Assembly: GCA_945862235.1 (NCBI GenBank)
Contig: CAMAYU010000008.1
Coordinates: 1 to 64,000 of the forward strand
Direction: 5' to 3'
DNA length: 64,000 bases
DNA from: Schlesneria paludicola DSM 18645
Lineage (GTDB): Bacteria; Planctomycetota; Planctomycetia; Planctomycetales; Planctomycetaceae
A program made the position numbers and the translations under genes. The notes under the pieces were generated by a model. That model made no database searches and had not been told where the DNA came from. It worked only from the letters and a program-made list of their open reading frames with translations. This document shows positions 1 to 64,000 of the stretch, one piece after another; within the stretch, counting starts at the first letter, position 1; each line of letters starts with the position of its first letter.

Positions 1-342
1 TCTTCGCTACAATCGAAGCACGGCCACGCAAAGCCGTGACCGTGGCACCCTGAAAACAAGCCTTTTCTTTTCGGATAGCCTCTGAGTTTGGCCCGAATAG
101 CAGCCTGTTGAAACACGCAGGATAAGCCTCTAGCTTGCCCCTTTTTCAACTGTGTTTACAGGCAAGCGCGACGCTTACCTGACGTTTTTCAACGGGCCGT
201 TAGCATCCCTCGCCAACCCCCTGGGCCGCGATCGCGATGTTTCATCGCAAAGCCAACGGCGTCGCGGTAAAACGAGAAGCCGCACAGGTGGCCGGAAGTC
301 GAATGGTTCCCGCATATTTGGGATTGATGAGGAGCGACGATT
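1..342. other. Leading intergenic region with palindrome remnants
   Basis: No convincing gene. Bases 18-51 are the right arm of the CACGGTCACGG palindrome family seen complete at 3191-3294, so its left half lies outside the window. Bases 106-200 have ends (CTGTTGAAACA ... GTTTTTCAACGGGC) like the family at 14673-14769, but the centre has diverged. A GGAG at 331-334 is the likely ribosome binding site of the following maf gene. The short open frame at 152-346 has no recognisable content. Confidence 0.5.
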
Positions 343-918
343 GTGAGTTTGATTCTGGCCAGCACATCTCTTTACCGCCGGGAACTGCTGATGCGTTTGG
401 GGTTGTCGTTTGAATGCCATCCCTCGGGACTGGATGAGGACGCGTTCAAGTTGGATGGAATCGGGCCGATCGGCTTGGCGCGAACGCTGGCGACGGAGAA
501 GGCGTTGAAATTGGTCACGCCGTTTCCGCTGGCCACGATCATCGGCTGTGATCAGGTCGTCGATCTGGATGGTCGAATTCTCGGCAAGCCGGCGTCGTTC
601 GAAGCGGCGGTCGAGCAACTGTCGATGCTGCAAGGCCGGTCGCATCGTCTGGTCACGGCGGTCTGCGTCTGGCACGAAGGACTGATTCACACGCATGTGG
701 ATCTGACCACCCTGACGATGCGCTCCATTCCCGTGGAGGCCATCGCCCGCTATCTCGCCGCCGACAAGCCGCTCGACTGTTGCGGCTCGTACAAACTCGA
801 AGCGCGCGGCATCACGCTGTTTGAACGGATCGAATCGGACGACCACACGGCAATCACCGGCTTGCCACTGATCGCCCTCACGACATTACTGAAGCGGTGC
901 GGGTACCAGATTCCGTGA
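343..918 (+). CDS. maf: Maf/YceF-like nucleotide pyrophosphatase
   Basis: A 191-residue protein of normal Maf length. Maf proteins hydrolyse non-canonical or modified nucleoside triphosphates to monophosphate and pyrophosphate in the cytoplasm. The N-terminal signature LASTSLYRRELL binds nucleotide phosphate. A conserved acidic core follows (DEDAF near residue 32, IIGCDQVV near residue 67), then the CGSYKLE stretch and the C-terminal GLPLIAL motif. The CDQ/STSxYRR variant suggests the YceF (m7GTP pyrophosphatase) subgroup rather than the TTP/UTP subgroup; this is an inference. The start is GTG, preceded by GGAG about 8 bases upstream. The gene stands alone, with palindromic repeats on both sides. 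Confidence 0.93.
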   Translation: MSLILASTSLYRRELLMRLGLSFECHPSGLDEDAFKLDGIGPIGLARTLATEKALKLVTPFPLATIIGCDQVVDLDGRILGKPASFEAAVEQLSMLQGRSHRLVTAVCVWHEGLIHTHVDLTTLTMRSIPVEAIARYLAADKPLDCCGSYKLEARGITLFERIESDDHTAITGLPLIALTTLLKRCGYQIP

Positions 919-974
919 GCACGATGGGCTTGTTCGCAGGAGGCGAAATACAGGCAGTCCCGTCGCGTCCCACC

Positions 975-1109
975 GGTCGGACAACTTGATGTTGGGGGGT
1001 TGCTCAACAACTAGCCCGACGCGCAAGCGAGGGCAAACCGTCGTGCAAGTGAAGCCCTCGCTCGCGCATCGACCTAGCGATGAACCTCGCAATACAAAGT
1101 TGTTCGACC
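975..1109. repeat. Nested palindromic element
   Basis: Outer arms GGTCGGACAACTT (975-987) and AAGTTGTTCGACC (1097-1109) match at 12 of 13 positions. Inside them lies a second palindrome of the TAGCCCGACGCGCAAGCGAG family (arms about 1010-1034 and 1054-1077). The arrangement looks like one palindromic element inserted in another. It sits between the convergent ends of maf and the nitroreductase gene. Confidence 0.8.
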
Positions 1110-1110
1110 A

Positions 1111-1722
1111 CTACGGTCGCTCGACCAGAAACGACTCAACCTCACGCCGAGTCTGCGCGGGAGTGACTGCGGGATAGCCGAACCAGATCAGCCCGACCAC
1201 GCGCTGCCTCAGCGCGTCGATCCCGATCAAGTCAAAAAGCTCCGGATGCCGCGTGACATCGCCCGTCGTCCACTTCGTGCCGATTCCGGCAGACCACAGC
1301 GCCAGCGAAAGGTTCTGAATCAGGCAGCAACACGCGGCGTAATCTTCCTCACGCCGCAGCGAGTCGTCGGCCAGATCGCAGGTCACAGCGAGCCAGCCGG
1401 GAACCTCAGCCCACTTCCGCCGCTTGGACTCCGCTTCGGTCGGACCCTTCGCTGCGGCGACGAGACGCGAGTTCAACTCAATCACGGCATGTTGGGTCTC
1501 CGGCCCGAGCCAAACGACGTGCCACGGTTCGGTCTTCTTGTGATTCGGTGCCCACCGCGCGACATCGAGCGCCGCGAGAATCACCTCGCGCGGTGGCAAC
1601 TCCGGACGGAATGCTCCAATCGTCCGACGGCCTCGAATGACATCGGCCAGACGCGGATCGATGGCTGGCAAGCTTGGTTGTTGTTCGACTTCGCTCAAGT
1701 TCAATTTCCTTGTGTGGTTCAC
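1111..1722 (-). CDS. Nitroreductase family protein
   Basis: A 203-residue FMN-dependent nitroreductase-fold protein. The N-terminal RRTIGAFRPE matches the R-R-S/T-x-R/x-F segment that contacts FMN phosphate, and ARWAPNHKKTEPWHVV is the conserved active-site loop that follows it. A GIGTKWTTG segment and a C-terminal VGLIWFGYP strand complete the family pattern. The family reduces nitro compounds, quinones or enones with NAD(P)H; the substrate here is unknown. The GTG start overlaps the TGA stop of the upstream DUF1501 gene in the sequence GTGA, indicating translational coupling. A functional link to DUF1501 is not known. Confidence 0.88.
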   Translation of the reverse strand: MNHTRKLNLSEVEQQPSLPAIDPRLADVIRGRRTIGAFRPELPPREVILAALDVARWAPNHKKTEPWHVVWLGPETQHAVIELNSRLVAAAKGPTEAESKRRKWAEVPGWLAVTCDLADDSLRREEDYAACCCLIQNLSLALWSAGIGTKWTTGDVTRHPELFDLIGIDALRQRVVGLIWFGYPAVTPAQTRREVESFLVERP

Positions 1723-3146
1723 GCCAGAATCTCATGCACGACTTCGCCATGCACATCGGTCAATCGGAAGTCGCGGCCGGCGAATTTGTAGGTCAGCTTA
1801 GTGTGATCCATCCCCAGTAGGTGAAGCATCGTCGCGTGGAGGTCGTGCAGGTGGACCTTGTTCTCGACGGCGAAGTAGCCGTAATCGTCGGTCTTGCCGT
1901 AGCGAATACCCGGCTTCACTCCGGCACCGGCCAGCCACATCGTGTAGCCCTGCGGGTTGTGGTCGCGGCCGTCGCCTCCCTGCGCGACGGGCGTCCGACC
2001 GAACTCGCCGCCCCACAGGATCAGCGTGTCTTCCATCAGGCCGCGTGCCTTGAGGTCTCTCAGCAGCGCGGCGATCGGTTGATCGACTTCCATCGCGTTC
2101 TTGGCATGGTCCGCCTTGAGGTTTCCGTGCTGGTCCCACTTGTAGCTGTGAGTGCATTGGACGAAGCGAACACCCCGTTCGATGAACCGTCGCGCCATCA
2201 GGCATTGTCGTCCGAAGTTCTTCGTCGCGGGGTTGTCGAGTCCATAAGCCTTCTGCGTGGCTTCGGTCTCATCCGCGATGTCTTGCAACTGCGGCGCGGT
2301 CGTTTGGAGGCGGAAGGCCAGCTCGAACGATTCGATCCGACTTTCGAGAGTGCTGTCGGGACCGGTCGCTGTCATTCGATCGAGGTTCATCTCGCGGAGC
2401 AGGTCGAGCTCGAGTCGCTGCAACGCGCGCGACTGTTTCTCGGCATTGTCGATGAACGGGATCTTCGCTTGGTCCGAAGGAACGCTCGCGTTGCCAAGCG
2501 GCGTTCCGGCATACGTCGCGGGCATGAAGGCCGAGCTGTACGCGTTGACTCCGCCGTGAGTCAGCGTCGGGCACATCGTGATGAAGCCGGGCAGGTCTTG
2601 GTTCTCGGTCCCGAGGCCATACGTGATCCACGAACCCATGCTCGGCCGGACGAACGTGTCGCTCCCCGTGTGCAGTTCCAGCAGTGCCCCGCCGTGGCGC
2701 GAGTTCGAGCCGTGCATTCCATTGATGATGCACAGGTCATCCGCGCACGAGCCGACGTGCGGGAAGATGTTGCTCACCCACGCCCCGCTCTCGCCGTACT
2801 GTTTGAACGCAAACGGAGACTTCAACAGGTTGCCAGTCGGGGCGGAGAAGACTCGCGGCTTATCAAACGGCAGCGGCTTGCCGTGGTCTCGTTCCAGCAG
2901 CGGCTTGTAGTCAAACGTATCGACCTGCGATGGTCCGCCGTGCATGAACAGGAAGATCACCCGCTTCGCCTTCGCCGGGAAGTGCGACGGCCTCACCGCG
3001 AGCGGGTTCGCCCGAGTCTCTCGTGCCACATCCGCCCGCGCCTCGTCGGTCATCAGCCCCGCCAAAGCCAGCCCGCCAAACCCCGCCGCGCACTTCTTGA
3101 GCATCTCGCGCCGAGAATGAACCGGCGTAAAGTCGTTGCAAAACAT
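1719..3146 (-). CDS. DUF1501 family Tat-exported protein
   Basis: A 475-residue protein of the DUF1501 family, an alkaline-phosphatase/sulfatase-superfamily group very abundant in planctomycetes. The chosen ATG lies 8 bases after GAAGGAGTG; a longer frame from 3182 lacks such a site. The N-terminus carries a twin-arginine signal (SRREMLKK, then AAGFGGLALAGLM), so export as a folded protein is expected. Visible family motifs are IFLFMHGGPSQVDTFDYKP, GMHGSNSRHGGALLELHTG, ILWGGEFGRTP, GRDHNP and the C-terminal LHATMLHLLGMDH. It follows the DUF1553 gene, the standard planctomycete gene pair thought to act on extracellular polysaccharides or sulfated glycans. The exact reaction is not established. 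Confidence 0.93.
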   Translation of the reverse strand: MFCNDFTPVHSRREMLKKCAAGFGGLALAGLMTDEARADVARETRANPLAVRPSHFPAKAKRVIFLFMHGGPSQVDTFDYKPLLERDHGKPLPFDKPRVFSAPTGNLLKSPFAFKQYGESGAWVSNIFPHVGSCADDLCIINGMHGSNSRHGGALLELHTGSDTFVRPSMGSWITYGLGTENQDLPGFITMCPTLTHGGVNAYSSAFMPATYAGTPLGNASVPSDQAKIPFIDNAEKQSRALQRLELDLLREMNLDRMTATGPDSTLESRIESFELAFRLQTTAPQLQDIADETEATQKAYGLDNPATKNFGRQCLMARRFIERGVRFVQCTHSYKWDQHGNLKADHAKNAMEVDQPIAALLRDLKARGLMEDTLILWGGEFGRTPVAQGGDGRDHNPQGYTMWLAGAGVKPGIRYGKTDDYGYFAVENKVHLHDLHATMLHLLGMDHTKLTYKFAGRDFRLTDVHGEVVHEILA

Positions 3147-3190
3147 GAATGTCACTCCTTCGCAATACGGGGCGATCGACATTTTTTTAA

Positions 3191-3294
3191 GTGGGGTGCC
3201 ACGATCACGGAGCTTCGGCGTGGCGGTGTAAGGGTGTGAAGGCCGATTCTCAATCTCACGGCCACGTCGATGCTCCGTGACCGTGGTACCCCAC
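3191..3294. repeat. Palindromic element, CACGGTCACGG family
   Basis: Arms 3191-3213 (GTGGGGTGCCACGATCACGG then AGC) and 3272-3294 pair with two or three mismatches around a loop of about 58 bases. Related copies lie at 49660-49753 and, nested, at 38195-38276, with one arm at 18-51. It lies between the DUF1553 and DUF1501 genes, so it would fall within any shared transcript. Confidence 0.85.
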
Positions 3295-3340
3295 TACTCC
3301 ACGTTCAAAATGCCCATGGCTCTGTTCGTAACTCACTCAC

Positions 3341-6300
3341 TCACTCGACATATACAAACTCATTCGCTGCCAAGACGGCTCTGCAGAGGCTGGTCCAGGC
3401 TTTGGACTCCACTTCGTTGGCGGCAACTCCTGACGAACTTAACGTCGCGTGCAGGCGTTCGAGGTACGCGCTTCCTCGTGAAAATTCAGCATCGGTGGGC
3501 GGACGGCTGTAGGCGAGTTCATACAACTCGCCGATACGCTCCGAGGTGCTGAGGCTGTTCTGTGCGAGGAGCCGTTCCGTTAGCGAGCGGCTTTGTGTCA
3601 GGACGAATTCGCTGTTCATCATGAACAGGGCCTGCGGGGCGACGGTGGTTTGATCGCGTTGGCCGTTGAGCGTACTCGGGTCGGCGAAGTCGAACGCGGT
3701 GAAGACTTGGAACAACGCGGATCTCACGACGGGGAGATAAATCGACCGGCGGTTGCTGTTGTAGACGGCGGGGTTCACGTTGGCGGTACTCGTCACGTAA
3801 GCCCGATTCGCGGTGGGAAGGAGCGTGCCGCCCGGAGTCTCGTCCAACTGACCGCTCACGAAAAGCAGGGCATCGCGCATCGGTTCGACTTCCAGCCGTT
3901 GCCGATGAAACCGCCAGAGCAATTTGTTTTCGGGATCGACCAGTGCGGCATTCGCATCGTGTGCGGTGCTCATACGGTACGTCGATGACGTGACGAGTTG
4001 GCGGTGCAGCGACTTCAAGCTCCATGGAGTCCCATCACTGTGACTGAACTCATCCGCCAGCCAATCGAGCAACGCCGGATGCGACGGTCGTTCACCGAGC
4101 CTGCCGAAGTTATCGACCGACCGAACGAGACCTTGGCCGAAGTGCCATTGCCAGACACGGTTCACCATCACCCGCGCTGTCAGCGGATGCGAAGGGCTGG
4201 CCAGCCATTGAGCCAGCTCCAGACGACCGCTTCCTCCGGTCAGTGCTTGCGTCACATTGCCCGTCAGCACGCGCGGCAGTTGGTGCGGGACTTCACGTCC
4301 CAGCGTGAGATGACTGCCGCGCAGATGAATTTTGAGGTTCTCCGGCTTCATGTCGGCGACGGCCATGACCTCGAGGAACTTGGGCACCGCTTGTTCCAGT
4401 TGCTTGAGCTCCTCTCGCCCCGTCTTCAATCGGGCGACGACCTCCGTCGAAAACGTGCTCTCAATGTCCGTCGGTACCGCGAACGGCCCCTTCGGATCGA
4501 CGATCAACATCCGCGCCGCTTCGAGGACCGGATCGGAGAGCGCCGTCGCTGAGTTGCCGCTCACGGTCGCCTTAAGTTCGCGCCACGCTCGATCCGCATC
4601 ATTGAAGAGCCGCTCATAACGCTCGGCCAACTCCGACAACGACGCTGGCTGAGCATCTCCCAACAACCGCGCGACGCCGTTGTGCGGCAAAGCCTCATCC
4701 ACGGTGAGCCGCTTCGTTTTCACAAACTGATGCCACGCGGCCAAGATCGACTTTGAATCGTCTTGTGTGGCATCAAGCACTTTCGCCCACTGCTCAACGA
4801 GCGACGGCAACGGTGTGAGGTTTTTTGCTTCCGGCTTTGTCTTCGCTTCTGGCTCTGTCCCCTCGCCCCGGCTTTGCGGGGAGAGGGTTAGGGTGAGGGG
4901 GTCTTCGGTGTTTGTATCTTTCGCCGCTGAGTCCTGTTGCTCCACCGGTACCAGCAGCAGCTTGTCGATGTGCGGGAAGAACGTCGGTTGTTCGAGTCGC
5001 AGCATGTGGCGACCTGCCTTGAGTTCGATCAGGCACTCGACGAACCACGTTTGCGATTCGAGCGTCCACGAGCCGGTCACGGCTTTCGCGGCATCGGCTT
5101 TGACAAGCTGGCCATCGACAAACACTTTGACCGGTCGCGAACCGGCCGCCGCGTAACGCAGTTCGAACTGGTACGTGGCGTCTCGCGCGAGGTCGATGTC
5201 GTACTCGGTGAAGTTCGGGGTCTCGCCCTTGTTGAGCAGGACTCCGATGCCCTTGCCATACGTCTCTCGGTCCTTGATGACGTTGCCGCGCGCGAAGTCT
5301 TCGGCTTCGATCAGGACGGCTCCGGCGATGTCCGTCACGTTCGGATCGGCTCCGCGCGGCTTGGCGTGCTTCACCAGATCAGCATTCTGTTTCTCGCGCG
5401 TGGCGGCGAGGAGATACATCCCCGCGTGTTGCCGTGCCTCGTTCAAGACAACTTCCGTCGCGTCGGTCTTCAGTTTCTCAACCATCTGCTTGTGCGAGGC
5501 GACTCGCTGCGCCGCCTCGTCGCGCAGCTTGATCTCGTCGGGAGTCGCCAGCGGTCGTTCGTGCCATCGCGCGACAACACTAAAATTGTCCATCGTCTGC
5601 GTGCTTTTGAAGACGCCCGCCAGACCGTAGTAGTCCTCGGCGGTGAGCGGGTCGAATTTGTGATCGTGACAGCGGGCACAGCCCATCGTCAGTCCCATCA
5701 CTGCGCGAGACAGCGTATCGACCTGCTCGTCGATGATGTCCATCTGCATCTTCACCGGATCGTCCTCGGCGAGCATTTTGGCTCCGAGCGTAAGGAACCC
5801 GGTCGCGGTGAGGGCGTCGAAAGGGTTGAGGGGTGAAGGTGTAGGGTTGAGAGAAAGTGTAGAGACTCCGTCTGTTCCAACTCTGTTGGCTCCACCTCTT
5901 GTCCCCTCGCCCCGGCTTTGCGGGGAGAGGGTTAGGGTGAGGGGTGCTTCAGTCTGGATTGCGGCATCCGCCGTCATCAAATCTCCCGCGATCTGTTCGA
6001 CGAGGAACTGGTCATACGGCTTGTCCTCGCGAAACGCCTTCACCACGTAGTCGCGGTAGCGATAGGCGTTGGCGTAGGCGAGATTCTCATCCAGCCCATT
6101 CGAGTCGGCGTACCGCGCGACATCGAGCCAATGTCTGGCCCAACGTTCTCCGTAGCGAGGCGACGCGAGGAGCCGATCGACGACTCGTTCGAGGGCATCC
6201 GGCGCGGAGTCGGTCAGAAAATCAGAGACCTCTTCCGGCGTGGGGGGCAGTCCGATGAGATCGAACGAAACGCGACGCAGCAGTGTCCGACGGTCGGCCT

Positions 6301-6880
6301 CCCGCGCGGGACTCAACGACTTCGCTTCCAATTCGGCCAAGATGAATCGGTCGAGGGGAGACCTCACCCACGCGAGGCCCTTCACGGCGGGAGGCTCAGC
6401 GCGGCGAACCGGTTGGAACGCCCAATGAGCAAGCTGCTCGTCCGTGAAGCGCGGTGCATCGGGCTTGTCGGACGAGGGGATCGGCGCGGAAGGCTTCGAG
6501 TTGGGCCAAGGCAAGCCGCGTCGAACCCACTCGGTCAGAATCGTGATCTCCGCATCCGGCAACTTCGCCTTGGGAGGCATCTGGATCGCACTGCGATAGC
6601 TGATGACATCGATGAGTAGAGACTCGGCCGGTTTGCTCACCACAGCCGCCGGCCCACTGTCGCCTCCCGCCAACAGGGCCTCGCGCGAATCGAGCCGCAG
6701 TCCCGACTTGGCCTTCTCGCCAACATGACATTCCTGACACCGCGCGATCAGGAGCGGTCGAACCTTGGCTTCGAAGAACTCGGCATCGGCGGGAGCGGGC
6801 GGGTCGAATGCCATCGCCCAAGCGGGGAGCAGTGCCCAGCAAATCGAAACGATTCTGAAACCGCGGTGCATCATCGGCAT
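3341..6880 (-). CDS. PSCyt1/DUF1549/DUF1553 cytochrome-like protein
   Basis: A large secreted protein (1179 residues from ATG 6880; the frame stays open further upstream but a signal peptide starts here: MPMMHRGFRIVSICW). After the signal comes a planctomycete cytochrome c-like domain with haem motif CQECH (about residues 48-52), then DUF1549 (RWARHWLDVARYADSNG), a second haem motif CARCH (about 401-405) and C-terminal DUF1553 (NRVWQWHFGQGLVRSVDNFG). Between the last two is a beta-rich segment (about 523-645) resembling a carbohydrate-binding module. Two in-frame insertions encode PLTLTLSPQSRGEGT and derive from an interspersed palindrome. Downstream is its usual partner DUF1501. A periplasmic redox role in polysaccharide breakdown is proposed for the family, not proven. 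Confidence 0.93.
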   Translation of the reverse strand: MPMMHRGFRIVSICWALLPAWAMAFDPPAPADAEFFEAKVRPLLIARCQECHVGEKAKSGLRLDSREALLAGGDSGPAAVVSKPAESLLIDVISYRSAIQMPPKAKLPDAEITILTEWVRRGLPWPNSKPSAPIPSSDKPDAPRFTDEQLAHWAFQPVRRAEPPAVKGLAWVRSPLDRFILAELEAKSLSPAREADRRTLLRRVSFDLIGLPPTPEEVSDFLTDSAPDALERVVDRLLASPRYGERWARHWLDVARYADSNGLDENLAYANAYRYRDYVVKAFREDKPYDQFLVEQIAGDLMTADAAIQTEAPLTLTLSPQSRGEGTRGGANRVGTDGVSTLSLNPTPSPLNPFDALTATGFLTLGAKMLAEDDPVKMQMDIIDEQVDTLSRAVMGLTMGCARCHDHKFDPLTAEDYYGLAGVFKSTQTMDNFSVVARWHERPLATPDEIKLRDEAAQRVASHKQMVEKLKTDATEVVLNEARQHAGMYLLAATREKQNADLVKHAKPRGADPNVTDIAGAVLIEAEDFARGNVIKDRETYGKGIGVLLNKGETPNFTEYDIDLARDATYQFELRYAAAGSRPVKVFVDGQLVKADAAKAVTGSWTLESQTWFVECLIELKAGRHMLRLEQPTFFPHIDKLLLVPVEQQDSAAKDTNTEDPLTLTLSPQSRGEGTEPEAKTKPEAKNLTPLPSLVEQWAKVLDATQDDSKSILAAWHQFVKTKRLTVDEALPHNGVARLLGDAQPASLSELAERYERLFNDADRAWRELKATVSGNSATALSDPVLEAARMLIVDPKGPFAVPTDIESTFSTEVVARLKTGREELKQLEQAVPKFLEVMAVADMKPENLKIHLRGSHLTLGREVPHQLPRVLTGNVTQALTGGSGRLELAQWLASPSHPLTARVMVNRVWQWHFGQGLVRSVDNFGRLGERPSHPALLDWLADEFSHSDGTPWSLKSLHRQLVTSSTYRMSTAHDANAALVDPENKLLWRFHRQRLEVEPMRDALLFVSGQLDETPGGTLLPTANRAYVTSTANVNPAVYNSNRRSIYLPVVRSALFQVFTAFDFADPSTLNGQRDQTTVAPQALFMMNSEFVLTQSRSLTERLLAQNSLSTSERIGELYELAYSRPPTDAEFSRGSAYLERLHATLSSSGVAANEVESKAWTSLCRAVLAANEFVYVE
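4857..4900. repeat. Short hairpin repeat inside a coding region, copy A
   Basis: A 44-base sequence beginning GTCCCCTCGCCCCGGCTTTG, identical to the copy at 5902-5945. CCCTCGCCCCG and CGGGGAGAGGG can pair around a short loop, followed by GTTAGGGTGAGGGG. On the minus strand it is translated in the DUF1553 gene as PLTLTLSPQSRGEGT, about residues 661-675. Confidence 0.93.
5902..5945. repeat. Short hairpin repeat inside a coding region, copy B
   Basis: Identical over 44 bases to 4857-4900, in the same orientation and the same reading frame of the DUF1553 gene. It forms the start of a low-complexity insertion of about 40 residues (roughly 312-353) that interrupts the DUF1549 region before the conserved DALTATGFLTLG segment. 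Confidence 0.93.
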
Positions 6881-7073
6881 CTCACTGACAGAAGAACCAA
6901 CTCGGAGCGGGCGAGATTGTAGGGCGAGGACTCGGGCATTCGGAAGCCAGTTCTCGCCGGCCAACTCGCCTTGTTGGCGAGTGTTGGTCCGGCTACTCTC
7001 CGCGCCAGTTGGTGCGGTTTGCTCGCGCTGAGTTGCTCTCGTGGTGTCCTTCGGAAAGGGAGGTCTGTCGTCG

Positions 7074-8219
7074 ATGAACAAGCTTCTGGTTGCTCTGCTG
7101 TCGATGTCCGTTGCGTGGTGTTCGTCGTCGGTCTTCGCTCAAGAGCTGACGCTCGGCTCGGCCGCTCCAAAATTGGAACTGAAAGAATTTGTGAAGGGGG
7201 AACCCGTCAAGGGCTTCGCCAAGGAGAAGGTCTATGTCGTCGAGTTTTGGGCGACGTGGTGCGGTCCGTGTCGAACGACGATTCCGCATCTGACGAAGTT
7301 GCAGAAGAAGTACAAAGACGAACTGACGGTGATCGGCGTGGCGATTCTGGAAGAGGACCAAAGTGCTGTCGCGACGTTCGTTGAAGAGATGGGCGACAAG
7401 ATGGACTATCGCGTGGCTCTCGACTCGGTCCCCAAGGACGGTTCTCCCGAAGAAGGGGCTATGGTCAAGAACTGGATGGAGGCATCCGGACAGGCGGGCA
7501 TCCCGGCCGCATTCATCGTGAACGGCGAAGGGCTGATCGCTTGGATTGGGCATCCCGGTCAGATGGACGATCCGCTCGAAAAAGTCATCACCGGCAAGTG
7601 GGACATCGCGGCCGAGGCTTTGAAGCTCAAGGAACTCCTCGCCCAGAAGAAGAAGTTGGAAGCGACATTCAAGAAGCTCCAGACTTTGTTCGGCAAGTTT
7701 GAAGACGATGGCGACGCGGCCGATCTGCTGACGGAGCTGGACCTCGCGGCGAAGAACTTGCCTGATCGAGCCGACCAGTTCTCGATGATCAAGTTCCAAA
7801 TCTTGGCGAGTCCCAAAGGGAACGCCGACCAAGCCCTCTCGCTCGGCGAAAAGCTCGTCGCATCGGAACTCGGCGAGAACCCCGAGGCACTCAACAACTT
7901 GGCGTGGATGCTGGTCGCACCTGATCGCGAAAAGAAGGCCGATGCCAAGCTGCTCAAGTTCGCGTTGAAGGCCGCGCTCAAGGCTGACAATCTGTCCGAG
8001 CGCAAGGATCCGTCGATCGCCGACACGCTCGCGAAGGCGTACTTCGACAATGGTCAGGTCGAAAAGGCAATTGAGACTCAAGAGCGTGTCGTCGAGTTGG
8101 CGGTCGGCTCGGAACTCGAGAACGATCCCGGCGTGAAGAAGCGGCTGCGACAGTACAAGCGGGCACTCGACGCTTCGCAGAAAGACGAGAAGCCCAAGGC
8201 TGACGCACCGAAGCCGTGA
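7074..8219 (+). CDS. TlpA-like thioredoxin-fold protein with helical C-terminus
   Basis: A 381-residue exported protein. The start is the ATG at 7074, behind AAAGGGAGGT with about 10 bases spacing, and it opens a clear signal peptide (MNKLLVALLSMSVAWCSSSV, then FAQ). A TlpA/ResA-type thioredoxin domain follows, with active site WATWCGPCR (Cys63, Cys66) and the later IPAAFIVNGEGLIAWIGHPG strand with its cis-proline. Residues from about 190 are charged and helical with TPR-like spacing (LNNLAWMLVAPDREKKADAK, ADTLAKAYFDNGQVEKAIE). It probably acts as an extracytoplasmic thiol oxidoreductase joined to a scaffold; the partner is unknown. It is divergent from the DUF1553 gene across a gap of about 190 bases. 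Confidence 0.92.
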   Translation: MNKLLVALLSMSVAWCSSSVFAQELTLGSAAPKLELKEFVKGEPVKGFAKEKVYVVEFWATWCGPCRTTIPHLTKLQKKYKDELTVIGVAILEEDQSAVATFVEEMGDKMDYRVALDSVPKDGSPEEGAMVKNWMEASGQAGIPAAFIVNGEGLIAWIGHPGQMDDPLEKVITGKWDIAAEALKLKELLAQKKKLEATFKKLQTLFGKFEDDGDAADLLTELDLAAKNLPDRADQFSMIKFQILASPKGNADQALSLGEKLVASELGENPEALNNLAWMLVAPDREKKADAKLLKFALKAALKADNLSERKDPSIADTLAKAYFDNGQVEKAIETQERVVELAVGSELENDPGVKKRLRQYKRALDASQKDEKPKADAPKP

Positions 8220-8457
8220 TCCATGTGTGATGCGCCCGCCAAAAGTCGCCTTCATCGCTCCGCGTGAAGAGAGCCGAACGCGGAATGATGCTGTTTCCCG
8301 CACATCCGAGTCGCTAGTGACTCGGCTGACTTCAAGTGGAGCGTTGTAGTCAGCTTTTGTCGGAAGCGTCTGGCGTGGCACGCTCGAAACGAAAGTGTTT
8401 CGTCGGTGACGGTTCTTACCGACGAGACGCTCGTTTCACCAACAAATAAAGGATGCA

Positions 8458-9543
8458 TCACGGAGCCTTCGAGCCGGTGTACTTCTCGTACAGCTTCGCC
8501 GCTGCGGGATGCTCCGCCGAAAGCTGCTTGAGATCGCCGGCCTTAAACTCTTCGACGACCTCTTTGCCGTCGATCTTCTTCGTCAGCCTGATCCTTATGT
8601 TGCGGCCGTTCTCATCTGAGATTTCGAGTTCGCCGTCAGCGTCTTCCGCACGGATCGTGCGTCCTCCCGAGGAAGCGGGACCGAATCCGGCGGGCACTCG
8701 ACGCGCTCCGTTGGCGACACCGAACTGTCCCGGCCCCACTTGAATTTGGATGGCCCCGCCCAGATTGCCGCCTCCGATTTGAGCGTTGCCGTTGTGCGCC
8801 GCGTATTGCTCATACAGCTTGAACGCTTCGGGATGATTCTTCTTCAACTCGTCAGAGTCGGCCGCTTTGAACTCGTCGGTCTTGGGTTTGCCATCGACGG
8901 TACGAGTTTGTCGAACCACGATGTCTTTGCCCGACTTGTCTCGAATCTCAATCCGTTCGTCACCTCGTTCGACTTGGATTGTGCGTTCGTTGTTGATGAC
9001 GGTCGTTTGGATTTTCACGCCGTTTGCCCCGTTGAGAGCCACATTGAGTTGCACGTTGGGCACGACGTTCGGGCCGGCCGGAAGCGCCGCTTGTCTGGCG
9101 GCACGCGCTCCCAGAATCTCACCCAGTTTAAGGGCGGAATTCGCTCGCAAGGCAACCGGCCGATTCTGTGATTGAGTCAGCTTGGTGAGTTCCACTTTCG
9201 TCGCCGCCGAAGTCTCGGCATTGTTGGACGCGAGGAGTCGCGTCAAGACATCGAAGCAGTGAAGCATCGTTTCTTTGCGACCTTCACCCGCTTCCTTCGC
9301 CACGGGCTCAACGGCCACCTTGCCCATTTCCAGCAGCTTGCTGGTCGTCTCGCGCCGCTGGAGCAGGTCCCCTTCAGCAAGCGTCTTGATGTGTCGAGCC
9401 ACCTCGGCCTGCGTGTCGTCGGCGGGTTCGAGCACCGGCGCGGCAGCTTTCTCGGGAGCGGGTTCGTCGGAACCGAACGAAGTTGAGAATGCGGTCAACA
9501 TCAAGACCGAAAGAGTCCTCGCGGAACACCAGTGTCGATTCAT
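8458..9543 (-). CDS. Secreted protein with a duplicated C-terminal domain
   Basis: A 361-residue protein with no family I recognise. The ATG at 9543 has GAGGAGT upstream and opens a signal peptide (MNRHWCSARTLSVLMLTAFS). Residues about 45-160 are helical and HEAT-like (TLAEGDLLQRRETTSKLLEM, VALRANSALKLGEILGAR). A module of about 53 residues then occurs twice, at about 196-248 and 305-356: both read ERIEIRDKSGKDI/ELEISDENGRNI, then a DGK turn, then EEFKAxDxxxLxxxHPxAxKLYEKY. A Gly/Gln-rich linker joins them. It is probably periplasmic. Convergent with the TlpA-like gene. Confidence 0.82.
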   Translation of the reverse strand: MNRHWCSARTLSVLMLTAFSTSFGSDEPAPEKAAAPVLEPADDTQAEVARHIKTLAEGDLLQRRETTSKLLEMGKVAVEPVAKEAGEGRKETMLHCFDVLTRLLASNNAETSAATKVELTKLTQSQNRPVALRANSALKLGEILGARAARQAALPAGPNVVPNVQLNVALNGANGVKIQTTVINNERTIQVERGDERIEIRDKSGKDIVVRQTRTVDGKPKTDEFKAADSDELKKNHPEAFKLYEQYAAHNGNAQIGGGNLGGAIQIQVGPGQFGVANGARRVPAGFGPASSGGRTIRAEDADGELEISDENGRNIRIRLTKKIDGKEVVEEFKAGDLKQLSAEHPAAAKLYEKYTGSKAP

Positions 9544-9641
9544 GGCAGACTCCTCAAAAGAGAAACAGGACAACGCGGGATGTCCTTGGCAAGCGGGGCC
9601 GGAGTGTATCGCCGCCCGTGAAAGGCGGCGACAGCGTTTAG

Positions 9642-9744
9642 TCGATCGGCAAGACTTGATTCGCCAAAGTAGACGGGTCACTCCGTGACACGAACCGTTC
9701 CGGCCACGGGGTGTCGGGGCGACTTTCTCTTGCCGGTTGCCTTA
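9642..9744. repeat. Palindromic element, CGACCGGCAAGA family
   Basis: Outer arms TCGATCGGCAAGACTTG and TCTCTTGCCGGTTGCCTTA flank an inner pair around GGTCACTCCGTGACACGAAC and CACGGGGTGTC. Copies with the same outer and inner parts are at 34491-34598 and 59968-60072, and one at 43725-43852 has a different centre. Its right end touches the stop codon of crcB. Confidence 0.85.
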
Positions 9745-10119
9745 CTGCCGCAACCACACTCCACACCAAACCGCAGCCAGCCCCAGCAACACGTTCGCGG
9801 TGAGATGCGACAGTCCGACGGTCAGGCTGGTATCGCCTTCTCGCATCGAAAGCTGAACAGTCTCGTGCGCGAGTGATGAGAACGTTGTCAGGCCGCCGAG
9901 GAAACCGGTCACCAAGAGCAGCCGCATCGAGTCAGAAAGTCCCTTCGACTCGGAAGCGGTTCCCAACAGGAAGCCGATCAGCAGCGAACCGGCCACGTTG
10001 ACGAGCAACGTTCCAGACGAGGCATAAGCGGGCCAAGCTGTCTTCATCGCGTTACTGACCAAAAACCGAACGACAGACCCGACCGAGCCGCCGAGTGCGA
10101 CGAAGAACAGTTTGTCCAT
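9742..10119 (-). CDS. crcB: Fluoride exporter CrcB/Fluc
   Basis: A 125-residue membrane protein of normal Fluc length with four predicted helices. Fluc proteins form dual-topology dimeric channels that let fluoride leave the cytoplasm. Characteristic segments are GGSVGSVVRF in helix 1, GTLLVNVAGSLLIGFLLG with the pore Asn in helix 2, and GFLGGLTTFSSLAHE in helix 3, with the polar Thr/Phe/Ser track. The ATG at 10119 follows a run of seven G residues; an in-frame TTG 21 bases upstream is less likely. It lies about 40 bases after the PQQ-like gene on the same strand and may be co-transcribed. I see no fluoride riboswitch before it. Confidence 0.95.
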   Translation of the reverse strand: MDKLFFVALGGSVGSVVRFLVSNAMKTAWPAYASSGTLLVNVAGSLLIGFLLGTASESKGLSDSMRLLLVTGFLGGLTTFSSLAHETVQLSMREGDTSLTVGLSHLTANVLLGLAAVWCGVWLRQ

Positions 10120-10158
10120 GATGTCGCCCCCCCGCTTCAAACAATGACGTGTTGGATG

Positions 10159-11391
10159 TCACTTCGTGGCGATCTTCCACAGCGACTTGTCGCTGCGAAC
10201 ATAGATCGCGCCGTTCGCGATCGCGGGTGTGCAGAGGATCGTGTCGTCGAGGATGTTTGTCGAAACGAGTTCGCCCTGATCGTCACCCGGCTTCACCACA
10301 TGGGCCTCTCCCTTCTCGTTGAAAAAGTAGAGATGACCTCCCGCCGCGACGGGCGATCCACTGAAAGGTCCAGTCAGCCGCAGCTTCCACTTTTCATCGC
10401 CGGTCTTGGTGTCGCCGCAGGTCACAACACCAGCACCGTTCACCGAAAACAATCGGCCTTGGTAGACGATTGGGCTAGGAGTTGCCGGGCCGAGCTTACC
10501 GACGCGCCACAGGACTTCGATGTTCTCGCTTCCCGTCGGTGGCCGGATAGCGGTGATTCCCTGCGATGGAATGAACACCACGCCATCGGACACGACCGAA
10601 GAAGGGATCGTGGAGGCACCCTCCTTGTAATTCCATGCGACCGTTCCCGTCTGCGGCCTCACGGCGGCGAGTCCTTCGGACGACTGCAGCAACACCAAGT
10701 CTTCGTCGCTCGTCGGCCCTTTGTTCAGGATTGCGGCCGAAGTCCAGTTGGCTCGCTTCGGACGCTTCATCGTCCAGCGCGAGACACCCGTCACGACATC
10801 GACGCCCGTCGCCAACGACTCGCTGTCGTTCTCAACCTGCGCCACCAGCGTGTCACCCACGACGACGGGCGATGACGCCATTCCCAAGCTGTTGCTGACG
10901 TTGGGATGGTCGTACGTCAACCCGCGAAACCACAGCAAGTTGCCATCGAGATCGAGGCAGATCAGATCGTTGCTGGAGTAGAGGGCGAAGAGGCGTTGGC
11001 CATCGCTCGCGGGCGTTGGTGTGGCGTTACACATTTTGGAATGACTGCTGGTCCGACCGGTCGCCGTGAACTGCCGTTCCCACAGGGATGAGCCATCCTT
11101 GGCGTCGAAGCAAAACACATGCAGACGATCTTGGCGATAACCACTGGAGCCAGTCAGGAAGACGCGATCTCCGATGATGATCGGCGACGACAGACCGCGA
11201 CCGGGCAACGACACTTTCCACGCAATGTTCTCGGTCGCCGACCACGTCACGGGGAGAGACGCATCCTCCGCAACGCCCGTTGTGTCAGTCCCACGAAACT
11301 GCCGCCAATCGCCTGCGCTCGCCAGTCCCGTCAGCGCGATGATGCCGAACGAAGCCATCCAGCTTGCCCGCAAATATCTCATGTTCCACAT
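10159..11391 (-). CDS. Secreted PQQ-like beta-propeller protein
   Basis: A 410-residue protein with an N-terminal signal (MRYLRASWMASFGIIALTGL, cleavage near ASA-GDW). The mature part begins WRQFRGTDTTG, the opening that planctomycete PQQ-like propellers usually share, and repeats a W/F-ending blade pattern (GSSLWERQF, GNLLWFRGL, GVSRWTMKR, GTVAWNYKE, GDEKWKLRL), as in BamB and quinoprotein dehydrogenases. Catalytic quinoprotein residues cannot be assigned, so a structural or binding role is as likely as an enzymatic one. ATGs at 11391 and 11382 are both possible starts. A palindromic element lies immediately upstream. Confidence 0.9.
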   Translation of the reverse strand: MWNMRYLRASWMASFGIIALTGLASAGDWRQFRGTDTTGVAEDASLPVTWSATENIAWKVSLPGRGLSSPIIIGDRVFLTGSSGYRQDRLHVFCFDAKDGSSLWERQFTATGRTSSHSKMCNATPTPASDGQRLFALYSSNDLICLDLDGNLLWFRGLTYDHPNVSNSLGMASSPVVVGDTLVAQVENDSESLATGVDVVTGVSRWTMKRPKRANWTSAAILNKGPTSDEDLVLLQSSEGLAAVRPQTGTVAWNYKEGASTIPSSVVSDGVVFIPSQGITAIRPPTGSENIEVLWRVGKLGPATPSPIVYQGRLFSVNGAGVVTCGDTKTGDEKWKLRLTGPFSGSPVAAGGHLYFFNEKGEAHVVKPGDDQGELVSTNILDDTILCTPAIANGAIYVRSDKSLWKIATK

Positions 11392-11424
11392 GCTGTAATC
11401 CCTTCGGCGTGCGCCGAGTTTAGA

Positions 11425-11540
11425 GGGCATTTCAAGACCTGTTTCTGACCCGAAAAACTAGCCCGACGCGCAAGCGAGGGCTGAGCATTCGATGATCGTG
11501 AAGCCCTCGCTTGCGCGTCGGGCTAGTTTTGAAATGCCCA
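11425..11540. repeat. Full-length TAGCCCGACGCGCAAGCGAG palindrome with outer arms
   Basis: Inner arms AAAACTAGCCCGACGCGCAA... (11454-11482) and its complement (11502-11530) pair perfectly over 29 bases. Outer arms GGGCATTTCAA and TTGAAATGCCC enclose an unpaired stretch, ACCTGTTTCTGACCCG, on the left only. A second copy with the same arms and the same one-sided stretch is at 40325-40443, which defines a unit of about 116 bases. Confidence 0.9.
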
Positions 11541-11574
11541 TGAGGTCTTCGGTCAAAAACAGTCCGTCGTTCGT

Positions 11575-12747
11575 TCAGCGGTCCAGTTGCGAGGTCGTCA
11601 CTGCGTTCTTGCTGGGCAGGATCGCGGCTCCTGCCGAGTCGCAAACACGAACTTGGTACTTCCAATCCTGTGCCCAATCCTCGGTCTGTTCGTTCTGACA
11701 GACCTTGATGAGGATGGCGTTTGTGCCCGACTTCAATTTTGCTTTCACGCGGTATTGATCGAGTTGCGTGCCGCGATGGTATTCGTCACGGGCGAAGACC
11801 AGTTCACCGTTGACCCATAACTTCCACGCGTTGGGAGTTCCCAGTCGCAGCTCGATGCTGCGCGGAGTGTCCGTCGTGAACGTGGTGTATCCGTAGGTGA
11901 TCGCCCCTTTGTGGGGAGCCGTCTTTTTGGCAATGTTGAACACGCCGTATTCGTCTTCAGTGACGTAATGCTCCCACGCGACATCGCCCATCTTTCCGGG
12001 CAGCTTGGCCGTGAGATCGACTTGCGACTCTGGAGGGTAAGCCACGTCGAATCCCTTCTTGTCCGTGTTGTCAAACGGGCCGATCAGATGCCACGCGGTG
12101 AGGAATCCAAAGTGCTTCGGCAGATCAACGGTCTCGCCCAATTCTCGCAACGGCTTGACGATCGCTTTCACTTGATCGTCGTCAATCGCGCCGGAGAGTG
12201 CTTCACGAAAGAGCGCGATGGCGTCGGCAGACTTCTTGTCCTCGTGAGCCTTCTCCGCACGATTCAGCAACCGCTGCACGGCATCGCGCCGGAACTCGGG
12301 GCTGGCGTCGCGAATCATTCCCGGAATAAGCCGATCGCTGGCCGATGCATCGACTTTGATGAGCCACTCGTAAGCCAGCCGCCGAGCTTCCGGGTGACGA
12401 GCGACATCTAAGACGAAGGCTTCTAATTCGCGAGTGGGGAGCGGGTGCGACTGCTTCAGTTCCCGTGCAGCCACGGCTTCAAACGCCCCACGCAGCCAGT
12501 TTGCGGCGAGCGGGTTCGCGTCGTCAAACGCCTTCAGAATCGGTAGCAGCGTGGCGGCATCGCCTCGCGACAACTCCTTGACCGCCGCAATGGCGTTCGC
12601 GTGTCCTGACCCTTCCGCCGCGACGGCGCGAATAGCTCGCACCTGTTCGTCCAGCGAAGCGGCGTCACTCGCAATTGGCCACGCCAACACGGTGGCTACG
12701 AGGACGAACGAGCCGCTCCACTTTTGAGCAATTCGACCTGACTTCAT
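11575..12747 (-). CDS. Secreted protein with jelly-roll-like C-terminal domain
   Basis: A 390-residue protein of unknown function. The ATG at 12747 lies after GAAGGA and begins a signal peptide (MKSGRIAQKWSGSFVLVATV, then ASDA). Residues about 35-200 are helical and HEAT-like (ALKxIxAVxELSRGDAATLL style). The C-terminal half (GFLTAWHLIGPFDNTDKKGF, then ITYGYTTFTTDTPRSIELRL, WKLWVNGELVFARDEYHRG, GTNAILIKVCQNEQTEDW) matches the beta-sandwich seen in sugar-binding regions of glycoside hydrolases, so glycan binding is a fair inference. It is alone on its strand, with palindromes on both sides. Confidence 0.85.
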   Translation of the reverse strand: MKSGRIAQKWSGSFVLVATVLAWPIASDAASLDEQVRAIRAVAAEGSGHANAIAAVKELSRGDAATLLPILKAFDDANPLAANWLRGAFEAVAARELKQSHPLPTRELEAFVLDVARHPEARRLAYEWLIKVDASASDRLIPGMIRDASPEFRRDAVQRLLNRAEKAHEDKKSADAIALFREALSGAIDDDQVKAIVKPLRELGETVDLPKHFGFLTAWHLIGPFDNTDKKGFDVAYPPESQVDLTAKLPGKMGDVAWEHYVTEDEYGVFNIAKKTAPHKGAITYGYTTFTTDTPRSIELRLGTPNAWKLWVNGELVFARDEYHRGTQLDQYRVKAKLKSGTNAILIKVCQNEQTEDWAQDWKYQVRVCDSAGAAILPSKNAVTTSQLDR

Positions 12748-13232
12748 CGTGGCGTCCTTCACGAGGCAACCTTTCTACTGACTCCGGCTTCCTCGACGGA
12801 ACCGGCCCCCAAAAATCGAGGCGGATTGTAGTCGTCGCTCCTCGCAAATAGGAAACGTCATCAGTCCGTGATCGCACTTTGCGGAGAGAAGTCTTCCGGA
12901 CAGTAGTCCGGCATTAGAAAAAGCCGGACTGGGGGCTCCTTCAAGAGGCTGCTCACCCTGCCGCGTGTTCACGGTGACGACCCTGCCCCACAGGGCCATC
13001 GCCTTTTCAATTTAGTTTCTTGGTTAGTTTCTTCGTCTGTCGCTTCTGTGCAATCTTTTTCGCAGATTGCACGGAAGCGACAGACAATGAAACTAAACAT
13101 CGAGAAATCATGGTGGGCCGGCGCGGCAAAACGCCGCAGGTCCGATCCTGCCGCTTTCGCAGCCCCAACAAGGCGATGGTCCTGCCGAAAGCCACGAAAC
13201 CTTATCTGTTGAAGGACCAACGGAGCCTTCAA
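12748..13232. other. Intergenic region with hairpins and a composite repeat
   Basis: No gene is supported. It contains a small palindrome AGTCCGGC ... GCCGGACT (12905-12912 and 12923-12930) and the composite element annotated at 12991-13185. Confidence 0.6.
12991..13185. repeat. Composite palindromic element with an unusual inner cassette
   Basis: Borders GGGCCATCGCCTTTTCAA (left) and CCCCAACAAGGCGATGGTCC (right), plus an internal stretch of 28 bases at 13100-13127 (TCGAGAAATCATGGTGGGCC...), are shared with the inverted copy at 51662-51820. Between left border and core this copy holds a long hairpin at 13011-13097: TTTAGTTTC/GAAACTAAA outer arms and TCTGTCGCTTC-GTGCAATCT inner arms. The other copy has an unrelated palindrome at that place. 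Confidence 0.85.
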
Positions 13233-14165
13233 TCAGTTGTTCTCTGGAAGCCCTTCGGCGTGTCCGATGTTCTTCACCGGCGCGAAGAGGGCTAGGACTT
13301 CGCGGAGCAACTCTTCGTCGATCGGTTCGGCGAGCCACTTCGCCCAGTTGCGAATGTTGTTCGGATTCGCGCTGCCTGCGACAGTCGTCGTGATGTCGGG
13401 GTGAGCACACGAGAACTGCACTGCGAGCTTGGCGATGTCACTCCCGCGCTTCGCACACAGTTCTGCGGCCTGCCGAGCGGCGGCCTTCACGGCTTCCGGT
13501 TCCTTCAGCCACACGGGGAGCGGAGCGTTTGTCAGCAACCGAGCGGAGAACGGCCCGGCGTTCATGACTCCGACGCCCTTTGCTTTGAGGTACGGCACGG
13601 ACTCGTCCACGAAGCGTGTGTTCTGGAGCGTGTATTGGTTGTACGAGAGGACGCAATCGACATCGGTCTGATCGCAGATGAAACGAAAAATCTTTTGGGG
13701 ATAACCGCTGAAGCCGATGAATCGAACTTTGCCTTGTTGCTGAATCTTCCTCAGTGCGGGAATGGTCTCATCCACGATCTGCTGCATCGGGACGAACTCG
13801 ATGTCGTGACAGAGAATGATGTCGAGGTGATCGGTTCCGAGCCGGTGCAGGCTGACATCGACACTTTCGGCCACCCGCTTCGCGCTGAAATCAAAATGGG
13901 GAAGGTCGTAACGACCGAGCTTCGTGCAGAGCGTGTAGCTGTCGCGCGGCACGCCTCGCAGGGCGATCCCCAACAGCACCTCGCTCATGCCTCGCCCGTA
14001 GAACGGCGACGTGTCAATGAAGTTGAGTCCGCAATCGAGTGCCACACGCACACTGTTGAGTGCCTCGTCGAGCTGCACGCTGCGGAACTCTTGTCCCAGC
14101 GAGGATGCTCCAAAACTGAGGACGGGCAGTTCGAGTCCAGTCTTTCCAAGGGGGCGTGTTTGCAT
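13233..14165 (-). CDS. Aldo/keto reductase
   Basis: A 310-residue NAD(P)H-dependent aldo/keto reductase with a TIM-barrel fold. The catalytic tetrad is visible: Asp51 and Tyr56 in IDTSPFYGRG, Lys82 in LCTKLGRY and His120 in IILCHDIEF. The cofactor-binding C-terminal half includes GFSGYPQKIF, SYNQYTLQN, GVMNAGPFSARLL and the TTTVAGSANPNNI phosphate-binding loop. The overall pattern, starting MQTRPLGKTGLELPVLSFGA, is closest to the L-galactose/L-fucose dehydrogenase branch, so an aldose substrate is plausible but not shown. It is monocistronic by its surroundings. Confidence 0.93.
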   Translation of the reverse strand: MQTRPLGKTGLELPVLSFGASSLGQEFRSVQLDEALNSVRVALDCGLNFIDTSPFYGRGMSEVLLGIALRGVPRDSYTLCTKLGRYDLPHFDFSAKRVAESVDVSLHRLGTDHLDIILCHDIEFVPMQQIVDETIPALRKIQQQGKVRFIGFSGYPQKIFRFICDQTDVDCVLSYNQYTLQNTRFVDESVPYLKAKGVGVMNAGPFSARLLTNAPLPVWLKEPEAVKAAARQAAELCAKRGSDIAKLAVQFSCAHPDITTTVAGSANPNNIRNWAKWLAEPIDEELLREVLALFAPVKNIGHAEGLPENN

Positions 14166-14442
14166 GCTGGCTTTCGGAGCGGGAGACTCACGCAGTCGAG
14201 TCTTTGGGTAGTGAAGTTGACGGAATTGCGTTCTCAGATTCAGAGCTTCTCAAGGCGAACGTCAATAACAAGGCGAACGCGGAGAGTGTTGCTGCGGACA
14301 CAGGAGTTCGGCAAGGGATGGCTGTGCGATCGTTGAACTCGATTTGAGGCGACTGATGAGGTGGTTCAACGTGGCCGTGGGGTGCAGTCGTTATTGGGTG
14401 GTCCCCCAACGAAACACTGCTGGGCAAGTGATTCTCCGAGAA

Positions 14443-14570
14443 GGTAGCCCTGTCGCTCCGCGACAGGAAGCGCGATCAGCAAGGGGGCGTTGATCTGCCA
14501 AGTCACCTCGAATCAACGGCAGTCGCCACTCGTGTGTTCTCGCTTCCTGTCGCGGAGCGACAGGGCTACC
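14443..14570. repeat. Palindrome with TAGCCCTGTCGCTCCGCGAC arms
   Basis: Arms at about 14443-14474 and 14537-14570 read GGTAGCCCTGTCGCTCCGCG... and its complement, nearly perfect over about 28 bases. The loop of about 62 bases is free of other structure that I can see. Only one copy of this family occurs in the window. Confidence 0.85.
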
Positions 14571-14672
14571 ACCCATTGGCGACTGCACCTGTGGCCGTGC
14601 GTGGACTTGCCGCAGCTTTGCATCCTCGTGCGAGTGACGACATGATCGAGACCCGCGACGACCGCTCGAATT

Positions 14673-14769
14673 GGCTGTTGAAAAAAACGTAGCACAGGCG
14701 GCTCGCCTGTGTTTTCTAACTCGAAATGTGAGCAGGCGAGCCGCCCGCTCTACGTTATTTCAACCGGCT
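14673..14769. repeat. Palindrome with ACAGGCGGCTCGCCTG arms
   Basis: Arms GGCTGTTGAAAAAAACGTAG... (14673-14709) and its approximate complement (14733-14769) end in CAACCGGCT. Inside each arm CAGGCGGCTCGCCTG is itself palindromic. A half copy lies at 59905-59960, and similar ends occur at 106-200. Confidence 0.85.
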
Positions 14770-14805
14770 GTTAGACTCGGCGCGGTCATCAATAAGGAAC
14801 CCGAC

Positions 14806-15438
14806 GTGCTATCGAGTGACATTTCTCCCGACCTGATCAATCGCATCCTAGCCGGGGATCGCGAGGCTTTGGCTGAGATGTTCACGCATTATCGGCCGCG
14901 TTTGCTGCGACTGGTCGAGCTGCGGCTGCACCCCAAACTGCGAGGTCGCGTTGATCCCGAAGACGTACTGCAAGAGGCGTGGTTGAAGGCCGTCGATCGG
15001 ATGAGTTACTTCCTGCGCGATGCCTCGCATTCGACCTTCATTTGGTTTCGGCTGATCACGACGCAAACTTTGATCGAGATGCACCGTCGCCACCTTGGAG
15101 CCGAGAAACGCGATGCCGGACGTGAGCTGTCGATTCACGGCGGCTGGGACGCCGATTCCACCGCGTCGTCGCTGTCGTTGTCGTTGCAGGGCCGACTGAC
15201 TTCGCCCAGCAGCGCGGTCCGCAAGGATGAGTTGGCGAAACAGATCGAGGTCGTCCTGCAAGGCATGGACGAGATCGACCGTGAAGTCCTCGCGCTGCGG
15301 CACTTTGAAGAACTGACCAACCGCGAAGTCGCGCAAGTCCTCAATATGTCCGAACAGGCGACGAGTGCCCGCTATTTGCGAGCGCTTGGCCGACTGAAAA
15401 AGTTGCTGCAACTGATCCCTGATATGCAGGGGCCCTGA
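14806..15438 (+). CDS. ECF-type RNA polymerase sigma factor
   Basis: A 210-residue sigma-70 family factor with regions 2 and 4 only. Region 2 spans about residues 20-90 (EALAEMFTHYRPRLLRLVEL, DPEDVLQEAWLKAVDRM, FIWFRLITTQTLIEMHRRHL) and region 4 about 145-205 (LQGMDEIDREVLALRHFEEL, TNREVAQVLNMSEQATSARY). The GTG at 14806 follows AAGGAA by 7 bases; upstream in-frame codons are encoded by the palindrome at 14673-14769 and are unlikely to be translated. No anti-sigma gene is adjacent. Instead a Ser/Thr kinase follows at once, an arrangement common in planctomycetes and suggesting control by phosphorylation. Confidence 0.93.
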   Translation: MLSSDISPDLINRILAGDREALAEMFTHYRPRLLRLVELRLHPKLRGRVDPEDVLQEAWLKAVDRMSYFLRDASHSTFIWFRLITTQTLIEMHRRHLGAEKRDAGRELSIHGGWDADSTASSLSLSLQGRLTSPSSAVRKDELAKQIEVVLQGMDEIDREVLALRHFEELTNREVAQVLNMSEQATSARYLRALGRLKKLLQLIPDMQGP

Positions 15439-15491
15439 GTCTATTGCGGCCGACGGGACCCGGCTCACCCGATTCTGACTGTGACCGCGTG

Positions 15492-16814
15492 ATGTCCGTC
15501 CAAATGTTGTCGCCCCTTTCTCTTCCTGATGGTCTGTCTGACATGCCTCTCTCGTCGGATCTCTCCGAGCTGAATCTCGATGGCTTTCCGTCGCAACTGG
15601 ACTCCGCCGGTCTGGCTTCGTGCGAGCAGCTTGATGTCCTGATGACACTGTTCACGAACGAGGTGCGGGCTGGACTCAACCCGTCGATCGAAGCATATGC
15701 GCAGCGGCACAAGGAACTCGCGGACGACATTCGCGAATTGTTCCCGCTCGTGGAAACGCTCGAGCATTGCCGCGATCGGAAGGAGTCTGAAGTCCTGCGT
15801 TACCGCTTCCCGCAGGAGTTTCGGATCGAGCAACTCGGAGAATATCGCATCGTGCGGGAGTTGGGTCGCGGTGGCATGGGGATCGTGTTTGAAGCGTTTG
15901 AACCGGGGATGCAACGTCCTGTCGCGATCAAGCTGCTCCCTTGGCGATTCCGTGAGGACCGGCCTCAGCGCGCCGAACAACTTCGCAACGAAGCGGCGAC
16001 GATTGCTCGGTTGCGGCACCGCAACATCGTCCCGATCTACTCGTTCGGCCAACACGATGGCTACTGGTATTACGTGATGCAATACGTGGCGGGAGTCAGT
16101 CTCGGTTGGGTCACGCGCCGTTTGCGTGAGCCTGCCGGACTCGTGACGGCCGAGGAAATCCACCGCATTGCACGCAGCGGCTCGTTCGCGGTGAAGGGAC
16201 TCGTCGAGCCGATGGTTGAGACGACGGATCGCACGATCTCGCGAGACTCTTGGATGGCGTTTGCTCGGATGGGAGTGCAGGTCGCGCAGGCCCTCGCCTA
16301 TGCGCATCGCGAAGGCGCACTGCACAACGACATCAAGCCTGACAATTTGTTGCTCGATACGGTCGGAAAGATTTTCGTCACCGACTTCGGTGTCGGGCTG
16401 CATTGGGCGGAGGGCAACTCCAGTCAGGATGACCAACCCGTTGGCACGCTGCGGTACATGGCTCCCGAGCGACTCGACGGACATCCGAGTGCCGCGACGG
16501 ACATCTACGCGCTTGGGGTCACGCTCTATGAATTGGTCACAGGCTCAGCGCCGTTCGATCACGAAGACCGCCGACAACTCACCGAGCTGATTTTTGAAGC
16601 GAAGCCTCTCACTCCGAGAGAACGCAGGCCGCAACTTCCGGTTGCTCTCGAAACGATCATTCAGCGAGCGATGGCCAAGGAGCCGAGTCACCGTTACGCG
16701 ACCGCCAACGAACTCGCGGCGGATTTGCTACGGTTCATCAAACGCCAACCGATCGCGCCGACTCGCGGCAGCCTTTGGGACAGACTGCTACCTTGGCGCA
16801 AACGCCCCGAATAG
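15492..16814 (+). CDS. Soluble Ser/Thr protein kinase, HND variant
   Basis: A 440-residue Hanks-type kinase with no transmembrane segment. From the ATG at 15492 the glycine loop is GRGGMG (about 125-130), the ATP-binding Lys is in VAIKLL (147), the catalytic loop is HNDIKPDN (Asp280), the metal-binding motif is DFG (298) and the activation segment ends in MAPERLDG. The catalytic loop has Asn where most kinases have Arg (HRD), as in non-RD kinases that need little activation-loop phosphorylation. The 120-residue N-terminus resembles the helical leader common on planctomycete kinases. A TTG at 15444, 5 bases after the sigma-factor stop, is an alternative start. Likely co-transcribed with the sigma gene. 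Confidence 0.93.
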   Translation: MSVQMLSPLSLPDGLSDMPLSSDLSELNLDGFPSQLDSAGLASCEQLDVLMTLFTNEVRAGLNPSIEAYAQRHKELADDIRELFPLVETLEHCRDRKESEVLRYRFPQEFRIEQLGEYRIVRELGRGGMGIVFEAFEPGMQRPVAIKLLPWRFREDRPQRAEQLRNEAATIARLRHRNIVPIYSFGQHDGYWYYVMQYVAGVSLGWVTRRLREPAGLVTAEEIHRIARSGSFAVKGLVEPMVETTDRTISRDSWMAFARMGVQVAQALAYAHREGALHNDIKPDNLLLDTVGKIFVTDFGVGLHWAEGNSSQDDQPVGTLRYMAPERLDGHPSAATDIYALGVTLYELVTGSAPFDHEDRRQLTELIFEAKPLTPRERRPQLPVALETIIQRAMAKEPSHRYATANELAADLLRFIKRQPIAPTRGSLWDRLLPWRKRPE

Positions 16815-17122
16815 TCGCGGCGCAAACGGATCAGGCGCACGACGCAGGCTGATGCCTCTCGCGGCCAAGATTGAGACCTTTCTGAGCGGGGCGGTGTCAG
16901 TCCCTTGATTCTTGAGAGGCGGGCGGACACCCAATAACCAGGGGGCTGACGCCGCCCCGCTCAGATGTCTCATCAACGACAGCACGCGGTATAAAAACGT
17001 CCAATTGCTGGCGCGCGCGTAGTACGTTAGCATCCGCCCCGCTGCGCACTGTGATCGTGGCCGAACAAGGCTATTCGATACCAGCCCCCCTGCTCTCTCT
17101 CGTCTGATCCCTTCCGGAAACT
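16815..17122. other. Intergenic region with one palindrome
   Basis: Contains the GAGCGGGGCGGCGT-family element at 16872-16972 and no gene. The TTCCGGA just before 17123 is the only candidate ribosome-binding sequence for the next gene. Confidence 0.55.
16872..16972. repeat. Palindromic element, GAGCGGGGCGGCGT family
   Basis: Arms TGAGACctttCTGAGCGGGG... (from 16872) and ...CCGCCCCGCTCAGatGTCTCA (to 16972). Relatives are at 31561-31653, 38971-39054 and 58042-58111, and a more distant one at 35535-35612. The right-hand end CAGATGTCTCATCA is strongly conserved among copies, which suggests a functional terminus. Confidence 0.87.
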
Positions 17123-18892
17123 GTGGCCGTGGCCTTTCTCAAAGTCACTAAAGGATCGTCTGCCGGACAGGTGCTGACCCTGTCGGGCGAGCGCACGATT
17201 CTGGGAAGGCACCCGAGTTGTCAGGTCGTGTTGGACAACGGCTCTGTCAGCCGCCAGCACGCTCTGATTATCGAGACGGGGGGGGCACATTTCGTCGAGG
17301 ACTTGCGCAGCCGCAACGGAACTCAGGTGAACGGCACGTCGATCCGCGGTCGGACCGAGTTGACCGATGGTGACGAACTGCAAGTCTGTGACTACGCCTT
17401 CCTGTTCTTGCGCCAACTCGAACGAGTTGTTGCCGCGCCCGTTGCGGGTTCAGCGTCCCTGAACAATTCTGTTTTGCCACTGGTGAACAGCCTGCGAGAA
17501 ACGGTCGATGATCCGGACTATGGTTCCAACAAGGATGTCGGCCCCGCGGGATCGCACACAGGTATCAAAGCACTGTCGGACAGTTCGTCGGTCATCGCGG
17601 CCCTACAAGCCGGTTCGTCGGCGCGCGGCCTCCGTTTGAATGTTCGTCCCGAAGCCAAATTACGGGCGGTTCTTGAAATCAGTGCGGCACTGGGGCGTCT
17701 GCTCAAACTCGGCGATGTGCTGCCGGTGATTTTGAAGTCGTTGTCCAAAATCTTTCCGCAGGCCGACTGGGGTTTCGTTCTGCTCAAAGAGGGTGACAGC
17801 GAGAAAATGCGGACCAGCGCGTCGTGGTCGCGCCGTCCTGGTGACGAGGACGAAGTTCCGATCAGCATGACCGTCGTTAATCAGGCGATGCAGGATGGGC
17901 AGGCGATTCTCAGCGCCGATGTGATGGGCGACCAGAGGTTTCGATCGAGTGAAAGCTTGAGCGAACTGCAGCTTCGTTCGCTGATGTGCGTGCCGCTGAC
18001 GGACTCAGCCGGAACCGCACTTGGCGTGATTCAGCTCAGCACGCTCGATGTTTCGCAACCGTTCAATGCCGACGATTTAGATTTGCTCGTCAGTGTGTCC
18101 GTGCAAGCATCGCTGGCCGTTGAAAACGCGACTTTGCACGACACCGTTCTCCGTCAACGCGACTACGAGCGCGATATGGAGTTCGCCGCGCAGGTCCAAC
18201 TTGGTTTCCTGCCGGACCAGTCCCCGAAGCTACCGGGCTATGAATTTGCTGACTTCTACGAAGCGGCCTTTAGCGTGGGGGGAGACTACTTCGATTACGT
18301 TTGGCTTTCCGATGGACGAGTCGCGCTGGCGATTGGTGATGTCGCGGGAAAGGGCGTTTCTGCCGCATTGCTTATGGCGCGGCTGCATGCTTCGGCACGG
18401 TATCACTTGCTCAGTGCGTGTTCAGCGTCCAAGGCGATGAACAGCCTGAATGTGGAAGTTGCCACCAGCGGTCTTGGCTTTCGATTCATCACGCTAGCGT
18501 TCGCTGTCATCGATCCGAAGACGAACGAAATCAGCATTGCCAACGCGGGACATCTGCCTCCCGCCCGCCGTCTCGCTGACGGCCGCGTCGAATTGATCGG
18601 CATGAATGAATCCGGTATGCCGCTGGGAGTGGTCGCCGATCAGCAGTTCGAGGAGTTAGTCATTCGCCTCGAACCCAGTGAGTCGCTCGTCTTCTATACG
18701 GACGGAATTACCGAAGCGATGAACGAGGGGAGTGTCCTGTTCGGCAAGGAACGCTTGATGACGGCTCTCGCTTCATGCCAGGGAGACTCCGAGGCATTGG
18801 TGAAGTGCCTCGTCACGGCGGTTGAAAAGTTTTGTGATGCCCGTGCGCAGTTTGACGACATCTGCGTGACCGCTGTTCGACGACTCCACTAA
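17123..18892 (+). CDS. FHA-GAF-SpoIIE-type PP2C phosphatase
   Basis: A 589-residue cytoplasmic signalling protein with three domains. An FHA domain (about 20-95: ILGRHPSCQVVLDNGSVSRQ, then RSRNGTQVNG) binds phosphothreonine. A GAF domain (about 165-335) begins RAVLEISAALGRLLKLGDVL. A PPM/SpoIIE phosphatase domain (about 355-588) has metal-binding residues in GGDYFDY and IGDVAGKGVSAALLMARLHA, then ANAGHLPP and FYTDGITEAMNEG. The domains suggest it docks on a phosphorylated protein, perhaps the kinase 300 bases upstream, senses a ligand and dephosphorylates a target such as an STAS-type anti-anti-sigma factor. The start is GTG at 17123; GTG at 17129 is also possible. Confidence 0.93.
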   Translation: MAVAFLKVTKGSSAGQVLTLSGERTILGRHPSCQVVLDNGSVSRQHALIIETGGAHFVEDLRSRNGTQVNGTSIRGRTELTDGDELQVCDYAFLFLRQLERVVAAPVAGSASLNNSVLPLVNSLRETVDDPDYGSNKDVGPAGSHTGIKALSDSSSVIAALQAGSSARGLRLNVRPEAKLRAVLEISAALGRLLKLGDVLPVILKSLSKIFPQADWGFVLLKEGDSEKMRTSASWSRRPGDEDEVPISMTVVNQAMQDGQAILSADVMGDQRFRSSESLSELQLRSLMCVPLTDSAGTALGVIQLSTLDVSQPFNADDLDLLVSVSVQASLAVENATLHDTVLRQRDYERDMEFAAQVQLGFLPDQSPKLPGYEFADFYEAAFSVGGDYFDYVWLSDGRVALAIGDVAGKGVSAALLMARLHASARYHLLSACSASKAMNSLNVEVATSGLGFRFITLAFAVIDPKTNEISIANAGHLPPARRLADGRVELIGMNESGMPLGVVADQQFEELVIRLEPSESLVFYTDGITEAMNEGSVLFGKERLMTALASCQGDSEALVKCLVTAVEKFCDARAQFDDICVTAVRRLH

Positions 18893-18909
18893 TCAAGGGA
18901 CGCAACACG

Positions 18910-20907
18910 GTGTCCCTCGACAGCCTTCAAGTTCTCGGCGACGGTGGCCATGTCGCGCGGCGGCTCAGCCACTACGAATCGCGATCCCAGCAGTTGGAGA
19001 TGGCGACCGCCGTCGAACACGCCATTGCGAATGGCGAGCATCTCATCGTGGAAGCGGGCACGGGGACCGGCAAGAGCTTCGCGTATCTCGTCCCCGCGAT
19101 CCTCGCCGCGACTGCCGGTCAGGGCGAGGGAAGTCCTCGCCGCAAGGTTGTGATCTCCACGCATACGATCAGCCTTCAGGAACAACTCATTACGAAGGAC
19201 ATCCCGTTTCTGAACGCGGTCCTGCCGGTGGAGTTCTCCGCCGTGTTAGTCAAAGGCCGATCGAACTACGTGAGCCTCCGCCGCCTGAAGGGGGCCGTCG
19301 AACGCTCGCATTCGCTGTTCTCACGTCCTGATGAAATGGACCACCTCAAGAACATTGTCGAGTGGTCGTCGAACACCGGGGATGGCAGCCTGTCGGACCT
19401 CTCATTCAAACCGTTGCCGCAGGTATGGGATGAGGTTCGCAGCGAGCACGGCAACTGTTTGGGAAAGTCCTGCCCGACTTACGAGAGCTGCCTCTACTAT
19501 CGCGCCCGCCGTCGCATCTGGAACGCCGACGTACTCGTAGTGAACCATGCGTTGTTCTTTGCGGACCTTGCGCTGCGTCGAGAGGGAGCGAGCGTGTTGC
19601 CCGACTACGACGTGGTTGTGTTCGATGAGGCTCACACGCTGGAACAGGTCGCCGCCGATCATCTCGGTCTCTCCGTCACCAGCGGGCAGATCGAGTACAT
19701 GCTGAACAAGCTGCACAGCGACCGGACTCAAAAGGGACTGCTCGTCAAACTGCCGATCTCCAGCGTCGAAGCCTTGCAGGCACAGCATCAGGCCGAACAA
19801 CTTGTTCATCGCGCCCGCCATCTCGGTCGCGATCTTTTCGAGACGCTGCGGGAGTATCAGCGGACGAGCGGTTCGAAAAACGGACGACTCCGCAAACCGC
19901 CCGACATCGTCAACGAAGTCAGTCCCGTGCTGAAGGAACTCGCCGCGCAGGTGATCGCGATCTCGAAGCCGATTCAACGCGACGACCAACGGATCGAGTT
20001 CACTGCCGCTGCCGAACGCTGCATCGGGCTGGCGAACTCATTGAACTCGTGGCTCCAGCAAACGGCACCCGATTCGGTCTATTGGCTGGAAGTGAGCGGC
20101 CCGCAACAACAACGTGTCCGCATGGTCTCGGCTCCGGTCGATGTCGGGCCGGTCCTGCGCGACGAACTGTTCTCGAAAGTGAAGACGGCGATTCTGACCA
20201 GTGCCACGCTGGCGGTGGGCCAGCAAAGCTTCGACTTTATTCGTCAGCGACTCGGCCTGACGAAATCGAACGAACTGAAACTCGGTAGTCCGTTCGATTA
20301 CCGCAAGCAGATGAAACTGGTCCTGCCCGATGGGATGCCTGACCCGACCGAGTCCCCCGCCGATTACCTCTCCGCCGTCTGTTCGCGAATCCAAGAGTAC
20401 GTCGATGCGACGAAGGGCCGCGCGTTCGTCCTCTTCACCAGCTACCAGATGCTGCGCGAGGTCGCTCGCCGGATGACGCCGTGGTTCGTCAAACACAATT
20501 ACGGACTGTTCGTGCAAGGCGACGACATGCCGCGTTCATTGATGCTCGAAAAATTTCGAGCCGATCCGGCGGGAGTTCTCTTCGGAGCCGACAGTTTCTG
20601 GCAAGGAGTCGATGTTCCGGGTGACGCACTGCAAAACGTCATTATCACGAAGCTGCCGTTCAGTGTGCCGGACCAGCCGCTGCTCGAAGCGCGGCTCGAA
20701 GCGATTCGCGCCGACGGCGGCAACCCGTTCATGGACTATCAAGTCCCCGAAGCGATCATCAAGCTCAAGCAAGGAGTCGGCCGGTTGATCCGCACTCGCA
20801 CCGACACCGGCCTCGTGGCGATCCTCGATCCACGCGTTCGGACCAAGCGCTACGGCCAACTGTTCCTCGACAGCCTGCCTGATGGTCTCATCGTGGCGAG
20901 CCCCTGA
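18910..20907 (+). CDS. dinG: DinG/XPD-like ATP-dependent DNA helicase
   Basis: A 665-residue superfamily 2 helicase of the DinG/YoaA type, expected to unwind 5'-3' and resolve R-loops, D-loops or stalled forks. Walker A is EAGTGTGKSFAYL (about 48-60), Walker B is the DEAH box in VVFDEAHTLEQVA, and motifs V/VI appear as GADSFWQGVDVPG and LKQGVGRLIRTRTD. Three cysteines (NCLGKSCPTYESC) match the iron-sulfur region. The usual first ligand is in a NYLC motif, but here the segment reads KGRSNYVSLRRL, so Ser replaces Cys. The GTG start is preceded by AAGGGA, 17 bases after the phosphatase gene, so the two are probably co-transcribed. Confidence 0.93.
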   Translation: MSLDSLQVLGDGGHVARRLSHYESRSQQLEMATAVEHAIANGEHLIVEAGTGTGKSFAYLVPAILAATAGQGEGSPRRKVVISTHTISLQEQLITKDIPFLNAVLPVEFSAVLVKGRSNYVSLRRLKGAVERSHSLFSRPDEMDHLKNIVEWSSNTGDGSLSDLSFKPLPQVWDEVRSEHGNCLGKSCPTYESCLYYRARRRIWNADVLVVNHALFFADLALRREGASVLPDYDVVVFDEAHTLEQVAADHLGLSVTSGQIEYMLNKLHSDRTQKGLLVKLPISSVEALQAQHQAEQLVHRARHLGRDLFETLREYQRTSGSKNGRLRKPPDIVNEVSPVLKELAAQVIAISKPIQRDDQRIEFTAAAERCIGLANSLNSWLQQTAPDSVYWLEVSGPQQQRVRMVSAPVDVGPVLRDELFSKVKTAILTSATLAVGQQSFDFIRQRLGLTKSNELKLGSPFDYRKQMKLVLPDGMPDPTESPADYLSAVCSRIQEYVDATKGRAFVLFTSYQMLREVARRMTPWFVKHNYGLFVQGDDMPRSLMLEKFRADPAGVLFGADSFWQGVDVPGDALQNVIITKLPFSVPDQPLLEARLEAIRADGGNPFMDYQVPEAIIKLKQGVGRLIRTRTDTGLVAILDPRVRTKRYGQLFLDSLPDGLIVASP

Positions 20908-20938
20908 GGTGGCCGGAAACTACAAGCGGACTCATCCA

Positions 20939-20996
20939 AGCCTGACGCGCAAGCGAAAGACGCTCGCAGCAGACCCTTCGCTTGCGCATCAGGCTT
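20939..20996. repeat. Palindromic element, CGACGCGCAAGCGA family (short)
   Basis: Arms AAGCCTGACGCGCAAGCGAA and TTCGCTTGCGCATCAGGCTT differ at one or two positions, with a loop of 18 bases. It follows the helicase stop codon and could serve as a transcription terminator, but no T-run follows it. Confidence 0.85.
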
Positions 20997-21123
20997 CGAC
21001 CCTGACGACGTACTTCCGCGAAAGTCTGAACGAGGTTTCAGAGAGGCTTGGCAGAGGTGCCTCACCCGCTTATTATCCCGCCCGCTCACAGGAGACTCGG
21101 TGAAACGAGTTTCCCGCCAGCGA

Positions 21124-21210
21124 GGAGAGGTGACAGAGTGGCCGATCGTGCTGGACTCGAAATCCAGTGTGGGGTCACACCCACCGAGGGTTCGAATCCC
21201 TCCCTCTCCG
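21124..21210 (+). tRNA. tRNA-Ser(CGA)
   Basis: An 87-base class II tRNA. The acceptor stem GGAGAGG (21124-21130) pairs with CCTCTCC (21203-21209) and G21210 is the discriminator. The anticodon stem-loop is CTGGA-CTCGAAA-TCCAG, giving anticodon CGA (reads UCG). A long variable arm (GTGGGGTCACACCCAC region) and the T-loop GGTTCGAATCC are present. CCA is not encoded. Confidence 0.97.
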
Positions 21211-21217
21211 CTCCAAC

Positions 21218-21264
21218 ACGCTGCCCGAAGTTGCTTCCAAGTGACTTCGGGCAGCGTCGTTTTC
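21218..21264 (+). terminator. Intrinsic terminator of tRNA-Ser
   Basis: A perfect 14-base stem, ACGCTGCCCGAAGT (21218-21231) with ACTTCGGGCAGCGT (21244-21257), loop of 12 bases, followed by CGTTTTC. It starts 8 bases after the tRNA. Confidence 0.85.
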
Positions 21265-21309
21265 ATCGCTGTCGTGTTCATCGCTGTCGTGCGAGCGGCA
21301 AGAACGAAG

Positions 21310-21375
21310 ACACCAACCCGAAGTGTGAACGAGGGCGAAGTTGATCGACGCCCTCGTTCACACTTCGGATTGGTG
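21310..21375. repeat. Palindromic element, CCAACCCGAAGTGTGAACGA family
   Basis: Arms ACACCAACCCGAAGTGTGAA... (21310-21337) and its complement (21349-21375), with one mismatch in about 26. The nearest copy in sequence is the nested one at 43752-43820, which has the same GTGTGAACGAGGGCG arm. Confidence 0.87.
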
Positions 21376-21703
21376 CCGGTAAGAGGACTCTTGCGGCTGG
21401 CCTCATCTCCGGCATTCTTTCGATTGGCAAGCTGGACCATCTGCGGCGAGTTTGTTCGTTGTTCCGGTCGTGCGGGGCATCTCTTCGGCACGACCAGATT
21501 CTGTCGCACAGCCGGCAGAACCGTCACATATTGAACAACCGCTGCGACGATGAGATATCCGCACGAGTCACGTCATTGGTTGGCGGCTTGATCGCGTTCT
21601 AGTAATGCGAGCCTGACGCCGATCGGCGAGATCGGCCACTGCCGTCGAGTAGGCCATCACAGCGGGATCGGACGTGGCCGCACGTCCTCACGGAGAGAAA
21701 GCG

Positions 21704-23512
21704 ATGAATCAGCGAGGCCGCGAAAACCTGAGAATGTGGTTGTTGGGAGCCGCCGCGATTGGAGTCCCCTCCGCGCTGGGGCTATTCGGAACCGAGCAAA
21801 TCGCGCTCGGTGACGGAAAGATTTCCCTTCTGCTGAGCAATAAGAAGGCGACCATTAAAACTGCGGCCGCAAAGCCTGCGATCTCTGTGGCCACGGAGCC
21901 GCCGCGATTGTTACCGGTTCCTGATGGCAATTCCTTTCAAATCCAGACCGTCTCCGACTCGCAGGTCTTGGCCGCGAACGGAAGGGGCGACAAGTCTGAG
22001 GTCATGAAGCAGCTCGAACTGCTCTACGAGAAGGACGGGAAAGAAATGCCCGAGCTGCAGTCGATGCAGCCCATGCCGACGGGGGGCACACCACCCGAGG
22101 TTTCTGGAGTCACGCGCCCCAGTGTTCCAGCGCAGCAGACGGCACCTGTCAACTCGGGCGTCTCTCAACCTCGGATGCAGATGCCTCAGACAAAGTACGG
22201 CAGCGGGAAACAGGCGATGCCCAGCGGATCGCCAACGGGTGTGATCCCCGCCAGTCCGCCACCTCCGGTTGCGCCCGCTCCAACACCGAGCAAGAACCCT
22301 GTGACAGGCTTCTTTAAGAAGTTGATTCCGGGAAACAAAGACGCGAAGACAACGGCCGCTCCACAGAATTACCAACCCAACGTCGCACCGACGCCGCCCA
22401 ATACGCGACCACAGCCGAGGGCTGCGGAATACACACCGGCGCAGGTCTTTGCCGAGCCGACTCCCGCACCATCCGCATACTCACTGACGCCACTCAGCCA
22501 GGCACCTGCGACGCCCGTGAGTGGCACAACATCGAATCCTCAGCAACCGGGCCTGCTACCAGGGCGAAGCACTTCCGCATTGAACACGGCTCCGCGCCCT
22601 GCCAGCGCCTTTTTCGGTCTTCCGCCGTCACCGTTGGAAGTAAGTAACGCTACCGTCCCAAGCTTGGCTGCGCCCACGTCGGTCTCGTTGCCTCCGCTGC
22701 TGCCTCAACCGGTCTCCACCGCGACAGAACTGCCGCCGCTTACGGCTGAGATTGCAGAACAATCCCTCACGCTCCCGACAGCGCCGACGAAGAGCGTTGA
22801 TGCCGACAACCCATTCACAGAAATGTCCGAAGCGGAAGCAGACAGTTCTGATGGTGCCGATCCATTCACGGGTTTGACGCTCGATGAGGACAATTCTCCC
22901 AGCGCGGCTGCTAACAAGAACACCGGGGCTTCGCCCAAGAACGGACCAACCGAAGCCGGTGCGGCTGACGACCCGTTCGCGGAAGAACTGCGAAAGCTCG
23001 GCATCCTGCCTCCACTCGAGAAAGGTCCGACTTCGGAACAGTCCCCGTCGAAGTTGGCGATGCCATTGCAAGAGCCTTCAGCAGCGGATTCCCCATTACT
23101 GAGCCTGCCCCCACTGGACGGAATTGAGGACGAGGCGACTCGCGAGAAGATCTCGAAGATTCGTGAACGAGGCGGCATGAAGGGACTCAAAGGCTTCTGT
23201 CCCGTCACACTGCACGATGAGCGTGAGTTGGTCGATGCCAAGCCTGATCATCACGCCACGCATCGCGGTCAAAAGTTCCACTTCGCCAGCGTGGAAGCGA
23301 TGTCGAAGTTCGCCGAGGAACCGTCCCGCTATGCGCCCGCCGCCTACGGTGCCGACGTGGTCGCCTTGACGCGAGACAAGGATGTGGTCGAAGGATCACT
23401 CGACTTCGCCGCGTGGTTCAAAGGCCGGCTGTATCTGTTCGGTAGCCAGGAGGCGCATGACACTTTCGTGGCGAACCCAGTCCAGTTCGCCACTCCGGCC
23501 GGGATTGAGTGA
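21704..23512 (+). CDS. Proline-rich membrane-anchored protein with YHS-like C-terminus
   Basis: A 602-residue protein of unknown function. The ATG at 21704 follows CGGAGAG. A membrane segment lies near the N-terminus (MWLLGAAAIGVPSALGLFG). Residues about 60-470 are a low-complexity Pro/Ala/Ser/Thr region, probably disordered and spanning the periplasm. The conserved C-terminal domain (about 490-600) reads GLKGFCPVTLHDERELVDAK, then HRGQKFHFASVEAMSKFAEE, then YAPAAYGADVV and LYLFGSQEAHDTFVANP. These are two YHS-like metal-associated repeats of the pattern FCPVxL...Y.F.S.E....F...P..Y. It is probably envelope-associated; no neighbour suggests a role. Confidence 0.82.
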   Translation: MNQRGRENLRMWLLGAAAIGVPSALGLFGTEQIALGDGKISLLLSNKKATIKTAAAKPAISVATEPPRLLPVPDGNSFQIQTVSDSQVLAANGRGDKSEVMKQLELLYEKDGKEMPELQSMQPMPTGGTPPEVSGVTRPSVPAQQTAPVNSGVSQPRMQMPQTKYGSGKQAMPSGSPTGVIPASPPPPVAPAPTPSKNPVTGFFKKLIPGNKDAKTTAAPQNYQPNVAPTPPNTRPQPRAAEYTPAQVFAEPTPAPSAYSLTPLSQAPATPVSGTTSNPQQPGLLPGRSTSALNTAPRPASAFFGLPPSPLEVSNATVPSLAAPTSVSLPPLLPQPVSTATELPPLTAEIAEQSLTLPTAPTKSVDADNPFTEMSEAEADSSDGADPFTGLTLDEDNSPSAAANKNTGASPKNGPTEAGAADDPFAEELRKLGILPPLEKGPTSEQSPSKLAMPLQEPSAADSPLLSLPPLDGIEDEATREKISKIRERGGMKGLKGFCPVTLHDERELVDAKPDHHATHRGQKFHFASVEAMSKFAEEPSRYAPAAYGADVVALTRDKDVVEGSLDFAAWFKGRLYLFGSQEAHDTFVANPVQFATPAGIE

Positions 23513-23834
23513 CTTCAGGCAGGCAGCCAGCCATTCCGTGACTCGGGTCGAGTTACGGAATGACTCGTTGGCTTTGGTTGTAGCCGAGTAGAGATCTCGT
23601 GGAACCGCCCGCCGAGGGCGTGCTCAGGCGTGCGATGGAATTGCGACGCCATACGCCGATGCCGCGCACGCCTTCGGCGGGCGGTTCCACGAAGCCGCCA
23701 TTGGCCGGAACTCGTAGCTCAGGTTGCTCGACTGAGATGCGTGACCAACCGCACGGCCGACGCAGGTGAGCCGCCTACGGCTACGAAATGCGTGCCAGCC
23801 GCGAGTGACATGGCACGAGTCTGAACGCCCCGAT
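23513..23834. other. Intergenic region with one palindrome
   Basis: Between the convergent proline-rich and rhomboid-like genes. Only the element at 23599-23690 is recognisable. The remaining sequence (23691-23834) shows no gene. Confidence 0.55.
23599..23690. repeat. Palindrome with GTGGAACCGCCCGCCGA arms
   Basis: Arms GTGGAACCGCCCGCCGAGGG... (23599-23623) and its complement (23666-23690), with one mismatch in 25. No second copy of this family is in the window. Confidence 0.87.
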
Positions 23835-24764
23835 TCAGGGGCGAGGCCGGTTCTTCAGCTTCTCACTGGCGCGAGTCAGGGTCGCGCGTTCGGCGTCGGT
23901 CAGGCTGTCCGATCCCTGCTCGTGAATCTTCGCCAAGATCGTATCGACCTTGCCATCGAGATCGTCCACGTCCGGTTCGGGCTGGAAGACGCGCAGCTTG
24001 CGTTGAGTCGCTCCGCGCCGCCAAGCCTTGCGCCAGTGCGAAGGATCGGCTCGCTCCCATAACCCGGCGAGATGCCAGTGGAAGTGGTGATAGCAGTAGC
24101 CGAACGCGATCCCGCTGAAGTGTGCCATCGTGTACGCGGCAACAGGCCATCCGACCTCACCTTGCATCGCTTGCAACAGCGTGTAGGCATCCAGCGCCGC
24201 GTAGATCATCAATAAGACCCAAATCTCAACGGGGATGACCCACGCAAACAGGATCTGTTCGCGAGGGAAGTGCATCGCGTAGAGCGTGAACAGCGCGAGG
24301 ACAGCGGGGGTGGCACTCTCCAATGGCGTTGGCAGCGGGACTGAAGCACCGAAGGCGGTGAAGAGCGCGCCCGCCGAGAGAGCCGCGCCGAGATAGAACA
24401 GCAGCATCTCACGCGGGCCGTACATCCGCTCCAGACGCGAACCGAGAAACCAGATGCCGAGCAGATTGAACACGAGCGTGAACGGAGACTGTCGGTCGTG
24501 GCAGAACGTGTAGGTCAGCACACGCCAAACTTGGCCGCTCAGCGTGGCACTCGCGTCGAGCATGAACCATTCGTCGATCAGCGAAATGCGGCGGGCACCA
24601 AACTTGAAGACCGCATCCAAGCCCGCTTCCCGCGTCAACACCGTCTGAAACAGAAACACGACAACAGTGACGATGATCAACCACCGCGTTGTCGGCGTGT
24701 CATGCGCCCATTTCGGGCCTTGTGAGCGGTCTTCTTGGAAGTAGTCTCGGTCTTCAAAGCCCAT
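23835..24764 (-). CDS. Rhomboid-like membrane protein lacking the catalytic serine
   Basis: A 309-residue protein with a rhomboid-type membrane core of about six helices between residues 28 and 230 and a charged cytoplasmic tail. The family His/Asn motif is present (TFCHDRQSPFTLVFNLLGIW, His89 and Asn100), as are the GSRLERMYGPREMLLFYLGA loop and the dyad His in MAHFSGIAFGYCYH (His215). The helix that should carry GxSG reads ESATPAVLALFTLYAM, so Thr152 stands at the nucleophile position. It is therefore probably a pseudoprotease (iRhom/derlin-like role) rather than an intramembrane protease. The start ATG follows GAGGAT. The coiled-coil gene on the same strand is upstream. Confidence 0.85.
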   Translation of the reverse strand: MGFEDRDYFQEDRSQGPKWAHDTPTTRWLIIVTVVVFLFQTVLTREAGLDAVFKFGARRISLIDEWFMLDASATLSGQVWRVLTYTFCHDRQSPFTLVFNLLGIWFLGSRLERMYGPREMLLFYLGAALSAGALFTAFGASVPLPTPLESATPAVLALFTLYAMHFPREQILFAWVIPVEIWVLLMIYAALDAYTLLQAMQGEVGWPVAAYTMAHFSGIAFGYCYHHFHWHLAGLWERADPSHWRKAWRRGATQRKLRVFQPEPDVDDLDGKVDTILAKIHEQGSDSLTDAERATLTRASEKLKNRPRP

Positions 24765-24858
24765 CGCGTGATCCTCGCGCTCTCACCGAAAATGCCACCG
24801 CCGCGCGGTGAGACACAGCTCGCGGTCGCGCGGCGGAAATGGGGCGTCTTGTCTTGAG

Positions 24859-24950
24859 CCAGTCCACACCAACCCGCAGCGTGAGCGAGGAGCGGCTGTT
24901 CGATGTCCTAGCCGACCTCCTCGCTCACGCTGCGAGTTGGTGTGGACTGG
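24859..24950. repeat. Palindromic element, CCAACCCGCAGCGTGAGCGA family
   Basis: Long arms CCAGTCCACACCAACCCGCA... (24859-24893) and complement (24916-24950), about 35 bases with few mismatches. The outer CCAGTCCA is related to the outer arm ACCAGTCCAAGAA at 30222. It lies between two same-strand genes. Confidence 0.88.
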
Positions 24951-24956
24951 CGCCGA

Positions 24957-25820
24957 TTACGGATTGTTGGCGGCCTGAACCTTCTCCGGCTGTGGCAGCT
25001 TGTCGGTCAACTCGACGTTCAATGCCTTCAGACGATCGACATCCGTTTGCACGGTTCTCAACTTGCGACGCAGGTCATCGACCTTGGTCAGAACTTGATT
25101 CCGCGACTCTTCCACTTGCTCGACCGCCGCGACCAAGCCTTCCCGGTGTTCGACGGCATCCGCTGCGTTCTTTGAGAGCTGGTCGCCACCCACCAATTCG
25201 GCCTCACGCAGTTTGAGTTGCTCTTGGGACTGAGCCACCAGTTTCGTCTGCACGTCTTGCGACCGACGCCACACGGCGAGATCGTCTTCGCGTTGGCTCA
25301 AGAGCAGAATCTGCTTGTCAAAGTTCTGCTGATAGGCCGACGGCAGTTGATTTCGCCAGCGCCACTTGGAACTTTGCCATGTCGCACCATCTTGGTTCCG
25401 CACCTTCCAGTTCGGCGTCAATTGAGATTGGACATCTCGCGCGGTCGCAACGGTGAAGTCACCGCGATAGACGACGCTGTTGTCGGGCAGAACCTCAAAC
25501 CCATAGACCACTTTTTTCTCGGTGATGCCGCTGTTAGTACCGAGGTCCACGACCAGTGCCCCCTGAGCCTGCACGGTCGTCGGAACGGGTGGAGACGAGT
25601 TGCCCCACAGTTCCAATGCGCGGAACCGGTCCCCTTCCAGGGCATCGAGTTGCTCCTGCAACTCGGCCAGTTTTGGCACGAGTGCGCGGTACTCCTCACG
25701 GGCGACGGACGCCTTCTTGGTCCAGCCGTTGCGAACCTGAATGAGCTTGGAAGTCAGCATCGTCGCCGCCACTGCGGCCACGACCACCAACCAGATACCG
25801 ACTTTTCCCATCGTATGCAT
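24957..25820 (-). CDS. Membrane-anchored coiled-coil protein
   Basis: A 287-residue protein with no recognised family. The ATG at 25820 has GAGGG 7 bases upstream; ATG 25811 is also possible. One N-terminal membrane helix (VGIWLVVVAAVAATMLTSKL) is followed by a short coiled coil (REEYRALVPKLAELQEQLDA), a beta-rich segment (about 65-150: VVDLGTNSGITEKKVVYGFE, DNSVVYRGDFTVA) and a long C-terminal coiled coil (about 165-275: QREDDLAVWRRSQDVQTKLV, VEESRNQVLTKVDDLRRKL). It is probably an envelope scaffold. It may share a transcript with the rhomboid-like gene, with a palindromic element between them. Confidence 0.8.
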   Translation of the reverse strand: MHTMGKVGIWLVVVAAVAATMLTSKLIQVRNGWTKKASVAREEYRALVPKLAELQEQLDALEGDRFRALELWGNSSPPVPTTVQAQGALVVDLGTNSGITEKKVVYGFEVLPDNSVVYRGDFTVATARDVQSQLTPNWKVRNQDGATWQSSKWRWRNQLPSAYQQNFDKQILLLSQREDDLAVWRRSQDVQTKLVAQSQEQLKLREAELVGGDQLSKNAADAVEHREGLVAAVEQVEESRNQVLTKVDDLRRKLRTVQTDVDRLKALNVELTDKLPQPEKVQAANNP

Positions 25821-26226
25821 TGCAAGGCCCTCGTCATCCCGAGACCCGAAACCACCGCCGCTTCTATCGACCCAAGACCGACACCGGCGACAGGTCATTC
25901 CCCCCTCGGCCCGCCCAACAAGATCATCGCTCGCCGAAGATTCCATCTGTCCGAGTCGCCAGCGTGACGGGCAACTGACACAACCGTCACGACCATATCA
26001 ACCCGCAGCGTGAGCAAGGAGTGGCGACTCAAACCGCTCGCGGTTGCACCAGAGATAACTCGCTGTCGGCACCGGTCCTGTGCGGTGGGATGATAAGAGT
26101 CGCCAAAGAGCAGGGTCAAGGAGTTGCTGTCGTCGCCCCACAAGATCGTTCGGTTCGACAACGGCCTCGACCACTGATACGGTCTCAGCCGATGAAGGTG
26201 GTCTGCGTTCCGAGGTATCGAGGCGA
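25821..26226. other. Divergent intergenic region
   Basis: Separates the coiled-coil gene (minus) from the phosphatase gene (plus). Bases 26002-26030 hold a single arm of the CCAACCCGCAGCGTGAGCGA family, without its partner. No gene seen. Confidence 0.5.
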
Positions 26227-27696
26227 ATGAGTATGACGAGACTTCGCCGATTGGCGGCCACCGGCCTGTTGCTGCTGCTCGCCGGATGCGATGCGGCGAG
26301 TGTCGTCGTTGAGGTGTCGAAACCGCTGGCGAGCGAAAAGTTCGCTCCTGTCGCCGCAACCACCAAGCCGGTTGCCGATGTGGAGCTTCATCGCTCGACA
26401 AAGCTGCCCGATCGAATCGTGCTGACGTGGATGAGCGATCCGGCTCGGTCTCAAGCCGTCACATGGCGCACGGATTCGTCGGTCACGGTGGGCCTCGCGG
26501 AAGTGGCCGTCGCTGAAGACAACGCCTCGTTCGTGAAGCGTGCCCGACAACTCAAAGCGAAGACGACGCCGTTTCACAGCAACTTGTCCCTCGCCCACTA
26601 TCACTCGGTCGAGTTCACCGCGCTGTCGCCTCGGACCAAGTACGCCTACCGTGTGGGAGACGGCACTAACTGGAGCGAGTGGTTTCACTTCACGACCGCC
26701 AGCGATCAGCCGGAACCGTTTTCGTTCGTCTACTTCGGCGATGCTCAGAACGATGTGAAGTCGCTCTGGTCGCGGGTCATTCGCGAATCGTTCGTGAACG
26801 CACCGAATGCCCGTTTCCTGCTTCATGCCGGCGATCTGATCAACCACGCCAATAACGACGCTCACTGGGGCGAATGGTTTCAGGCGGGAGGCTGGTTGAA
26901 CGGCATGATTCCCAGCGTTCCGACACCCGGCAATCACGAGTACGTGAACATCGGGATCGAGACCTCGCCACCCGACGCCACATTGCCGTTCAATGTGAAC
27001 GTGAAGCCGACGCTCAGCCAGCACTGGCGACCGCAGTTTGCGCTCCCCGAGCACGGCCCGCCGGGACTCGAAGAGACCGCCTATTTCCTCGACTACCAGG
27101 GTGTGCGGATCGTCTCGCTCAACTCGAACGAGAAGCAGGTCGAGCAGGCGGCGTGGCTCGACAAGGTGCTGGCCGAGAACCCCGGTCGCTGGAGCATCCT
27201 GACGTTTCATCATCCGATCTATTCGTCGGCCAAGTCGCGCGACAACGTGAAGCTGCGAGCCGCCTGGCAACCGATCATCGACAAGCACAAGGTCGATCTC
27301 GTGCTGCAAGGCCACGACCACACCTATGCCCGCTCGGGCCTGACCACGGCCGCGACGATCGCCGCGGCCGAGAAGATCGAGGCCGAAAAGAATGCTGAGC
27401 CAGAAGTCACTCGCCGAAATGCTGGCGGCACCATCTACGTCGTCTCCGTCAGCGGCCCGAAGATGTACGACCTCGGCCGACCGGTGCGGATCGAGTTCCA
27501 CCGCGTCGCCGAAGACACGCAACTCTTCGAAGTCATCACCATCGACGGCGATGAACTTCGTTACGTCGCCCGCACCGCCACCAGCCAACTCTACGACGCC
27601 TTCACGCTCAAGAAACGCGACGGCCAACCGAACGAACTGATCGAACAAGTCCCCGACACACCGCAACGAGTTCGCAAGCCGACTGCATCGCCATGA
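26227..27696 (+). CDS. Purple-acid-phosphatase-like metallophosphoesterase lipoprotein
   Basis: A 489-residue lipoprotein: the signal (MSMTRLRRLAATGLLLLLAG) ends in lipobox LAGC. Residues about 55-165 form a purple acid phosphatase N-terminal Fn3-like domain (PDRIVLTWMSDPARSQAVTW, TKYAYRVGDGTNWSEWFHFT). The metallophosphoesterase domain has the expected metal ligands: YFGDAQND, LLHAGDLINH, TPGNHEY, LTFHHPIYSS and LQGHDHTYAR. GDAQ replaces the more usual GDxG/GDTQ first motif, as in other bacterial members. It probably releases phosphate from organic esters outside the inner membrane. Longer upstream frames lack a signal sequence and were rejected. Confidence 0.93.
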   Translation: MSMTRLRRLAATGLLLLLAGCDAASVVVEVSKPLASEKFAPVAATTKPVADVELHRSTKLPDRIVLTWMSDPARSQAVTWRTDSSVTVGLAEVAVAEDNASFVKRARQLKAKTTPFHSNLSLAHYHSVEFTALSPRTKYAYRVGDGTNWSEWFHFTTASDQPEPFSFVYFGDAQNDVKSLWSRVIRESFVNAPNARFLLHAGDLINHANNDAHWGEWFQAGGWLNGMIPSVPTPGNHEYVNIGIETSPPDATLPFNVNVKPTLSQHWRPQFALPEHGPPGLEETAYFLDYQGVRIVSLNSNEKQVEQAAWLDKVLAENPGRWSILTFHHPIYSSAKSRDNVKLRAAWQPIIDKHKVDLVLQGHDHTYARSGLTTAATIAAAEKIEAEKNAEPEVTRRNAGGTIYVVSVSGPKMYDLGRPVRIEFHRVAEDTQLFEVITIDGDELRYVARTATSQLYDAFTLKKRDGQPNELIEQVPDTPQRVRKPTASP

Positions 27697-27727
27697 CCAA
27701 CTCGTGAAACATGCCTCGAAAACCGCC

Positions 27728-27789
27728 CCGTAGGGTGAACGCCTCGTCCGTCCGATTTCACACGGACGGACGAGGCGTCCATCCTACGG
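27728..27789. repeat. Palindrome with CCGTAGGGTGAACGCCTCGT arms
   Basis: Arms of 27 bases at 27728-27754 and 27763-27789 with two mismatches and a loop of only 8 bases. It lies between two same-strand genes and would fold tightly in their RNA. Confidence 0.88.
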
Positions 27790-27820
27790 TTGATCCCCTA
27801 CGCCCTTTGGGAATTGCTTC

Positions 27821-29068
27821 ATGCCCGCCAGCAAATCACTCGACGAAAAGCTCCGTTCGATCCATGCAGATCCGTCCGGATCGAAGGAGTTCATCATCGC
27901 GGATGCCAAGGACGCCGACATGGCGTTCGGAATGTCCGCGCCGGGGACCACGACTGCTCCGTCTTCACGCCCGAAGAGCGGTGCCAACGGTGGTTCGCCC
28001 GAGAGCCACGCGAGCGAGGTCCGGCTCAAGACGCTTGCCGAGTATCGCGATCAGATTCGGCAGGTCATCGATCAAGGAGTCGTCGATATCGTCCTGATGT
28101 CGGCCAGCACGAGTGACCAACTCGCGGTGCAAGAGAAGCTGTTCGAGAACTCGCGCATCACTCCCGCCGCGCGAGCCAACGACGCCAGCGATGTCCATCT
28201 GCCGCGCGGCGGCAAGGTTCATGCCGAGCCAGCTCGCCCCTTTCGCACGGCTCATCTCGACCACATGCAGTGCGGGCATCTCGACTGCGCCCCGGACGAA
28301 CGACTCATTGGCTCGAATCTCGGCCTGTACTCGGTGACGTTCCTCAACGATCAAACGCGCGACTTGGAAACGCTGCAACGCTACAAGGAATTCCGTGAAG
28401 AGGCCGAGCGAGTCGGCTTTCGTCACTTCCTCGAAGTGTTCGATCCGAACGTGGCGAATGTCGTCCCTCCCGACACGCTACCGGGGTTCATCAACGACTT
28501 GATCGCGCGGACGCTGGCCGGTGTGCCACGCGCTGGCCGGCCGGTGTTTTTGAAGATCGTCTACCACGGGCCGCAAGCGATGGAAGAGCTGGTTCAGTAC
28601 GACCCGCATCTCGTCGTGGGCGTCCTTGGCGGCGCGGCGGGGACGACACTCGATGCCTTCCAACTGCTGCATCAGTCCAAAAAGTACGGCGGCCGCGCGG
28701 CGTTGTTCGGCCGCAAGATCAACAGCGCCGAGAACCAGCTCGCGTTCATCGAGTTTCTGCGCCTGATCGCCGACGGAGTGATCGAACCCGAAGAAGCGGT
28801 GCGGGCGTACCATAGCGTCCTCTCTAAATTGGGTGTCGCGCCGCATAGACCGCTCGACGTGGACCTGACTCTGCAAACCAACGTGATGAGCTACGGTGGC
28901 AGCGGCACGACGATCAGCATCCCCGCCGCCGCACCGACCAACGGTGCGGCTTCCAAATCGAACACGCCACAAAAGCCAACGCCACTCGACAAGCCCGATT
29001 TCGCCAAGATGTCGCCCGATGAACGGCTGGCCTACCACCGCGAACGGTTGCGTCGCGCGTTGGGATGA
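27821..29068 (+). CDS. Class I aldolase-like protein (DhnA/LacD type)
   Basis: A 415-residue protein with features of the DeoC/LacD/DhnA aldolase superfamily, a TIM barrel that forms a Schiff base with its substrate. The opening (KEFIIADAKDADMAFGMSAP) matches the first strand, VFLKIVYHGPQAMEELVQYD carries a candidate Schiff-base Lys in the strand-6 position, and HLVVGVLGGAAGTTLDAFQL plus AALFGRKINSAENQLAFIEF match the phosphate-binding strands 7 and 8. Residues about 365-415 are a Pro/Thr linker ending in a short helix (SPDERLAYHRERLRRALG), not usual for the family. The substrate is not predictable, and the assignment rests on motif pattern only. Confidence 0.7.
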   Translation: MPASKSLDEKLRSIHADPSGSKEFIIADAKDADMAFGMSAPGTTTAPSSRPKSGANGGSPESHASEVRLKTLAEYRDQIRQVIDQGVVDIVLMSASTSDQLAVQEKLFENSRITPAARANDASDVHLPRGGKVHAEPARPFRTAHLDHMQCGHLDCAPDERLIGSNLGLYSVTFLNDQTRDLETLQRYKEFREEAERVGFRHFLEVFDPNVANVVPPDTLPGFINDLIARTLAGVPRAGRPVFLKIVYHGPQAMEELVQYDPHLVVGVLGGAAGTTLDAFQLLHQSKKYGGRAALFGRKINSAENQLAFIEFLRLIADGVIEPEEAVRAYHSVLSKLGVAPHRPLDVDLTLQTNVMSYGGSGTTISIPAAAPTNGAASKSNTPQKPTPLDKPDFAKMSPDERLAYHRERLRRALG

Positions 29069-29104
29069 GACCGATCAGTCTGCTAGGGCCATCTCGCTTT
29101 TTCA

Positions 29105-29213
29105 TTGTAGGGTGGGACAAGCTCGCTTCGAGCGCCGGCTCACCCTCGTGTAATCACTGGAAATTAGGGTGGGCCGGCGCGGCGAAGCGCCACTGATCCC
29201 ACCCTACATTCAG
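29105..29213. repeat. Double palindrome, GTGGGCCGGCGCGGC family
   Basis: Two units in tandem: GGGTGGGACAAGCTCGCTTC...GGCTCACCC and GGGTGGGCCGGCGCGGCGAA...GATCCCACCC, separated by about 18 bases. Both units occur inside the composite at 51662-51820; the second is also in 12991-13185. Here the outer GGGCCATCGCC border is absent. Confidence 0.82.
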
Positions 29214-29331
29214 CCCAACTTCAAAAAGACATTGGCCCAGCTCGGTCTGACTTCGCGTCTGGCGAAACGGAAACATGGAACATAGACTCCGCCCGCTGTC
29301 GCGAAGGGATTGAGTCACAGGAGAGGGAGCG

Positions 29332-30219
29332 ATGAAGAACCACTCGGAAGGATTCCGCGTCTGCCGCACGCTGTGGCGCGAGGCGTTTCAGATCGTCACG
29401 TTGGTTGCGGTGCTGACGCTGACGGTGCCGTCTAGTCCCACGGCGACCGCGCAAGATACAGCGACCACCGTTTCCAAGCCGAAGGTGGCCGCTGATGGAC
29501 TCCCACTGGCCAAGCCGAAGGGTATTCCCCGTGATCCGGTGGAAGTGTTTCTCGCTCTCGGCCCGCTCATGTATCCGCTCGGCCTGTGTTCGATCGTATT
29601 GGTCTGGTTCTCGATCGAACGGCTGGTCGTGTTGCGACGTGGACGTGTCATCCCGCGTCCGTTCGTGAAGCGTTTTTTTGAACACCTTGCCGAAGGCAAG
29701 CTCGACCCCAAATCGGCGACGAAGCTGTGCGAAGAGAACGGTAGCCCGATCGCATTCATCTTCGCGCACGGCATCCGCAAGTGGGGCAAGAGCAGTGTCG
29801 AGGTTGAGCAGGCGGTCATCGACGGTGGCGAGCGACAGGTCAGTCAGCTTCGCAAGCACCTGCGGGTTATCAACGGCGTCGCGAACATTTCGACACTGCT
29901 GGGCCTGCTCGGCACGGTCGTCGGCATGATCATTTCCTTCAATCAGATCGCGACCAATGCCGCGATGGGGAAGTCCGAGGAACTGGCACAGGGCATCGGT
30001 CTCGCCCTGCTGGCCACGGCCGTGGGACTGATGATCGCGATCCCCGCCATCATTATGTACATGTACCTCTCGGGACGAATCGACACGCTGGTGATTGAGA
30101 TGGATGAACTGGCTCAAACGCTGGTCGATAGCATCTCCGCCGAAGGGATCGCCGAACAGGCCCGCTCGGCCGCGCGTCCTGCGACCGGAACCAAAACCGG
30201 CATCGACACCCGCAAGTAA
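29332..30219 (+). CDS. Orphan ExbB/TolQ/MotA-type proton channel
   Basis: A 295-residue inner-membrane protein of the MotA/TolQ/ExbB family, which uses proton flow to drive a partner in the envelope. It starts behind GAGAGGGAG and has an N-terminal signal-like helix, then the three family helices: [40 protein letters not shown] and [20 protein letters not shown]. The periplasm-facing extension (residues 30-65) is longer than in E. coli ExbB. ExbB/TolQ genes are normally followed by exbD/tolR; here a minus-strand hydrolase gene follows, so any partner is encoded elsewhere. Confidence 0.92.
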
Positions 30220-30221
30220 GA

Positions 30222-30343
30222 ACCAGTCCAAGAACAGCACCAACCCGAAGCGTGAGCGAGGACGAGGGTCGAGCGACATGCGTCTTCGCTCACGCTTCGG
30301 GTTGGTGTCGTTCAAAACACGGCGTAATTCTTGGACCAGTCCT
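30222..30343. repeat. Nested palindromic element
   Basis: Outer arms ACCAGTCCAAGAA (from 30222) and TTCTTGGACCAGT (to about 30343) match at 11 of 13 positions. Inside is a CCAACCCGAAGCGTGAGCGA-family palindrome (30236-30263 and 30281-30308). The left end begins right after the ExbB stop codon. Confidence 0.8.
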
Positions 30344-30390
30344 AAGGAGGGCGGCAACATTGCGCCGCCCCGATTGGAGTCCGCGCGTCG

Positions 30391-31539
30391 TTACTGGATC
30401 GCCTTTTCAGACGCTGCGGCCTTCGGCTTGGAAATCAGTCCCGCCTGTTGAAGCATGACCACAACGGCGGCATCCGTGGCCGCGCCTCCCGCTGCCGGGC
30501 CGACATTGGACGCGGCCATGAAAGCCATGTTCTTCTTCGGGGCGAGCCACGTCACCGCGAACCAGTGTGTGTTCGAGCCGTTGTGCATGAGGACTTGTCC
30601 ATCGGCCCACGGACGATCGGCCACGATCCAGCCGAGAGCGTATTCATCCTTGTCGTTGCCACGTCGCGCGTGCAGCTTCTGGAAGGATTCTTGTTTGAGC
30701 AACCGGCTCTCACCGCGCGCCGCCTGCAAATGGAGGGCGACGAATTTCGACCAGTCGGCCATCGAGCAATGAACCGTTCCGGCCGGTCCCAACCCGCGTG
30801 GGTTGTCGGCTTGAGGCCCCGGTGAGAGCGAGTTCCCGAAGAGGCCGTGTCCGCGCGGTTGATCGACAACATCGGCCGATCCTGGCGGACCGAACCCCGC
30901 CGACTTCATCCCGAGCGGCTCGAACAGCTCTTCACGCATGAGTGTCTCCCACTCCTTGTCCGACGCCCGTTCGGCCATCATCCCCGCGAGCATGAACCCG
31001 AAGTTCGAGTACAAGTATTTCGTGTCGGGCAGGTATTCGAGTGGCTTCTCCAAAATGCCGTCTGTGACGAGCAACTCTCTCGCCGCCCTGCCCTCACCGC
31101 TGGCGAGCATCTTCCGCATGACCGTCGTCGGCGGGTTGGCGGGCAATCCCGCGCGATGCGACAAGAGTTGTTCGAGTGTCACGGCGTGCAGGTCCTTGTG
31201 AATCCGTTCAAGATCCTTCGCGAGCGACTCGCCCACCGTCATCTCCCACCGTAACAGCCCCTTCTCAACTAGCCTCGCACACACCGTCGCCGTCATCGCC
31301 TTCGTACAGGAGCCGAGATGCCACAGGTCATCGACCGTCACCCGCTCCTCATGTCCGTTCGCTCTGATCCCCGTCGCCCCCAACTTAGTGAGCCGATCTC
31401 CTTCGATCACCGCCACCGCCAGACCATGTACCTGGTGCTGCTTGGCCACTGCGACCAGATCGGCCGACACGTCCGTCGGCTCGGCGGCGTTGAGCGACGT
31501 TGCGAGCAGTGACCACACCGCAACGAGGCTGTAGCTCAC
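30391..31539 (-). CDS. Secreted beta-lactamase-fold serine hydrolase
   Basis: A 382-residue member of the class C beta-lactamase/DD-peptidase/esterase superfamily. From GTG 31539 a signal peptide is seen (VSYSLVAVWSLLATSLNAAE). The nucleophile motif SxxK is SCTK (Ser77, Lys80), the second motif YxN is YSN (about 177) and the third is HNGSN near residue 330. The frame is open to 31776, but residues there are encoded by the palindrome at 31561-31653, so GTG 31539 is preferred although its ribosome-binding site is weak. It probably cleaves esters or peptides in the periplasm; antibiotic resistance should not be assumed from this fold. Confidence 0.9.
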   Translation of the reverse strand: MSYSLVAVWSLLATSLNAAEPTDVSADLVAVAKQHQVHGLAVAVIEGDRLTKLGATGIRANGHEERVTVDDLWHLGSCTKAMTATVCARLVEKGLLRWEMTVGESLAKDLERIHKDLHAVTLEQLLSHRAGLPANPPTTVMRKMLASGEGRAARELLVTDGILEKPLEYLPDTKYLYSNFGFMLAGMMAERASDKEWETLMREELFEPLGMKSAGFGPPGSADVVDQPRGHGLFGNSLSPGPQADNPRGLGPAGTVHCSMADWSKFVALHLQAARGESRLLKQESFQKLHARRGNDKDEYALGWIVADRPWADGQVLMHNGSNTHWFAVTWLAPKKNMAFMAASNVGPAAGGAATDAAVVVMLQQAGLISKPKAAASEKAIQ

Positions 31540-31951
31540 GCGGCCGAGAGTGAAATTCTTCTGAGCGGGGTGGCGTAAGCCCCCCGGTTCTTGGGCGTCA
31601 ACCTGCTTGCAAAGAGCCTGGGGGCTGACGCCACCCCGCTCAGATGTTTCATCAACCACTACTTCGGCAACGACGGCACGATGTGTCGCCGTGTGAGGCT
31701 GCTCTCGGTGTCTGGCGATGGTGTGCGTCATCGGTTGTTTCTCCCCGGAAGTTCCTCGCAGCGTCCCGCCCCCCAATCAATCTGAGCCTGCGAACGAGGG
31801 AAGGACCGCGATGGGATCGGACGTTAGCCAGCGAGGGCGTGAGTGCCAAGTCGAGCGGCTCTGTCTATACTCTCGCCCTCGCTGAATCCGCCTGTGGCGA
31901 CTCAAGCCGCCGTTTGCCCGCCCTGTTCCTGCCGAGTGCGATCCGTTTCCG
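31540..31951. other. Divergent intergenic region with one palindrome
   Basis: Separates the serine hydrolase gene (minus) from ubiD (plus). The element at 31561-31653 is the only structure I recognise. The region up to ubiD has no strong ribosome-binding site. Confidence 0.5.
31561..31653. repeat. Palindromic element, GAGCGGGGCGGCGT family
   Basis: Left arm CTGAGCGGGGTGGCGTAAGC... (31561-31583), right arm GGGGCTGACGCCACCCCGCT... ending CAGATGTTTCATCA (31653). The paired changes of C to T in one arm and G to A in the other keep the pairing, as expected if the folded form matters. Confidence 0.87.
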
Positions 31952-33418
31952 ATGGCTCACGAATTTCTCACCGACTTTTTGGCGAAGCTGCAAGATGCGG
32001 GGGAGCTGGTGCGCGTGGCGGCTCCCGTCGATGCGGCTTTGGAATTGTCGGCCATCGTCGAGCGAGTCACTCGGGCTGAGGACGGCGGACCGGCACTCTT
32101 CTTTGAGAATGTGAAGAACAGCCCGATCCCGGTCGTCGCGAATCTTCTGGGAAGTCGGCGGCGGCTGTGTCTTGCGTTGCGAGTCGATTCGCTCGATCAA
32201 GCCTCGTCGGCGATGGACCGGTTGTTGAACGGTGAGACTGCGACGGGATGGCTCGACGCACTGAAGCTGACCGCGCCCGCTTCGGCCTCGAACCGCTTCG
32301 CTCCGCGCGTCATCAAGACGGCCGTCTGTCAGCAGGTTGTCAAACTCGGACGCGATGTGAATCTGTGGGACTTGCCCGTCCCGCGCTGCTGGCCGAACGA
32401 AGCCAACCCCACATTGACAGCCGCTCAAACATTGACGCGCCATCCCCTGACGAACGTCGAGCATTGGGGAAGTTACCCGCTGCAAGTCATCGGCCCGCGC
32501 GAAGTCGTGCCGCACTGGCACCGGCAGCACGAGGGCTATCGTCACTGGCAAACGGCGGTGCGCGAACGGAAGCAGCTTCCGGTCGCGATGTCGCTCGGCG
32601 GCGATCCGTTGCTCGGACTGATGGCCTCCGCGCCGCTGTTGCCGGGTCTTGATCGCGGCCTCTTCGGCGGACTGCTGCGTGGCGCGAGTCTCGACTTGGT
32701 GCGAGGTCGTTCAGTGGAACTCGACGTTCCCGCCGGTGCCGAGATCATCATCGAGGGTTACATCGATCATGCCGCCACACCGCAAATGGCACCGTCCATC
32801 GCGAGTGACTCCGGCCACTACTCGCTTCCCGAAGAGTTGCCTGTCATTCAAGTGACGGCCGTCACACATCGTGCCAATCCGGTCCTGCCCGTCGTCATCG
32901 CGAGTCGTCCGCCGAACGAATCGTCGTGGATGTCGCTCGCTCTCGACCGACTCTTCCTACCGCTCGTACAGCGGTTGATCCCCGAGGTCGTCGATTGGCA
33001 TCGGCCGTTCTCCGGTGGGAGCCGTCACACGCTCTTCGTCAGCATTCGGAAGGACGCGCCGCACCAAGCCCGTCGCGTGTTGAACGCGCTGTGGGGCGCG
33101 ACCGCGTTCGGTTCGAGCAAGCTCACCGTCGTCGTCGATGCTGACGTGAACGTGCAGCGCGAGGCGGACGTGTGGTTCGCGGTTGGCTCGCACACGCATC
33201 CGGGTCGCGACCTGATCTTCAATCCGGGTTCAACGCAGATGGACGACCATGCCGCTCCGGTGCGCGGCATCGGTCACGCGGTGGGCCTCGACGCGACAAG
33301 AAAGTTCACAGACGAAGGCCATCCCCGCGCGTGGCCGCTCCCACTACAACACTCCGAAGAATTGAGTACCTCGGTCGCCGAACGCTGGTCCGAACTGGGA
33401 CTCGGCGGCCAGCATTAA
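31952..33418 (+). CDS. ubiD: UbiD-family prenylated-FMN decarboxylase
   Basis: A 488-residue UbiD-type (de)carboxylase of normal length. The family uses prenylated FMN made by UbiX to remove aromatic or acrylic carboxyl groups, and in quinone synthesis it decarboxylates the polyprenyl-hydroxybenzoate or the futalosine-route intermediate. Typical segments are EVVPHWHRQHEGYRHWQTAV, LPVAMSLGGDPLLGLMASAP, the catalytic ERE-like region in VPAGAEIIIEGYIDH, and TLFVSIRKDAPHQARRVLNA. It is first of three genes with ubiE/menG and ubiX, which strongly supports a quinone role. The start ATG has no strong Shine-Dalgarno. Confidence 0.93.
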   Translation: MAHEFLTDFLAKLQDAGELVRVAAPVDAALELSAIVERVTRAEDGGPALFFENVKNSPIPVVANLLGSRRRLCLALRVDSLDQASSAMDRLLNGETATGWLDALKLTAPASASNRFAPRVIKTAVCQQVVKLGRDVNLWDLPVPRCWPNEANPTLTAAQTLTRHPLTNVEHWGSYPLQVIGPREVVPHWHRQHEGYRHWQTAVRERKQLPVAMSLGGDPLLGLMASAPLLPGLDRGLFGGLLRGASLDLVRGRSVELDVPAGAEIIIEGYIDHAATPQMAPSIASDSGHYSLPEELPVIQVTAVTHRANPVLPVVIASRPPNESSWMSLALDRLFLPLVQRLIPEVVDWHRPFSGGSRHTLFVSIRKDAPHQARRVLNALWGATAFGSSKLTVVVDADVNVQREADVWFAVGSHTHPGRDLIFNPGSTQMDDHAAPVRGIGHAVGLDATRKFTDEGHPRAWPLPLQHSEELSTSVAERWSELGLGGQH

Positions 33419-33433
33419 TCCTCAAACAAGCGA

Positions 33434-33547
33434 CCCCACCGAGCTCGCCCCGCTGGCTCGCGGGTCTTTGCATTACTTGCTTCGCCGATTCGAGTAATTG
33501 AGCAAGTAGCGCAAAGACCTGTTTCCACCGGGGCAAGCCCGGTGGGG
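33434..33547. repeat. Palindrome with CCCCACCGAGCTCGCCCCG arms
   Basis: Arms CCCCACCGAGCTCGCCCCGC... (33434-33471) and complement (33510-33547), imperfect, with an inner pair around GCAAAGACC/GGTCTTTGC. It lies between ubiD and ubiE/menG, within the likely transcript. Confidence 0.8.
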
Positions 33548-33639
33548 TGAGTCTCTGTATTGAAACTTGTAACCACCATTACTCGACCACGATCCTCCCT
33601 CTGGCTTACTGCCAACAGCTCAAAGCTAGCCGCTTTCCC

Positions 33640-34428
33640 ATGACTTCCACCCTCCCCGTCGATAAGTCCGAAGCCCGTGTCCGCCAGATGTTCGGCGAGA
33701 TCGCCGGGCGTTACGACCTGATGAACCACGTCCTCTCGGGTGGGACCGATGTCTATTGGCGTTGGCGAACGGTGCGCGCTGTTGCGCCGAGTGGAGCGGC
33801 TCCGATCTTGGATGTTTGCACCGGGACGGGTGATCTCGCGCTGGCTTACTGGAAGGCGGGGCGAGGCCAAGTCGCCATCGAAGCGACCGACTTCACGCCC
33901 GAGATGCTGCGATTGGCCGAGACCAAGCGAGACCGTCAGTTCGGTAAACAAATTGCCGGGGGAGCCGCCTCGCTGAACTTCACCGAAGCCGACACGCAGG
34001 CTCTTCCGTTTGAAGACGACCGGTTTCAAATCGTCTCCGTCGCGTTTGGTCTGCGCAACGTCACCGATACCGAACGCGGGCTGTGCGAGATGGTGCGCGT
34101 CTGTCAGCCGGGAGGCCGCGTTGCCGTGTTGGAGTTCTCGATGCCAACGAACCCGCTGTTCGGCTGGGTCTATCGCAACTACTTCAAATACGTGCTGCCG
34201 CGCATCGGGCAGCTCTTCGCCAAGAATCGCCAATCGGCCTACAACTATCTCCCCGAATCAGTCTCTCAATTTCCCTACGGCCAAGCACTCGCCGACAAGA
34301 TGCAGGCGTGCGGACTGTCGAGCGTGACGTTTACACCGCTCACGTTCGGCATCGCGACGCTGTATGTGGGACGGAAGCAGGAGTCAGGAAACAGGAGTCA
34401 GCAAGCAGGGAGGGAGGAAACAGTATGA
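33640..34428 (+). CDS. ubiE: UbiE/MenG quinone C-methyltransferase
   Basis: A 262-residue SAM-dependent methyltransferase. UbiE/MenG adds the ring methyl group in ubiquinone or demethylmenaquinone. The family signature is intact: MFGEIAGRYDLMNHVLSGGT at the start, the SAM-binding loop ILDVCTGTGDLALAYW, the FTPEMLRLAE and TQALPFEDDRFQIVSVAFGL segments, RNVTDTERGLCEMVRVCQPG, and YNYLPESVSQFP near the end. The last 18 residues (KQESGNRSQQAGREETV) are encoded by a purine-rich simple repeat and are not part of the usual fold. The start ATG at 33640 fits the family length; upstream in-frame codons do not. Confidence 0.94.
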   Translation: MTSTLPVDKSEARVRQMFGEIAGRYDLMNHVLSGGTDVYWRWRTVRAVAPSGAAPILDVCTGTGDLALAYWKAGRGQVAIEATDFTPEMLRLAETKRDRQFGKQIAGGAASLNFTEADTQALPFEDDRFQIVSVAFGLRNVTDTERGLCEMVRVCQPGGRVAVLEFSMPTNPLFGWVYRNYFKYVLPRIGQLFAKNRQSAYNYLPESVSQFPYGQALADKMQACGLSSVTFTPLTFGIATLYVGRKQESGNRSQQAGREETV

Positions 34429-34490
34429 GACTCAGGAGTCACGAACGGATGCGCTGGCGTGTGTGCCGAATCCACAGAACAGCAACCAAC

Positions 34491-34598
34491 TAAGGCGAGC
34501 GGCAAGACTTGATTTACCCAAAGTAGACGTGTCACTCCGTGACACGAACCACTCCCACCACGGAGTGTCTGGCATACTCTCTCTTGCCGGTCGCCTAA
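34491..34598. repeat. Palindromic element, CGACCGGCAAGA family
   Basis: Outer arms TAAGGCGAGCGGCAAGACTT... and TCTCTTGCCGGTCGCCTAA, inner part GTCACTCCGTGACACGAAC, closely matching 9642-9744. It is flanked by a purine-rich tract (GTCAGGAAACAGGAGTCAG, 34382-34400) and a pyrimidine-rich tract that partly complements it (34610-34660). Confidence 0.87.
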
Positions 34599-34673
34599 AA
34601 CCATCCTGCCTCCTGATCCCTGACTTTAGTCCCCTGACTTCTACTCCTTGTCCCCTTCTTCCGAGCCTCCCGC

Positions 34674-35369
34674 ATGTCCAATCTCGTTGTCGCGATGACC
34701 GGTGCCAGTGGTTCTGCTTACGCACTGCGGTTGCTTGAAGTTCTCGTCGCTTCGGGGCGAACCGTGCATCTCACGATCAGCCCAGCGGCAGTCGAAGTCC
34801 TGAAGCAGGAACTGAGCCTGACCGTCGATCTGAACAATTTCGATCCGCAGCAGCTTCTCCCGACGGAAGAGCAAATTGCGCACGACAGTAAGCTGAAGAT
34901 GCTTCAACCCAGCGGCGACGTGGGTTATGCCGCCAGTTCGATCTTCAGCGAGAGCGAAGTGATGACGGGCAAGATCGTTTATCACCACTACCGCAACTTT
35001 TCTTCGGGAATCGCCAGCGGGTCGTTCCTGACCGAAGGGATGGTGATCTGCCCTTGCTCGATGGGAACGCTGGCCAGCGTGGCGAACGGTCAGTCGCAGA
35101 ACCTCATTCACCGCGCGGCCGATGTTCATTTGAAGGAGCGCCGCAAACTGGTCGTCGTTCCCCGTGAGACGCCGCTCAGCGTGATCGCGCTCGACAACAT
35201 GAAACGTCTGGCTGAAGCAGGAGCCACAATCCTCCCCGCAATGCCTGGCTTCTACCACGCCCCGCAGACGATCCACGACCTGATCGACTTCATCGTCGCC
35301 CGCATCTGCGACCAACTCGGCGTGAAGAACGAACTGATGAAACGCTGGGGGAGCAAACCGCAAGCGTGA
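34674..35369 (+). CDS. ubiX: Flavin prenyltransferase UbiX
   Basis: A 231-residue UbiX-type enzyme that joins dimethylallyl phosphate to FMN and supplies the cofactor of UbiD. The FMN loop MTGASGSAYALRLLEVL is at the N-terminus, followed by the TISPAAVEVL strand, the YRNFSSGIASGSFLTEGMVI segment with the conserved S-G-S-F, CPCSMGTLASVANGQSQNLI, and VVVPRETPLSVIALDNMKRL. All are family hallmarks. The insertion around residues 45-80 makes it slightly longer than the E. coli enzyme. It is third in the ubiD-ubiE-ubiX group, although a palindromic element separates it from ubiE. Confidence 0.95.
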   Translation: MSNLVVAMTGASGSAYALRLLEVLVASGRTVHLTISPAAVEVLKQELSLTVDLNNFDPQQLLPTEEQIAHDSKLKMLQPSGDVGYAASSIFSESEVMTGKIVYHHYRNFSSGIASGSFLTEGMVICPCSMGTLASVANGQSQNLIHRAADVHLKERRKLVVVPRETPLSVIALDNMKRLAEAGATILPAMPGFYHAPQTIHDLIDFIVARICDQLGVKNELMKRWGSKPQA

Positions 35370-35534
35370 CCGCAGGACGTTTGGCAGCGGTGGAGTGATG
35401 TGTTAAGAAACCGCCCGTGATTTGTGCGCATTTTCAGAGCCGATCCAAGAACCTCTCTCCCCGCAAAACCGGAGCGAAGGGTGAATTTGCGGATCGGCTG
35501 TTCATCAAGATGTAACCAACACAAATCCAGATTA

Positions 35535-35612
35535 GGTGAGCCGGGCGGCGTAAGCCCGCAGATTCTTAGCTGCAATTTTGAGAGTCCGGGTCCTTACGCG
35601 GCCCGGCTCACC
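35535..35612. repeat. Palindrome with GGTGAGCCGGGCGGCGTAAG arms
   Basis: Arms 35535-35557 and 35588-35612 pair with a few bulges. The GGGCGGCGTAAGCCC core links it to the GAGCGGGGCGGCGT family, but the outer GGTGAGCC differs. It lies just before cbiM. Confidence 0.83.
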
Positions 35613-35650
35613 ACTTCTGTCGACAACGTTTATCAAGGCCGCGCTGGACG

Positions 35651-36628
35651 ATGCACATTCGCGATGGGATTCTGGGACCGGAAGTTTGCGTGGCGGCGGC
35701 GGTCGTCAGCGCGTGTGCCGTCGCGTACTCGCTGCGGCGGTTGCGAGTCGATCTCGAAGATCGAGCCGTTCCGCTGACGGGAATGATGGCGGCCATCGTC
35801 TTCGCGGCGCAGATGGTCAACTTCCCGTTACTTGGTCTGCCGGTGTCGGGGCATCTGCTGGGAGGCGTCCTCGCGGCGGTGATGCTCGGGCCGTGGGCGG
35901 GATGTTTGGCGATCTCGCTCGTGCTGATTGTGCAAGCGGTGCTGTTCAGCGACGGCGGGCTGCTGTCTCTCGGCGCGAATGTGTTCAACATGGGCGTGGT
36001 TGGAGCGTGGGGTGGACACGCGGTGTATGCCGCACTGCGGCGGTGTCTTGGCACGAGCGTGACGGCTACGGTGTCGTCAGCAGCGGTGGCAGCGTGGTTG
36101 TCGGTGCTGGCGGCTGCGGCGCTGTTCTGCTTCGAGTTCGGATTGTCCTCACACTCGAGCGGCTTCGATCCGAGCGGCGTCTTCACGCTGATGGTCGTTT
36201 ATCACGCGCTGATTGGAATTGGCGAAGCGCTCATCACCGGCGCGGTCTTGGCGTTCGTCCTCTCGCGCCGTGCTGATCTGATTCCCGCGCCGACTCCCCT
36301 CCCTGCGGTTCGCGCGGTGGGCCAATTCGGTACGGCGGGACTCGTCGCCGCACTGGCTGTCGCTGCGTTGCTCGCTCCCTTCAAGAGCGAGCTTCCCGAT
36401 GGACTCGACGCCGTTTCACAGCAACTCGGTTTCGCATCGTTGGAGACCGAACGACCGCCGCTGTTGCTCGATGATTACGCGATTCCACTACCGGTCGAAG
36501 CCTGGTGGTCGGTGTCGTTGGCGGGAATGCTCGGGACGGCGATCGTGTTTGTGGGAGCCGTGCTGCTGGCGCGCGCCGTTCGCTGGAACACGACTCCGCT
36601 GACGTTGGCGGACAACACCGATGTCTGA
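35651..36628 (+). CDS. cbiM: Co/Ni ECF transporter S-component CbiM with N domain
   Basis: A 325-residue membrane protein, the substrate-binding part of an energy-coupling-factor transporter for Co2+ or Ni2+. It begins MHIRDGIL, matching the M-H-I-P/x-D-G N-terminus whose His2 binds the metal, which fixes the start. Residues about 1-210 are the CbiM core (GMMAAIVFAAQMVNFPLLGL, GHLLGGVLAAVMLGPWAGCL, NVFNMGVVGAWGG). After a linker, the C-terminal part (about 225-315) is a CbiN/NikN-like domain with KSELPDGLDAV and two more helices, so M and N are fused. Substrate choice between Co and Ni cannot be made. I see no cobalamin riboswitch upstream. Confidence 0.93.
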   Translation: MHIRDGILGPEVCVAAAVVSACAVAYSLRRLRVDLEDRAVPLTGMMAAIVFAAQMVNFPLLGLPVSGHLLGGVLAAVMLGPWAGCLAISLVLIVQAVLFSDGGLLSLGANVFNMGVVGAWGGHAVYAALRRCLGTSVTATVSSAAVAAWLSVLAAAALFCFEFGLSSHSSGFDPSGVFTLMVVYHALIGIGEALITGAVLAFVLSRRADLIPAPTPLPAVRAVGQFGTAGLVAALAVAALLAPFKSELPDGLDAVSQQLGFASLETERPPLLLDDYAIPLPVEAWWSVSLAGMLGTAIVFVGAVLLARAVRWNTTPLTLADNTDV

Positions 36629-37283
36629 CTCTTGCTCGCCCGACGCAGGGGCGACTGCATCCGACACGTCGCTCTGTCACGGGTTGCCTGCGGACGCGAA
36701 GTTATCTCTGACGCTGCTGGTCGTCGTGGTCTCCGGCCTGATTCCGCTCGAACACTGGCCCGCGCAGGGACTGCTGTTGGTCGCCGTTTTCATGGCGTTG
36801 AGTCTCGCGGGAGTCACCGTGCGGTATCTCGCGCGACGGCTCGCGCTGTTTCTTCCGGCGCTGTTTGTGTTCGGCCTTTCCATCCCCGTGGCCAGTGCGG
36901 AGGGCCTCGCGTGGAACTGGACGTTGTCGCTCTGGCTGCGTTGCACGGTGTCGTTCTTGGCCGGGCTGTGGCTGATCCACGTCCTGCCGTTGCGTGAGCT
37001 ACTCAGCGTGTTGAGACGCTGGCACTGTCCCGTGGTTCTGATTGCCATGATCGGTTTCATGTACCGGTACGTCTTCATTCTGTGGGACGAATTGCGGCGG
37101 CTCCGTTCTGCGCGCGACGCCCGCGATTTCGGCGGCGCCTCGACGTGGCGAGAGTGGACGATCAGCGCTCAACTCATTGGCCTGCTGTTGCTGCGCGCGA
37201 TGGAGCGGGCCGAGAGAACGCATCGCGCGATGCTGGCCCGTGGTTGGGATGGCTCGATCCGCAGTTTGGATGATGATCGGTAA
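36621..37283 (+). CDS. cbiQ: ECF transporter T-component CbiQ
   Basis: A 220-residue membrane protein of the EcfT/CbiQ family that couples the ATPase to CbiM. It has about five helices (LSLTLLVVVVSGLIPLEHWP, GLLLVAVFMALSLAGVTVRY, FLAGLWLIHVLPLRELLSVL) and the coupling helices with the conserved A-R-G motif near the end (RAMLARGWDGS) and an earlier RSARDARDFGG. The start overlaps the end of cbiM by 8 bases, indicating translational coupling. The next gene encodes the ATPase. Confidence 0.92.
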   Translation: MSDSCSPDAGATASDTSLCHGLPADAKLSLTLLVVVVSGLIPLEHWPAQGLLLVAVFMALSLAGVTVRYLARRLALFLPALFVFGLSIPVASAEGLAWNWTLSLWLRCTVSFLAGLWLIHVLPLRELLSVLRRWHCPVVLIAMIGFMYRYVFILWDELRRLRSARDARDFGGASTWREWTISAQLIGLLLLRAMERAERTHRAMLARGWDGSIRSLDDDR

Positions 37284-37310
37284 TTCGCGCACCGTGGAGA
37301 GTCCCCTCGA

Positions 37311-38066
37311 ATGACCGAGCCTGCGATTTTGGAACTGCGTTGTCTTTCCTTTCGATACCCGAATGGTCGCTTGGCCTTGCGCGACATCTCGTGCCGGGTT
37401 GCCTCCCGCGAGCGTGTCGCGGTGGTGGGACCGAGCGGCGCGGGGAAGTCCACGCTGCTCATGCACTGCAACGGACTGTTGCCCTCTCCGCCGGTCCAAC
37501 AAGACGGTGAGGCTCAAGTCTTTGTGAACGGCATCGCCGTAACGAAGCCGCATCTGCGCGAGACGCGCCGTCAGGTCGGGTTCTTGTTTCAAGACCCCGA
37601 TGACCAACTGTTCTGTCCGACCGTGCGCGACGACGTGGCCTTCGGGCCGCTCAATCTGGGACTCGATCAGCACGAGGTTTTGGCGCGGGTCGAACGTGGT
37701 CTGGCTTCCGTTGGAATGAGTGGCTTCACAGCCAGAAACCCTGCGGAACTGAGTACCGGCGAGCGGAAGCGAGTCTGTCTGGCGGGCGTCTTCGCATGCG
37801 AGCCGTCGGTGCTGGTTCTCGATGAACCGACGAGTAACCTCGACCCGCGAGCCCGCCGACAACTGCTCACCATTCTGCGAGCCTTCGCGGGAACGCTCCT
37901 CGTCGCTACGCACGACCTCGACTTTGTGATCGACCTGTGCGACCGAGTCCTCGTGCTGGACGACGGCCAAGTCCAAGCCGACGGTCCCACCGAACGCATT
38001 CTTTCCGATCCGCTCATCATGGACCGTCACGGTTTGGAAGTGCCGTGGCGGCTGCGCGGACGGTGA
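37311..38066 (+). CDS. cbiO: ECF transporter ATPase CbiO
   Basis: A 251-residue ABC ATPase that powers the CbiMNQ transporter. Walker A is VGPSGAGKSTLLMHCNG, the Q-loop is FLFQDPDDQLFCPTV (typical of EcfA/CbiO), the signature is ELSTGERKRVCLAG, with LSTGE in place of LSGGQ, Walker B is VLVLDEPTSNLD and the switch His is in LLVATHDLDFV. It begins 27 bases after cbiQ behind GGAGAG, so cbiM-cbiQ-cbiO form one operon. The order and fused M-N subunit match Co/Ni uptake systems. Confidence 0.95.
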   Translation: MTEPAILELRCLSFRYPNGRLALRDISCRVASRERVAVVGPSGAGKSTLLMHCNGLLPSPPVQQDGEAQVFVNGIAVTKPHLRETRRQVGFLFQDPDDQLFCPTVRDDVAFGPLNLGLDQHEVLARVERGLASVGMSGFTARNPAELSTGERKRVCLAGVFACEPSVLVLDEPTSNLDPRARRQLLTILRAFAGTLLVATHDLDFVIDLCDRVLVLDDGQVQADGPTERILSDPLIMDRHGLEVPWRLRGR

Positions 38067-38128
38067 GATCCTCCGTTAAGACTGATCGAAGTCGCTTTCC
38101 CTCCGGTTCGGATTGCGCACCATGGATC

Positions 38129-38350
38129 ACTAGCCCGCCGCGCGAGCGAGGGCTTCGCTTTCAGAGGCTAATCGAAAAGAAACACTTGTTCTCAGGGTGC
38201 CACGGTCACGGCTTTGCGTAGCCGTGCTTTGGTCGTCGCGAAGCCACGGTCACGCAAGGCCGTGGCCGTGGCACTCAAAACACAATCGCAGCCAACCACG
38301 GTCACGGACGGCCTCTAACGCGACGCCCTCGCTTGCGCGTCGGGCTGGTT
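38129..38350. repeat. Palindrome split by an inserted second palindrome
   Basis: Left arm ACTAGCCCGCCGCGCGAGCG... (38129-38153) and right arm GCCCTCGCTTGCGCGTCGGG... (38325-38350) belong to the TAGCCCGACGCGCAAGCGAG family, whose loops are normally about 20 bases. Here they are about 170 bases apart, and 38195-38276 is a complete palindrome of the CACGGTCACGG family. Confidence 0.85.
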
Positions 38351-38354
38351 GACC

Positions 38355-38894
38355 TCACTGGATAAATCCGTCCAGCACGCGCGCGAACGCGGCGTAGGTG
38401 CCGGCATCGAACAGGACGAACCTCACGATGAGTGGATCGGGATGAGTGAGCAGAAAGGTCCGCGTTTCATCGAGCGCATTCTCGGCAGCCAGATCGACGG
38501 GAAACCGGTACGCGCCGGTGCTGAGCGCGGGGAATGCGATGCTCGCGCAGTCGTGCTTCGCGGCGAACTGCAATGACCGGCGATGTGCCGAACGGAGCAG
38601 GTCGGCTTCTTGTTCGCGACCGCCGCGCCAGATCGGGCCGACCGCGTGAAAGAGAAACTTCACGGTGAGCTTTCCCGCGCCGGTGGCCACCGCGTCACCG
38701 GTCGGACAGCCGAGCGGATAGCGCGTTCGCGTCTCTTCCATCACGGTTGGTCCGGCCGCGCGATGAATGGCTCCGTCCACGCCACCCCCTCCCGCCAGTT
38801 GCGCGTTCGCCGCGTTGACGATCGCATCGACTTGCTGTTGAGCAATGTCTCCCTGAACGAGTTCGATGCGACTGATTCCGAAGTGAACTTTCAT
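38355..38894 (-). CDS. Macro-domain ADP-ribose-binding protein
   Basis: A 179-residue single macro domain of the YmdB/MacroD type, which binds ADP-ribose and removes O-acetyl from O-acetyl-ADP-ribose or mono-ADP-ribose from proteins. The opening ISRIELVQGDIAQQQVDAIV is typical, followed by the catalytic loop NAANAQLAGGGGVDGAIHRA (conserved Asn, Asp and G-G-G-V), CPTGDAVATGAGKL, KFLFHAVGPIW and the substrate loop FPALSTGAYRFP. The start ATG has GAGG 6 bases upstream. It is convergent with cbiO and probably monocistronic. Confidence 0.95.
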   Translation of the reverse strand: MKVHFGISRIELVQGDIAQQQVDAIVNAANAQLAGGGGVDGAIHRAAGPTVMEETRTRYPLGCPTGDAVATGAGKLTVKFLFHAVGPIWRGGREQEADLLRSAHRRSLQFAAKHDCASIAFPALSTGAYRFPVDLAAENALDETRTFLLTHPDPLIVRFVLFDAGTYAAFARVLDGFIQ

Positions 38895-39418
38895 GAGGGG
38901 GCCTCAATGGGGAGCGAGGAGCGAGCGGTGAGTGTTTCATATCTCATACGGGACAACGCGACAGGGTTCCGAGTCGGGTGGCGTTAGCCCTCGCGCGGCG
39001 GTGAGTGAGAGGATTCTGAGCGGGCTGACGCCGCCCCGCTCAGAGGTCTCATCACGGACCGCGCGAGGTGTTGCCGAATTGCATCAGCGATGCCGTGGCG
39101 CTGGCAACGCGGTCAACCGGTGATGAACTCGCGGGTTGCGTTCGTTGCTGCCAGCCAGCCTCTCGAATGACGTGGCCTTTCGTCAACACCGGTCTGTTGT
39201 CGGTGACAACGCTTCCGGACGAAATGTTCAGCCCACAAAAAAACTCTAACTCCATCAGGCTTGGCGTTTGTGTCGCTTTGCTGAGTGGCCGTGTCAAGAA
39301 ATGCAGACGCCTCGGCAACCGTGGCATTCAGTCTGCTTTACAAGCCAAACATTCTGCGAGCGACCGCGACCAGACGACGGACTCGCAACACACAGTGTCT
39401 CCAGAATGGACAACTGCC
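38895..39418. other. Divergent intergenic region before the pilin-like genes
   Basis: Contains the palindrome at 38971-39054. The open frame continuing upstream of 39419 from 39068 shows no conserved content, so the pilin-like gene is taken to start at 39419. Promoters of the pilin-like pair should lie here, but I could not single one out. Confidence 0.5.
38971..39054. repeat. Palindromic element, GAGCGGGGCGGCGT family (diverged)
   Basis: Left arm GAGTCGGGTGGCGTTAGCCC (38971-38990), right arm GGGCTGACGCCGCCCCGCTC... ending GGTCTCATCA (39054). An extra CTGAGCGGG just before the right arm suggests a partial second copy or a rearrangement. Confidence 0.78.
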
Positions 39419-39724
39419 ATGACTGCTCTCTCCGCCCGCCTGATCCATGACGAAGACGGCTTCATCGTCTCCGCCGAACTCGTGCTGATCGCCACTGTCG
39501 GCCTCCTCGCGATGGTCGTGGGACTCTCCGAAGTCGCCCTGAACATCAACAACGAACTCGAAGACATCGGCTCGGCGTTCGGCTCCGTCAACCAAAGATT
39601 CTTGGTTCGTGGTTCACGCGGTCATCAAGGAAGTGGCGAAGGTGGCAGCTTTCAAGACAGCGGCGACTACTGCGATCGCTCCGGCAACATTAGTCCGGGT
39701 AGCCCCTCCCAGGGAGAGAACTGA
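39419..39724 (+). CDS. Pilin-like small membrane protein 1
   Basis: A 101-residue protein with a short charged leader (MTALSARLIHDEDG), then a hydrophobic helix FIVSAELVLIATVGLLAMVV with Glu at position 6 after the Gly-Phe junction. This matches the prepilin-peptidase site and first helix of Flp/TadE-type pilins. A conserved stretch follows (NNELEDIGSAFGSVNQ), then a Gly/Ser-rich tail with FQDSGDYCD. It is a tandem paralogue of the next gene; similar short proteins are, to my knowledge, widespread in planctomycetes and are of uncertain function. The start ATG at 39419 has only a weak GGA upstream. No Tad machinery genes are nearby. Confidence 0.78.
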   Translation: MTALSARLIHDEDGFIVSAELVLIATVGLLAMVVGLSEVALNINNELEDIGSAFGSVNQRFLVRGSRGHQGSGEGGSFQDSGDYCDRSGNISPGSPSQGEN

Positions 39725-39869
39725 TCGGCTCACACTCACTCGGACACGAATATTTTGAATGACACGTCGCCTCGACGAACTGCACCACTCGACTAGGCAG
39801 ACTCGCACACAACCGCACTCACGTCTCTTTCTCGAACTCACCATGCACTTTGCACCAAGGAACCTGCTC

Positions 39870-40184
39870 ATGAAGACGTTCGCAATTGCCCTGTTAAATG
39901 ACGAAGCTGGCTTTATCGTTTCGGCCGAACTGGTCCTGATCTCGTCGGTGTGCGTACTGGCGATGGTGGTCGGTCTGTCCGAAGTGGCCAATGGCATCAA
40001 CCAAGAACTCGAAGACATCGGCTCCGCGTTCGGTTCGATCAACCAGAGCTACCGGTACGCTGGCCTGTCCGGCCACGGTGGTTTATCGGGCGGCGGCGGC
40101 TTCCAAGATGGTTCGGACTTCTGCGACAGTGCCGATGACGTTGTTGGAAATGATCCGACGGGTGAAGGCCACGACTACAAGTAA
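39870..40184 (+). CDS. Pilin-like small membrane protein 2
   Basis: A 104-residue paralogue of the gene 145 bases upstream. The leader is MKTFAIALLNDEAG, then the helix FIVSAELVLISSVCVLAMVV, GLSEVANGINQELEDIGSAF and a tail with FQDGSDFCD. About four fifths of positions between DE-GF and SxNQ are identical to paralogue 1, while the leader and tail differ. AAGG lies 9 bases before ATG 39870. A strong intrinsic terminator follows at 40248, suggesting that the pair forms one transcript. Export and cleavage at Gly-Phe are inferred from the resemblance to Flp pilins. Confidence 0.8.
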   Translation: MKTFAIALLNDEAGFIVSAELVLISSVCVLAMVVGLSEVANGINQELEDIGSAFGSINQSYRYAGLSGHGGLSGGGGFQDGSDFCDSADDVVGNDPTGEGHDYK

Positions 40185-40247
40185 GCTCGGCGACATTTGA
40201 ACTCCGCGTCTCACGACGCCTCGAATTGATGCGACTCCTTTCTGGCC

Positions 40248-40297
40248 CACAGCCCTCACATGCGAACAATCGCGGTGGGGGCTGTGTGTTTTCTTTG
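40248..40297 (+). terminator. Intrinsic terminator after the pilin-like pair
   Basis: CACAGCCCTCAC (40248-40259) pairs with GTGGGGGCTGTG (40275-40286) over 12 bases with one G-T pair. TGTTTTCTTT follows directly. Confidence 0.88.
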
Positions 40298-40324
40298 GAG
40301 TAGCGAAGGAAAGAGGCGTGTGCA

Positions 40325-40443
40325 GAGGGCCATTCAAAACCTGTTGTTGCCTCGAAAAACTAGCCCGACGCGCCAGCGAGGGCTTCAGCATCATCGAATG
40401 CCCAGCCCTCGCTGGCGCGTCGGGCTAGTTTTGAAATGCCCTC
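40325..40443. repeat. Full-length TAGCCCGACGCGC palindrome with outer arms
   Basis: Same architecture as 11425-11540: GAGGGCCATTCAA outer arm, one-sided ACCTGTTGTTGCCTCG, inner arms AAAACTAGCCCGACGCGCCA... with perfect complement, then TTGAAATGCCCTC. The inner arm has CGCCAGCG where the other copy has CGCAAGCG, changed on both sides, so pairing is kept. Confidence 0.9.
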
Positions 40444-40452
40444 TTGTTCGAT

Positions 40453-43400
40453 TCACGTGAGGTTGTCGCGGACGAAGTCTGCCAGCGGAGTGCGCAGCAA
40501 TTCGATTTGCGCCGACAATTGAGCCAGCATCGGCAATGCTTCCGCGAAGGCGTGTTGACTGCCGCACTGTTCCAGTTGCCACGCGAATTCCGAGGTGGCG
40601 ACGGCCCCGATGGCGAGCAGTTCTCCCCTCAGTGAATGCGACAGCCGTTGCACGACATCCGGCTGACTGAGGCGAATGGCTTCGCCAAGCCCCGTGAGCG
40701 TGGTCGTGGTCGACGACAGAAACAGTTGCGCGACTTCGGCGAGGAGCGACCGGTCGTCATCTACTCCCTCGAGTGCAGCCTTCCAGTCGATCAGCGCGAC
40801 GGGCAGAGACTCGATTGGCGTGGCGACTGAGCTGGAAGAGACTGCGGTCGGTTCTGATTTGCACGACGGACCGAACAGCGAGAGCAGTTTCTCGGCGAGC
40901 AGCTTCGCGCGGATCGGCTTGGGCAGATAATCGTCCATGCCCGCTTCGAGGCATCGTTCGCGATCGCCCTTCATCGCGTGAGCGGTCATGGCGACGATGA
41001 GCGTGTGTCCGCCCTGTCGTGCTTCCCTGTCGCGGATGGCTTGCGTGGCCTGCAAGCCATCCAGCTCCGGCATCTGTACGTCCATCAGAATCACGTCGAA
41101 CGGTTGCATCTGCCATTCGGCGATAGCGAGCCGTCCGTTGCCCGCCACCGTGACGCGGTGCCCTTGCTTCGTGAGCACGCCGACGGCCAGCTTTTGGTTG
41201 GCCGCGTTGTCTTCGGCCAGCAGCACATTCAGCGGACGGACGGCAAGAGCCGATCGTTCTTCATCCGTTGGCCGCGGCGGCGAATCGAGTGCGGCGACAC
41301 CCAGCGTGGTCACGATCGCATCGAACAGCTCGGACTGCTTGATCGGCTTCATCAGGCGGGCGGCGATGTTCAGTTCATCGCGTCGAGCCGCATCACCCTC
41401 GCGCCCGCTCGACGTGAGCATGATGATCTGCGTTTTGTCGAACTGGCTCTCGGCGCGAATCCACTCGGCCAGCATGAATCCGCTCACCTCGGGCATGTTC
41501 ACGTCGGACAGGATCAACCCGATGGAATTTCCTTGTGCAGAACTCTCGCGCAGCAGTCGCAGCGCGTCGTGAGCGTTTGAGGCCAGTACGGGACGCATTC
41601 CCCAGTTGCAGACCATTTCACCAAGGATGCGTCGGTTGGTGGCATTGTCATCGACGATCAGCACGTTGGTCTCGGCGACGACATCCGTGCGACGCTCGAC
41701 GCGCTGCGTGGCCTCATTGGGCACGGACATTTGTGCGGTGAAGTGAAACGTGCTGCCGCGCCCGACTTCGCTCTCCAGCCAGATGCGCCCGTGCATCAGC
41801 TCAACCAGCCGCGAGCTGATCGCCAATCCGAGTCCCGTGCCGCCGTAGGTGCGAGTCGTCGAGGAATCGGCTTGCTGGAACTCTTCAAAGACGAGGCCCT
41901 GCTTGTCGGCAGGAATGCCGATCCCCGTGTCAGTCACGGAGAACCGCAACAGGGCTTCGGTCTCGGTCCGCGACTCACAGCGGACGGTCAGTACGACTTC
42001 GCCATGCGGCGTGAATTTGATCGCGTTTCCGACGAGGTTGATGACGATCTGCCGCAACCGCGCGTAGTCTCCCTCCAGCAAGAACGGGACGTTGCCGTCG
42101 ATTTCAAAGGCCAGTTCGAGTCCCTGGCGTGAGGCCCGCACGGCCAGCGACTTCATCGTGTCGCCCAGTGTCTCGCGCACGTCGAAAATAGCGGGATCAA
42201 GTTCAAACTTGCCCGCTTCGATTTTCGAGAAGTCGAGGACATCGTTGATGAGCGTGAGCAAGGCGTCGCCCGACTCTTGGACGATCGAGAGATATTCTCG
42301 CTGGTTGTTCGTCAGCTCGGTATCGAGAACCAGTTCGGTCATACCGATGACCGCGTTCATTGGCGTGCGAATCTCGTGACTCATGTTGGCGAGGAAGTCG
42401 CTCTTGGCTTTGCTTGCCGCATCCGAAGCTGCTTTGGCTTTGCGCAGTTCCTGCTCGGCCCGCTGCTGAGCCGTCACGTCCCAGAACATGCCCTGAATAC
42501 CGATCACATGTCCGTCGGCCGCGCGAACCGGACCTTTGAACGTCTGGATGTAGAACCGTTGGCCGTCGGCGTGAATCATCTCTTCGATCGCTTCGATCGT
42601 GACCCCGGCCTCGAGAATGCGTTGATCGTCACTGCGGTACTTCGCGGCCAGATCCTGGGGAAACAAATCGAAGTCGGTTTTGCCGCGAAACGATTCGAGC
42701 GGATCACTGAGCGCTTCACAGAACCGCTTGTTGCCGAAGACGAAGCGAAATCCGGAGTCCTTCCGGAAGACGCTCAGCGGCAGGCTTTCGACCAGCGACT
42801 GGTAATGAGCATCCGATTCGCGCAATGCTTTCCGCGCGGCGACATCTTCCGTCACATCCCAGAACAAAACTTGCACACCGACGATTCGTCCCTCCTCATT
42901 TCGGATGGGCGACTTGACCCGGTTGATGACTCGTCGGGTGCCGTTCAGCCCCGCCAACTCCTCGTTGTCATGTAACACTTCGCCGCGTTCCATTACCCTC
43001 CGGTCATCGGCGGCGTACTTGCGAGCCAGCGCTGCTGGGAAGAGATCGAAGTCGGATTTTCCTAACACGGTGTCCGCCGTGACTCCGTGCTGTTCGCAAT
43101 AGTGGCGGTTCACAAACGTGCGACGGCCCTGAGCGTCCTTGCGAATCAGGCTGAGCGGCATCTGGTCGGTGAGCGACCGATGTTCGGCCAAGGCGTCGGC
43201 CATCTCTTTGGCGGAATTGCGTTGGGCGGTCACGTCGGTCGCAACGAGCAATGCGAACGGCTCACGATCACCACCGAGACGGATCGCCCTGAGACGAGCT
43301 TCCAACCAGCAAACGGCTCCGCTCGGCTGCTCGATCCGAAACGCGGACTCCGACCAAATATCGGGAGCCAACTTCGTCAACTGAATGCTCAATGCCGCTC

Positions 43401-43614
43401 GATCTTCCGAGTGAACCGCATCAATCCACGATGCTCCACTCGAACCGAACTCGTCCCTCGAACGGCCAAATGCGGTCTCGGCGCTGCGGTTCCAATCACT
43501 CACACGGCGACCGTCCAGCGCGAGGCACGCCACCAATTCGCTCGTTGCGTCCAGCAACAACGGCAATGCCGCTGAAAGAGGACGCGAAGGACTCGACTCG
43601 CTGGAACTGTGCAT
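40453..43614 (-). CDS. Hybrid histidine kinase: 3 PAS, HisKA, HATPase, 2 REC, HPt
   Basis: A 1053-residue soluble phosphorelay protein. Three PAS domains come first (about 15-390); the second and third share GKxDFDLFPxxLAxKYxxDD and are probably duplicates. HisKA follows with phospho-acceptor MSHEIRTPMNAVIG, then the ATPase domain (GNAIKFTPHGEV, DTGIGIPADKQGLVFEEFQQ, GTGLGLAIS). Receiver 1 has VLIVDDNATNRRI and LILSDVNMPEVSG; receiver 2 has VLLAEDNAANQKL and VILMDVQMPELDG. The C-terminal HPt domain has its His in LSHSLRGEL. There is no membrane segment, so it senses a cytoplasmic signal. All relay residues are present, and no output regulator is adjacent. The start at ATG 43614 is supported only by position. 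Confidence 0.94.
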   Translation of the reverse strand: MHSSSESSPSRPLSAALPLLLDATSELVACLALDGRRVSDWNRSAETAFGRSRDEFGSSGASWIDAVHSEDRAALSIQLTKLAPDIWSESAFRIEQPSGAVCWLEARLRAIRLGGDREPFALLVATDVTAQRNSAKEMADALAEHRSLTDQMPLSLIRKDAQGRRTFVNRHYCEQHGVTADTVLGKSDFDLFPAALARKYAADDRRVMERGEVLHDNEELAGLNGTRRVINRVKSPIRNEEGRIVGVQVLFWDVTEDVAARKALRESDAHYQSLVESLPLSVFRKDSGFRFVFGNKRFCEALSDPLESFRGKTDFDLFPQDLAAKYRSDDQRILEAGVTIEAIEEMIHADGQRFYIQTFKGPVRAADGHVIGIQGMFWDVTAQQRAEQELRKAKAASDAASKAKSDFLANMSHEIRTPMNAVIGMTELVLDTELTNNQREYLSIVQESGDALLTLINDVLDFSKIEAGKFELDPAIFDVRETLGDTMKSLAVRASRQGLELAFEIDGNVPFLLEGDYARLRQIVINLVGNAIKFTPHGEVVLTVRCESRTETEALLRFSVTDTGIGIPADKQGLVFEEFQQADSSTTRTYGGTGLGLAISSRLVELMHGRIWLESEVGRGSTFHFTAQMSVPNEATQRVERRTDVVAETNVLIVDDNATNRRILGEMVCNWGMRPVLASNAHDALRLLRESSAQGNSIGLILSDVNMPEVSGFMLAEWIRAESQFDKTQIIMLTSSGREGDAARRDELNIAARLMKPIKQSELFDAIVTTLGVAALDSPPRPTDEERSALAVRPLNVLLAEDNAANQKLAVGVLTKQGHRVTVAGNGRLAIAEWQMQPFDVILMDVQMPELDGLQATQAIRDREARQGGHTLIVAMTAHAMKGDRERCLEAGMDDYLPKPIRAKLLAEKLLSLFGPSCKSEPTAVSSSSVATPIESLPVALIDWKAALEGVDDDRSLLAEVAQLFLSSTTTTLTGLGEAIRLSQPDVVQRLSHSLRGELLAIGAVATSEFAWQLEQCGSQHAFAEALPMLAQLSAQIELLRTPLADFVRDNLT

Positions 43615-44152
43615 GCGCGAACGCCGTTCTATGTCTGAAACAAGCGATCTTATCTTTTGAAGAATTACTGCCTGACAGAACACGCCCGATGATTGATATC
43701 GGGGACCGCATCTACTCAGCCTCCTAGGCGACCGGCAAGACTTGTCTTCCCCACATCAACCCGAAGTGTGAACGAGGGCGAAGTCGATCGACGACCTCGT
43801 TCACACTTCGGGCTGGTGTGTTCGGGTGAATCATTTCTTGCCGGTCCCCTAAGCCGAGCATCCTTTCCGAACGATGCCACTACAGCGAAGTCCGTCTCCA
43901 TGAGGCTCTTTTGCATCGAGTTCAAAATGAGGCCGAAATCGCGTGCATCGCGATGTGTGGAAAGACTCGGCAATCTGCGGTGAATATCGGAGGCTGTTTT
44001 TTAGCATTAAAGTCAACGCAGCACTCCATCTTTACCGTGTGGCGGCGAGTCGCAACTGCTTGTCGGGACAAGGCTCTGCGACCGCACGTTGACACGTTTT
44101 GGGGTCGCTACTAAAGTCCCGCCCGCTTGAGACCCCGGTCAAACGGGGATGG
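43615..44152. other. Divergent intergenic region
   Basis: Between the hybrid kinase and the amidase gene. It contains the nested palindrome at 43725-43852. From 43870 to 44152 I see no gene or clear repeat; GACCCCGGTC followed by GGGG (44131-44149) lies just before the amidase start. Confidence 0.5.
43725..43852. repeat. Palindrome interrupted by another palindrome
   Basis: Outer arms TAGGCGACCGGCAAGA (43725-43740) and TCTTGCCGGTCCCCTAA (43836-43852) belong to the family at 9642-9744. The usual GTCACTCCGTGAC centre is missing; a complete CCAACCCGAAGTGTGAACGA-family palindrome (43752-43780 with 43792-43820) is in its place. Confidence 0.87.
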
Positions 44153-44950
44153 ATGGATAACCCAATGGAATGGGTGATGAACGCCAACAGGATGAATTCG
44201 GCGAGGCCCGCGTGTGATGGTGGACTGCTCTCTTTCGGGCAGTCCGCGCGATCGCTGTTCGTGCTGAGTTCTTTGATTGGGAGCATGGGGTGTCTCGGAT
44301 GCTATCGGCCTGCCGTAGTGCCTCCCTCCGCTTCAATTGGTCGTCAAGGCTGGCCCGCCGGACCAGCGCCCGTCGTGCCGTTACCGATCAGTCCGCCATC
44401 GACCTTACCTCCCTCAATGGTCCCGGAAACTCCACCGGTTACTCCGATCACGAGAGACAATCCCTGGAAGCCGGATGCGGCGCTCCGCGATTGGAAATAC
44501 CTCGTGCTGCATCACACGGCGTCGAATAGTGGCGATGTTGAGTCCATTCATGAGTCACACTTGAAGAACAAAGATAAGAACGGAAACCCGTGGTTGGGAA
44601 TCGGCTACCACTTCGTGATTGGCAACGGCCACGGAATGGATGATGGCGACATCGAGCCAACCTTCCGCTGGAAGCAGCAGATGCAGGGAGCTCACGCGGG
44701 AGTCGCAGACTACAATCAACACGGCGTTGGGATCGTGCTGGTTGGAAACTTTGAAGACGAGGCACCGACGAAGGCTCAGTTGGCGTCGGTCAAACGATTA
44801 GTGCGAGTGCTGGCGCGAGAATACGAGATCGGAACGACTCACATCGTTGGACACGGTGATGTGAAGCCGACCGAATGTCCTGGAAGTCACTTTCCACTGT
44901 CGGATATCCGCGAAACGGTCGCGGCGTTGAATGATGAGGATCTGCGTTAA
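44153..44950 (+). CDS. PGRP-type N-acetylmuramoyl-L-alanine amidase lipoprotein
   Basis: A 265-residue putative lipoprotein. The N-terminus has a hydrophobic stretch (SLFVLSSLIGSMGCLGC) with a plausible lipobox, then a Pro-rich linker (about 60-105). The catalytic domain (about 110-260) is an amidase_2/PGRP fold that cleaves the amide bond between muramic acid and stem peptide. Zinc ligands are His in YLVLHHTAS, and His and Cys in GHGDVKPTECPG; YHFVIGNGHGMDDGDIEPTF and AGVADYNQHGVGIVLVGNFE are family segments. The start is uncertain: ATGs at 44153, 44165 and 44177 are in frame. Its presence supports a peptidoglycan-containing cell wall. Confidence 0.9.
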   Translation: MDNPMEWVMNANRMNSARPACDGGLLSFGQSARSLFVLSSLIGSMGCLGCYRPAVVPPSASIGRQGWPAGPAPVVPLPISPPSTLPPSMVPETPPVTPITRDNPWKPDAALRDWKYLVLHHTASNSGDVESIHESHLKNKDKNGNPWLGIGYHFVIGNGHGMDDGDIEPTFRWKQQMQGAHAGVADYNQHGVGIVLVGNFEDEAPTKAQLASVKRLVRVLAREYEIGTTHIVGHGDVKPTECPGSHFPLSDIRETVAALNDEDLR

Positions 44951-45085
44951 CGACTGCGGAGCGGTCGGTGGCGATGAGATACAAGAAACCCGATCGGTCG
45001 TTCATGAGAGCGATTCCGATCGTCACCGGGCGCTAAGCCCACTCCAATCGCTTCGCGCGATTCGGACTGAAGGAGGTTCGCGGAT

Positions 45086-46033
45086 ATGACCGAACGATCC
45101 TATTTTGATTCCCAATCGGATGACGCATTCGATTCTCCGCGCGACGGTGCCTCTGCGGAGGCGGGACGCTTCGCCAATGAATTCGCCTGCGCACGTCGCA
45201 TGGTCGATTTGACCGGCCCGGCGCTGCCAGATGCGGAACCGACCGGTGACGTTGAAGAGCCTCACGCTCAGGATCACGATGCCGAAGCCGAACAGCGCTG
45301 GCCGTCGCATCCTGAGATTTTGGAGTTGCTCGAAACGCTGCTCGAAGCGAATCCCGAGTTGGTCCCCGCCAAAGAGACCAAGGGTTGCGAGCAGCCTCAC
45401 GCTGTCTATCTTCCCGAAAACTATGAGCCAGCTTACGCGTATCCGCTCGTCGTGTGGTTTCACGATGACGGCGGTTCGGAAGCGGACTTGAGCCGTGTGA
45501 TGCCGCAGATCAGCAACCGCAACTACATCGGTGTCGCGCTACGCGGGAACACGAAGTTGGAACGGGGCCACGGCTGGTCGCTCGATGAGGCGGGCGTGAC
45601 TTCGCTCGTGGAAGATGTGCGAGCCGTCGCCGTCTCAATGCGGCGCGAGTACCACATTCACAGCGAACGGATCTATCTCGCGGGCTTCGGTCGGGGTGCG
45701 ACCGCCGCAGTGGAAGTGATGCTGCGACAACCCGACTGGTTCGGCGGAGTTCTCAGCTTGAACGGCCAGTTCCCCAAGATCGACCCGTCGCTAGAAAACC
45801 TTCCCGAACTGAAGGACAAACGCATCCTGTTGGCCACGTCGATCGACTGCCAGACCACGAAGGTGGGCGACGTGGTGGCGACCGGACGTTTGCTCTACGC
45901 CGCAGGGATGCTGGTCGGAACGCGGGTCTACCAAGATTCGGGCCGCAAGCCCTCCAAAAAGATGCTGCGCGACATCGACTCGTGGCTGATGGACGACATC
46001 TGTGCGACGGATACTGCGGGCTTGGTGGCGTAA
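45086..46033 (+). CDS. Alpha/beta-hydrolase-fold protein lacking the serine nucleophile
   Basis: A 315-residue protein behind a strong AGGAGG (9 bases before ATG 45086). Residues about 1-100 are acidic and poorly conserved in appearance. Residues about 105-300 follow the phospholipase/carboxylesterase pattern: AYPLVVWFHDDGGSEADLSR, MPQISNRNYIGVALRG, VEDVRAVAVSMRREYHIHSE and RIYLAGFGRGATAAVEVMLR. The last should hold GxSxG, but the DNA reads GGC TTC GGT CGG GGT, giving Gly202 in place of Ser. The region that should hold the catalytic His (RVYQDSGRKPSKKMLRDIDS) also lacks one. A non-enzymatic binding role is likely. It may be co-transcribed with the amidase gene 135 bases upstream. Confidence 0.82.
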   Translation: MTERSYFDSQSDDAFDSPRDGASAEAGRFANEFACARRMVDLTGPALPDAEPTGDVEEPHAQDHDAEAEQRWPSHPEILELLETLLEANPELVPAKETKGCEQPHAVYLPENYEPAYAYPLVVWFHDDGGSEADLSRVMPQISNRNYIGVALRGNTKLERGHGWSLDEAGVTSLVEDVRAVAVSMRREYHIHSERIYLAGFGRGATAAVEVMLRQPDWFGGVLSLNGQFPKIDPSLENLPELKDKRILLATSIDCQTTKVGDVVATGRLLYAAGMLVGTRVYQDSGRKPSKKMLRDIDSWLMDDICATDTAGLVA

Positions 46034-46065
46034 CCGCGAACCGTTCGGTTGAACGCAAGAAAAAC

Positions 46066-46096
46066 AACAGCCCGGTCTGAGAAAGACCGGGCTGTT
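46066..46096. terminator. Bidirectional intrinsic terminator
   Basis: A perfect 13-base stem, AACAGCCCGGTCT (46066-46078) with AGACCGGGCTGTT (46084-46096), loop of 5. TCGTTT follows on the plus strand and GTTTTTCTT on the minus strand. It sits between the convergent hydrolase-fold and DUF1080 genes and should stop both transcripts. Confidence 0.92.
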
Positions 46097-46153
46097 TCGT
46101 TTCCAAGTCGCATCATGGCCGAGGCCAATTCCACAGACCGATGCCAGCGACAA

Positions 46154-47149
46154 TCACTTCTTCTCGACGACCCAAATGTTCCGGAAGCGAACCGGATCAC
46201 CGTGATCTTGCAGGAAGAGCGCGCCGGGCTTCTCGTCGTTGCGTCCGCCGCCGGGAGTCTTATTCAGCTCCAAGGCATCATGCACAACGACGCCGTTGTG
46301 CTTCATCGACACTTTGGCGGGAGCGGTCACTTTTCCTTCGGCGTCGAACTTCGCACAAGTGAACTCCACGTCGTAGGTTTGCCAGCTCAGCGGCGGCAGG
46401 CACATGTTGATTTTCGGCTTTGAGTTCTTGTAGATGCCGCCGCACTCGTTGTCTTCCCCTTCGAGACCGAACGAGTCGAGGATCTGGCACTCGTACTGGT
46501 CTCCCAAATACATGCCGCTGTTGCCGCGTCCCTGTCCGGTGGCGAAGGGCATGTACGGAGAGCGGAATTCGAGATGCAGCGTGTAGTTCTCGAAGACCTG
46601 CTTGGTGCGAGTTCCGACACCCATCAGCCCGGCCTCTTCAGCCTTACCGGGGTTCCACTGCTCGACATTGCTGCCGTCGAAGAGAACCAACGCTCCCTCG
46701 GGGGGGCGCATTCCGAGTGAGGGGGATTCGCGGTGGAGTCGCTTCAATTCTCCGGACTTGTCGGCCCGCTTCAGGACGAGTGAGCCGTTGGCGATCGTCG
46801 CTTCAAAGTCACCGCCCGCAAGCTTGGTCGTTCCGTCCTTGGTCTCTCCTGAAACCTTGTGCTTCTCTTTTTTCACAGCATCCCAACCCGCGCCGGGCAG
46901 GCCACCGGAATAGACAACGCCATCAAACTTGCCGTTGCCGCGCGCGATGATCTGCACGCCGAACGAAAGGTCTCCGACCTTGCCGATGTACTCGCCCTGA
47001 AGTTGGAAGTCGGGACCAGCCTCTTTCCCGTCGAGGAACGCTTGTTTGGGATTCGGTTTGTCTTGAGCCATCACTGGCACTGAGACTGCCATTCCGAGCA
47101 GGACCAAGCACGACGACACAGCCCACGAAGATCTTTTCCACTGACTCAT
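46154..47149 (-). CDS. Secreted DUF1080 (3-keto-disaccharide hydrolase-like) protein
   Basis: A 331-residue exported protein. The ATG at 47149 opens a signal peptide (MSQWKRSSWAVSSCLVLLGM, then PVMAQD). Residues about 35-125 are a beta-rich leader (GPDFQLQGEYIGKVGDLSFG). The DUF1080 domain (about 145-330) is a concanavalin-like fold: GALVLFDGSNVEQWNPGKAE, NYTLHLEFRSPYMPFATGQG, RGNSGMYLGDQYECQILDSF, then ECGGIYKNSKPKINMCLPPL and the closing IRFRNIWVVE type strand (VRFRNIWVVEKK). DUF1080 proteins are greatly expanded in planctomycetes, and some are 3-keto-glycoside hydrolases or lyases. The exact substrate is unknown. Confidence 0.93.
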   Translation of the reverse strand: MSQWKRSSWAVSSCLVLLGMAVSVPVMAQDKPNPKQAFLDGKEAGPDFQLQGEYIGKVGDLSFGVQIIARGNGKFDGVVYSGGLPGAGWDAVKKEKHKVSGETKDGTTKLAGGDFEATIANGSLVLKRADKSGELKRLHRESPSLGMRPPEGALVLFDGSNVEQWNPGKAEEAGLMGVGTRTKQVFENYTLHLEFRSPYMPFATGQGRGNSGMYLGDQYECQILDSFGLEGEDNECGGIYKNSKPKINMCLPPLSWQTYDVEFTCAKFDAEGKVTAPAKVSMKHNGVVVHDALELNKTPGGGRNDEKPGALFLQDHGDPVRFRNIWVVEKK

Positions 47150-47455
47150 GCCGGACACTCCTTGATGTAGACCCCAGTTGAATGACTGACCAGCCGCGAG
47201 CAACCTTGCCGCGTCGAAACTGGCTGTCACGAAGCGGGGGGACAGTAGCAGCCGCGCGACCCGGCAAACAACCAAGGAACGGGTTTGCAATCAGTTTCCG
47301 GCATTCGTAGTCCGGCCCCCTTGGTTCGGGCGTGTCCATTCGCAGTCGTCGTCGATGAGGATCGTTTTCGTCCGGACCAAGGTGTCCGGACTACGTGACC
47401 GCGAGTCAGAAACTTGTTGCGCACCCGTTCTCAAGTCCGCTCGGCGCGGTTCGCG
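47150..47455. other. Intergenic region with one palindrome
   Basis: Between two minus-strand genes. Only the element at 47306-47395 is recognisable. Confidence 0.5.
47306..47395. repeat. Palindrome with CGTAGTCCGG arms
   Basis: Left arm CGTAGTCCGGCCCCCTTGGT... and right arm ending ACCAAGGTGTCCGGACTACG pair at about 23 of 27 positions around a loop of about 36 bases. A short related hairpin with AGTCCGGC lies at 12905-12930. Confidence 0.8.
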
Positions 47456-48859
47456 TCACTTCACGCGAAACCGCTTCATCCACTTGCGGTCGATCCAACT
47501 CTTCAGCATCCAAGCCCAGCCGCTGTGAGACGTGAAGCCCATGTAATCGAGGATCGCTGTGCCGTCTCCGCAGGACAGCAGTGACAGGAACCGGCGCTGG
47601 GGCTTGTAGTCGTGAAGCCGCTTTCCCGCGAAGTGCCTGCGGAGGTTCTTCCACAACACCGGCGCTTGTCGGACCGCATAGACGCCCGCTTTGGGGACGA
47701 GCGCCCCTTCGATGTCGGCTGTGTCGCCCGAGATGAAGACGGGCACATTCGCCGTGGTCTGAAGAGTGCGGCGGGCCTTCAAGAAACCTCGCTCCGATTT
47801 GGGAAGTTCGAAGCCGCGCAGGGCCATCGGAGGCGAGGCCCCTGCCGCCCAGATGACGAGGTCCGCGCGAATGCGTTCGCCGGTCTCCAACACGAGTGAC
47901 GAAGGGCCTTCGTCATCGCAGTCGATCACCGGCGAACCGAGATGCAGGTCGATGCCTCGCAGGCTCAAGAGTTTGCTCACACGACGCACGGTGCGCGGCG
48001 AATAGCCTGCCAGCAGCGCCACGCTGCCATCCACAATGCGTACGTCGGCGGGAAGCTCCAACTCGTGCTTGTGCTGTTCGAGACAGAGGGCCAGTTCCAC
48101 TCCGGAAGCTCCCGCACCGACAACGACGATTTGAAGCAACTCGGGACCGGGGGCCATTCGCCACTGCTCAACCAACTCACGGAAGCGAACGCTGAACCGT
48201 TCCAAAAAGGACGTGAGTGGCTTCACGCTGATGAGGATGCGATGCGCCTGCCACAGCGGTTCGGCGGCCGGGACGGAACCGATGTTGATCGCCGCCACGT
48301 CAAACGACAGTGCCGGTTGGTGTGCGAACTCAATGACGCGCGTCACCGGGTCGAGACGGTTGGCGCGATCGACGATCAGCTTCACGCCGCAGCGGGCACA
48401 AAGTTTGGGGAGGTCGATGAGCATCTGGTCCGGTTGGTACATCCCCGCCAGCGTGGAGGGCAACATGCTGCTGTATGCCGCGCGGTCGAATGCCGTCACC
48501 AGCGTGAGTTCCACGCCGGGAATCGGCCTGCGTCGCCACCATGTCAGGAGTTGCAGGTGCGCGTGACCGGCGCCGATCAGCACGAGTTGCTTCGGGGGGG
48601 GAGGCGGTACGGGGGGAGCGGGAACCGGCGGCGTTGGTTTCGCGGATGTCGAAACCGCCTCGATCTGGCCGACCACTTCCACTCGCTCCATGACGACAGA
48701 GTCGTCCTCCAGAAACTCCGTCACTTCGATGGCATCGTCGTCAATGCTTTCTGCGATGGCTTCCGTGAACTCGATCTCGATCGGCTCGCCTTCGACGAGA
48801 GGAGACACCTCGGGCGGCTTCCGTTCCGGATCATCCTGTGATGTGCGCGAGGTGGGCAT
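47456..48859 (-). CDS. SelD-type FAD/NAD(P) oxidoreductase with acidic leader
   Basis: A 467-residue flavoprotein. After an acidic leader and a Pro run (about residues 1-90), the FAD Rossmann motif is LVLIGAGHAHLQLLTWWRRR, with the GHAH pattern of the oxidoreductase domain found beside or fused to selenophosphate synthetase (SelD), related to NDH-2. The second nucleotide motif is IVVVGAGASGVELALCLEQH, and VPVFISGDTADIEG with AGVYAVRQAPVLWKNLRRHF complete the fold. No selD, selA or tRNA-Sec gene is in the window. The C-terminus has a basic helix (WMLKSWIDRKWMKRFRVK), possibly for membrane contact. The electron acceptor is unknown. Confidence 0.87.
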   Translation of the reverse strand: MPTSRTSQDDPERKPPEVSPLVEGEPIEIEFTEAIAESIDDDAIEVTEFLEDDSVVMERVEVVGQIEAVSTSAKPTPPVPAPPVPPPPPKQLVLIGAGHAHLQLLTWWRRRPIPGVELTLVTAFDRAAYSSMLPSTLAGMYQPDQMLIDLPKLCARCGVKLIVDRANRLDPVTRVIEFAHQPALSFDVAAINIGSVPAAEPLWQAHRILISVKPLTSFLERFSVRFRELVEQWRMAPGPELLQIVVVGAGASGVELALCLEQHKHELELPADVRIVDGSVALLAGYSPRTVRRVSKLLSLRGIDLHLGSPVIDCDDEGPSSLVLETGERIRADLVIWAAGASPPMALRGFELPKSERGFLKARRTLQTTANVPVFISGDTADIEGALVPKAGVYAVRQAPVLWKNLRRHFAGKRLHDYKPQRRFLSLLSCGDGTAILDYMGFTSHSGWAWMLKSWIDRKWMKRFRVK

Positions 48860-48915
48860 GTCTGCTGTAAAGATCGGGCTTCGAGAGGGTGAGCATCAGG
48901 AGTTGGCGACGTGGA

Positions 48916-48947
48916 CTGTAGGACGGGCACTCCAGCCCGTCCTACAG
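48916..48947. repeat. Perfect short palindrome
   Basis: CTGTAGGACGGGC (48916-48928) and GCCCGTCCTACAG (48935-48947), 13 bases without mismatch, loop of 6. It lies 41 bases beyond the pyrE stop codon on the minus strand and could end that transcript, although no T-run follows. Confidence 0.8.
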
Positions 48948-48987
48948 GTCGATGATTTCCTGCCACTCGATCAAGCAGGTTCTTCGC

Positions 48988-49539
48988 TCACTGTGGTGGA
49001 GCGATCCCAAAGTCTTCGATGCTCAGCAAGGCACGGAAGGGAAGGTTGCGAGCCGCGAAGTTCGCAGCTCCTCCTTCTTTGCGATCGACGATCCCGACGA
49101 CGCAAACCACCTCACAACCGAACTCAATGATCCGGTCCACGGCTTGGAGTGCGCTGCCACCAGTCGTCACCACGTCGTCAATCACCACGACTTTCGAGCC
49201 GGGACGAACCGGGCCTTCCACATACTTCTGCGTCCCGTGTCCCTTGGCCTCCTTACGGACCAGAAATCCGTCGAGCGATCGCCCCGACTCGGCTGCGGCC
49301 ACCAAGACGCCGCCAACAATCGGGTCTGCTCCGATCGTCATCCCGCCGATGGCATCGAACGGGACATCATTCAGCAATGCGAGCAATCCGAGACTGACCT
49401 GCCTGAGGCCGGTCGAATGGAGCGAGATCTGCTTTCCGTCGAGGTAGTACGTCGATTTCTTGCCCGAAGCGAGGGTGAAGTCCCCGAACTTCAAAGCGCG
49501 TTCATGGAAGAGACGGATCAGTTGCGAACGGTCATACAT
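48988..49539 (-). CDS. pyrE: Orotate phosphoribosyltransferase
   Basis: A 183-residue type I phosphoribosyltransferase that joins orotate and PRPP to form OMP, the fifth step of de novo pyrimidine synthesis. The start MYDRSQLIRLFHERALKFGD and FTLASGKKSTYYLDGKQISL are typical of PyrE, with the K-K-S-x-Y-Y orotate contact. The PRPP loop is VVVIDDVVTTGGSALQAVDR and the flexible loop has KEAKGHGTQKYVEG. The ATG at 49539 follows AAGG; a longer frame to 49620 does not fit the family. No other pyr gene is adjacent. Confidence 0.95.
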   Translation of the reverse strand: MYDRSQLIRLFHERALKFGDFTLASGKKSTYYLDGKQISLHSTGLRQVSLGLLALLNDVPFDAIGGMTIGADPIVGGVLVAAAESGRSLDGFLVRKEAKGHGTQKYVEGPVRPGSKVVVIDDVVTTGGSALQAVDRIIEFGCEVVCVVGIVDRKEGGAANFAARNLPFRALLSIEDFGIAPPQ

Positions 49540-49659
49540 CGACGGACCTTTACGTGGAGGAGTGGTTGACAGGCCCATCTTACTGTCGCCCCGAACGCGA
49601 CAGAAGTGAGGCTCGCCCACTCTCTCAAGGCCATCGTCATGTTGAAATTGTGGTGTTGG

Positions 49660-49753
49660 GCGCCACGGTCACGGAGCTTCGACGTGACCGAGCAAATGTG
49701 GAAGTCGCCATGACATTCGGGCACGGCCACGTCGAAGCTCTGTGACCCTGGCA
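49660..49753. repeat. Palindromic element, CACGGTCACGG family
   Basis: Left arm GCGCCACGGTCACGGAGCTT... (49660-49686), right arm CACGGCCACGTCGAAGCTCT... (49722-49753), with several mismatches. It is close in sequence to 3191-3294. Confidence 0.85.
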
Positions 49754-49795
49754 CTCGAGAATAAAACAGGCGATGGCTCTGACTCTCCCCCCTCG

Positions 49796-51364
49796 TCAAC
49801 CTTCGGGAGTTGCCGGGACGGGAGGTGTCGCGGGAGCCGTGGCGGGGAGCGCGGCAGGTACATCGACGGGACGCGCATTCGGCGCGGGTGTCGGTTGCGA
49901 AATCGCGGGGGCTGCCGATGCGGACGGTTCGGGCAACAAAGCCGGAGCGGGGATCTCAATTCTGCCCGCTGTCGCCGGAACAATCACCGACGGTTGTTTC
50001 AGGAGCGGTGGCAAAGAGGATACGGACGCGGCGGCGGGTTTCTTGGGTTGTTGTGGAAGAACATTCAACAACGGGGTCAGTGAATCCAGAGCGGACTTCG
50101 GTGCTGTTGACGCCGGGGTGCTGGGAGTCGTGGGTTGCAAGACAGGTGGCGTTTGCAAGGCGGGAGTTGTCTGGATCGTCGGAGCCTGCGTGGGCATCGG
50201 CAACGGTGTCACACTGGACGGGGTTGCCTGTAATGCGGGGATGGCGGGTTGCACCGTGGGAGCCAGTGCCGGAAGCCCATTGCTGACCGACGGCGGGGCA
50301 GCGGGTAGCGGCAGTTGAACTGCGGGAATTACGGAGATCGGTTTCGTTTGCGAGATGGGTTGAGCGGGGAGCAACGCCGTTTGCGGAACCTGCTTTGGAA
50401 CATACGCCCCGGTCGCGACGTAGACCTTCGGGTCATCCACGATCCAGCGCGTGGACCACGACCGGCCATCGTCCTGATTCACCACGTTGAAGAAATACGT
50501 ACTCGTTTGCAGGCAGGTGTAGCCGTACGGGAAGTTCGAGTAGAGGTGGTCCTTCGCCGTGAGGTTGGCCACACCTTCGTGGCCGTAGTAGTGAACCTTG
50601 CCGTCGGGCGTGATCGTCATACCGAGCGTCCACCAGCCTTCATTCAAAATGACCGGGCCGGGAATGTCTTGGCCTCGCTCACCCGAGCGAATCAGCAGTG
50701 ACGCCGTGTTTTTGCCCGGATGCTGCGGATGATTTTTGGCGTTGAACTGGATGAAGAAGCCGGGCCAGTACTGCTCCATCTCCCGGGTCGTGCCTCCGGT
50801 ACGAAAGAACTTGCCCGTCTTGGTCGGCTTGTTGATCATCGTCTGACAGTCGGCTCGGAAACCGAATGAGCTGCCGCTGCGCTGTTCCCAAGTTTCAAAC
50901 GGAGGGATGTAGACTCGCACCACATAACTGGGGGTCCACGATGCGGGAAGCATGTAGCCCAGCTTCTGGTGGACGTTGGCAATCAGGTCATCTTGTTGAA
51001 ACGTGTTCGACAAGCGACCGGGGATGCCCGAGTAGAGCGTCTGCATCGCCAACGCACCGGTGCTGCCGGGGAGTCCACCCGGTGGCGTCTCGACGCGCTT
51101 CACGAAGTCCGGTGTGCCGCGGAAGCCGCTCTCGAACCACATGCTGTTGTTCGAGAAGCCTGCTGGCTGGCGATCGACTTTGTCGATGTTCGTGCTGGCC
51201 TTGGGCAGGTTCAGCGTGAAGGACCAGTTGGCATCTTCGAAGTCATCGCCGACCTCGACGATCCGCTGGCCCGTTCCGGGGACCACCTGAGCCTCAGTCG
51301 GCTGTTGCCAACTGACGAGCGCCACGATCACGGCCAACCCCAGCGAAATTTTCTTCGTCAACAT
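49796..51364 (-). CDS. Secreted protein with Pro/Ala-rich C-terminal tail
   Basis: A 522-residue exported protein with no family I can name. The signal peptide is MLTKKISLGLAVIVALVSWQ (cleavage near TEA-QVV). Residues about 30-330 look like a concanavalin/jelly-roll carbohydrate-binding domain: VGDDFEDANWSFTLNLPKAS, GLPGSTGALAMQTLYSGIPG, WTPSYVVRVYIPPFETWEQR, GWWTLGMTITPDGKVHYYGH and GRSWSTRWIVDDPKVYVATG. The remaining 190 residues are a Pro/Ala/Thr-rich, probably disordered tail. GAGG lies rather far upstream of ATG 51364, so expression may be low. Function is unknown. Confidence 0.82.
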   Translation of the reverse strand: MLTKKISLGLAVIVALVSWQQPTEAQVVPGTGQRIVEVGDDFEDANWSFTLNLPKASTNIDKVDRQPAGFSNNSMWFESGFRGTPDFVKRVETPPGGLPGSTGALAMQTLYSGIPGRLSNTFQQDDLIANVHQKLGYMLPASWTPSYVVRVYIPPFETWEQRSGSSFGFRADCQTMINKPTKTGKFFRTGGTTREMEQYWPGFFIQFNAKNHPQHPGKNTASLLIRSGERGQDIPGPVILNEGWWTLGMTITPDGKVHYYGHEGVANLTAKDHLYSNFPYGYTCLQTSTYFFNVVNQDDGRSWSTRWIVDDPKVYVATGAYVPKQVPQTALLPAQPISQTKPISVIPAVQLPLPAAPPSVSNGLPALAPTVQPAIPALQATPSSVTPLPMPTQAPTIQTTPALQTPPVLQPTTPSTPASTAPKSALDSLTPLLNVLPQQPKKPAAASVSSLPPLLKQPSVIVPATAGRIEIPAPALLPEPSASAAPAISQPTPAPNARPVDVPAALPATAPATPPVPATPEG

Positions 51365-51921
51365 GATGAGGCATCCTGTTCCTCAGTGAGTCCGAACCAT
51401 TCCACGTTCACTAGTCGAGACGACAGGCAGTCCGCTCGCAGTGACACCGACGCTCCACAAGGTCTGCTTAGTCGTCAAAGTCGAGGGCGACTTTTCCGAC
51501 TGGGTAACACCTGCGGGGCGTCGTGACATGGAACCCGTTGGCAAGCCGAGACTTCCGTGCGGCTTGCACCCGATGTATCGGACGCGACTCGTGAGCCGGT
51601 TGAATCAAATCCACCGGCGCGGACTGTCCTCTCAGGACGGTCGCTTTGTCTCACGGCGAGCGTAGGGCCATTGCCTTGTTGGGGCGGTGCAAGCAGTCGG
51701 GTGGGACCAGTGACGCTTCGCCGCGCCGGCCCACCATGATTTCTCGACGATTCCCGAGGGTGGGCTGGCGCTCGAAGCGAGCTGGTCCCACCCAATCTTG
51801 AAAAAGGCGATGGCCCTGCGGCAAGCGCGACGAGGCTTGCGACTCGGCGAAGCTCTGTTCATTGTTCACGCGGCAGTGTCATTGTCATTGAGAATGAAGT
51901 TGTTTCGTGTGAGGTCCGCCG
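51365..51921. other. Divergent intergenic region with a composite repeat
   Basis: 557 bases between a minus-strand and a plus-strand gene. The composite element at 51662-51820 is the only clear structure. An open frame at 51441-51665 has no recognisable content and no good ribosome-binding site. GAGGT at 51911-51915 precedes the TTG start of the DTW gene. Confidence 0.5.
51662..51820. repeat. Composite palindromic element, inverted copy
   Basis: Read on the minus strand it starts GCAGGGCCATCGCC and ends CCAACAAGGCAATGGCCC, the same borders as 12991-13185. It has the same core of 28 bases (TCGAGAAATCATGGTGGGCC...). The left inner cassette is GGGTGGGACCAGCTCGCTTC...CAGCCCACCC, a palindrome also found at 29105, where the other copy has an unrelated hairpin. 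Confidence 0.87.
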
Positions 51922-52563
51922 TTGCGTTCGTTTTTGTCCGCTCATCGTTGTCCGGGGTGTGAGATTCGGCGGGTGCTGTGTTTTTGCGAACTGATTCCAA
52001 AGCTGGCTCTGCAAACTCGCGTGATCGTGTTGATGCACACCTGCGAGGAAGTGCTGACAACCAACACCGCGCGGCTGGCGGTGAAGGCGCTGACGAACAG
52101 TGAGTTGCGCATTCATGGCCGACGCGACGAGCGGATGTCGGCTGCGGGTTTGGTTGAAGAGGGGCGAGAGTCCCTGCTGCTCTATCCCAGCCCGCACTCG
52201 GTCGAGCTGACGAACGATTTCATCTCGCAACTGACGGGACCGGTGAACCTGATCGTGCCGGATGCGAACTGGCGTCAGACCACGAAGTTCGTGCGGCGCG
52301 AACCGGGACTCGTTGGCATCCCGCATGTGAGACTTCCAGCGGGGCCACCTTCCGAGTACCGCTTAAGAACTCAACGCGACTCGCGGAACCTGTGTACGCT
52401 GGAAGCGATCGCGCGGGCGATTGGCTTGCTGGAGAGCCGCGATGCTCAGGCGAGTTTGGAAACGCTGTTGCGAGTCCTCGTCGAACGGACGCTCTGGTCG
52501 CGCGGTTCGCTCGCCGCCAAACACTGCACGACGGCCGGGATCCCCGATGAGGCGTTTCGGTAA
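51922..52563 (+). CDS. DTW-domain tRNA-uridine aminocarboxypropyltransferase
   Basis: A 213-residue DTW protein. Members such as TapT transfer the 3-amino-3-carboxypropyl group of SAM to uridine in tRNA (acp3U). The N-terminal zinc site is CPGCEIRRVLCFCELIP (four Cys). MHTCEEVLTTNTARLAVKAL and LLLYPSPHSVELTNDF follow. The name-giving motif appears as VPDANWRQTTKFVRR (D-x-N-W in place of D-T-W, a known variant type), and the LRTQRDSRNLCTLEAIARAI helix is conserved. The start is TTG with GAGGT 7 bases upstream. Confidence 0.92.
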   Translation: MRSFLSAHRCPGCEIRRVLCFCELIPKLALQTRVIVLMHTCEEVLTTNTARLAVKALTNSELRIHGRRDERMSAAGLVEEGRESLLLYPSPHSVELTNDFISQLTGPVNLIVPDANWRQTTKFVRREPGLVGIPHVRLPAGPPSEYRLRTQRDSRNLCTLEAIARAIGLLESRDAQASLETLLRVLVERTLWSRGSLAAKHCTTAGIPDEAFR

Positions 52564-52887
52564 TCACGCAACAATCGTGCTGATCCTTGACCTCGGTCAC
52601 ATTCGGCGGCGAGTGACCTCTAAGGATCAGGGAAGTAATAAGGATCAGCGAAGCAATCACTGTCGTGGCCGACACTGCCAGCGTCGGCTCGGATGCTGGC
52701 CGCATCGCCACGATGGGGCCGTTAATGTTGCGTCGGTCCTGATGGGTGAGGATGGCACATTTCACACCAACCCGAAGCGTGAGCGAGGACTGGCGTTGCC
52801 TCCTCGCTTACGCTTCGGGTTGGTGTCAGCTTCAATCGCGTGCGGTATAACAACGACGTGGTCGGTTCACTTTCCTTGGAGAACAAC
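52564..52887. other. Intergenic region with one palindrome
   Basis: Contains the element at 52763-52826. AAGGATCAG occurs twice close together (52621-52629 and 52639-52647). No gene seen. Confidence 0.5.
52763..52826. repeat. Palindromic element, CCAACCCGAAGCGTGAGCGA family
   Basis: Arms CACACCAACCCGAAGCGTGA... (52763-52789) and TCCTCGCTTACGCTTCGGGT... (52801-52826) with one mismatch and a loop of 11 bases. Confidence 0.88.
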
Positions 52888-53631
52888 ATGCTTCGCGATG
52901 TGGTCCGGATGACGGTTTGTTTGGTGGCTGTGGGTGCGATGTCCGTCGGTGCGATAGGGGCCGAGGCTCCCGCCGAAGTGGCTGGAATGAAGATGCTCTT
53001 CAACGGGAAAGACCTCGCCGGTTGGGATGGCGATCCCAAACTGTGGAGCGTCAAGGACGGCGTGATTCACGGTGAGACCACTGCCGAGAATCCGGCCAAA
53101 GGGAACACGTTCATCATTTGGAAGGACGGCTCGACGAAAGATTTTGAATTGCGGTTGTCGTTCCGCTGCAACGCGACGAACAACTCGGGGATTCAATACC
53201 GCTCAAAGCACATCACCGATGGAAAAGTAGGCAACGCATGGGTCGTGCGCGGGTATCAGCACGAGCTGCGGAACGAAAACAAGTTTCCAAACGTCTCCGG
53301 TTTCATCTACGACGAGGGTGGCAAGCGAAGCCGAATCTGTCTTGCTGGAGAACAGGCAACGTGGGAGACCGATGGCAAGAAGGTCGTGAAGTCAGACCTC
53401 GTCGATGCCGCCGCGTTCGAGAAGCTGTTTAAGCTGGACGACTGGAACGACGTGGTCATCCTCGCGAAGGGAAACCACATTGAGCACTATCTCAACAACG
53501 TGCTGATCCTCGACTTCACCGACAACCATCCCGAGTTGGCACTGAAGGAAGGAGTCCTCGCGTTGCAACTCCACGCGGGCAAGCCGATGTGGACGGAGTT
53601 CAAGAACATCCGCATCCGTGAAGTGAAGTGA
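52888..53631 (+). CDS. Secreted DUF1080 protein (short form)
   Basis: A 247-residue exported protein of the DUF1080 family. GGAGA lies before ATG 52888, which opens a signal peptide (MLRDVVRMTVCLVAVGAMSV, then IGAEAPAE). The domain covers nearly all of the rest: GMKMLFNGKDLAGWDGDPKL, WSVKDGVIHGETTAENPAKG, FELRLSFRCNATNNSGIQYR, then LWxG-type strand GNHIEHYLNNVLILDFTDNH and the C-terminal LQLHAGKPMWTEFKNIRIRE, which closes the sandwich. Unlike the DUF1080 protein at 46154-47149, it has no beta-rich leader and carries YRSKH and GYQHEL motifs typical of the common planctomycete type. Substrate unknown. Confidence 0.93.
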   Translation: MLRDVVRMTVCLVAVGAMSVGAIGAEAPAEVAGMKMLFNGKDLAGWDGDPKLWSVKDGVIHGETTAENPAKGNTFIIWKDGSTKDFELRLSFRCNATNNSGIQYRSKHITDGKVGNAWVVRGYQHELRNENKFPNVSGFIYDEGGKRSRICLAGEQATWETDGKKVVKSDLVDAAAFEKLFKLDDWNDVVILAKGNHIEHYLNNVLILDFTDNHPELALKEGVLALQLHAGKPMWTEFKNIRIREVK

Positions 53632-53668
53632 GCATGGTGGTTCGCTTGCGCATGTCGCGCCTCAGCGT

Positions 53669-53753
53669 GTAGGGTGCGTGGAGTCTTCGGAACGCACCGG
53701 CTCAAGATCACGTTTCCGACGACGGTGCGTTCCGAAGACTCCACGCACCCTAC
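53669..53753. repeat. Perfect 31-base inverted repeat
   Basis: GTAGGGTGCGTGGAGTCTTC... (53669-53699) and its exact complement (53723-53753) over 31 bases, with a loop of 23. It fills most of the gap between two convergent genes. The lack of any mismatch suggests recent arrival or selection on pairing. Confidence 0.95.
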
Positions 53754-53763
53754 AGACACTCTC

Positions 53764-55161
53764 TCAACCGGCGGCCTTCGTCTGGTCGCCGTTGAGTTTG
53801 TTGTAGAGCGTCTTCAACGCAATGCCGAGTTCGATGGCGGCTTTGGGTTTGTCGCCTTGATGCTTGTCCAGCACGCGATAGATCACGTCCATTTCGATCT
53901 CGCGCAGTGTCTTCGGGTGTGCCGAAGGGAGTTCGACGGTCGCGGGCTTAATCAGGCCCGCCGTCGCCGCGTGGCGCAGGACACCCGCTGGCAAGTCTTC
54001 CGGTTGCACGACGCCGCCGTCGGACATGATCACTGCGTGTTCTAGGGCGTTGGCCAGTTCCCGCACGTTGCCCGACCAATCGTGCAACTTAAGGACTTGG
54101 ATCGTTTCGGGAGACAGCACGTTTTCTGGGACATCGTGCCGCTTGAGATGCCGGGCGATCAGTGTCCGTGCGAGTTCGGGGATGTCATCCTTGCGTTCGC
54201 GCAGCGGTGGCAGCGTGATCTCAAACGTGTTGACTCGGAAGAACAGGTCTTCGCGGAACGAGCCATTGACGACCATGTGCTGGAGATCACAGTTTGTTGC
54301 GCAGACGACGCGGACATCGACGTGAAAAGCTTCGTTCTCACCGACGCGCCGGACCTCGCCCGACTCCAAGAATCGCAGCAGTTTGACCTGCATCGATTTG
54401 TCGAGTTCACCCAATTCATCAAGGAACAGCGTCCCACCGTTGGCGACTTCGAGCAGTCCTTTGCGAGGCGTGTCGGCTCCAGTGAACGCACCTTTGCGAT
54501 GTCCAAACAGTTCGCTCTCGACGAGATTCTCGGGCAGCGCGCCGCAATTCACGGCGACGAACGGCATCTTCGAGCGGTTGCTGAGATCGTGAATGCGGCG
54601 GGCGACGAGTTCCTTTCCCGTGCCGGTCTCACCGAGAATGAGGACACTCGAATCGGTCGGAGCAATCTTCTCGCACAGCTTCTTGACGCGCAGCATCTCG
54701 GGCGTGCGACCGACCAAATCGGGTGAGCCTTCGACCGCTTTGAGTCTCGATTCGAGAGCGATCGTTTTGTTCGTCAACATCCGCTTGTCGGCGACTCGTT
54801 TCAGCGAAGCACTGATGTCGATCAGCTTGCACGGCTTGCGGAGGAAATCGTAGGCCCCCGCGCGGACGGCTTGGATCGCGGCGTCCACGTCGCCGTGCGC
54901 CGTGCTGATGATGACTTCGGTCTCGGGCGAAACCTTCTTGATGTGTTGGATCACGTCCCAGCCGCTGAGGCCGGGCATGCGCAGATCGACGATGGCAGCA
55001 TCGAAGGTTTGAAGTTCGAGCGCCTTCAATGCGGCATGGCCGTCCTCGCACAGCACCAAGTCGTGGCCCATGCGTGGCAGTTCGATCTTCATCACGTCGC
55101 GAATCGTTTGCTCGTCATCGACGAACAGGACTCGCAGTTTGTTTGTCGCGGCAGCAGTCAA
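53764..55161 (-). CDS. NtrC-family sigma-54 response regulator
   Basis: A 465-residue regulator with three domains. The receiver (about 8-120) has [12 protein letters not shown] and phospho-acceptor [12 protein letters not shown]. The AAA+ domain (about 140-370) has Walker [15 protein letters not shown], the sigma-54 contact loop GAFTGA, Walker [13 protein letters not shown] and the R-finger region. The Fis-type helix-turn-helix is at the end ([20 protein letters not shown]). It therefore activates sigma-54 promoters when phosphorylated, most likely by the histidine kinase encoded just upstream. TTG 55161 has AAGGAG 8 bases upstream and is preferred; ATG 55191 has AAGG directly against it, too close to act. 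Confidence 0.95.
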
Positions 55162-55331
55162 CGGGCGATCTCCTTGCCCTACTCGTGACATCCTTGTCAG
55201 CGAGCCGACCCATGTCGGATGGCGGTGTTTGCCGATTGGCAGTTCAACGGGGGGCGGGTGATATCAGAAGAAGAAAAGTGGAGCAACGTGATTTGGTGGC
55301 GAGGTCTTCGGCCATTGTTGATGGGGCCGCG

Positions 55332-56918
55332 TCAGGCTGCCACCGCCGACTCCTGCGCTCTTCGGGGAATGTGAATTCGGAACGTGCTTCCTTCGCCGGG
55401 ACCGTCGCTGAGCGCTTCAATGCGACCGCCGTGCTCACCCACGATCCGATCGACGATCGACAGGCCGAGTCCCGTTCCTTTGCCCGAAGCACGCTCGGTG
55501 AAAAACGGTTTGTAGAGGTGTGACAGGACGTGCGGAGTCATTCCGCAACCCGAGTCCTTCACGCTCAGAATGACTTCGTCCACGGACTCATCGAGCGCAA
55601 TGGAAACAGTTCCCGAGTCTTGTCCTTCCATCGCTTCGAGGGCATTCATCACAAGGTTCTGCACGACCTGAACCAGCTCACCCGGATTGACGTCGGCCGA
55701 GTGCGGCTTGGAGCGGTCGAACTCAATCGTGATGTGATCGTGGCCTTTGACGTGACGCAGGCGGTCGAGAACTTCGACCACGATCTTGGTCAGGTCATAG
55801 CGGACATGCGGACCGTTGTTGCCGCGTGCGATGTCGAGCGTGCGATGTGTGATGGCCTGACACCGGTCGGCCGCCTGCGCGATCATCGGCAAGTACGCGC
55901 GCAGCAGTTCGCGGTCGGCGGCGTCTCGTCCGAACTGGCCATCCGATTCGATTAGTCGCTGCAACAGTGAATCGGATGCCAACAGGATCGAGTTCAGCGG
56001 GTTGTTGATTTCGTGTGCGATTCCCGACGCCATCTGACCGAGGTCCACGAGATGCTTGTTCCGCACGATCTGTTCGCCGCGACATTGGGCCTCGCGATCG
56101 GACTCCGACTTGTCGCGCTGAAAGCGGTCGATCATTCGATTGAAGCTGTCCGCCAGATCGACCATCTCGTCGCGACCGGGCAGTGTCAGGCGGTGACGAT
56201 AGTCTCCGTTGGCCACTCGCAACGCCGCGTCGTGCAGTTTTTTGACTCGCACGAAAATCCAGACGTAACCGCACCAATACAGCGACGCGAGGAGCGGCAG
56301 CACGAGTACGAGGCAACCGCCAATCAACCACAGCCGCCATTTGTAAGCATCGTGCGCCTCCCGCAATGTCGTGTGGAAACCGCGCTCGGAGTTGGGCAAT
56401 TCTTGCACGATGATCTGCAAGCGAGCGACATCGCGCAACATCGCGTTCAGGATCGGTTCACGATCCTGAGTGTTGTTGAGTTGCCGCGTCCCGCGCTCTA
56501 ACAATCCGAGCGTTTGTTGGATTTCGTCCAACTTGATGTGGCTGATCCCGACGCGCGGTCCCGCCAGCGTCGAGGGAAGCGGAATGCGGCGACGATACTC
56601 ACGCAACTCGTGAACCGCTTGGTCAAACCGTTCCGTCCACAACGCCGAGTGGAACTCCAGTTCCTGCCGCTTGTGAACTCTCGGCCCCAATGGCTCTGTC
56701 GGCCGCTCGATCAGCATCAAGGGTTCGATCAGAGCGGCGAGTGCCATGGCCAGCTCAGAACGGTTCGGCTCGTTGTCCAACTGAGCTTGCAGATCCTTCA
56801 CGACGTTGCGGTAAGACCACAAACCCGAGAAGCCTGCGACGCCGAGCAACACCAGCATCAACAGGACGAGCCCCAGTCCAATGACCAGCTTGCGGCGAAT
56901 GGATCGCGTCAGGAACAC
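55332..56918 (-). CDS. Membrane sensor histidine kinase paired with the NtrC-type regulator
   Basis: A 528-residue sensor kinase. From GTG 56918 (AAGGA 6 bases upstream) it has a first membrane helix ([20 protein letters not shown]), a periplasmic sensor region of about 150 residues, a second helix ([20 protein letters not shown]), a HAMP linker ([20 protein letters not shown]), a HisKA domain with phospho-acceptor [14 protein letters not shown], and an ATPase domain ([51 protein letters not shown]). The HEINNPL form is typical of NtrB/AtoS-like kinases that pair with NtrC regulators. The regulator gene follows after 170 bases on the same strand. Confidence 0.94.
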
Positions 56919-57130
56919 TCGACATCCTTGTCGTGGCTCGAAGAAAGCCCTCGGATATTCGAGGGGTTGCAAACCTTACAAGCGTTGCCAAGTTCGCTCA
57001 ACCCCGGTTCACGAACTGCTCGGGAGCCTTGAAGTGTTCTACTCTTGAACGCGACAACAGTCGCAGGGCGTTGCGACTGCGGATAGGATGCCGCCCCCGA
57101 ATGGACGTGATTTGTGAGAAAGGATCGACC

Positions 57131-57970
57131 TTGCCGAACAACCCGATTTCGATTGGACGCTGGCGTTGTGGACGACGCGAGCCGCTGCTGTTCATCGCTG
57201 GCCCGTGCGTCATCGAAAGTGAAGAGTTGGTGTTGGAGGTCGCGAAGCGATTGGCAGACCTCGCGTCGTCGCAGAACGTGCAGATCGTCTTCAAGTCGAG
57301 CTTCGACAAAGCCAACCGAACGAGCGTGGACAGTTTTCGAGGCCCCGGTCTCGAACGAGGTTTGGAAATTCTGGCCAAGGTCCGCGAGACCACCGGCCTG
57401 CCATTGCTGACCGATGTCCACGAGCCAAGCCAAGCGGAACCAGCGGCCGCAGTGTGCCAGATCGTTCAAATTCCCGCGTTCCTCGCCCGACAGACGGATC
57501 TCGTAGAAGCGGTCGCCGCCGCGACGGCCAAGCATGGCGGAACGATCAACGTCAAGAAGCCGCAGTTCGTCGCTCCCGAAGACATGGTCCACGTCGTCAA
57601 AAAGTGTGAGGCATTTGGTAATCCCAATGTCCTGCTGACCGAGCGCGGCACGATGTTCGGCTACGGACGACTCGTGAACGACCTGCGCTGTATCCCCGTG
57701 ATGCAGTCGTTTGGCGGTCCCGTGATCTTCGACGCGACGCACAGCGTGCAACTCCCCGGCGGAGCGACCACCGGCGGACGGCGCGAACTGGTTCCGTTCC
57801 TCTCGCGCGCGGCCGTCGCTTCCGGCTGCGACGGCATCTTTTTTGAGACACATCCGAACCCCGATCAAGCTCTCAGCGACGGCCCCAACATGGTCCCGTT
57901 GCATGAGCTGCCGCGACTGATTGAACAGTTGGTAAGGCTGCGAGCGCTGGCACTGGAGTTCGCGGATTGA
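57131..57970 (+). CDS. kdsA: Kdo-8-phosphate synthase
   Basis: A 279-residue enzyme that condenses phosphoenolpyruvate and arabinose 5-phosphate to Kdo-8-phosphate, the first committed step of Kdo for lipopolysaccharide. Family motifs are [93 protein letters not shown] and [15 protein letters not shown] 57131 is preceded by AAAGGA and gives the usual family length; ATG 57101 lacks a ribosome-binding site. The Asn in NVKKPQF is the position that distinguishes non-metal (Asn) from metal-dependent (Cys) enzymes, so this should be the metal-free type. Confidence 0.95.
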
Positions 57971-58287
57971 GACTCTGGCATTGTGTAATCCGCATTTCAA
58001 TCGGAACGCTTCATTTGATCGTGTGGGCCGTGATCAGACATCTGAGCGGGGCGGCGTAAGCCCCCCGGTTCTTCCCGCGAGGGCTTACGCCGCCCCGCTC
58101 GGAACGTCTCACTTAGTGCCGCGTGAGGTACAAGCGGGTTTCCAGCAATGCCAGAAAACGCTCAACGAGTTGCCTCGCTTCGGCGTAGATGGCCCTTTGA
58201 GAACACTGCTCTACTGAAGACCACGCTCGTCCCGTTCAGATCGCCCACAACATCCGTCTGAAAACCTTTCCAAGAGAATTCTCCGTC
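57971..58287. other. Intergenic region with one palindrome
   Basis: Between kdsA and the lipoprotein gene, both on the plus strand. It holds the element at 58042-58111 and no gene. Confidence 0.5.
58042..58111. repeat. Palindromic element, GAGCGGGGCGGCGT family
   Basis: Left arm CTGAGCGGGGCGGCGTAAGC... (58042-58064), right arm GGGCTTACGCCGCCCCGCTC... ending ACGTCTCA (58111). It is the tightest copy of its family, with a loop of about 16 bases. Confidence 0.9.
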
Positions 58288-59892
58288 ATGAATGTTCGAC
58301 GTGCTTCTGTCTTGATCGCAAGTCTCGTGATGTTGGCGACCGCCACCGGGTGCCCGCGGAAAGCGGTCGTGTCATCGGGCAAAGCCACCAACAAGACCGC
58401 TTCCGCAGAAGACTTGCTCAAGAGCGCCATCCATCAACTGCGGCCGGAAAACTTCAGCATCGCCGCCGCTCCGGACAAGCCCGTGAGCCTGCTCAATTCG
58501 TGGCGGGGAATGCTCGGTGACGCCAAGTTGGGCGGCGACGCCGTTGAATCAGAGACCCCCGCGCCTCCGACAGGCTGGGCAAGCGCCGAAGTGGCGAAAC
58601 GGCTGACGACCGACAAGTTCGATGAACAAGACGCGGTCCACATCCGCGATTGCCAGTTGACGCATAGCATCGCGACCTATCTCGCGGCTCGCAGCAATGA
58701 CGAACTGCAACGAGTTCAAGAGGTCTTCCAATTCGTCGTTCGCAACATCGCGCTGCGCGGCGACGACGACCCCGAACTTCCGATCTCCACGTACCTGATC
58801 CTGATGACCGGGCGTGGGACACCGGAGGACCGAGCTTGGGTCTGTGCCTCCATCCTGAAGCAGCTGCGAATCGACAGTGTCATCGTTCGACCGGGCGATG
58901 CTGCGAAAGCCGATGATGATGAGTGGCTGTTTGGCGCGGTCCTGAACGATCGCATTCACCTGTTCGATGCGAAGCTCGGCCTTGCCATACCTTCTTCCGT
59001 CGAGATTTCTGCGACAAGCTTCGCGCCCGCAACCTTGTTGGAACTTCCCGCTCACCCCGAATGGTTGCAACAACTGGCCGCTCGTGCCGACCAGCCTTAC
59101 CGCATTGACGCGGAGTCACTCAAAGTGGCTCGCGTCATGCCGATCGCGGAACCGGACTTCTGGGGGCGTCGGATGAACCGATTGGAACAGGTACTGCCAG
59201 CGGAGTCCGCCTGCGTCCTGTTTGATCCGCCGTCAGATGACCTCGGCCGGACAGGTTTGATCAAGCGCATCCAAGCGGCCTGCCAAGACCTCAAGGCCGA
59301 GAACCTCCTGCTTTGGCCGTACCCCGCTCGCCAACTCGCGACGGCACGCACAGCCAATCAAGCAACGATGCAGCAGATGCAGCAGCTACTACTCAGCTTC
59401 AGCGCACCGATCGCAGCGAACGTGGACCCCAAGACCGGCAATGCGGTCGGAGCCGTTGCCGAACGAAAGATGCTCAAGATTCGTACCGATCAACTGCTGG
59501 GCAAGTTCGAGGACGCGACGCAGCGTTACCTGTCCATCCGCCATCTGGAAATCGAGCCGAGCCAATTTACGGAGATTGTTCAACTGCACCGCCTCGCGGC
59601 GGAGGATGCCATCTACTGGAGCGGCCTCAGTAAGTTCGAGGCAGAAGAGTATGAAGCTGCTATCGAGCAACTGGCGGGCTACGTGAAGCGATTCGATCGC
59701 AAAGGCCGTTGGACGTTCGCCGCGCGGTCACTGCTCGCCGAGTGCCACGTCCGCCAGGGTAAGTTTTCAGAAGCGGTCGCGGCCATCGAGCGAACCGTCG
59801 CCGAAGACCCGTACCGCGAAGCCAATGCCGTCCGCATCAAACGCTGGACGCCGCTCGCTAAGAAGACGGGTGACGCTGGCAATAAACAGTAG
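58288..59892 (+). CDS. Lipoprotein with transglutaminase-like and TPR-like regions
   Basis: A 534-residue lipoprotein (signal MNVRRASVLIASLVMLATAT, lipobox ATGC). The segment ELQRVQEVFQFVVRNIALRG followed by GTPEDRAWVCASILKQLRID resembles a transglutaminase-like domain, with Cys in the position of the usual nucleophile. Downstream DEWLFGAVLNDRIHLFDAKL could hold the His/Asp part. The C-terminal third (about 420-520) has TPR-like helices: ERKMLKIRTDQLLGKFEDAT, EDAIYWSGLSKFEAEEYEAA, AARSLLAECHVRQGKFSEAV. I infer an envelope protein that may bind or process peptides. Enzyme activity is uncertain because the catalytic residues cannot be aligned by eye. Confidence 0.75.
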   Translation: MNVRRASVLIASLVMLATATGCPRKAVVSSGKATNKTASAEDLLKSAIHQLRPENFSIAAAPDKPVSLLNSWRGMLGDAKLGGDAVESETPAPPTGWASAEVAKRLTTDKFDEQDAVHIRDCQLTHSIATYLAARSNDELQRVQEVFQFVVRNIALRGDDDPELPISTYLILMTGRGTPEDRAWVCASILKQLRIDSVIVRPGDAAKADDDEWLFGAVLNDRIHLFDAKLGLAIPSSVEISATSFAPATLLELPAHPEWLQQLAARADQPYRIDAESLKVARVMPIAEPDFWGRRMNRLEQVLPAESACVLFDPPSDDLGRTGLIKRIQAACQDLKAENLLLWPYPARQLATARTANQATMQQMQQLLLSFSAPIAANVDPKTGNAVGAVAERKMLKIRTDQLLGKFEDATQRYLSIRHLEIEPSQFTEIVQLHRLAAEDAIYWSGLSKFEAEEYEAAIEQLAGYVKRFDRKGRWTFAARSLLAECHVRQGKFSEAVAAIERTVAEDPYREANAVRIKRWTPLAKKTGDAGNKQ

Positions 59893-59904
59893 TTCGGCGT
59901 TGAG

Positions 59905-60072
59905 CCGGCTGTTGAAAAACGTAGAACAGGCGGGCCGGCTGTGGTACGGCTTTTTCGACGAGCGGTCAGGCGACCGGCAGAAGAAAGTAGTCCGGTCACT
60001 CCGTGATCGGAATCATCGAGTCACGGAGTGACTCGTCTGCTTTGGGGTAAGCTGTTTCCCGCCGCTCGCCTC
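59905..60072. repeat. Half element plus CGACCGGCAAGA-family palindrome
   Basis: Bases 59905-59960 match one arm of the 14673-14769 family (GGCTGTTGAAAAACGTAG, then ACAGGCGGGCCGGCTGT). From 59968 to 60072 is a full palindrome with outer arms AGGCGACCGGCAG and CGCCGCTCGCCT and an inner GGTCACTCCGTGA/TCACGGAGTGACT. Its right end overlaps the stop codon of the STAS gene. Confidence 0.8.
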
Positions 60073-60505
60073 AGATCGCGGCTGTCTCTGTCAGGCAATC
60101 GGCGGTGCCGTGGTTCGGAGCGACCATGGCGTCTTGTGGCTCGGTCTTGAGTTCGTACAGCCCGTCGAGGCCCATTTGAAAGAAGCGGCGGAACCAGAGC
60201 ATCCGCTGAACATTGGGCTGCGGGGTTGTCATGGCGAAACAGACGCCTCGCTTCTCCTGCCAATCGACCAGCATTCCGAAGAAGCCGCTGGGGATGTACT
60301 TCACGTAACGCATGTCGATGGAGATTGATCGACAACGCTCGTGCTCGATCAGCTTGAACAGCCCCTCGCGCAGGAGCGCCAAGTCGGCACCGTCCCAGAT
60401 TTCCATCTCGCCAATATGAAGATGATGGATGCCATCTTGAACGTTGATCAGCATCCGTTTGAAGTGGCGCTGTTGCGTCATGCCGAGTGTCATGCCGAGT
60501 GTCAT
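60071..60505 (-). CDS. STAS-domain protein with repeated start codons
   Basis: A 144-residue protein built mostly of one STAS domain, the fold of anti-sigma-factor antagonists. Key parts are FKRMLINVQDGIHHLHIGEM, LLREGLFKLIEHERCRSISI and DMRYVKYIPSGFFGMLVDWQ, where Ser in YIPSGFF takes the position of the phosphorylated Ser in SpoIIAA; RGVCFAMTTPQPNVQRMLWF follows. It may act in partner switching with a SpoIIE-type phosphatase such as that at 17123-18892; this is speculative. Three ATGs (60505, 60493, 60481) lie in a 12-base tandem repeat; GAGGG is 9 bases before the first, which I chose. A fourth in-frame ATG follows at 60454. Confidence 0.83.
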   Translation of the reverse strand: MTLGMTLGMTQQRHFKRMLINVQDGIHHLHIGEMEIWDGADLALLREGLFKLIEHERCRSISIDMRYVKYIPSGFFGMLVDWQEKRGVCFAMTTPQPNVQRMLWFRRFFQMGLDGLYELKTEPQDAMVAPNHGTADCLTETAAI

Positions 60506-60510
60506 GCCGA
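60479..60510. repeat. Tandem 12-base repeat at the STAS start
   Basis: CATGCCGAGTGT occurs as three near-perfect units (plus strand). On the minus strand each unit gives an in-frame ATG and the peptide MTLG. Gain or loss of a unit would keep the frame but change the N-terminus and start spacing. Confidence 0.9.
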
Positions 60511-60683
60511 GTGTCCCTCATCCGATTCATGCTCATCTGGCGAAGTTCACGGTGACTTCGCTCTGATGCATCTCGGAAAGCAAACACCGGGCCGGAACCG
60601 CAAACGGTCCCAAGATCGACATAACCACTGTGGAAACAGGGCATTCGTGCCGAAGTCCGCAGGGCAGCAATCGGATCCCTGTT

Positions 60684-60716
60684 GAAGAAAAGCCACACGC
60701 CGAAAGCGGGTGTGGC
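60684..60716 (-). terminator. Intrinsic terminator after the Zn-ribbon gene
   Basis: On the minus strand GCCACACCCGC-TTTCG-GCGTGTGGC forms a stem of about 9 to 10 bases (60692-60716) followed by TTTTCTTC. It lies 70 bases after the Zn-ribbon gene stop. Confidence 0.87.
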
Positions 60717-60786
60717 AAACGGGCATCATCACGAGGGAACAAGTGCCGAACTGGCTCGAGGTGTGGCACTCACTGGGAAAACAGGC

Positions 60787-61485
60787 TCAGCCAACGAAGT
60801 ACATCAGTCGGCCACAGGTGCAAAACTTGATCTTGCCGCTCTTGAGTTCGACCATGACTTGAGATGTCAGGCCGATGTAACAGGAACCGCAGGACCGTTC
60901 CTTCACCGGTGCCAATGCCTTTGCTCCGTAAGCGGCAACCAGTCGCTGATAAACCGGAATCACGTCAGGAGGCAGGACCGACTCTACGTCGCTCACCTTC
61001 ACCGTCAGCTCTTCGATCTCCTGCCGCAGGCCCGCCTCTTTCTCCTGGACTGTGGCGGAGAACGTCTTGAGTTCTGCTTCGATGCGCACGATCCCGGCTT
61101 CGGTTTCGGTCACATCGGCAAACAGCTCATCGACCCGTTCCAAGGTTTCGATGATTTCGTCTTCGAGGACGCTGTTGGCCATCTTGTCTGCCGCGATCTG
61201 AGTTCGGAGCGCGTCGTACTCGCGGTTGGATGAGACCGCGTGCAGTTTCGATTCGAGATCGCGGATGCGATCTTCGTTGGACTTCAGTTGGAGGCTCTTC
61301 TGTTCTGAAGTAACTTTCAATTGCTTGAGCTTCAATCTCTGAGCTTCAAATGCCGCCCGCTTCGTGTTGATCGTCGTCTGTCGGGAGGCGATCTGAAGTG
61401 GACCATCCTTGAGTTGTCGGGTCCGCGCCTCAAGCTGCTCTCGCAAATCGTGAATTGCCTTCAGCCCGGTATTGATCGGCGTCAT
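60787..61485 (-). CDS. Coiled-coil C4-type zinc-ribbon protein
   Basis: A 232-residue cytoplasmic protein of the coiled-coil plus zinc-ribbon family (CT398/CdsZ-like). Residues about 5-170 are a long antiparallel coiled coil (LREQLEARTRQLKDGPLQIA, LESKLHAVSSNREYDALRTQ, EDEIIETLERVDELFADVTE). The C-terminal ribbon has two Cys pairs, ERSCGSCYIGLTSQVMVELK and KFCTCGRLMYF. Chlamydial CT398 binds sigma-54 and secretion-system proteins; a planctomycete role is unknown. It lies directly after rpoD on the same strand but is separated by a terminator, so it probably has its own promoter. The start ATG has GGAG upstream. Confidence 0.92.
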   Translation of the reverse strand: MTPINTGLKAIHDLREQLEARTRQLKDGPLQIASRQTTINTKRAAFEAQRLKLKQLKVTSEQKSLQLKSNEDRIRDLESKLHAVSSNREYDALRTQIAADKMANSVLEDEIIETLERVDELFADVTETEAGIVRIEAELKTFSATVQEKEAGLRQEIEELTVKVSDVESVLPPDVIPVYQRLVAAYGAKALAPVKERSCGSCYIGLTSQVMVELKSGKIKFCTCGRLMYFVG

Positions 61486-61534
61486 CCATTCGCTCCACGG
61501 AGGTGAGTCTGTCCAAGTGCTGGCCGGACTATAA

Positions 61535-61570
61535 CAAGAAAACGCGAGCCGGTCTTTCGACCGACTCGCG
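61535..61570 (-). terminator. Intrinsic terminator of rpoD
   Basis: CGCGAGCCGGTC and GACCGACTCGCG pair around TTTC (61543-61570). On the minus strand TTTTCTTGTTAT follows (61542-61535 and beyond). It lies 42 bases after the rpoD stop. Confidence 0.9.
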
Positions 61571-61612
61571 TCCTTTTGAGTCCAAGCAGTAACAGGCCTC
61601 GCATCAGCAAAA

Positions 61613-63274
61613 TCAGTTGGCGGGAGCCGCCGCCGTCGCGAGCGTGTCCAAGAACCCCTTCAGTTGCTTGCTGCGCACCGGGTGCTGCAACTTCCGAACG
61701 GCCTTCGCTTCAATCTGTCGCACGCGTTCCCGAGTCACCTTGAAAATACGGCCGACTTCTTCGAGCGTGTAGGTGTAGCCGTCGCCGAGACCGTACCGCA
61801 GTTTGATGATCTCACGCTCACGATAAGTCAGCGTCTTCAGGACCACATCGATCTTGTCCTTCAGCATCTCTTGCGTCGCAGAATTGACGGGACTTTCGGT
61901 CGATTCGTCTTCGATGAAGTCGCCGAAGAAGCTGTCTTCACTCTCCCCGACGGGCCGATCAAGACTGATCGGGTGTCGAGAAATCTTCAAGACGCGCCGC
62001 GTCTCTTCGAGGCTCACTCCCGCAGCTTCTGCAGTTTCTTCGATGGTCGGTTCGCGTCCCTTGTCTTGCAACAGCTTCTTGCTGACCTTGCGCAACTTCG
62101 ACATCGTTTCGATCATGTGAACTGGGATGCGGATCGTGCGGGCCTGATCGGCGATGGCTCGCGTGATGGCCTGCCGAATCCACCATGTGGCATACGTCGA
62201 GAACTTGTAGCCGCGTCGATACTCGTACTTATCGACGGCTCGCATCAAGCCGGTGTTTCCCTCTTGGATGAGGTCAAGGAAGCTCAGCCCGCGGTTGCGG
62301 TACTTCTTCGCGATCGAAACCACCAGCCGCAGATTCCCGCCGGACAACTCACGCATCGCCTGTTCGTAGGCGGCAAAGCGTTCGTGAATTTCTTCGATCC
62401 GTCTGCTGAGGCTCTTCGGATCCTCCAGCGTCATCAGCATCAGATCGCGAAGTTCCTTCTGCAGATTGGCCCGTTCGTCCTTTGCCGACTTCAAGTGCTT
62501 CAGGCCATCGACCTGTCGCTGAAGCTCCGTCATGCGGCGGGCAAGCTGTTCCATGCGGCGCATGGTTGGCTGCAAACGTTGCGTACGCAGACTGAGTTCT
62601 TCCAGCAACGTGACCATCTTGCGACGGCGCTGTGTCAGCGACAGTCGCGCGGCGGCGATTTCCGCAGTGGAACTCTCCGGGTTGAGGCAAACTTCAAAGT
62701 CGAGGGAACTCCTGCTCCGCAAGTTTTCCAGCGTCTTCAAATTGTGAGGCATCCGCCCCAGAATCTGGTTCTTTTCCAGTCCCTCGGTCACCGACACTTT
62801 GATCGTCCGGTCGAAGGGCAGTTCGCTGCGATGCACCTTCGTGAGAATGTCGATCGACAACTTCAGCGCGTATTCACTCTCCAGCAAGTGCCGACGGAAC
62901 CGCTTCCGCGTCACTTCAATCTTCTTGGCGAGCGAAATCTCTTGTTCGCGCGTCAGCAGTGGAATCTCACCCATCTGGGTCAGATACATCCGGACGGGAT
63001 CGTCGATCTTGCGTGACTTTTCTTCGCCCGGTTCTTTGGGCTTGGTCACTTTGAGTTTCAACGGACGCTTGCGCAGGTCATCCAAATTGATGGGCAACTT
63101 GGAGTCGGGAACGATCTCGATGCCGAGTTCGTCCATCGACTCCAAGAGGTTGTCCAGCTTCTCGGGATTGACCGCTTCATCGGGCAAATAGTCATTCACT
63201 TGAGTGAACGTCAGGAAGCCCTGTTGTTTGCCGGTTTCAATCAGTTGGTTCAAACCTTGGTCGAGTCGGTACAC
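61613..63274 (-). CDS. rpoD: Primary sigma factor RpoD (sigma-70/SigA)
   Basis: A 553-residue primary sigma factor. From GTG 63274 it begins [20 protein letters not shown] with region 1.1, then region 1.2 ([20 protein letters not shown]), a non-conserved insert (about 150-280), regions 2.1-2.4 ([60 protein letters not shown]), region 3 ([20 protein letters not shown]) and region 4 with [20 protein letters not shown] and [27 protein letters not shown] lies 6 bases before the GTG; the TTG at 63289 is itself part of that site and is unlikely to be the start. The gene order dnaG-rpoD matches the macromolecular synthesis operon. Confidence 0.97.
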
Positions 63275-63467
63275 CTGAAACTCCTCCAAAAAACTGATTC
63301 AACTCGTTGATTGCATCTGTAGTGAGTGTCCGAAGCTCAACGCTCGGACCTGATTTTGTTCTGAGCCAATTCGGTTTGAAGCCATCCTGCCTGAGTCACA
63401 TCTCGTCTTGCGACACGCCGCCATTCCTTCCGTAGCGTTTCTATTGCGAAGGTCGGGCCAAACCGCC

Positions 63468-64000
63468 TCAAACCTTTCTTGATGAACGCCGCTGGTGAAA
63501 TTGGGAGGCTTGTTTGAGCAAATCGAGTGTTTCCTGTGTCAGACTCGCAGACTCACGCGGCCGTTCAATCAGCCGACCTTGAGCTGCACGATGACTGTCT
63601 TGTGTTCGACGCCACTTCAAACCATCCAACACTTGCCGCAGCAGTCCATTGAAGGAATCGTCTCCCTCCCGGGCGGCATCCTGTGCCAGCCTGATCGCGA
63701 TCTCCCGTTCGCGAGCCTGTTCGTCGATCCAAACGATCAAGCCCTTCAAGTCGGGGCACTCCAGTCGAGTCAGCACTTTGTCGAAGCTGGGCAACTGACC
63801 GTCATCGCTCAAATCAAAGCAGACGGTCAACAGTTCCTGCAGGACTTCGTTCTTAAAATCATCCGTGCCAATCTCTCGCCGAACCGCGTCAACTATATCC
63901 GGCGAAGTGAAGAGGAGCTGGAGTAATTCGCACTCCAGCAGATCGTCTTTGCTTTGAGTTTGCTGGAGTGAAAGGATCGCCGGTCTCCAGCGGTGTTGCG
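63468..64000 (-). CDS. dnaG: DNA primase DnaG, C-terminal part (runs off the window)
   Basis: The 3' part of dnaG, 177 codons, open without a stop to the window edge. The usual primase catalytic domains lie outside. The visible region is the helicase-binding C-terminal domain: DDLLECELLQLLFTSPDIVD is the typical hinge (ExELLxLL...P), followed by IGTDDFKNEVLQELLTVCFD, LECPDLKGLIVWIDEQARER and the final helix ASLTQETLDLLKQASQFHQR. In bacteria this domain contacts DnaB helicase. A TTG at 63830 is an internal codon, not a start. The stop is about 190 bases before rpoD on the same strand. Family assignment is by motif pattern and by synteny with rpoD. Confidence 0.87.
   Translation of the reverse strand, partial: QHRWRPAILSLQQTQSKDDLLECELLQLLFTSPDIVDAVRREIGTDDFKNEVLQELLTVCFDLSDDGQLPSFDKVLTRLECPDLKGLIVWIDEQAREREIAIRLAQDAAREGDDSFNGLLRQVLDGLKWRRTQDSHRAAQGRLIERPRESASLTQETLDLLKQASQFHQRRSSRKV

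Follow-up and report, generated by a model that had tools for sequence, protein, structure and literature searches.

Unrelated palindromic interiors between shared ISAs1-like transposon ends in a Schlesneria-like planctomycete genome

Two composite palindromes in the window, the whole stretch of 64,000 nucleotides analysed here (contig C8 of a 6.83 Mb draft genome in 377 contigs), carry the same borders and core around different left parts, which raises the question of whether palindromic modules are exchanged between otherwise similar elements. Both copies, at 12991-13184 (+) and 51663-51818 (-), open with CAGGGCCATCGCC and finish with GGCGATGG.CCTG or GGCAATGGCCCT. As described in an earlier sequence-only reading, the left border GGGCCATCGCC..CAA and the right border CCCCAACAAGGC are common to both, as is the core TCGAGAAATCATGGTGGGCCGGCGCGGC at 13100-13127, which is the longest stretch that they share and measures exactly 28 bases. 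Their left parts are unrelated, consisting of an 88-base palindrome (13011-13098) in the 12991 copy and GGGTGGGACCAGCTCGCTTCGAGCGCCAGCCCACCC in the 51.7-kb copy. The AT-richer hairpin reported in the former aligns with its own inverse (blastn, 81% over 79 bp, E 2.7e-16) and folds far better than expected as a single strand (z = -11.4), and the GGGTGGG..CCCACCC palindrome reported in the latter is also present, that copy folding at z = -8.0.

The likeness extends beyond these two copies. Matching pieces across the genome (n = 63 at E<=1e-3) are too many for chance, and the core is matched 106 times at up to two mismatches, as opposed to 16 times for the reversed control. The same reading placed a GGGTGGG..CCCACCC palindrome on its own at 29105, a claim that fails: it sits within a complete, decayed copy that has both ends and a degenerate core and aligns with the 51.7-kb copy at 84% over 124 bp (blastn). 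A fourth element, which combines the shared ends with a type B interior, had been missed (Table 1).

Table 1. Frame elements and related palindromes in the window
Feature	Position	Strand	Basis
Left end (short arm) of hybrid copy, CAGGGCCATCGCCTTTTCAA	12991..13010	+	end census, <=3 mismatches to 21-bp end
Palindrome D: inverted dimer of dispersed repeat (edge TTAGTTTC..GTGCAATCTGCGAA), in place of the left REP-like hairpin of A	13011..13098	.	blastn, fold; flank divergence of single copies (L062-L070) immediately outside TTAGTTTC
Remnant of interior A: spacer and right REP-like hairpin, holding the 28-base core; fold lost	13099..13152	+	
Right end (long arm) of hybrid copy, CGCAGCCCCAACAAGGCGATGGTCCTG; flanks without target duplication (3/9)	13153..13184	+	
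Full type A element, 156 bp; target duplication CGGCGAGCG / CGGCAAGCG (8/9)	51663..51818	-	
Full, decayed type A element; contains the 29105 palindrome	29084..29240	+	
Type B element, same ends, interior ..GGCGCCACGGTCACGGAGCTTCGACGTGACCG..CGGCCACGTCGAAGCTCTGTGACC..	49626..49781	+	
Type B-like palindrome GGGTGCCACGGTCACGG...GCCGTGGCCGTGGCACTC, without transposon ends	38195..38276	.	sequence read directly

Transposon ends and their likely mobiliser

The repeat is a non-coding MITE with ISAs1-like ends, present in dozens of copies in the genome. Its 21-bp end is matched 135 times at up to three mismatches, against 0-2 times for the reversed control. Terminal inverted repeats CAGGGCCATCGCCTT at both ends, as in MITEs generally, delimit 76 paired elements (<=6 mismatches in total), a threshold-dependent lower bound like all element counts in this census, which was compiled from searches and selected genome stretches. 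Most of these elements are 133-172 bp long and, as with other multicopy MITEs, they lack coding capacity. Flanking direct repeats of 9 bp match at 0.54-0.72 in all nine positions (background at other spacings about 0.25), and a target duplication of at least 78% match, also typical of MITEs, accompanies 32 of the 76 paired elements, compared with a mean of 0.5 and a maximum of 3 in shuffles. Such direct repeats combined with inverted ends are the signature of cut-and-paste insertion, and identify the repeat as a MITE.

Elements of the sister species G010 and G013 have nearly the same ends and a target duplication of 10 bp. The 21-base end also occurs in relatives labelled Schlesneria or Planctomycetota; outside the genus, the search of 59 relatives returned isolated end matches with two mismatches only. 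Three elements of 56-58 bp (L009:448-503, L206:990-1046 and L191:1000-1057) keep both ends but hardly anything of an A or B interior, as would be expected after deletion of the palindrome. A stretch like CTGAGGAACAGACCTCTGCTTGCCTTCTCTGTGCCTCTGCGTCTCTGTGG is repeated beside several interiors and borders (L095, L153, L147, L165).

ISAs1-type genes are present in 9 of 15 genomes of the genus, and this genome has ISAs1-family transposase fragments at two loci (NF033564, 210 and 269 bits). In the genus, complete ISAs1 copies terminate in CAGGGCAATCGCATCTAATT (L298) or CAGGGCCAGCGC (L299, L307) and have perfect 10-bp flanking repeats, one base longer than the 9-bp duplication here and equal to that of the sister-species MITEs. 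The first bases of the MITE ends agree with those of the genus ISAs1 ends, up to CAGGGCAATCGC; the MITE end is CAGGGCCATCGCC in this genome and CAGGGCAATCGCC in G013, where 12 bases are identical to one ISAs1 end. The likeness covers the outer 10-12 bases, and the inner part differs. Inverted-repeat searches around the ISAs1 copies of this genome recovered fragments without complete ends, a search for MITE ends around its DDE_Tnp_1 loci yielded no autonomous partner, and no autonomous element of this genome was seen to have the exact full MITE ends. Agreement in the outer bases and in duplication length suggests ISAs1 as the mobiliser; because the inner end differs and a full autonomous partner was not found, an ISAs1-family transposase is put forward here as the probable, sequence-based candidate for moving the MITE frame.

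Interiors framed by the ends

At least four interiors (A, B, C and E), among which no homology is detectable, lie between one and the same pair of ends in this genome. The ends lead into interior A 74 times, B 72 times, E 13 times and C 8 times, in threshold-dependent counts that take paired ends separately. Interiors A, B, C, D, E and H are mutually unrelated, with local alignment z of -1.4 to 2.0 between types and 32-38 within a type. These scores reject a continuous divergence of one interior into another, the outcome against which the sequence-only reading had set its proposal, and the additional copies show sharp replacement instead.

The sister species add to this variety. In G013 the same ends frame A, a fifth interior, H (GTAGGGTGGAGTCAATGTTACCC..), and others, and the interiors of G010 are for the most part B-like and 143 bp long. 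Mosaic elements are also present: L203 joins the left half of B to C and has no duplication, and L153 combines a C and an E interior in 337 bp with a duplication of 8/9. Two mosaics of G013 break inside an A hairpin, L263 having other hairpins inserted within it and L385 switching there from A to interior H. No clear case was seen of exchange at a single locus, in the form of the same insertion and target duplication with a different cassette in two relatives.

It could be argued that no cassette is exchangeable, and that each pairing of frame and palindrome arose once and independently as an internally deleted transposon with different DNA, composite or TIME-like. Every type has been amplified separately with its own target duplications, and the paired ends of TIMEs are known to mobilise arbitrary DNA (PMC4133298), both of which would agree with such origins. 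However, the interiors are nearly always dispersed palindromes instead of arbitrary DNA, A and B are close in length (154-157 bp), and the mosaics L203, L263 and L385, like the 12991 copy, break within a cassette, which makes independent origins rather unlikely. Transposon ends and REP-like palindromes appear instead to have been mixed and matched as modules, presumably by one of the exchange routes outlined in the next section.

Interior A is built of two GTAG-tagged REP-like hairpins arranged head to head (GTAG..CTAC), and it is also found as an independent, sharply bounded unit outside the frame. Among 78 well-aligned A copies, 35 have both transposon ends and 15 have no recognised border, with at least two different borders among the rest. 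In the border-free copies, sequence information is 1.2-2 bits within the unit and less than 0.5 beyond it, the drop falling at GTAG/CTAC. The GTAG tag, the imperfect palindrome and the head-to-head pairing are marks of GTAG REP dimers (PMC3733652). Interior A shows the combination that defines GTAG REPs and BIMEs, GTAG beside an imperfect palindrome in a head-to-head pair, with fold z of -8 to -9 (-8.0 and -8.9 in complete copies). No RAYT (Y1 transposase) flanked by interior A was found, nor any A motif around the six Y1_Tnp matches of the genome. GTAG-tagged perfect hairpins (CCGTGGGTTTCAACCCACGG; CCTGTCGCTCCGCGACAGG) lie near the Y1 transposase loci L233 and L237; these may be usual RAYT/REP pairs belonging to other families. 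At L116, L129, L087 and other loci, interior A lies between inverted ends of a second kind (AGCAGCCTGTTGAAAA..TTTTTCAACAGGCTGCT), and the same cassette may be carried by more than one frame.

The strong folds of A and D also invite a functional reading, in which the hairpins serve as RNA or DNA elements, such as terminators or mRNA stabilisers, and interiors are kept for this role while their sequence is free to change. Such roles have been described for REPs and MITEs (PMC3733652, PMC10969869), and insertion into long open frames (at least 200 aa) is rarer than random, at 11 of 21 healed sites against 86% of random positions. Many copies are nonetheless decayed, the A half at 12991 among them, and nothing points to conservation between species at one locus. 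A functional role of this kind is improbable.

The hybrid copy at 12991

Palindrome D, which takes the place of the left A hairpin in the 12991 copy, is a different dispersed repeat in the form of an inverted dimer and has no other full copy. The repeat occurs singly at six other loci, where the flanks diverge just outside TTAGTTTC, the edge of D. It contains a small inner inverted repeat, CAATCT..AGATTG, that would suit an origin of the D dimer by template switching. From the spacer onward the copy is A, although this half folds no better than shuffles (z = +0.5). In L127, a second case, the A spacer is preceded at the same point by a foreign palindrome. Because the copy lacks a target duplication, D is single in this arrangement and the fold of the A half is lost, the 12991 copy looks like the product of a single nested insertion or recombination event and has since decayed. 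The cassette exchange between palindromic modules put forward in the sequence-only reading stands as a general pattern, in the sharp replacement across copies, and is not supported as a clean exchange at this locus.

The missing duplication would also be expected if the hybrid were a rearrangement scar, formed where two elements at separate loci recombined ectopically, as opposed to a cassette exchange. Its flanking genes (11575-12762 and 13233-14165) lie on separate contigs in G010, G011, G012 and G013, and in G003, a complete genome, they are 750 kb from each other, and 10159-11430 and 11575-12762 are kept together in four of these five relatives, three of which (G010, G011 and G012) have a different neighbour in common at the position of the copy. 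However, the junction after 14165 is broken in these relatives as well, and a break at the element is therefore not telling. Gene order is poorly kept throughout, so the lost adjacency of the flanking genes does not decide between insertion and recombination, and the breakpoint at 12991 was set aside as proof of recombination. A recombination scar is a possible but doubtful explanation of the hybrid.

An assembly artefact joining reads of two repeat copies is very improbable. The genome is a draft in which several contigs end within such elements, but no other copy is more than 87% identical to the A half at 12991 and D has no other full copy, leaving no long exact overlap, and the same mixing occurs in other genomes.

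The evidence is probably best explained by a MITE frame with exchangeable palindromic cassettes, mobilised by an ISAs1-type transposase, of which the 12991 copy would be an unamplified, decayed hybrid. The transposase would recognise the inverted ends, a short arm CAGGGCCATCGCCTTTTTCAA and a long arm CAGGGCCATCGCCTTGTTGGGTCTGCGAAACCT, move anything lying between them and leave the 9-bp duplication observed at the copies. The interior would act as a palindromic cassette, type A being the GTAG..CTAC pair that also occurs outside the frame, and B, C, E and H being unrelated palindromes. Formation of a new combination of frame and cassette would be a rare event, probably either the insertion of a palindromic repeat into the frame interior or a template switch during replication or recombination at common ends or hairpins, and some combinations may later have been amplified by transposition. 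At 12991, the left A hairpin would have been replaced by the inverted dimer of the TTAGTTTC repeat, in a combination that was not amplified and then decayed.

Relation to known systems

The statement in the sequence-only reading that such exchange is undescribed for simple MITE or REP elements was too strong, as NIMEs, GTAG-15 REP dimers and TIMEs are clear precedents. The elements resemble bacterial MITEs such as RUP, NEMIS/Correia and ERIC, which are short and non-coding, have terminal inverted repeats, target duplications and many intergenic copies, and are likely moved in trans by the transposase of an insertion sequence. Those families usually have one interior each, whereas in this one genome at least four unrelated palindromes share a single pair of ends. 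The insertion sequences of the ISAs1 family in the genus (L298, L299, L307) have similar ends (CAGGGC.ATCGC / CAGGGCCAGCGC) and a 10-bp target duplication, but they encode a transposase, and they resemble the MITE ends over roughly the first 12 bases only.

Interior A is similar to GTAG REPs, REP dimers, BIMEs and REPINs (PMC3733652, PMC3116915) in its outer-edge GTAG, imperfect palindrome, head-to-head dimer, conserved spacer and intergenic position. The GTAG-15 REP dimers of Anabaena variabilis also sit within a longer palindrome (PMC3733652, section 7). Here, in contrast, the surrounding palindrome has 9-bp target duplications, ISAs1-like ends and other interiors too, and no RAYT was found beside A copies in this genome.

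In Neisseria, the NIMEs (dRS3 plus RS families, PMC3898611) likewise combine one short border repeat with several unrelated inner repeats. Their dRS3 is a 20-bp repeat that is targeted by a phage integrase and forms long arrays, whereas transposon ends, target duplications and mostly single elements are seen here; the borders are CAGGGCCATCGCC.. and do not match the dRS3 pattern ATTCCC(N8)GGGAAT (PMC3898611). The Tn3-derived TIMEs (PMC4133298) are alike in having non-autonomous ends that carry different DNA and in forming mosaic elements. They differ in belonging to the Tn3 family, with 38-bp ends and a 5-bp duplication, as opposed to 9-10 bp here, and in carrying genes or plasmid segments, not palindromic repeats.

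The spread of REP-like palindromes has been argued mainly via RAYT enzymes, and a REP-like pair in a transposon frame with target duplications represents a second, testable route. With its many cassettes and mosaics, the genus also offers natural data on hairpin swapping, whether by template switching, nested insertion or other routes. It is tentatively suggested that the ISAs1-type frame in Schlesneria-like planctomycetes may serve as a shuttle for REP-like palindromes, which would enter it repeatedly, be spread by a DDE transposase with target duplications and exit as free units, so that two mobility systems would interact. No paper on ISAs1 MITEs with REP interiors was found in the open-access literature. 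As far as that literature shows, GTAG-15 dimers, NIMEs and TIMEs are the nearest precedents, none of which combines DDE-type ends, target duplications and several unrelated palindromic interiors within one genome.
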